A DNA stretch of 23,015 bases from the IMG/VR virus record IMGVR_UViG_3300049793_000066, positions 1 to 23,015 of that record; one strand, written 5' to 3'. The DNA is from a virus. Made by a program: the position numbers and the translations under genes. Each line of letters opens with the position of its first letter. The stretch's first letter is position 1. This document shows, one piece after another, positions 1-23,015 of the stretch. Below the pieces are notes generated by a model. The model had not been told where the DNA came from. It searched no databases and saw nothing but the letters and a program-made list of their open reading frames with translations.

Positions 1-1985
1 CCAGCATTCTTAGCAAACACACGATCCGCTGATTCTTGGTACATGCGTTGTTGCTGTTTAATCCAGACCATGCCATCAAGTACGTTACCATCCATATCCA
101 TGAGGCTCTGAGTTTTGTATGCAACTTTCGCATAGGATGGGAGGAATGCAGTATCTGCTGCATCTTCAGCAGCTGAGCGTAAACCTTTAGCGACAAGTGC
201 AGCATGATGTACCTCATTAGCAGTTTGACGAGCGTATAGATCGGAAGTGATATCAGCAGCGTGAGTACCTTCCAGATAGGCCTGCTTCACATTCACGATA
301 CGAGCAATAGCTTCTGTGCCATGCTCGATAGGAATAGAACCTCTCAGCGACATAGATTCAATCAGGTCATTGGCCACTTGTACTTTCACAGAAGCCAGAT
401 GTTTTTCAAGACTCACAGCGTTGAGTCCATCACCTACGGAACCATCGGAGTATTTCACTTTATAATCCACTGCCTTACCATTTGCCAAATCTGAGCGCAC
501 TCGTTCCAGCAGCGGGATATCATTCTGGTGAATCACCGTACCTGCTTTCACTTCAGGGAGAATATTCTGCGCCCAGATGTACCGAGCTTCCGCAGTAGTG
601 TGCGAAGTTTTACCTGTGAGTGCAGCAGCATCCCACGCAGAATCTTTGAGTGAGAACTTATATCCGCGCACAGATTCCAGAACAGCATCTTGAGTGCTGC
701 GCCCAGCTGAAACTTTCACAGTATCCGCGATGGAGGTAAGCAGAGGTGCGCGATCAGTTACTTCTCCGATCCCTTCACCTGTGAGTTTCACGAACCGAGT
801 TTCAATACCACGCATGCTCTCAATATCTAATGCTTTTGCCGCTTTGTTCATCACTTGCTCTAATTTCGTGAGCGTGCCGATAGTCCCAATCTCTTGGGCG
901 CCCAACATAGTTCCCAGCATCTGGGAAGCAGGTGCAGCATGCAAAGCATCCGCAGCCATATTACCCACCAGACCATCACCACCCTTAACTAGTGAATTGA
1001 TCTCACCGCGAATAGCGTTGTTATCTTTCTCGGCAGCGCTCACATACAACTTCATATTCGCAGCTGCGTTGGAATCACCTACACCATACGCTGCACCTTC
1101 GAGACTCACTGGCACCGCACGCATATCACGCGACTCAGCTGTGAGAATGATCTTCTGATCAGCAGGTGCTGCCTCAGCAGAAATGAATCGCGAGCTGAAT
1201 GGTTTGGAGGCTGCGAGTTCCGTACCTACCAGCTTCTTAATACCTCCGATACTGCGAGCACCTTCGATAGCTCCACCGAGTACACCACCAACCAAACCAC
1301 CGAATGCTATATTCTTTGCAATGTCCCAAGCATCCTGATGTTCCAGCACTGGAGACTTAACCATTGTAGCTTGCACTGCAATCTCGAAGCTCGCAGCTTC
1401 CAGTACGTTCTGATACGTACCAGCTCCCAGAGCTTTCAGTGTATTCGCATTCACGATGGATACTGCATTCGAGGAAGCTGCAATATCTTTCGCTGCGAGT
1501 TTCACGAACAGCTCTGTTTCTGGAACCAACAATCCAGTAGCTCGTGCAAGATTCCCTCCGATTGCTCCAGTGCGAAGTCCTGCTCTCAGTGCGGTCTGTC
1601 CTACGTTTAGAAGTTTAATACCTCCCAGACCTGGAATGAAACTAGTAGCGATGAATCCAGCAAGATCCACTGCCTCCCGATTCTGGGCGTAGTACTGCCC
1701 GAGATTATCATCCAGCGATGTGATCCACTCACCGGTATCGTGAGGTACAGAACCTTCAACTCCCGCCCATGATCCTACAGTAGTGGCGGTATTATAAATT
1801 GAATCAGCACCGGAAAGAATCGAGGTAGCTACGAACTTACCTGCGTTGCTGAAATTCGTAGCCCACGTATCAGGATCAAACCAAGATCCACCTAACGTGT
1901 TACCTACATTGTGATTATCTGCGGCAGTGATATACGCAGGTACTTCTCCGCTGGGATTTGCAGTCTGATCGAATAAGTTATCCAT
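1..1985 (-). CDS. Giant internal virion (DNA ejection) protein, N-terminal part; runs off the left edge
   Basis: An uninterrupted reading frame starts at the ATG ending at 1985 (MDNLFDQTANPSG) and stays open for 661 codons to the window edge, so the C-terminus is missing. A GAGAGG ribosome binding site lies 6 bases before the ATG, and the stop of the upstream gene is 15 bases away. The sequence is rich in Ala, Gly and Val. It has hydrophobic Gly-rich stretches near residues 105-150 (AGFIATSFIPGLGGIKLL) and 225-245 (FGGLVGGVLGGAIEGA) and long helical segments after residue 330. No catalytic motif was recognised in the visible part. Position at the end of a podovirus late operon, after two other Ala-rich proteins, is typical of the largest ejection protein, which crosses the host envelope with the DNA. 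Lytic, polymerase or other enzymatic domains could lie in the missing part. Role inferred from context and composition. Confidence 0.8.
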   Translation of the reverse strand, partial: MDNLFDQTANPSGEVPAYITAADNHNVGNTLGGSWFDPDTWATNFSNAGKFVATSILSGADSIYNTATTVGSWAGVEGSVPHDTGEWITSLDDNLGQYYAQNREAVDLAGFIATSFIPGLGGIKLLNVGQTALRAGLRTGAIGGNLARATGLLVPETELFVKLAAKDIAASSNAVSIVNANTLKALGAGTYQNVLEAASFEIAVQATMVKSPVLEHQDAWDIAKNIAFGGLVGGVLGGAIEGARSIGGIKKLVGTELAASKPFSSRFISAEAAPADQKIILTAESRDMRAVPVSLEGAAYGVGDSNAAANMKLYVSAAEKDNNAIRGEINSLVKGGDGLVGNMAADALHAAPASQMLGTMLGAQEIGTIGTLTKLEQVMNKAAKALDIESMRGIETRFVKLTGEGIGEVTDRAPLLTSIADTVKVSAGRSTQDAVLESVRGYKFSLKDSAWDAAALTGKTSHTTAEARYIWAQNILPEVKAGTVIHQNDIPLLERVRSDLANGKAVDYKVKYSDGSVGDGLNAVSLEKHLASVKVQVANDLIESMSLRGSIPIEHGTEAIARIVNVKQAYLEGTHAADITSDLYARQTANEVHHAALVAKGLRSAAEDAADTAFLPSYAKVAYKTQSLMDMDGNVLDGMVWIKQQQRMYQESADRVFAKNA

Positions 1986-2000
1986 GTAAACCTCTCAGTA

Positions 2001-3920
2001 TTAGTATTTGATAGAGCCACGCACAGCTTGCTGTGTAGCTGGTGCTTTCTTCGGTAGACCATTTGCAACTGCAGTATCCAATCCAGCAGTGATCTCATTC
2101 ACCTTAGTGCTCAGCGCGTCAGCAGCTGCTGGTTGCGGTGCGAACATAGAATCAAAGCTACGATTCAGTGAACTCCCAGCACTACCAGCACCGTCAATAC
2201 CTGCATCGATAGCGTGGAGGAAACTATTACCGATCATCTTATTCACAGCAGGAAGAAGTTTTACACTCAGCACACTACTCTGTCGCTTAATCAATGCACG
2301 TGAGATCGCATCTGGTTTAGTGAGATCCACAATTTGGTTTTCGTTGAATGATCCCGGAGCTACCTCAACTGAGGCATTGTAGCTGAGAGATGGCGTGAGT
2401 CCAAATCCTGGCAGATTCCGCATCGCCAGATTCGTTTTAACTCCCACATGGTACACAGTACTAAGTTCCACTGCTTCCGCGTGAGTGATCACACCTTTCG
2501 CCACTGCATCTCCCACATAATTCATGATCTGCTTAGGATCTGTGAGTTGCACGCCCTGCTTAATCAAAGGTGCGAATACTTTCTGGTACACAGGGAGAGC
2601 AGCTACCGTAGGTGAGTTTGCGCCAAGAGAGTTAATACTGGGAATTTGATATGGGTTAGTTGCATCTCCCGGCTTAACTTCCGCTGCGTAGGTTGCAAGT
2701 GTTTGTTTCGAGACTGCATCCATAGCAGCTGCTACCGAAGCTGGATCTTTTGGATTAAGTCCCATCAGTGCTGGGTTAGGGTTCTTACCCGGAAGCGCAT
2801 TCGGATTCATTGCAGTTCCAACGATACTCGCACTGGCAGAGAGTAGCTGCTTTACTGGGAGCTGAGTTGGATTCAGTTGTGCAGCAGGGATCGAAGCCAG
2901 AGTAGAAGCAGCCGCACTTGGAGATGCTCCGAACATATTAATCCCAGTAGCTTTCGCAAGTTCACCGGCATCTAGAAACTTCTGCATCTGAGCGCTCAGT
3001 GGGTTCTTACCTCTCAGCGCAGCCAGCACCATCTTACCATTTACATCATCCAGTTCTGAGCCAGCTCCGAGAATAGCAACTCGGCCGCGGTTAATAGTAT
3101 CCACTACACTCTGACCGTACGCTTGCTGCTCATGCTTATCTGCATCGCGCTCTGCGTACTCCTTCTGCTTCTGAGCAAACTCCTGCTTCGCAAGCGAGAG
3201 ATGTTCTAGACTGATTCCAATTTGTCTTTCCGTGTTACGAGCGCCATTAACATCAAATTGCAGACGTAATGATTCCTTCGAATTATTCAGAGCTGCCTGA
3301 ATCCCAGCTACATTATAACTGAGTCCCTGTGCAGCTGCCTTATTCGCTTCCACTGTAGCAGCTGCGGCTGCAATACGTGTTGCTGCCTCCGCGCTCGCAG
3401 CTGTAAGTGGTTCACTGATTGCATTCTGAGTTTGCACTGTTGTCTGCGTGTTCGCATTCATAGTCTGAATACGCGCATTGGCAGATTCTAACTGAGCGTT
3501 CGCGGCGTTGTGCTTCGCAATGTCACCACCTACGGTGAATTGATTCATGATGTATTCGATTGGATTATCGAACAGAGTCACAGAATCCTTGCGAGCAATC
3601 TCTGCTAGTGCTTCATCTTTAGTAGCTTGAGCTGCATCAGCTGCTGCTGCGTACAGAGTAATCTGCTCACTTACATCTGAGAGATTCGTATGAAACGCAT
3701 TGGCAGCTTTAATCTTATCCGCCTGAGTACGCAGAGCAGCAGCTTGGGCAGCAGCAGTCACAGTACTCTGGTCAGTAGCTACCTGCGCATATACTTTGGA
3801 ATCAGCCTGACTCAGTGCTGCCTGCGACTGAGTTAATGCTACGATCTGTTGAGTCGCTGCGTTAGCGCCTGACTGATAGGCACCTACATTAGCGATCAAA
3901 TCTGTGAGGGAATCAGGCAT
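2001..3920 (-). CDS. Ala-rich internal virion protein (639 aa)
   Basis: The chosen start is the ATG ending at 3920 (MPDSLTDLIANVGAYQSG), preceded by AAAGGA at normal spacing. A longer frame to 4004 exists but lacks a ribosome binding site and lies inside the upstream gene. Residues 20-290 are strongly Ala/Gln/Thr-rich with heptad-like spacing (repeats of AAA, QTQ and KAAAQ types), suggesting long helices or coiled coil. The C-terminal half has Pro/Asn-rich segments and no recognised catalytic motif. The start overlaps the stop of the upstream 397-residue gene by 8 bases, suggesting translational coupling. It sits between two other probable ejection proteins. Most likely an internal virion protein released into the envelope at infection; family assignment is inference from composition and gene order. 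Confidence 0.8.
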   Translation of the reverse strand: MPDSLTDLIANVGAYQSGANAATQQIVALTQSQAALSQADSKVYAQVATDQSTVTAAAQAAALRTQADKIKAANAFHTNLSDVSEQITLYAAAADAAQATKDEALAEIARKDSVTLFDNPIEYIMNQFTVGGDIAKHNAANAQLESANARIQTMNANTQTTVQTQNAISEPLTAASAEAATRIAAAAATVEANKAAAQGLSYNVAGIQAALNNSKESLRLQFDVNGARNTERQIGISLEHLSLAKQEFAQKQKEYAERDADKHEQQAYGQSVVDTINRGRVAILGAGSELDDVNGKMVLAALRGKNPLSAQMQKFLDAGELAKATGINMFGASPSAAASTLASIPAAQLNPTQLPVKQLLSASASIVGTAMNPNALPGKNPNPALMGLNPKDPASVAAAMDAVSKQTLATYAAEVKPGDATNPYQIPSINSLGANSPTVAALPVYQKVFAPLIKQGVQLTDPKQIMNYVGDAVAKGVITHAEAVELSTVYHVGVKTNLAMRNLPGFGLTPSLSYNASVEVAPGSFNENQIVDLTKPDAISRALIKRQSSVLSVKLLPAVNKMIGNSFLHAIDAGIDGAGSAGSSLNRSFDSMFAPQPAAADALSTKVNEITAGLDTAVANGLPKKAPATQQAVRGSIKY

Positions 3921-5106
3921 GTGAGTGTCCTTTGATTTGTTCCAGCGTGTATGGCTTACGTGCGATCGTGCGCGACAGAATCCAGCAGACTCCGTGAGTA
4001 GCATAGGTAGCTACGAATCCTGCCACAGTCTTACGTGCGCCTTTGCAGTTCTCTTGAGCTGCCAGATACTCGGCACGGTTGCAGAATAGAACTTCCAGGA
4101 ATTTGCTATAAGCGCTACATGGATTCTCGCGAAGATGTTTCGTGGAAGGGATCGCCCACACATAGTAACCACGCTTGATTGCGTCATCATAGGTAGCGAA
4201 CTTACGCGCACCGTACACATAGTGAGCTTGTGGCATGCGACTCTGCTTGCGCAATTCTGTACAAACGATCCACAAGGCGATTGCAGTGATAATAGCATCT
4301 ACGACACCTGCACCTTCAGCGGCAGTGGCTGCCGTGGCTGCGAACTCAGTAGCTCCTGCCGCGATTGCATATCCGCCAGCAGTAGCACCTGCGGCAGTTC
4401 CAGCCCCTGCGAGAGCAGAACCAATAAGAGCGCCACCAGCACCAAGAGCTGCAACTTCTCCAGCACCAATACTAGCACCACCCTCACCTGCTGCGCCCGC
4501 CGCTGCGGCATCACCACCTGCTCCAGCAGTAACTGAATCCATGAAACTCATATCGCCCAATACACCGGCATCCACTGCTACAGAATCAAACGCAGCTGGA
4601 TAGATATCACCGACACTTTCCCCAATACTTCCCATGCTCGTGCCAGCACTTCCGAAGATACTATCACTAATCTCCTGGCCCCACTTATCCACTCCTAATT
4701 TTTTTGCGCCAGTTTTTAGTGCAGGACCGAGCAGCGCGCTACCGAGAGCGCCACCACCAACACCTAGTAGGGTACCTAGTACATCTGCCTGCTTACCAGT
4801 CTGAGTACTTGTAGTTTTCGCGGAACTCAGCGCAGCTGTTTGTCCTGCAGTTCTTGAGAGCAAATCATTCGTGAGCAACTGATTCGTGGAAGAGTTATAC
4901 AACCCTGCACCTTTCTGCCCACTGCTCACAGCTGCCAGACCTTGAGATGATTCCATGATCTGCTTAATGTAAGCATTCGCTTTATCAGAACTCACCGTCT
5001 CGAAAGTACTCTGCGTAGTTTTAGCTCCGCCTTTAAAAATTCCGAGCAGTGATTGAATGTCCTGCATACCACTATTACCTCGTGATGCCAGATCGCCAGT
5101 AGCCAT
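3913..5106 (-). CDS. Internal virion / DNA ejection protein with Gly-Ala-rich membrane-active core (397 aa)
   Basis: ATG at 5106 with an AGGGAGAA-type ribosome binding site. The order of parts is: a polar Ser/Thr/Gln-rich N-terminus (1-105), a Gly/Ala-rich hydrophobic region (about 110-135 and 190-280) ending in a membrane-like segment AIITAIALWIV (271-281), then a basic Cys-containing C-terminal domain (282-397). That domain begins CTELRKQSRMPQAHYVYGAR and contains GYYVWAIPSTKHLRENP. I recognise the CTELxxQ...GYxxWAxP pattern from other phage structural proteins, where it follows a Gly-rich segment near the tail genes; its exact role is not known to me. The gene is 11 bases downstream of the holin stop and overlaps the next gene by 8 bases. 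Probably the smallest of three ejection proteins. Confidence 0.75.
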   Translation of the reverse strand: MATGDLASRGNSGMQDIQSLLGIFKGGAKTTQSTFETVSSDKANAYIKQIMESSQGLAAVSSGQKGAGLYNSSTNQLLTNDLLSRTAGQTAALSSAKTTSTQTGKQADVLGTLLGVGGGALGSALLGPALKTGAKKLGVDKWGQEISDSIFGSAGTSMGSIGESVGDIYPAAFDSVAVDAGVLGDMSFMDSVTAGAGGDAAAAGAAGEGGASIGAGEVAALGAGGALIGSALAGAGTAAGATAGGYAIAAGATEFAATAATAAEGAGVVDAIITAIALWIVCTELRKQSRMPQAHYVYGARKFATYDDAIKRGYYVWAIPSTKHLRENPCSAYSKFLEVLFCNRAEYLAAQENCKGARKTVAGFVATYATHGVCWILSRTIARKPYTLEQIKGHSHA

Positions 5107-5117
5107 GCTATTCTCCC

Positions 5118-5714
5118 TTATCCTTTAGTTGTAACTTTAGTGGTACTCACCGTGACCGGCATACCAGATTCTCCTGCCTGAGCCTTACCTCGGAACCAAG
5201 ATGCGATTCCTAGGATCGGCATGGCTACTCCGTTGAGCGCAGCTTGAGCTGTCAGCATCTCAGGAATATTACTCACCAGTGAGGGTTTAAATAGATACGC
5301 AATGAACACCACGATCGAAGCGGATACCAGATTGAATGCTACTGCGAATCCAATTGCAGGTCTCCAACTATACGTGGGCCAGTGCTCCGCTGCAGCTTCC
5401 GCCTGCATGGTAGCATTCACAGCTACCGCCGCAGCTACTTCTGACTGATACGCTTGCACACTCAGTTGCTCCATCTTATAGAGCGAATCAACTTGGAGCG
5501 TAGCCATCTTCAGTTGGAACTCTTGGTCCATTGCTTTGAGTTCCGCAAGCTTCTCAGGAGTCATACCTCCGAGCATGCTCTTAACTGCGTCGATACTAGC
5601 TCCTGGAAGTCCTAACTTCTCACCTACGAAGGTAGCAGCTAAACCTCCTAAGGGGCCGCCGAGTGCAGTACCTATCCAAGGAAGTACACTCTTAATGAGT
5701 TCTGAAGGATTCAT
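5118..5714 (-). CDS. Holin-like membrane protein of the 3-TM type (198 aa)
   Basis: ATG ends at 5714 (MNPSELIKSVLPWIG). The stop of the preceding gene overlaps it as ATGA, the classic coupling arrangement, so the upstream extension to 5786 is rejected. It has a Gly-rich hydrophobic N-terminal segment (11-31), a polar helical middle (50-110), then two clear membrane helices at about 120-142 and 154-174. A WRP motif (117-119) sits just before the second hydrophobic segment. This layout, Gly-rich N-terminus, helical spacer, WRP and two C-terminal helices, matches the GTA-type three-transmembrane holin family as I know it. Holins form inner-membrane lesions that time lysis and release the endolysin. 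The neighbouring peptidase and small membrane protein support this. Confidence 0.75.
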   Translation of the reverse strand: MNPSELIKSVLPWIGTALGGPLGGLAATFVGEKLGLPGASIDAVKSMLGGMTPEKLAELKAMDQEFQLKMATLQVDSLYKMEQLSVQAYQSEVAAAVAVNATMQAEAAAEHWPTYSWRPAIGFAVAFNLVSASIVVFIAYLFKPSLVSNIPEMLTAQAALNGVAMPILGIASWFRGKAQAGESGMPVTVSTTKVTTKG

Positions 5715-5962
5715 GGGTGAGGGATCTTTCCGCCTAGCACAGCAGTCCAGAGAATGCCGCCGGCAGTTACTAAGCCGGCGAGCCATTTGACAAACACAGT
5801 AACTCCTTTGGCTGTGTTATACGCGAGAATTAATTCATCTGTGCGAATAAGCATAAGATCTAACTTAGCCTCCTGCTTATTGAATTTGATTTCAAATGCG
5901 TCTAACTTCTCCTGCAAATCTTCATTCGACACCTGAGTAGCTGCCGGTCGGTTATTACTCAT
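5711..5962 (-). CDS. Small coiled-coil protein with C-terminal membrane anchor, XhlA-like lysis accessory (83 aa)
   Basis: The start is the ATG ending at 5962 (MSNNRPAATQVSNEDL) with a strong AAGGAAGG ribosome binding site. It overlaps the endolysin stop by 8 bases and the holin start by 4. Residues 12-50 are charged and helical with heptad spacing (EDLQEKLDAFEIKFNKQEAKL). Residues 55-77 form one membrane helix (VFVKWLAGLVTAGGILWTAVL), followed by the short polar tail GGKIPHP. A coiled coil followed by one C-terminal helix is the layout of haemolysin XhlA-type proteins found beside phage holins. It could act as a second holin, an antiholin or a lysis regulator. Function is inferred from topology and position only. 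Confidence 0.65.
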   Translation of the reverse strand: MSNNRPAATQVSNEDLQEKLDAFEIKFNKQEAKLDLMLIRTDELILAYNTAKGVTVFVKWLAGLVTAGGILWTAVLGGKIPHP

Positions 5963-6455
5963 AGCTAGTTCCTTCCTTATTGGTAAGCCCAACTGCGTAT
6001 CCACCATTTGAAAGTAAGGATAGCACTTGCTTACGTGGCTTCCCAGTAGAGATAGCAAAGGAGATATGCACCCATGAATGTTCCAAGATGAGTTGATCAA
6101 ATCGGATTGAGTCGTAGGCAGCAATGAGCGCTCGGCAGATTGCAAGAGGATCACCAAAGGCAGGACAGATAAAATCAACTGCTTCTCCCTTAAGATGCTG
6201 AGAAGAGTCTTTAGAACTGAGTGCCCTATTCAGCAGCAGGCAGCGATACCAGGAGTTAATGTGAATACTCTTGTTCCCCAGCACCAGACGTACTCGCTCC
6301 ATCGCTATAGCGGTGCGATACATCACGGAAGTAGCGGTGTCATCTGGAGTATTCATAAGATTCATCCGTTCGGCAGTTTCAGAAGCTAATGCTTCCGCAA
6401 GAGAGAAGTGATCTGAGAGAGACGTGGTGTGGGAAGTGTTATGGGAAGTGTTCAT
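5955..6455 (-). CDS. Endolysin, peptidase M15 family D-Ala-D-Ala carboxypeptidase-like (166 aa)
   Basis: ATG at 6455 with GGAG 8 bases upstream, 3 bases after the tail-fibre stop. The zinc-peptidase pattern is clear: INSWYRC (66-72), SSQHLKGEAVDF (84-95) supplying the zinc ligands His87 and Asp94, then DQLILEHSWVHISF (120-133) with catalytic-type Glu125 and the third ligand His130. This is the M15 Peptidase_M15_3 arrangement used by phage enzymes that cleave peptidoglycan stem peptides. Length (166) is usual for a single-domain enzyme. The N-terminus is Ser/Thr/His-rich (NTSHNTSHTTS) without a convincing signal peptide or signal anchor, so export probably depends on the holin encoded two genes downstream. 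Some M15_3 proteins are virion-associated instead, but the lysis-cassette context favours an endolysin. Confidence 0.88.
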   Translation of the reverse strand: MNTSHNTSHTTSLSDHFSLAEALASETAERMNLMNTPDDTATSVMYRTAIAMERVRLVLGNKSIHINSWYRCLLLNRALSSKDSSQHLKGEAVDFICPAFGDPLAICRALIAAYDSIRFDQLILEHSWVHISFAISTGKPRKQVLSLLSNGGYAVGLTNKEGTSYE

Positions 6456-6458
6456 GAC

Positions 6459-7514
6459 TTAAGCTCCGAGAAGGACTTTACGCGTGAATGCGTAGGTGAC
6501 ATACGTGTTAGCAGCATTCACTACGAGAGATAGGTTATTAGAAACTATCGTGAGCGAAAAGATGGGTTCACCGGAGAGTACTGTTTTCACTATCGTACCG
6601 ATCGCAAGAGTTCCACCTCGCTTGATGCAAGGCACCGCCCAACTGGAGCTACCAATACCGCCCTGCACTGCGGTTACGATGCAGTCATACGCAGCTCCAT
6701 CCGGTACCGTAATTGTGTTAGTTCCGGAGGTATTTGGGATTGATCCATCTAGAAATGTAGGGGATACGAGAGCAGCATCAGCAGCAAACACAGCAGCACC
6801 TGAACCGGTCTCATCACTGAGAAGTGTTTTTAATTGCAGAGACGTAGTAGCTGCGAACACTGAAAGATTATCTGTCTTAGCAGCTTTGAGATTCAACTGC
6901 GTGGTGGTTGCAGTACTAACCGGCTTATTCACATCTGAAGTGTTATCTACGTTACCTAGTCCGACCGAGGATGAGTTAAGTGTTACCCAAGTCTTATCTC
7001 CTCGCCAGTATTGCGCAGTGGTTCCTGCTGCTATTGTTGGTTCTTTGGTTGCAATAGAGGTTGCCTGCGCAGTGCTTACCGGCTTATTCACGTCACTGGT
7101 ATTGTCAACATTACCGAGTCCTACATCCCCCTTTACGAGAGTTACTGCTCCTGTCTTTCCTGCAACTGAGGTAACCGGGGCGGAGGCAGCGGTGATATAT
7201 CCTGCAGGATTCGTGGAATTGTATGGAGTATATCCAAGACCTGCTATCACCTGAGCACCGCTCACAGTTGTCACTGTGGCTGCATTCCCTGTGATTCCAA
7301 TCGGCCAAGTACCCGTAGTTCCTACTCCATCCAGTGGAGCTTTTCCATCCACCACAGTACTCAGAGTTCCATCTCTCGTGTAGCCATCTATGTTCTGTGC
7401 GATGATGTTAATTGCGTTATACAATTTCACAAGCTCATAGAATAACTTAGGATCTGAACTCTCAGGAGTTGCAGGTAGTCCTAAGTTAAAACTTACTTTT
7501 GCAGTGGATGGCAT
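6459..7514 (-). CDS. Tail fibre protein (351 aa) with tandem repeat and receptor-type C-terminal domain
   Basis: ATG at 7514 with GGAGA upstream. The N-terminal 60 residues (LFYELVKLYNAINIIAQNID) look like a helical tail-attachment region. Residues 60-110 contain fibre motifs of the type GNAATVTTVSG and GYTPYNSTNPAGYI. VGLGNVDNTSDVNKPVST occurs at 131-148 and again at 184-201, a 53-residue period. This repeat type is common in phage fibre shafts. The last 85 residues (267-351) align without gaps to the last 85 of the tailspike encoded at 9107-10810, sharing QGG, GGTL and GT. The shared end may mediate trimerisation or receptor contact. The start is 2 bases from the nozzle stop. Fibre identity is confident; receptor is unknown. 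Confidence 0.85.
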   Translation of the reverse strand: MPSTAKVSFNLGLPATPESSDPKLFYELVKLYNAINIIAQNIDGYTRDGTLSTVVDGKAPLDGVGTTGTWPIGITGNAATVTTVSGAQVIAGLGYTPYNSTNPAGYITAASAPVTSVAGKTGAVTLVKGDVGLGNVDNTSDVNKPVSTAQATSIATKEPTIAAGTTAQYWRGDKTWVTLNSSSVGLGNVDNTSDVNKPVSTATTTQLNLKAAKTDNLSVFAATTSLQLKTLLSDETGSGAAVFAADAALVSPTFLDGSIPNTSGTNTITVPDGAAYDCIVTAVQGGIGSSSWAVPCIKRGGTLAIGTIVKTVLSGEPIFSLTIVSNNLSLVVNAANTYVTYAFTRKVLLGA

Positions 7515-7515
7515 A

Positions 7516-9066
7516 TTATCTCCGTCCGTGAATATTGAATTTCAGTATGAATGAAACCATGAAGAAGTTACCAATACACAGGAGTGTGTGATTCAGCCCG
7601 GTGGTACGGAAGGCATACTTCCTGAAATTTATTCCAGTCTCTGCAAGATATCCTGGAATCGGCGCGCCTGAGGTACTCTTGCCGCTGAGTGATGTGAGTG
7701 CGTATAACTGGAAGTTCGTACCAGTTCGCACATTCTCCAACTCCACGCTATCCAACTGAATTGTACGGGAGCGCACATACTGGAATTTCCCGAGCAGCAT
7801 CACACCATTCGAGTTGGGAGATGTATACGTGAAGTCCACCACGTAGATGCTACCATCTGCTTTCAGGAACCCAAGACTATCACGAGGGGTCTCAGTGACT
7901 TCTGGATTCAGAAGCTTGAATTCGAAGCTGCATACGTGATTCACTTTAACTTTTCCCCATCGCTTCTGTGCAGTATCATACACAAGTGCATGAGTGAGAG
8001 ACGAGACACCATAGGATATAACTAGATACCTGTCAGAGATCACATTCACTGCCTTACGCATAGGTGCAGTAAGATCAGTGGCAACGAACTGAAGTGAGGA
8101 CTCATTGAAATCTTCGAAATACTCACCGGCGAGGAAGTCAGTAACTTCTGGGAACACCGTCTGAGAGGCAGAGATGGATACAAGCTGGAGCCCTGATGTG
8201 GTGTATGCGTAGTGATTTCCTGAGCCTGAGTCAGTAGAGATGAGAGTCGCATCTGCGAGTCCGCCGGAAGCTACGATCTCTCGTAGATTAAATGGGAACT
8301 TAGCATTCCCACTGTACACAGCAGCTACTGCATTGTCCGTAGTGTATACAATGAATCCCAGAAAGTGAGTTACGCACAAAGTGATTCTTCCTTTCGCAGC
8401 TTCCACGGAGCCACCACCAGCACCGGTGACCAGAGAAGGTACGAAGTCAATTGGATCAGTTGGAATGGTATGTGCAACAGTAGAACTCCATGCGATGGCA
8501 CTTGAAGTCCAAGCGATCATATAACCTGCGCTAGCTACGATCCCGAGAACTTGGGCGATATCCAGCCCACTCATCACCACTGGAACCAGAGTATTGCTGG
8601 CAACCACGTACAGGTAACATCCCACATTTGAGAAATACAAGAACGTCTGCCCGTTGATCGTAGCAGTGGTGGTCACACATGCAGCAGTTCCTGGAATTGT
8701 ATTGATCTGAACCCAAGCAATCCCACCGAATGGCAATACCCAATTGGTTCCATCAGCTGCGTGCGAGAAAAATACCTCAACGCCAGCTCCATCTCGGAGA
8801 TTGAATATGTCTGTGAATCCTGCAGCCAGCGCACTGGAGAGCTTACGCTCGAATCCAATGCTCTGAAATCCTTCAGAAGTTGGCATCACGTTATGGCAGT
8901 AGTACAGTTGTGGGATACCTCTATCTTTATCTGGATCCTCGGAACTCCCCAGCTGTCGTGAGAAGTTCTGATCCTGCCCAGCTACAATTACAGTACGACC
9001 AAAGTACTCAGAAACTAGAGGAAATACTTTGGCAGAGAGATTTCCTCGATACGTGATTTGTGTCAT
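7516..9066 (-). CDS. Tail nozzle / tail tubular protein B-like stabilisation protein (516 aa)
   Basis: The start is the ATG ending at 9066 (MTQITYRGNLSAKVFPL) with GGAAA 5 bases upstream. A TTG start at 9087 is possible but has a weaker site. The protein is almost entirely beta-type, with repeated blades of alternating hydrophobic residues (for example GIVASAGYMIAWTSSAIAWS and FLGFIVYTTDNAVAAVYSG) ending in Gly/Asp turns, like the propeller-type nozzle proteins of podoviruses. An early segment mentions no enzyme motif. It lies between the tailspike and fibre genes, downstream of the adaptor. It probably closes the distal tail tube and carries fibres. Assignment rests on fold impression, size and gene order, so the family name is tentative. 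Confidence 0.68.
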   Translation of the reverse strand: MTQITYRGNLSAKVFPLVSEYFGRTVIVAGQDQNFSRQLGSSEDPDKDRGIPQLYYCHNVMPTSEGFQSIGFERKLSSALAAGFTDIFNLRDGAGVEVFFSHAADGTNWVLPFGGIAWVQINTIPGTAACVTTTATINGQTFLYFSNVGCYLYVVASNTLVPVVMSGLDIAQVLGIVASAGYMIAWTSSAIAWSSTVAHTIPTDPIDFVPSLVTGAGGGSVEAAKGRITLCVTHFLGFIVYTTDNAVAAVYSGNAKFPFNLREIVASGGLADATLISTDSGSGNHYAYTTSGLQLVSISASQTVFPEVTDFLAGEYFEDFNESSLQFVATDLTAPMRKAVNVISDRYLVISYGVSSLTHALVYDTAQKRWGKVKVNHVCSFEFKLLNPEVTETPRDSLGFLKADGSIYVVDFTYTSPNSNGVMLLGKFQYVRSRTIQLDSVELENVRTGTNFQLYALTSLSGKSTSGAPIPGYLAETGINFRKYAFRTTGLNHTLLCIGNFFMVSFILKFNIHGRR

Positions 9067-9106
9067 TATATTTCCTCGTGTGTTCAATGTTGCAGGCGCT
9101 CACATC

Positions 9107-10810
9107 CTAATCCTGCGGAGTTTCCTGCAACCCCCACTGAGCATAGTTATTCGCACCTGCTACGAAATTAATCTGCAGCTGATTCGCAACTACAGTGCAA
9201 GCATTCGTGGGAGTTGCGGTCACCACTGGATCTACTACCTGAGTTCCAAGTACCAGAGTTCCACCATACTTCATGTACGGTACAAGCCTGCGTGATCGAC
9301 CAACACCGCCTTGATATCCGGTAATCTGCACAGTACCAGAAGTATTATCAGGGATAGTTACAGTTGTGAAGTTAGCTGCAAGATTGTTCACTGAACCATT
9401 CAGTAGTTGTAAATCCACTACCTTAGCTTTAAGCGAGAATGAGTCAGGGCCAACTTGTCCAGGAATCACTTTAAATCCACCGATGTTATTAACTACTGAA
9501 GTAAGTGCTGTGTTATTAAGCAAATACGCTTCCGTGATACCTGCGCTAATTACCGTGTTATTCCGACCTGTGTTATACGAAGCTACGCCACCTTGGATAG
9601 AAATGCAGGCTACTGTGTTAGTCGCAGGAATGAATGTGTTGTTACTCACATCTACGTACGAGGTATTACCTGCAGCCCCTGCACCAAGTTGAACACCAGC
9701 GACTGAGAATCCATCAAAGATGTTATCTTTAATAGCAACTCCACCGGTATCCCCAGTCACTCGCGAGCCAGTGTTACATGCGCGCGTGATATTATTAGAT
9801 ATATTAACTGCGCGAGGTTGGCCATTAATACGATTCACATTGATACCGAATGGACACAGATTAATTACATTCCCGAAGATGTTAGCATGTGAGCTGGTCT
9901 CTACAAAGATACCCACCAGCGAGCTGCTGTATAGCGCGTTCCCAGAGATTACCATAGCTGGATCATCAGCAGTTGTGGTGCCATCTTCTCCGTAGAAGTC
10001 GATGCAATTATCCCCGGTTGTGCTGACTCCGTTGTTGGTGATGCGCCCGCCAGTTACGTGAGACATTTGAATGCCAATGGTAGCTGCATTCTGTACTAGG
10101 CAGTGATCTACCGTGATATGTCCAGCAACTCCACCAACAGCACCTCGCAGCATGATGGCGTTACCATTAGCATTGATGGAACGCAAATATGAAACTGACA
10201 CATCCTGATCTACTTCTAGTACGATATTCGAACACTGAGTACTGGCAGTCTGATTAGCTTTATTACCATCCACACTGAAATTGTGCAGACGTGCGTATTT
10301 GAGTCTAGTAGCATCGCGTGACGACAACAGTCGATAGAACGCGCCTGCACCATACATACCATTCACAGCTTTGAGAATTGCTCGCTGCGATTCACCTTCG
10401 ATGTCAGTATTATCTGGAAGTTTTAGACTAGTGATACCAAATGGAGCTCCTCCATCGAGGTAATAATTCACAGCGCCCAGCAGGAATGTACCGTTTGGAA
10501 GGAATCCGCCGTGGTTATCTGCCTTCATAGCATCCAGCCACTTCTGGAGCTGCGTTTCATACGTAGCATTATCGGTGCCAGCGCGAATACCTGCGTGCTT
10601 AGATGGATCAATGAATCCAAAAGCGCTGTAACGATTACCTTCCACCAGATATTTTTGTAGGTTGAGCGCAACTGCTCCCACAGAGGGGAGTATTGTTGTA
10701 ACTAACGTAGCTCCAGCAGTTGCTGCTGCTGCGGCCGCGGCCAAATCTGTGCGCAGTGCTGGATCAACGATGATCGAAGGTACTGCTGGTGTCCAAACTG
10801 ATGCAGTCAT
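9107..10810 (-). CDS. Tailspike with parallel beta-helix (567 aa)
   Basis: ATG at 10810 with GGAGA at good spacing, 9 bases after the adaptor stop. Residues 1-80 hold an Ala-rich helix that could attach to the virion. Residues 85-130 contain GIRAGTDNATYETQLQKWL and GGFLPNGTFLLG, the entry motif of pectate-lyase-like tailspikes. Residues 150-450 show repeated short strands with Asn/Gly turns (HITVDHCLVQNAATIGIQMS, VNISNNITRACNTGS, IKDNIFDGFSVAGVQLG), typical of right-handed beta-helix coils. The C-terminal 85 residues (483-567) match those of the tail fibre. Such spikes bind and often cleave surface polysaccharide. Catalytic residues and sugar specificity cannot be identified by eye. Confidence 0.85.
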   Translation of the reverse strand: MTASVWTPAVPSIIVDPALRTDLAAAAAAATAGATLVTTILPSVGAVALNLQKYLVEGNRYSAFGFIDPSKHAGIRAGTDNATYETQLQKWLDAMKADNHGGFLPNGTFLLGAVNYYLDGGAPFGITSLKLPDNTDIEGESQRAILKAVNGMYGAGAFYRLLSSRDATRLKYARLHNFSVDGNKANQTASTQCSNIVLEVDQDVSVSYLRSINANGNAIMLRGAVGGVAGHITVDHCLVQNAATIGIQMSHVTGGRITNNGVSTTGDNCIDFYGEDGTTTADDPAMVISGNALYSSSLVGIFVETSSHANIFGNVINLCPFGINVNRINGQPRAVNISNNITRACNTGSRVTGDTGGVAIKDNIFDGFSVAGVQLGAGAAGNTSYVDVSNNTFIPATNTVACISIQGGVASYNTGRNNTVISAGITEAYLLNNTALTSVVNNIGGFKVIPGQVGPDSFSLKAKVVDLQLLNGSVNNLAANFTTVTIPDNTSGTVQITGYQGGVGRSRRLVPYMKYGGTLVLGTQVVDPVVTATPTNACTVVANQLQINFVAGANNYAQWGLQETPQD

Positions 10811-10819
10811 GTAATTCTC

Positions 10820-11422
10820 CTAGTAGCCTACAGCCACAATATTACTCATTTTAAGTTCGGCGTATTCTTCTTGAACCATCTGACGATAGCGAGCATCCAT
10901 CTCGTCGTAGCCAATACTTTTAAACACGATCGCTGCTGCTTCATACACGATAGCAAAAGGATGTTCATCTGCGATCCAGGAACTGTATCCTACGGCAGTC
11001 ACATCTGGATTCAGGTAGCAGCCAAGTAGAAAGTATTGCCAAGCTGCGAGCGTGCGAATTTGGAGTTCTAGTCCGGCCACGTAGCATACGTTCTCTTTCG
11101 TGACCGAGTACGAATCAAAGATGTTATCAGGAGAAATAACTTCAAGCTCACCCTGCGCTACTCCTGGAGTCACACTGTTATCATACGGGCGCAGATACTT
11201 CAGTGCGCGCCAGCGTGGGAGTACGGTTTTATACTCAAGCGACTGCTGCGCGAGAGAGAAGTCAAACTGAATCCCAGTCTCGTACAGATCTTTGTAATAG
11301 AAATCTGAGTGATGTGCTTTGAGGGTAGCTGCCCTGATTGCAAGAGAAGTTTCACCCACCAAGTCTGGCCTGTTGGTAAGAGTGATAACATCAGCAGTCA
11401 GACTGGCGAGTGAAGTGGTCAT
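10820..11422 (-). CDS. Head-to-tail adaptor, tail tubular protein A-like (200 aa)
   Basis: ATG at 11422 with AGGA upstream. The N-terminus contains VITLTNRPDLVGETSLAIRA followed by ATLKAHHSDFYYKDLYETG. I recognise this LTNRPDL...ET..AI..AT...H..DFY pattern from podovirus adaptor (gp11-like, tail tubular A) proteins. The middle is beta-rich and includes LPRWRALKYLRPYD; the C-terminus is helical (EAAAIVFKSIGYDEMDARYRQMVQEEYAEL). The size matches the family, about 190-210 residues. Adaptors form a ring beneath the portal and recruit the nozzle. The gene lies between capsid genes and the tail genes as expected, with 15 bases to the upstream stop and 9 to the tailspike start. Confidence 0.78.
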   Translation of the reverse strand: MTTSLASLTADVITLTNRPDLVGETSLAIRAATLKAHHSDFYYKDLYETGIQFDFSLAQQSLEYKTVLPRWRALKYLRPYDNSVTPGVAQGELEVISPDNIFDSYSVTKENVCYVAGLELQIRTLAAWQYFLLGCYLNPDVTAVGYSSWIADEHPFAIVYEAAAIVFKSIGYDEMDARYRQMVQEEYAELKMSNIVAVGY

Positions 11423-11437
11423 GGCAGAGTCCTAAGA

Positions 11438-11896
11438 TTATTTCGATTTCAGTGCGGAGAGAGCCATGAGTGATGCGCCAGTTGCAGCTGCTGGAGCTCC
11501 TGCTGCGTTCAATGCTTGCGAGGCAGAGCCACTGTCCGAACCAGAAGCAGCTTCTGCGATCGTAGCAGTATTGGCTACCGAATCACTGAACTTGCCAGAA
11601 TCACTCGCACTCACTTTGCCGCTCATAGCTCCAGCAGCAAGCAGATCAGCCTTTGCTTGTGCATACGCTTCTGCCCGGATGAGTTCCATTGGCGTTGGGG
11701 CTTCCGAGTCAATTTCTTCTTCAGCTTGATCAATATAGATGTGGGGATGTCCACTTTTGACCTCGTTAGTGAGTTCCTGGATTTGATATGGAATATCAGT
11801 TTCGAAACGACCCAACATGAATGCACCTTGCATACCATTGGAGAAGAAATAGTTAACACTTGGGAGATGCGACTTGAAGATTTTGCGGATAGACAT
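11438..11896 (-). CDS. Conserved-looking virion or connector protein of unknown function (152 aa)
   Basis: The start is the ATG ending at 11896 (MSIRKIFKSHLPSVNYFF) with AGGAAA upstream; an in-frame extension to 11959 lacks a site and runs into the spacer. Residues 14-60 contain NYFFSNGMQGAFMLGRFET then a helix IQELTNEVKSGHPHIYID, and residues 65-95 are acidic then Ala-rich helical. The last 55 residues are low-complexity Ser/Gly/Ala (SASDSGKFSDSVANTA). The F..G....F..G.(Y/F).T....I.EL...V..GHP.IY.D pattern is one I associate with small phage genes between the capsid and tail genes, but no function is known to me. A CCTAGCTAGG palindrome (11906-11915) overlaps the ribosome binding region. Confidence 0.75.
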   Translation of the reverse strand: MSIRKIFKSHLPSVNYFFSNGMQGAFMLGRFETDIPYQIQELTNEVKSGHPHIYIDQAEEEIDSEAPTPMELIRAEAYAQAKADLLAAGAMSGKVSASDSGKFSDSVANTATIAEAASGSDSGSASQALNAAGAPAAATGASLMALSALKSK

Positions 11897-11966
11897 GGTA
11901 GATTTCCTAGCTAGGTGTGTGAGATGTGGGATACTGCAGGAGTGATACGGGCACTGCAACTACTAC

Positions 11967-12272
11967 TTATAGAGCGTACTTCAATTCTTCTAGAAATGCA
12001 GTTCCATCAGCAGCAGGAATCACAATAAATCCTGAGGCATCTGGGGTATATACAACTGAGTTAATCGTGATGGATGTTACTTGCAACGGGAACCGGATCG
12101 TAATGTCTCCGTTCGTCAGATTTGCTTTCACAAACTGGGGGCGAGTAGTGTGATGTGTGAGAACTGTACTTAGCGTATCGTTCGGAGGAAGTACCCGACC
12201 AGCAGAAACTGTGAGTACATTCCCCGAGATTGTGATACTTGAAACTTTCGATGGTTGTTTTACTGAGGCCAT
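11967..12272 (-). CDS. Small beta-rich virion protein, unknown function (101 aa)
   Basis: The start is the ATG ending at 12272 (MASVKQPSKVSSITISG) with GGAGA 5 bases upstream. The first gene after the capsid-gene terminator. The sequence alternates short beta strands with turns (VSSITISGNVLTVSAG, ANLTNGDITIRFPLQ, VTSITINSVVYT) and ends in a short helix, FLEELKYAL. This suggests one beta-sandwich domain. Position between the major capsid protein and the connector genes fits a head-completion, decoration or neck protein. No family is recognised and no catalytic or metal-binding residues stand out. Confidence 0.75.
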   Translation of the reverse strand: MASVKQPSKVSSITISGNVLTVSAGRVLPPNDTLSTVLTHHTTRPQFVKANLTNGDITIRFPLQVTSITINSVVYTPDASGFIVIPAADGTAFLEELKYAL

Positions 12273-12287
12273 TTGAGTCTCCAACTG

Positions 12288-12329
12288 AAAAGAATGCGAG
12301 TACTGCCGTTACAGCAAATACTCGCACTC
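12288..12329 (-). terminator. Intrinsic terminator directly after the major capsid gene
   Basis: On the minus strand an 11-base-pair stem is formed by GAGTGCGAGTA (12329-12319) and TACTCGCATTC (12302-12292), with one G-U pair, a 16-base loop and a following run of four U (12291-12288). It starts 15 bases after the capsid stop codon. Such a site after the major capsid gene would lower transcription of the tail genes relative to capsid. The U run is short, so read-through is likely. Confidence 0.75.
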
Positions 12330-12343
12330 AGCATAGCTACATC

Positions 12344-13567
12344 TTAACCTGCGGCACCAGCAGTGAGGTTATAGATCACAGCATTAGCTGGTGGATTCTT
12401 CACCACGCAAGTCATCTCCGTGGTGAGCGTGCCGCCAACAGCGTCGATACCATTGTCGTCAGCAGCTCCCGGCTCAGCGTTGAAATCTTTATACTGAGTT
12501 TTGCGATTACCCAGATACGCAGTCTTGAACGTGGAGAGATCCACTGCCACTGCCATCTTGCTCCAGCTGGCGTTCGTGTTGAACAGCGGATGCTCGATCA
12601 GGCGGAAAGTGCCACGCGTGGTTTTGAACGTGCTGAATTGCAAACCGTACGAAGTCTGACCATCAGTCAGGAAATACGTACCATTCAGACGACCGATGGT
12701 ATTAATTACCTTGTGAGCCAGACCACCAACGAACAATACTCGCTCATTAGCAACTTTAGGATCCGTGGATTGATTGAACACTGGATCCAGTGCAGCTTCG
12801 AACTGGGTGTAGTTCGTGGTAGCGCCCGCAGTGGTGATATTCGCAGCACTGTAGCTCGATGGGTAGTACGACAGATTACCCACGATGTTAATCAAGCCAT
12901 CCATGGTACGGAACGGCTGACCATTGCGAGTGGACTGGGACTTCTGTCCGAAGAACAAAGCTTTCTCGATATCAGCTGCGTGGAAAGCAGCGCAATCCTG
13001 CTTGCTCTCTGCTTGGTTAGTTTCACCAGCAATCATCAGAGTTGCACGAACCGTATCCGAAATACCCCAGCTGTTACGGAAGATCTGGGTCAGATTCGTG
13101 ATACGTACTGGATTGATGTTCAGCGCATTAGGACGTAGCGAAGCTTCCTCAAATGCGTTACCAACTTGGTACAGGTTAATCGAAGCAGCACTAGCTGCAA
13201 CTGCGGTGGAACCCAAGCCACGAGCAACTGATACCTGAGTAGGCGAGAGAACGCTGTTGATGATGATATTCTCGAACGTGCTATCCACTCGCATGATCAT
13301 GCCTGGCAGGATGTTCAGAGTACTGAGTACCGCGAATACCGTATCGCCGGCAGTCTGGCCAGCAGCGCTGAGTGTGAGCTGAGGAAACAGCATGGTCTTG
13401 GTGAAGAAGCCATGCTCAGTTGCCACAGCAGTTTCTTCGCCCAGCATGGAAGTCATACCGAACAACGGTGCAGTACCATTCGGCATGAGGCGAGTAATCA
13501 TTCCTGCGAAACTCTTCTTAGCAAGATCTTGCGTGAGAGCCGAGGAGTTAAAGATACCAGTAGACAT
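12344..13567 (-). CDS. Major capsid protein (about 407 aa)
   Basis: Two in-frame ATGs are possible, ending at 13579 and 13567. The second (MSTGIFNSSALTQDLAKKSF) has GGA 7 bases upstream; the first has no clear site, so 13567 is preferred. Residues 125-200 contain RITNLTQIFRNSWGISDTV followed by a long helix (QAESKQDCAAFHAADIEKALFFGQ). This resembles the NxTQIF...SGT...E.ALFLG pattern of the SU10/DUF5309-type capsid proteins with the HK97 fold. Length of about 400 suits that group. The gene follows portal, scaffold-like and decoration-like genes and ends in a terminator, as expected for the most abundant virion protein. Capsid identity is well supported by order and size; the exact family is tentative. 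Confidence 0.85.
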   Translation of the reverse strand: MSTGIFNSSALTQDLAKKSFAGMITRLMPNGTAPLFGMTSMLGEETAVATEHGFFTKTMLFPQLTLSAAGQTAGDTVFAVLSTLNILPGMIMRVDSTFENIIINSVLSPTQVSVARGLGSTAVAASAASINLYQVGNAFEEASLRPNALNINPVRITNLTQIFRNSWGISDTVRATLMIAGETNQAESKQDCAAFHAADIEKALFFGQKSQSTRNGQPFRTMDGLINIVGNLSYYPSSYSAANITTAGATTNYTQFEAALDPVFNQSTDPKVANERVLFVGGLAHKVINTIGRLNGTYFLTDGQTSYGLQFSTFKTTRGTFRLIEHPLFNTNASWSKMAVAVDLSTFKTAYLGNRKTQYKDFNAEPGAADDNGIDAVGGTLTTEMTCVVKNPPANAVIYNLTAGAAG

Positions 13568-13596
13568 AATATTATCCATTCAAAGTAAGTAAGAGG

Positions 13597-13616
13597 AGTG
13601 GCGGAATACCGCCATT
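13597..13616 (-). promoter_or_regulatory. GC-rich hairpin in the major capsid gene leader
   Basis: TGGCGG and CCGCCA (13599-13614) form a perfect 6-base-pair stem with a 4-base loop, extended by a G-U and an A-U pair, 30 bases upstream of the capsid start. No U run follows on the minus strand, so it does not look like a terminator. It could protect the 5' end of a processed capsid mRNA or mark a processing site. Confidence 0.45.
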
Positions 13617-13633
13617 TGTACTACTGGAAAATC

Positions 13634-14263
13634 TTACAGCAGACCTTGACCCAGACCAGTGACGGTAACTACTGGGTTAAACGTGAGTGCTACGAGTGCG
13701 TTGGTAGCAGTTGCATTCGCATCCAGAGTTACACCAATGCCCGGTTGCACGGACAGTACTTTCGTACCACCAGTGATACCAGTGCCAGTAATCAGTTGAC
13801 CCGGAGTGATGAGTGCAGTCTGTGCAGCAGTCATACCAGTTACAACTGCTGATGCATTGGTGGTAGAACCCGTTGCGATCGACTGAGGAGTTGCATTGGT
13901 AAGAACTACCAAGAACTCTTTCACCGAGGAGGCATTCACGATACCATTAGTCACCGTGACACCAGTAACGCCAGTCCACGTGATAGCAAATGCTACCGTG
14001 TTGATGTAACGAATGCGCCACGAATCACCAGTGGCAGCGCCCGGAACAGCTGCGATGATGTTAGGTGCAGTATCCAGCGTATCTGCAACAGCCCCACCAG
14101 GGCCAGTACGGTTGATGATATTGTTAGCGAGGAGCGCACCGGTGAGAGCACCAGCACCAGCAGTTGCCAGAGCAGTGAGAGTTTCAGAAGCACCGAGCAA
14201 ATCACCGATACTTACTTGGCGCATCAGGCCCGAATCACGAGCCATCATTTTAAGCAGAGACAT
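13634..14263 (-). CDS. Head decoration / capsid-associated beta protein (209 aa)
   Basis: ATG at 14263 with AAGGAA upstream. An N-terminal helix (LMRQVSIGDLLGASETLTAL) is followed by a beta domain (about 60-125) with GDSWRIRYINTVAFAITWTG, then VKEFLVVLTNATPQ. That pattern, an S(F/W)R.R..NT... strand set ending in EFL.V.TN, recurs in phage decoration proteins. A second beta unit (145-195) contains ITPGQLITGTGITGGTKVLSVQ and VTLDANATAT, a common capsid-decorating or surface repeat type. It sits between the scaffold-like gene and the capsid gene. It probably decorates or stabilises the head. The domain type is recognised by pattern; the role is inferred. Confidence 0.68.
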   Translation of the reverse strand: MSLLKMMARDSGLMRQVSIGDLLGASETLTALATAGAGALTGALLANNIINRTGPGGAVADTLDTAPNIIAAVPGAATGDSWRIRYINTVAFAITWTGVTGVTVTNGIVNASSVKEFLVVLTNATPQSIATGSTTNASAVVTGMTAAQTALITPGQLITGTGITGGTKVLSVQPGIGVTLDANATATNALVALTFNPVVTVTGLGQGLL

Positions 14264-14304
14264 AATAGTTCCTTAGAAGTTGAAAGAAGATATAACTCGA
14301 AGAG

Positions 14305-15039
14305 TTACTCGAACGAAGACCAATCCATTTCCGCAGCAGCAGCTTTGGATGCAGCAGTTTGAGTTACTGGGGTAGCAGCAGATGCGAAGTTAACCAAGTA
14401 GTCTTGCGCCATGGCTTGAATTTCAGCAGCTGTTGCATTTGGATGCTTCTGAATCACCTGAGCTTTCATTACTTCCAGCATAGGTGCAGCAGCGGGGTGA
14501 TTGAAGATGGGATTTGCGTTACGCAGGTTTTCTGACACGTTTTGATTCTTCATGAGTGCCGGCAGTTGCGCCATGAATTTCTCTTGCTGCGCTGCCAGCG
14601 CCTGTTCTACGATCTTGGTAGTAGCGAATGCAGAATCACCAAAACCTTTTTGCGCCATACCTTGCATCATTTGTACCATTGCAGCAGTAGCACCTTCACC
14701 ACCAGCATTGATTGCAGCCAGCAGTTCTGGTGTAGCTACCTTACTGAAATCGTTCTTCCGTGCAGCTTCCTGAAGTTTTTCAGGAGTTACGTTGTCGAAC
14801 ATCCCAGGAGTAGGTACTGGTGCTTTTGCATTAGGATCAGTTTCCCACAAGCCCTTGAACGCATCGAGTGGAGATACAGGGCCGGCTGGCTCAGTAGCAG
14901 CAACAGTTGCAGCAGGAGCAGTTGGATTTGCTGGGTGTGCAGGGTTCGGATTCCCAGCTGGGATATTTCCTGGAAGTACTTGGGTACCTGGAGCAGGAGT
15001 AACTGGGGCTTTGCCGAAGATTTTATCCATGATAGACAT
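14305..15039 (-). CDS. Capsid scaffolding-like protein (244 aa)
   Basis: ATG at 15039 with AAAGGAA upstream. It begins MSIMDKIFGKAP, then has a long Pro/Ala/Asn linker (13-60), a segment PLDAFKGLWETDPNAKAP (56-73), and a helical Gln/Ala/Met-rich middle (85-225). The acidic, aromatic end is AEMDWSSFE. An unstructured N-terminus, helical core and short charged C-terminal tail are usual for scaffolds that bind the capsid protein. It lies between the portal/92-residue gene pair and the decoration and capsid genes, the standard scaffold position. No protease motif is visible. Assignment is by composition and context. Confidence 0.7.
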   Translation of the reverse strand: MSIMDKIFGKAPVTPAPGTQVLPGNIPAGNPNPAHPANPTAPAATVAATEPAGPVSPLDAFKGLWETDPNAKAPVPTPGMFDNVTPEKLQEAARKNDFSKVATPELLAAINAGGEGATAAMVQMMQGMAQKGFGDSAFATTKIVEQALAAQQEKFMAQLPALMKNQNVSENLRNANPIFNHPAAAPMLEVMKAQVIQKHPNATAAEIQAMAQDYLVNFASAATPVTQTAASKAAAAEMDWSSFE

Positions 15040-15102
15040 GATGTGATTCCTTTAAGAGTTGGTAGAGTGGGATGATACTGAGGTGGGTGCTACTGCTGCG
15101 AG

Positions 15103-15381
15103 TTAATCTTGCGAGTCTGGATTCGCTACAATAGTTTCAGAGGCTATCGAGCAATCAAGTTGATACTGAATCTGTGCGATCTGTCCTGCCTTATATGCTT
15201 CCTGCTGAATGTAAGCTGCGTAGTTATTTGGGTCTGCTGCGAGTGCAAGTTTCTCAGCACTGATCATTGCGAGTTGATTCTGCAGTACGAGTTTCTGCTC
15301 ATACGTGAGAATGGTTCCAGCGAGTTGCTCAGATTCAGTGAGTTCGAAACTGGAGAACTGATTGATAATTGGCTTAGCCAT
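15103..15381 (-). CDS. Small helical phage protein between portal and scaffold (92 aa)
   Basis: The start is the ATG ending at 15381 (MAKPIINQFSSFELTESEQ) with AGGAAA upstream. A longer frame to 15477 enters the structured gap without a site. Nearly the whole protein looks helical, with FELTESEQLAGTILTYEQKL, then LQNQLAMISAEKLAL, PNNYAAYIQQEAYKAGQI and IQYQLDCS. I recall the FELTE.EQL.G.IL...QK...QNQ....EKL.L...P.....F.QQEAY..GQI pattern as a small protein next to portal and scaffold genes in other phages, with no assigned function. It may help portal or procapsid assembly. Confidence 0.78.
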   Translation of the reverse strand: MAKPIINQFSSFELTESEQLAGTILTYEQKLVLQNQLAMISAEKLALAADPNNYAAYIQQEAYKAGQIAQIQYQLDCSIASETIVANPDSQD

Positions 15382-15649
15382 GGTGATTTCCTGTCTTTCT
15401 GGGGTGAGTCTATTGAATGGTGGTATCCGCTGCCTTCCGCACCATCGGTGGCTTTTCCAGGTATCATAACACAACACAGTAATTTACAAGAGGAATTATC
15501 TCGGTCTCTCGCCTTAAGGCGATAGCTGCGACACAATTCTATTCTCTTGTAAGCTTCCTGCTTATGTGTGATCGCCACCTGCGCCACCTAGGCACTCCAG
15601 TCCGCTCGGTTCTGGGGCTCACCTGCGGCCGATTTACAGTAACTTTCTA
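15382..15649 (-). ncRNA. 268-base non-coding gap with predicted RNA structure, portal to 92-aa gene
   Basis: This is the largest gap inside an otherwise tightly packed late operon. TTACAAGAG (15484-15492) pairs with CTCTTGTAA (15544-15552). The helix continues after a 4-base bulge with GAATT (15493-15497) and AATTC (15535-15539), enclosing a smaller hairpin TCGCC-TTAA-GGCGA (15509-15522). Next to it TAAGC-AGGAA-GCTTA forms another hairpin on the minus strand, and GGTGGCG occurs twice as a direct repeat near 15574-15595. No U run marks a terminator, and no tRNA T-loop or D-loop pattern fits. It could be a processed or cis-acting RNA, a packaging element, or the remnant of an inserted gene. Function unknown. 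Confidence 0.45.
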
Positions 15650-17650
15650 TTACTGAGCAGGCACCTTACTAGGTGGCGTACTCATATCAGTTCCTGCTTT
15701 CTTCGCCGGATCATAACCGTAGTCCTGGGGTTTCGGCGCCGGTGGCAGTTGTTCTTGTTTCACATCTGGATTCTCTTTGAACAGCTGCTGGATCATACTC
15801 TGATACTGACCCATCGCTTGTTCGTACGCTTGCTGCTCGCCACTTTTCTCGAATGCTCCAATATCAGCACCTTTGAGTTTCATTAGATAGCTGAACAGTG
15901 GGCCTAGGTTATACGCAGATCCTATCGCAGGTGAGGATCCAATCTGCTGCATCGCTACCAGCATAGTATCTGTATCCATCAGCTTATCTGTAGGAGTCAG
16001 ACCATCAGATACTTTAAACTCAAGAACTGCCTTACGGAGTGCTACTGGATCAAGTGTTACTTGCTGTTTCTTCTCGCGATTATAGAGAGACACACCACCT
16101 TGGTACTGCAAGATATTGATTTTGCAGATCTCTTTTAGAGGTGTGAATACAGTGGTCTCATATCCCATCGCAGTTAACTGATCTCTGCCATTCGAATGGG
16201 ACATCACATCCTGAAACTCGGACTGAGTCTTATTCCCTTTTACGAACTGACCTTGACGCACAGGATTCTGGCCGCTGATCGTATTAGCCATGGAACCGTA
16301 CATCTGCATTTGTTGTGCATTTACTTGTGCCTGATCATCTCTGAATGGAAACTGGTGCACAGCATCTGCTATGTTCTTCCCATACGCAGCTGATCGTACT
16401 GGAATCTTCGCAGATGGATTAGGGTTATTAATGTGTGCTTCAGTGATGCGAGATGGATCATACAGAGTACGATCACTGATAGATCTGCGCCGTGCTGCGA
16501 TGCTGGAGTTACTCAGTGCGGATGTGATATCCTGGATCGGAGCCACATTGGATGCTAATGATTTCGTCTGCTGATTCAATCCATCTTCCAGCGGCTGTGC
16601 GAACAGGATAGGAATGTACCCATGCGCATTCGTTTGGCGCTCTGCATATACCAGCACCGCGTTATTCACGAATATGAACTTCCACACCTGAGGAGTATTA
16701 GCTCCTGGAACTCGTATTGCAAAGTCCGAAGGCAGGATTCGTGCATACAGAGTGGTTACATGGTACAGATCTTTATATGCGATCTTCTGATCTGCACCTG
16801 CGATACCTGCCCAAGATTCCCAGTTCATCGTACCACTTTGTAGATTCTGAGCTGGCACATCTGGATTCACCTGTGGAACATAGAAAGTGCCAGGAGATGC
16901 GTCACCTCCGATACTCAATCCCATCGTCGGAGACTCGAATGCTTCTTTGATATTATCAGTGCGTGCGTCAGGTAACTCATTCAGCATCTTTTTCAGTGCG
17001 ATCCGGGAGTACAACTCCACATATCCTGCGAACTCACCTTTGGTATGCACCTCTGCGAGAGCTACACGAGTATCGTAGATCGTATTATACATATCCAGGC
17101 GTTTAACTTTATTCCCTTCCCAGATTACTTCCTTAGGTTTCGCTTGGGAAGCGGAGAATCCGATATCTGTCTCCAACGCTACCGTAACTTCTCGCCCCCA
17201 GGATACTTCTACTGCGGAGAGGTTGTATTTAAATCCATCTCGAAAGAACATAGTAAAGTGTCGTGACCAGCCACCGCGAGTAGCTTGCGCGTCAATCGCA
17301 GTTTCCATTGCCAGTGCTTCATTCTCGTACGCAGGAGATGCTGCTACTCCGAAGAGAGGCGTACCTGTAAGAAACACTGAGGCTTGATATGTCACCGCAC
17401 TCTCCACTTGAGGCATAACTACTGGAATGGTTATATCCTGGAAACGATTCTGATTACCTGCGCGGTTAGCTGCCTTAGCGCGAGCTTGTTCTTCTAAGTT
17501 ATTGGTCTCTCGTGCATATTGCTTATCGATTTGTAGCATGCGCGCACGCATGTTGTACATCACATTGTGCTGTTGATAGCAGGAGCGAAGGTATTGTATT
17601 AGCGCTGCCTGAGAATTCTTTGAGAGCAGCATTGGTGTGGTAGCGGCCAT
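15650..17650 (-). CDS. Portal protein (666 aa)
   Basis: The start is the ATG ending at 17650 (MAATTPMLLSKNSQAAL). Its ribosome binding site is weak (GAAAG), so it may be coupled to the large terminase, whose stop is 19 bases away. A longer frame to 17728 would run inside the terminase gene. Residues 70-160 contain DITIPVVMPQVESAVTYQASVF then LTGTPLFGVAASP, METAIDAQATRGGWSRHF and FFRDGFKYNLSAVEVSWG. I recognise this run from large podovirus portals. Later parts include wing and stem segments (AQPLEDGLNQQTKSLASN) and a helical Gln/Pro-rich C-terminal tail. The length is usual for podovirus portals of 600-750 residues. It forms the dodecameric ring through which DNA enters. Confidence 0.87.
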   Translation of the reverse strand: MAATTPMLLSKNSQAALIQYLRSCYQQHNVMYNMRARMLQIDKQYARETNNLEEQARAKAANRAGNQNRFQDITIPVVMPQVESAVTYQASVFLTGTPLFGVAASPAYENEALAMETAIDAQATRGGWSRHFTMFFRDGFKYNLSAVEVSWGREVTVALETDIGFSASQAKPKEVIWEGNKVKRLDMYNTIYDTRVALAEVHTKGEFAGYVELYSRIALKKMLNELPDARTDNIKEAFESPTMGLSIGGDASPGTFYVPQVNPDVPAQNLQSGTMNWESWAGIAGADQKIAYKDLYHVTTLYARILPSDFAIRVPGANTPQVWKFIFVNNAVLVYAERQTNAHGYIPILFAQPLEDGLNQQTKSLASNVAPIQDITSALSNSSIAARRRSISDRTLYDPSRITEAHINNPNPSAKIPVRSAAYGKNIADAVHQFPFRDDQAQVNAQQMQMYGSMANTISGQNPVRQGQFVKGNKTQSEFQDVMSHSNGRDQLTAMGYETTVFTPLKEICKINILQYQGGVSLYNREKKQQVTLDPVALRKAVLEFKVSDGLTPTDKLMDTDTMLVAMQQIGSSPAIGSAYNLGPLFSYLMKLKGADIGAFEKSGEQQAYEQAMGQYQSMIQQLFKENPDVKQEQLPPAPKPQDYGYDPAKKAGTDMSTPPSKVPAQ

Positions 17651-17669
17651 ATGAGTATCACTTTCGAGG

Positions 17670-19271
17670 TTAAAAACACGAGTTATCTGAGAGTACTGCG
17701 ATCGAATCCAACTCCTGGGATACTCCAATCTCCAGACTCACTAAGAATTCACCATACAACTCTATCACTTTCGGAGCGTATGTGATGCAATCCAGGAGTC
17801 CGTCAGTATTATCCCGCTTGAGTGGATTAAATCCTACAATTTGCAAGTCTACCGCAGGTCTGCATGCTGTGGATACGAAGATTTCACCAGCCATGAGGGA
17901 TTTAAACATGGATACTATTCGAGTATTCTTGGATATAGATCCTGAATAGATCTCCACCGCTTGGATACCGACTAAGCCTTTCTGAGCACAGATGAAATCA
18001 AACCAATAGAGAAGGGAATATTGATACGCGTTAGATTCAATTGCGATCAGGCGACAGTTATGCCGCAGTGCCATACCAAGCGCTACTCCAATTGTCTGCC
18101 CTGGACTTAACCTATCTTCCACAAGTTCGATCAGCACAGGCTTCGTATCGTATATTTCCCAGTATGTTACTGACACAGCATCAGAGTTCGCTTTATCATT
18201 CGATGGATCAATGATGATAAAGTTACCGACTGGGATATCATTCGGCTCGTACGGGAGAGCAGGTAACTTCGAGAGATCTACTAGGTTATTTGCACTTGCA
18301 TTCTCATCATTAAGTACTTCTGCAAAGAATATCTCCGGGCGACCAGCTGCCAGATCTGACTCGTACTCTTCCAGGAGTTGCTTAATCGGTTGCAGATCTT
18401 CCCAGAGAGATTCACCATTCGCAAGAATCCCACCACAGATGAATTTCACCCACTGAGGATTTGTCTTTAACTTCCGCAGAATTGAATTCTTCGTTGGGTA
18501 CATATTCCCAATGAACACGTACATGCAACCTAGAGGGGATTTCGCTTTCATCGCAGTACCAATCATCCACTGCTCAAGCTTATCAGATTCCACCACAGAA
18601 TCTGCACACTCACGAGTCTGCGCATCATCAAAGATCATCACATCTGGACGCTCATTCTTTAGATTCAGACCTCGGAGTGCACCACCTACACCAAGTCCTG
18701 CAAGTATTATGTTACGTCCTCGAAATCCAAACTTCTTCAGTCCCTGAGTATCTTTCTCCATCCCCAGTTTCCAGTCACCGAACACAGCTTTCACATTCGG
18801 TTCCTCTAGCATATCTACTACGTCAGCAATGATATTTTCTGCGAGAGTAGCAGTAGCGCCTATAATCAGAATGAATTTCTTTTTAGTGAAAACTATGCAA
18901 TAAAATATGAAAATTTTCATAAGTGTGGATTTACCGAATCCGCGAGGTAAGCCTAGAACCAACTTACTGAAGTCCCTGGACTTATGCACATAGGATAGCA
19001 ACCAGTTCCACACAGTTTTAAACACAGCTGGAAATAAGAACTGAAACACGGTAGGCATGATGAGAGCAGCTAGGAAATCCAGTGAGTCTCGTGAGGCATC
19101 ATGAATCTCCTGCTGCGAGGCATTGATCTCTTGAGTGGTTTGTGCCTCATCTATCAGCCGCTGGGATTTCAGATATGCTTCTTCTTCCTCTTGAGTGAGT
19201 TCGATCCCAGCTTCTCTCAGATCCTCTCCATCGAATCCAAGAGTCTCCATATTTTTCGAGTGGCTACTCAT
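17670..19271 (-). CDS. terL: Terminase large subunit (533 aa)
   Basis: ATG at 19271, overlapping the stop of the 65-residue gene by 8 bases. Motifs in order: Walker A GLPRGFGKST (107-116); Walker B VMIFDD with the following A (211-217); coupling motif YVFIGN (251-256); then the RNase H-like nuclease with FIIIDPS (Asp355), LIAIESN (Glu412) and NTDGLLDCI (Asp490/Asp494). ATPase and nuclease domains are both present with usual spacing, so the enzyme appears intact. It translocates DNA into the procapsid through the portal and cuts the concatemer. An N-terminal acidic helix (24-60) may contact the small subunit. Upstream is the putative small subunit and downstream the portal, the standard packaging order. 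Confidence 0.93.
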   Translation of the reverse strand: MSSHSKNMETLGFDGEDLREAGIELTQEEEEAYLKSQRLIDEAQTTQEINASQQEIHDASRDSLDFLAALIMPTVFQFLFPAVFKTVWNWLLSYVHKSRDFSKLVLGLPRGFGKSTLMKIFIFYCIVFTKKKFILIIGATATLAENIIADVVDMLEEPNVKAVFGDWKLGMEKDTQGLKKFGFRGRNIILAGLGVGGALRGLNLKNERPDVMIFDDAQTRECADSVVESDKLEQWMIGTAMKAKSPLGCMYVFIGNMYPTKNSILRKLKTNPQWVKFICGGILANGESLWEDLQPIKQLLEEYESDLAAGRPEIFFAEVLNDENASANNLVDLSKLPALPYEPNDIPVGNFIIIDPSNDKANSDAVSVTYWEIYDTKPVLIELVEDRLSPGQTIGVALGMALRHNCRLIAIESNAYQYSLLYWFDFICAQKGLVGIQAVEIYSGSISKNTRIVSMFKSLMAGEIFVSTACRPAVDLQIVGFNPLKRDNTDGLLDCITYAPKVIELYGEFLVSLEIGVSQELDSIAVLSDNSCF

Positions 19272-19461
19272 AGATACTAACTCCTACGTAAGCTTCAGCT
19301 ACTTCTGATGCGAGCGAACTCTCACCTGGGGCCACCGACGCCAGCATCCGTACGAGCATTGCATTAGCTGCGAGTTTGTTTCGCTGTTCGAGCACTGCAC
19401 GGTGCGCTTCCTTCTCAGTATCCTGCAATGCTTTCATCTGCTTGAGTTCTAGCTGTGTCAT
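19264..19461 (-). CDS. Small helical protein between the terminase genes (65 aa)
   Basis: The preferred start is the ATG ending at 19461 (MTQLELKQMKALQDTEKEA), because GGAG lies exactly 6 bases upstream; an ATG at 19473 would place that GGAG inside the gene and lacks its own site. The protein is almost wholly helical and charged, with heptad-like Leu/Met positions (LELKQMKALQDTEKEAHRAVL), and ends SEVAEAYVGVSIYE. It overlaps the small terminase by 47 bases in another frame and the large terminase by 8, implying coupled translation. It may be a packaging accessory. No family recognised. Confidence 0.7.
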   Translation of the reverse strand: MTQLELKQMKALQDTEKEAHRAVLEQRNKLAANAMLVRMLASVAPGESSLASEVAEAYVGVSIYE

Positions 19462-20059
19462 GTTGTACTCCATTTGGGTGTGCTACTTGTGTTTTCGAAT
19501 CTAATAATGCACCTACTCGCTCCTGAATAACTGCTTGAGTAGCTCTCCCAGCTGCTGCTTTCGCACCTAGCATCTTCCCCATCTGCCCAGATTGAATAGT
19601 AATCAGTTCCTGATCACCTGCATTGATCACTTGGTTATGGATATTCGTAGTAAATGTCTGCACAATTTTTGTAGGCATCACGATAGTAACCACTACAGAG
19701 GACTGCTGAATAGCTTCGGGAGCTGAGACTCCTCTGCGTTTCATCGCATTTATAACCTGCATACCTTTCAGGATCTCCATTGGTTTCATCAGCATCGGCA
19801 TAGCTGTGCGAAACTGACCCAACAGATCATCCTCGATAGCATCATACGCATTATCACGTACATTATGTTTCTGGAGTGCGCCCACTCGCAGCTTCGTCAC
19901 TTCTTCCGCGAATGTGGGATCCGCTAAGAGTTGTGATATCCTTCCGGCTGTGACTCCTACCGCATTCGCCACGGTTTCTGGTCTCAGCCCTGATCCCAAT
20001 AATTCTAATGCTCTCATTTCCGTGGGAGATCGTACCGAGGTGGAATGATTAATGCTCAT
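19415..20059 (-). CDS. Putative terminase small subunit, helix-turn-helix protein (214 aa)
   Basis: ATG at 20059 with GGAGA 5 bases upstream; first gene of the late operon. Residues 14-55 hold a helix-turn-helix, MRALELLGSGLRPETVANAV then GVTAGRISQLLADPTF, the form used by small terminases to bind pac or cos DNA. The middle is helical (LLGQFRTAMPMLMKPMEILK). Residues 124-140 form a short beta segment (VVVTIVMPTKIVQTFTTN), which could be an assembly region. The C-terminus is polar. Its place immediately before the large terminase supports the call. A transcriptional regulator is the main alternative. Confidence 0.75.
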   Translation of the reverse strand: MSINHSTSVRSPTEMRALELLGSGLRPETVANAVGVTAGRISQLLADPTFAEEVTKLRVGALQKHNVRDNAYDAIEDDLLGQFRTAMPMLMKPMEILKGMQVINAMKRRGVSAPEAIQQSSVVVTIVMPTKIVQTFTTNIHNQVINAGDQELITIQSGQMGKMLGAKAAAGRATQAVIQERVGALLDSKTQVAHPNGVQHDTARTQADESIAGY

Positions 20060-20181
20060 GATGCTCTCCGTGAGTTCTGTATGGGAGCAGTATCCAGTAT
20101 TCAGTAACTATCTTGGGGGTGAGATCCTACACCATTACTTGCGAGTTTCTTAGTTGAGTGAGTGAATTGTGAAAAAATTTA

Positions 20182-20209
20182 GTAATATTTGGGAGTCGTT
20201 ATAGGACAA
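20182..20209 (-). promoter_or_regulatory. Possible sigma70 promoter of the late operon
   Basis: Minus-strand TTGTCC and TATTAC are separated by 16 bases, each matching 4 of 6 consensus bases, in an AT-rich stretch. The start would fall near 20175, giving a leader of about 115 bases before the small terminase gene. It is weak, and a late promoter may need a phage activator. Confidence 0.3.
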
Positions 20210-20254
20210 CCATCACGCGCGTAGGCAAAAAGGCTCCATCCCCCTCACCTGAAT

Positions 20255-20273
20255 GGCAATGAGAATCAGTATC
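20255..20273. promoter_or_regulatory. Fur-box-like palindrome
   Basis: The core TGAGAATCAGTATCA (20260-20274) matches 13 of 15 positions of the Fur 7-1-7 site TGATAATNATTATCA, counting the free middle base. Over the 19-base classical box it matches 15 of 19 by hand. It lies about 45 bases upstream of the possible late promoter and beside the early-side promoter candidate. It also contains one of the recurring CAGTATC motifs, so it might instead be an operator for a phage protein. Confidence 0.4.
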
Positions 20274-20336
20274 ATTTAGATTCGTGTTCCCATTGCGAGA
20301 ATGATTCGTAGTTGTGGCTAAGGAGGTGGATACTGG

Positions 20337-20477
20337 ATGGATGTACAGTACTATCAGTGTGAGGCATGCGATAGTAAGAATCGATGGAATGATAGAAGAA
20401 ACTGGTTGCATGTGCGTGCAAGTTGTGAGATACTGGATGTATTGGAAGTGCAGTTGCAAGTAGCTAGGGGTGGATAG
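20337..20477 (+). CDS. Candidate 46-aa Cys-containing protein with a very strong ribosome binding site
   Basis: A perfect AAGGAGGT (20320-20327) precedes this ATG by 9 bases. The 46-residue product starts MDVQYYQCEACDSKNRWNDR and ends LQVARGG. Cys8 and Cys11 form a CxxC pair, with a third Cys at 30 and a His at 25, so a small zinc site is possible. A second ATG 4 bases later opens a 40-residue frame in another phase, but it sits at less suitable spacing. A hairpin begins 2 bases after the stop. Codon use cannot prove it at this length. Not recognised. Confidence 0.38.
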   Translation: MDVQYYQCEACDSKNRWNDRRNWLHVRASCEILDVLEVQLQVARGG

Positions 20478-20478
20478 G

Positions 20479-20497
20479 CTGGTTTGGTTGAAACCAG
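20479..20497. promoter_or_regulatory. Perfect hairpin overlapping the early promoter -35
   Basis: CTGGTTT and AAACCAG form a 7-base-pair stem with loop GGTTG, starting 2 bases after the stop of the small reading frame. No U run follows on either strand. It overlaps the TTGAAA element and carries the TTTGG motif found repeatedly in the 22334-22810 region, so it may be an operator. Confidence 0.4.
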
Positions 20498-20517
20498 AAA
20501 TTCGTGATGATGATAGT
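20488..20517 (+). promoter_or_regulatory. Possible sigma70 promoter for the first early gene
   Basis: TTGAAA and GATAGT are separated by 18 bases, matching 5 of 6 and 4 of 6 consensus bases. The start would be near 20524, about 60 bases before the 62-residue gene, so the leader contains the three 10-base repeats. Confidence 0.4.
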
Positions 20518-20540
20518 ATCGTTCTTCCCCCTCTAAGTCA

Positions 20541-20570
20541 ATAGACACTAATAGATACTAATAGACACTT
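20541..20570 (+). repeat. Three tandem 10-base repeats in the early leader
   Basis: The three units are ATAGACACTA, ATAGATACTA and ATAGACACTT, exactly in register, directly before the AAGGAG ribosome binding site. Their 10-base period is close to one DNA helical turn, so a protein could bind them on one face. They could also affect translation of the following gene. Confidence 0.7.
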
Positions 20571-20584
20571 AAGGAGTAACTGAT

Positions 20585-20773
20585 ATGAAAAACGTAGTGT
20601 GGCCAATCAATGTGCTGATTAACTATCTTAAAGATCACGGGATCAAGGTAGTTCATTGTAGTTATGAGTCAATCACGGTGATAGAGGTATACTCACTTGA
20701 TGGAAAAGCGCACGAACAAGAAGTTACGATTAAGGCGGATTGGAGAAGTGTGCGGAATTGGCTAGGGTATTGA
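20585..20773 (+). CDS. Small early protein of unknown function (62 aa)
   Basis: ATG with AAGGAG 8 bases upstream. The product starts MKNVVWPINVLINYLKDHGI, with a helix followed by alternating strands (VVHCSYESITVIEVYSLDG, then HEQEVTIKA) and an end helix, DWRSVRNWLGY. It is compact and soluble, with one Cys and no recognised motif. It is the first well-supported gene on the plus strand, opposite to the virion genes. Its position suggests an early host-takeover or regulatory protein, but this is inferred. Confidence 0.72.
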   Translation: MKNVVWPINVLINYLKDHGIKVVHCSYESITVIEVYSLDGKAHEQEVTIKADWRSVRNWLGY

Positions 20774-20832
20774 CAGGTCAGAGCGTGCGAGGTCAGGTCA
20801 GTATCAGGAATGTCTAGCTAGTCTGGATATTC

Positions 20833-20860
20833 TTGGCACACTTGATGCCACCCGCATAAG
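20833..20860 (+). promoter_or_regulatory. Promoter candidate before the 225-aa gene (sigma54-like or sigma70-like)
   Basis: TTGGCACACTTGATGCC (20833-20849) has a perfect -24 element TTGGCAC and GG-N10-GC spacing, but its -12 element is ATGC rather than TTGC. The same DNA reads as TTGGCA-N16-CATAAG for sigma70. The gap upstream (20774-20832) has three GGTCAG copies (20776, 20791, 20796), and CCGC-ATAA-GCGG follows at 20852-20863. Confidence 0.35.
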
Positions 20861-20894
20861 CGGATAACCGAATCTATCACTAAGAGGTAATATC

Positions 20895-21572
20895 ATGAGC
20901 GTCGCAGATATGAATGTAAATACAGTAGTAGCATATACCAGTGGAGTTACTAAGCCGTTTAGTGGGCAGAGGTTAGCATCATTCAACTGGAAAACAGGAA
21001 CGAATAAGGATTCACTCTGGTTTGGGATCAAGAGAGAGAGTAAAGCGGTATCATTGCCACAAATCGCAGCAGCAGATATTGCAGCGAATATTACAGCGCT
21101 TACACCACATATCCGGGTTTGGTTACATGGTGTACAAGATAAGATGATTAGGGAGATGCTAGATGTGAGTGATACTGTACTGCATGTAACTAATGAGAGT
21201 ATCGGGATTGCTGCGATGTGTGAGTTTCTGGAGGAAAGCAATGAGAGCGGGAGAGTTACGAAGGCAGATGTAGAGGTATGGTTTAAAGAGAATATCGCGG
21301 ACTCGTTGATGGTATCGCTCGCGGAAAGATTAGGGGTATCGGATACTCCGAGTCAGGCGGACTCAGATAAGATTGATGCGGTAGTTGCTGCGTTCAAGGG
21401 AAAGATTTCCGCGCTCGCAGGAGGGAAAACAAGTTACGATCCGAAAACCGCTGCACAACTCCAGAAGTGTCTGAGTCTGGTTCCTGCTGGCGATGTACTT
21501 GCGGATAGATTCACGCTGCGGTTGCAGAAGATGGTGGAAGTGAAAGAGGATGATTTACTGAATGCGTTGTAG
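20895..21572 (+). CDS. Early protein of unknown function (225 aa)
   Basis: ATG with GAGGT 8 bases upstream. It starts MSVADMNVNTVVAYTSGVTK. Residues 20-50 look beta-type (ASFNWKTGTNKDSLWFGIKR). The rest is mostly helical, with IGIAAMCEFLEESNESGRVT, ADVEVWFKENIADSLMVSL and AAQLQKCLSLVPAGDVLADR, and ends KEDDLLNAL. Residues 117-150 have a helix-loop-helix feel but no complete EF-hand or DNA-binding motif. It is acidic and has no membrane segment or signal peptide. It is the largest complete gene on the early strand and is followed by a long stem-loop. A DNA-metabolism or host-interaction role is possible but not shown. Confidence 0.85.
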   Translation: MSVADMNVNTVVAYTSGVTKPFSGQRLASFNWKTGTNKDSLWFGIKRESKAVSLPQIAAADIAANITALTPHIRVWLHGVQDKMIREMLDVSDTVLHVTNESIGIAAMCEFLEESNESGRVTKADVEVWFKENIADSLMVSLAERLGVSDTPSQADSDKIDAVVAAFKGKISALAGGKTSYDPKTAAQLQKCLSLVPAGDVLADRFTLRLQKMVEVKEDDLLNAL

Positions 21573-21573
21573 C

Positions 21574-21637
21574 CCTAAAGTGTGAGGTAATGCAGATTGG
21601 CAGATAGTTTGATAGTCTGCATTGCCGGATACTTTGG
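21574..21637 (+). promoter_or_regulatory. Long stem-loop after the 225-aa gene
   Basis: The inner stem pairs 21586-21596 with 21616-21626 (11 base pairs, one G-U) around a 19-base loop. After a 2 by 2 internal loop, AAAGTGT (21577-21583) pairs with ATACTTT (21629-21635), and CC/GG closes the base beyond one bulged U. About 20 pairs form in total. It starts 2 bases after the stop codon. No U run follows, so RNase III-type processing or 3'-end protection is more likely than simple termination. Confidence 0.6.
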
Positions 21638-21670
21638 AGTATTCAGTGAGAGAGATTGAGAGAATCTATT

Positions 21671-21886
21671 ATGACAATTCACGTGATTAAAACTTGCGTA
21701 GCAAGTGCCACCACGGAAGATATGTATAACATCGAACTGACCGCGATTGAGTTAGAGTATCTGAGGTGCGCATTGAATCTGTACGCAGTCAATGCAATCC
21801 CGAGTTTTAACAATCAAGATCATATAGCATTCGCTGATAAGTGCGCAGTTATCATTAATGAAACACTTGTTGCGAATGGGGATTAA
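21671..21886 (+). CDS. Small early protein of unknown function (71 aa)
   Basis: The ATG start is preferred over a TTG at 21656; GAGA about 8 bases upstream is a modest ribosome binding site. It begins MTIHVIKTCVASATTEDMYN, then has ELTAIELEYLRCALNLYAVN and a final helix, HIAFADKCAVIINETLVANG. It is mostly helical with three Cys and no recognised domain. It lies between the long stem-loop and a tiny membrane-type reading frame. Confidence 0.65.
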   Translation: MTIHVIKTCVASATTEDMYNIELTAIELEYLRCALNLYAVNAIPSFNNQDHIAFADKCAVIINETLVANGD

Positions 21887-21889
21887 GGC

Positions 21890-21973
21890 ATGAGATTAGA
21901 TATGTCAGACTTAAGATTCGCAGTAGCGTATATCACAGGTTGCATAGCGCTGTTGTATTGGTTTCCGCTTTGA
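21890..21973 (+). CDS. Candidate 27-aa membrane peptide
   Basis: The frame begins 3 bases after the previous stop, with GGGG 8 bases upstream of the ATG. The product is MRLDMSDLRFAVAYITGCIA followed by LLYWFPL, a short polar start and one hydrophobic helix of about 17 residues. Phages often encode such single-helix peptides, but a frame this short may arise by chance. Confidence 0.33.
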   Translation: MRLDMSDLRFAVAYITGCIALLYWFPL

Positions 21974-22039
21974 GAGGAATACTACAATAACAGTTTACAA
22001 TATTGAATCCCAGATGCTTATATAGGTCTGGAGTTTCGT

Positions 22040-22333
22040 ATGAGGGATTGGTTATCACATCACATAAGAGGTATTGATATGTCAGACAACGCATGGAATC
22101 TAGCATCACAACGAACTGAGATTGTTGTAAGTATCGGCGTAACTAAGATACGATCGCATCAAATGCGAGATCATTTAAGGTTAGCTAGTTTATTTCAATA
22201 CTACTTCAATGCTTGCCAGTCTGATGTTGAATCGAGCTGCGGAAACTTTACGTATGAGAATCGTATCAGTTGTTTTAGATTTGCAATAGCACATACGTTG
22301 AGTGTGTTAGATGCAATGATACTGCCAGATTGA
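22040..22333 (+). CDS. Small early protein of unknown function (97 aa, or 84 aa from an internal start)
   Basis: Two in-frame starts are both well equipped. ATG 22040 has GGAG 6 bases upstream. ATG 22079 has GAGGT 7 bases upstream and gives MSDNAWNLASQRTEIVVSIG. The shared part contains helices QMRDHLRLASLFQYYFNACQ and CFRFAIAHTLSVLDAMILPD, with Cys residues between them. The longer form adds MRDWLSHHIRGID. The gene immediately precedes the large inverted-repeat region. No family recognised. Confidence 0.68.
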   Translation: MRDWLSHHIRGIDMSDNAWNLASQRTEIVVSIGVTKIRSHQMRDHLRLASLFQYYFNACQSDVESSCGNFTYENRISCFRFAIAHTLSVLDAMILPD

Positions 22334-22366
22334 TCCCTTGGTTTGGTCGGACTCAACCAAACTTCG

Positions 22367-22389
22367 CCAAACCAAACCAAACCAAGTCA
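22367..22389 (+). repeat. Left arm of a perfect 23-base inverted repeat
   Basis: The arm consists of CCAAA units (CCAAACCAAACCAAACCAA) ending GTCA. It is the exact reverse complement of 22782-22804, 392 bases away. CTTGGTTTGG at 22337-22346 also pairs with 22377-22386 inside this arm, giving an alternative local hairpin. Confidence 0.95.
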
Positions 22390-22675
22390 TCAGGTGCCCG
22401 GCCTAGCTCTCCCCGACCCCTCCCCGTCGGTACAGTATCTATCTACCAGTGTATATCCTAGTATCCAGTATCTATACCACTCACTATATCCACCATATAC
22501 CTATCCTTCCGTCCCATAGGTGTAGTGAGTAGTATATGTATAGGTAGGTATATATGTTTCTTATTTATTTATTTCAATTTAAGTACCCCTATATATAGAG
22601 GCTAAGAACTATTCACATACTCTAGGAGTCACTCCCCTATATACACACTCTCGGGAGTGGTATCCCACATACACT

Positions 22676-22692
22676 ACCCTGCTACGCAGGGT
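22676..22692. promoter_or_regulatory. GC-rich hairpin with 3-base loop
   Basis: ACCCTGC and GCAGGGT form a perfect 7-base-pair stem around TAC. Short-stem, 3-base-loop hairpins are used as single-strand promoters by N4 virion RNA polymerase and occur in some replication origins. Sequence similarity to N4 sites was not seen. A second hairpin, CACTC-TCGG-GAGTG, lies at 22646-22659. Confidence 0.5.
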
Positions 22693-22747
22693 TACACCCA
22701 TAGATAGGGAGATGGGAGTGTAAGTAACTGGGAGTTAGTGGGAGGCA

Positions 22748-22776
22748 GGGGCATAGGGCAGGGCAGGGTAAGGGGG
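22748..22776 (+). other. G-quadruplex-type tract
   Basis: Five runs of three or more G are separated by loops of 4, 2, 2 and 3 bases (22748-51, 22756-58, 22761-63, 22766-68, 22772-76), meeting the usual G3N1-7 rule. It ends 4 bases before the promoter -35. The C-rich tract at 22411-22425 would place G runs on the opposite strand at the other end of the region. Confidence 0.6.
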
Positions 22777-22780
22777 AGGC

Positions 22781-22810
22781 TTGACTTGGTTTGGTTTGGT
22801 TTGGTACAAT
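22781..22810 (+). promoter_or_regulatory. Strong sigma70 promoter for the last gene
   Basis: TTGACT and TACAAT, each 5 of 6 to consensus, are separated by 18 bases made wholly of TTTGG-type repeats. The transcription start would be near 22817, with a leader of about 64 bases. The right arm of the inverted repeat fills the -35 and spacer, so any protein binding it would control this promoter. Confidence 0.75.
22782..22804 (+). repeat. Right arm of the perfect 23-base inverted repeat
   Basis: TGAC followed by TTGGTTTGGTTTGGTTTGG, exactly complementary to 22367-22389. It overlaps the promoter -35 and spacer. Confidence 0.95.
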
Positions 22811-22815
22811 GCGGT

Positions 22816-22829
22816 TGAGGTCGACCACA
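22816..22829. promoter_or_regulatory. Operator-like palindrome at the predicted transcription start
   Basis: TGAGGTCGACCACA centres on the perfect palindrome GGTCGACC (22819-22826), with matching TG/CA ends. It lies just downstream of the TACAAT element, where a repressor site would block transcription. Confidence 0.4.
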
Positions 22830-22880
22830 CGAAGGGCTCATATAGTAAGTTTCGTAATTCAATCAATCGGAGAATCTATC

Positions 22881-23015
22881 ATGGCATTAGAGCATAAGAT
22901 CGCATGCAACGGAGTAAAACCAACTAAGAGTGAGGTATGTGCACTAGCTGCAGAATTGGTGGAACTGGAAGGAATGACGGGATTTAGGATCGCTATTGTG
23001 GAGGCATTCAAATCA
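22881..23015 (+). CDS. Early gene, N-terminal 45 residues; runs off the right edge
   Basis: ATG with GGAGA 7 bases upstream, behind the strong promoter at 22781-22810. The visible part starts MALEHKIACNGVKPTKSEVC, then ALAAELVELEGMTGFRIAIV and EAFKS, and is open to the window edge. It looks helical. No domain is recognised from this much. As the gene under the most regulated promoter in the window, it may open a replication or regulatory operon. Confidence 0.7.
   Translation, partial: MALEHKIACNGVKPTKSEVCALAAELVELEGMTGFRIAIVEAFKS

Follow-up and report, generated by a model that had tools for sequence, protein, structure and literature searches.

Inverted repeat arrays around an AT-rich core: a candidate iteron-type replication origin in PaP2-related podoviruses

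Why should a phage genome keep a non-coding region enclosed by two matching inverted arms: as a replication origin, as a control switch or in some other capacity? The question is raised by a 23,015-nucleotide stretch of viral DNA (IMG/VR record IMGVR_UViG_3300049793_000066; the whole stretch is called the window hereafter), near the end of which the initial annotation had suggested a replication origin or a looped control element. To judge from its sequence, the window covers part of the genome of a podovirus that has Pseudomonas phages PaP2 and 119X as distant relatives: its TerL is 33-38% identical to those of PaP2/119X/PaMx41, Polaromonas phage Tiera, EBPR podovirus 3 and Aeromonas phage P5, and ~59-69% identical to those of some 80 environmental contigs. 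At the DNA level, no similarity was found between the window and phage records. Packaging and head genes (TerL at 17670-19271, portal, major head protein) are carried by the minus strand and small early genes by the plus strand, and the element lies among the early genes, ~3.1-3.5 kb upstream of TerL. Its parts and neighbours are as follows.

22331..22840, no strand: whole element, two inverted repeat arrays around an AT-rich core (59-nt imperfect arms)
22367..22389, plus: left exact arm, CCAAA units with a 5-nt period (one more CCAAA at ~22357)
22391..22545, plus: left flank, C-tracts and then TATCTAT-type pyrimidine-rich DNA (from sequence and skew)
22561..22606, plus: AT-rich centre and core TTATTTATTTATTTCAATTTAAGTACCCCTATATATAGAGGCTAAG, counterpart of TTTTAAAG-N-G/C run-TAAAAATAGACC in relatives
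22634..22780, plus: right flank, purine/G-rich with G-tracts (from sequence and skew)
22782..22804, minus: right exact arm, CCAAA units inverted (from repeat analysis)
22781..22810, plus: predicted outward sigma70-type promoter, TTGACT-18-TACAAT, recurring in relatives
20895..21572, plus: conserved early gene (225 aa, of no known family or fold), the anchor for locating the element in relatives
22040..22333, plus: small open reading frame that stops at the element's left edge (from the ORF list)
22881..23015, plus: first open reading frame 3' of the promoter, truncated where the contig ends (from the ORF list)

An exact inverted repeat encloses a non-coding region

As initially annotated, the arms CCAAACCAAACCAAACCAAGTCA (22367-22389) and TGACTTGGTTTGGTTTGGTTTGG (22782-22804) are 100% complementary over 23 nt at a spacing of 392 nt, and no other exact inverted repeat in the window with arms within 600 nt of each other is as long. 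When the window was dinucleotide-shuffled 200 times, the longest such repeat averaged 11.5 nt and reached 15 nt at most (0/200 attained 23 nt); the 23-nt repeat is not due to chance. Imperfect pairing extends to 59 nt (22331-22389 with 22782-22840, 81%). The region had been described as non-coding, with C-tracts in its left and G-tracts in its right part, and both descriptions hold: inspection of the open reading frames revealed no credible gene within 22333-22881, and interior GC skew amounts to -0.26 for the left half and +0.16 for the right half. The adjoining open reading frame at 22040..22333 returned no relatives when an internal 85-aa piece was searched. The direct repeats pointed out earlier are also present, CAGTATCTAT and CCCCTATATA twice each and GGGAGT in visible copies, but the duplication of CAGTATCTAT and CCCCTATATA could by itself be explained as chance. 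No second copy of the 22331-22840 element was found in the window.

The layout recurs in relatives with changing repeat units

Relatives were collected with a TerL profile (the 225-aa early protein as sole query did not find them), and their elements were extracted in one orientation with the conserved 225-aa gene as anchor. An inverted-repeat scan of the related contigs pointed to the equivalent place, and ~34 relatives carry an element of matching architecture, on contigs long enough to show that it lies 2.3-3.5 kb from the terminase gene on the upstream side. From the outside inwards, the order is a tandem array of short repeats, usually a C-rich flank, a single-copy AT-rich core, usually a G-rich flank and the inverted array. 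The same layout was evident by reading in eight contigs outside the core-profile and first-promoter-table sets; two of the eight, L110 and L112, have a weak promoter or none.

The repeat unit varies between phages, while both arms match within each phage: the units include AATCAT (L009), AATTGAC (L046, L053, L068), CAGACTG (L064), CATGTGA (L082), TATCCCG (L045), TGCCA (L006, L010, L039, L047) and CAAGGT (PaP2 group). Left-arm units are mainly forward and right-arm units mainly reverse, at 2-5 copies per arm in most relatives, and in several phages the two arms hold unequal numbers. L064 and L046 share 88% TerL identity and have different units, each matched in both arms. The initial annotation had proposed comparing relatives for conserved arms with variable filling. 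The outcome differs from that pattern, as the arm sequence is not conserved and the arms change in concert, but this concerted change is informative.

The 225-aa gene was considered as an obligate partner of the element and rejected, because L014 carries the element with no homologue detected and the gene is inverted in L033, L035 and L037. In these three, the 225-aa gene has the opposite orientation with respect to TerL and lies ahead of TerS, and an element-like, weak inverted repeat lies 0.25-0.85 kb upstream of the gene. In Polaromonas phage Tiera, a large non-coding gap harbours a ~74-nt tandem duplication (L097:23926-24073) and also a 23-nt inverted repeat with arms 427 nt apart.

Core, flanks and local skew

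The centre of the relatives' elements is AT-rich and is followed by TTTTAAAG, a G or C run and a TA-rich stretch often ending in ATAGACC. TATCTATA/CTATCTAT is located at 0.2-0.4 of the element length, and GGGTTGACA is found between the purine-rich flank and the inverted repeat array. A profile of the core matched only element cores in all contigs, including that of L084 outside the training set; the core is nevertheless a weak motif, because the profile scores low (best E 0.05).

Of 23 elements, 15 have a GC skew that is negative before the centre and positive after it. In phage 20Aug470, where the gap in question measures 569 nt (684-1253), the cumulative skew of the whole genome, proposed earlier as a check, reaches its lowest point no more than a few kb from the element, yet it tracks gene orientation, so that calling an origin from global skew is confounded.

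GATC is scarce in the elements: 34 elements together contain six sites, where dinucleotide shuffling predicts 39.5 (the lowest of 100 shuffles gave 28), and one of the window's 129 GATC sites falls within its element. This may simply follow from the richness of the DNA in TATC/GATA, or Dam sites may genuinely be avoided.

A candidate iteron-type origin

On balance, we regard the element as probably an iteron-type replication origin that also contains an early promoter, with one fast-diverging phage protein binding both arrays. The initial interpretation is thereby partly borne out: the origin-like anatomy (iterons, AT-rich core, dyad symmetry and local skew switch) stands and recurs in the ~34 relatives. 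Several short direct repeats of one unit are present (CCAAA with a 5-nt period in the window), and between the arrays lies an AT-rich region, as an iteron origin requires (22561-22606 in the window). The concerted arm change seen between L064 and L046 is as expected of sites for one protein; the two arrays presumably change together because they serve one such fast-diverging protein. Unequal copy numbers between arms are likewise typical of protein sites.

A phage-encoded initiator would bind both arrays and bend or bridge them, and would melt the AT-rich core, upon which the phage helicase, primase and polymerase could load; the replication machinery would then move outward from the core in both directions. 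The same initiator may also tune the promoter overlapped by its distal sites, as plasmid Rep proteins do.

DnaA boxes are common to many but not all iteron origins and are not obligatory. None (TTWTNCACA) was found in 35 elements, so the origin would be DnaA-independent, and a search of the same number of elements for IHF sites returned one relaxed match only (in L052). No initiator family was recognised among the early proteins tested, the window itself being without most of the early region, and fold searches with the conserved 225-aa and 361-aa early proteins gave nothing convincing.

Two observations concern early proteins of relatives. By eye, a 299-aa early protein (L087:10979-11878) resembles a distant paralogue of the 225-aa protein, both having an acidic/leucine-rich tail. 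In L068, two early genes adjoining the element (1509-2354 and 2948-3691) encode long, low-complexity Ala-Asn/Ala-Asp triplet-like runs.

The apparently episomal persistence of the PaP2-like phage Shea (PMC13348215) fits a plasmid-like origin without proving it.

A predicted outward promoter in the far arm

The far arm carries an outward-directed sigma70-type promoter, with TTGAC in 28 of 35 elements versus 2 of 35 at the mirror position, and a mean best score of 11.0 versus 7.4-7.7 for the three other combinations of arm and direction. In the window (TTGACT-18-TACAAT) the right repeat array itself forms the spacer; in relatives the distal array is inside or beside the promoter, whose -35 and -10 often overlap the repeats. 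The promoter case rests on this recurrence, because a lone site is not significant (one was found by the window scan versus 1.9 expected). In L087, a terminator-like hairpin (AACCCTGCTGTGTGCGGGGTTTTACT, 5133-5170) is seen by eye a short distance downstream from the distal-arm promoter, ahead of the next gene, which suggests a short leader RNA or attenuation.

The promoter suits a pure transcription switch equally well. Such a switch, which is the main rival to an origin, would have the arrays as repressor or activator operators, a protein looping the 300-450 bp between the arms and thereby controlling the outward early promoter, and the diverging operators as immunity specificities. As in looped operator pairs, repeated sites lie over a promoter and a second set lies at a distance; moreover, phage Shea forms turbid plaques and shows superinfection resistance (PMC13348215). 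On the other hand, a switch leaves unexplained why an AT-rich core is conserved midway, why the skew changes sign symmetrically and why the interior has dyad symmetry, and no repressor or regulator gene was recognised nearby. We consider it a serious possibility but a minority one.

Dyad symmetry, folding and genome ends

As a single strand, the whole element of the window folds far better than shuffles (z -6.9 for the plus and -7.9 for the minus strand), but these full-element scores overstate pairing: without arms the interior scores -0.2 and -2.4, the bulk of the signal thus coming from the arms, and -1.1 and -3.1 under quarter-preserving shuffles. The interiors of several relatives score below -4, while the elements of the PaP2 group (z -1.6) and of L006 fold poorly. 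Because unit numbers are unequal and the PaP2-group fold is poor, it is not arm pairing that is conserved. The cruciform that the initial annotation envisaged from arm pairing is accordingly doubtful. Armless interiors nevertheless exceed same-length pieces of their own contigs in self-complementarity (p 5e-5, quarters shuffled separately) and in palindrome score (p 9e-4). Across 23 elements, this self-complementarity was without strand preference (top -2.8, bottom -2.5), which argues for symmetry of the DNA over a strand-specific RNA.

A large structured RNA, in which RNase would cut the arm stem and release an RNA of 400 nt, would draw on the very stable predicted fold and on the relatives' interiors with z below -4. 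It is improbable in view of the lack of strand preference, the poorly folding PaP2-group and L006 elements and the recurring promoter directed out of the element; nor did the element match any entry in Rfam.

Very unlikely, too, is a genome-end or packaging site at which terminase would cut, a reading retained on account of the PaP2, 119X and PaMx41 records, each of which has its break within the element. These records start and end within ~15 nt of each other (PaP2 record ends in L094:1-420 and L095:13600-13784), and terminase genes are nearby. However, the later records may merely follow PaP2 numbering, the PaP2 end joins the PaP2 start as continuous sequence in FBPa48, and metagenomic contigs as well as the records 20Aug470 and FBPa48 pass straight through. 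For phage Shea, PhageTerm indicated terminally redundant ends, with the position not stated (PMC13348215). A mobile element (MITE or IS) was rejected, since the element is single-copy, sits at a fixed place and has differing arms in relatives.

A possible link between origin and immunity

Returning to the origin, no description of one for this widespread podovirus group, to which PaP2, 119X, Tiera and many environmental contigs belong, was found in the open-access papers searched. The element thus offers a testable candidate, and its fast-changing repeats a route to the initiator; it is also a possible basis of the episomal carrier state reported for the PaP2-like phage. Going further, one protein bridging both inverted arrays might set both DNA replication and the early promoter, with the fast-diverging repeats acting as an incompatibility or immunity tag. 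We advance this joint function speculatively and think it rather unlikely; if true, the repeat tag would decide which related phages can coexist in a single cell in the episomal carrier state. A linked origin-immunity element of this kind has no description that we found in the open-access papers searched for the PaP2-related phage family. The pattern itself, in which the two inverted arrays of one genome agree but their letters differ from relative to relative, should be useful elsewhere.

Comparison with known systems

The iteron origins of plasmids R6K, pSC101, P1 and F have autoregulated rep promoters. The element resembles them in short repeats for one initiator (binding being putative here), AT-rich unwinding DNA and extra sites over a promoter. 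It differs in having two inverted arrays symmetric about the AT-rich core, units of 5-10 nt, no DnaA box and no recognised Rep gene.

Lambda CI, GalR and the stoperators of mycobacteriophage L5 exemplify looped operator pairs. Shared with these are repeated sites for one (here putative) protein over an early promoter and a specificity that differs among related phages; here, however, the sites are tandem short units instead of single operators, and a conserved AT-rich core lies midway.

In the origins of SaPI/PICI phage satellites, two iteron sets flank an AT-rich region. The origin of the Vibrio PLE has RepA_N iterons (PMC7145576). Element-specific iterons, an AT-rich region and a phage-like replicon are common to these systems and, if it replicates as proposed, to the present element, beside which neither a SaPI-type Rep nor RepA_N was recognised and whose arrays are inverted copies overlapping an early promoter. 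Inverted arrays around a core, a recurring promoter in one array and concerted divergence of the arms set the element apart from the iteron examples considered here.
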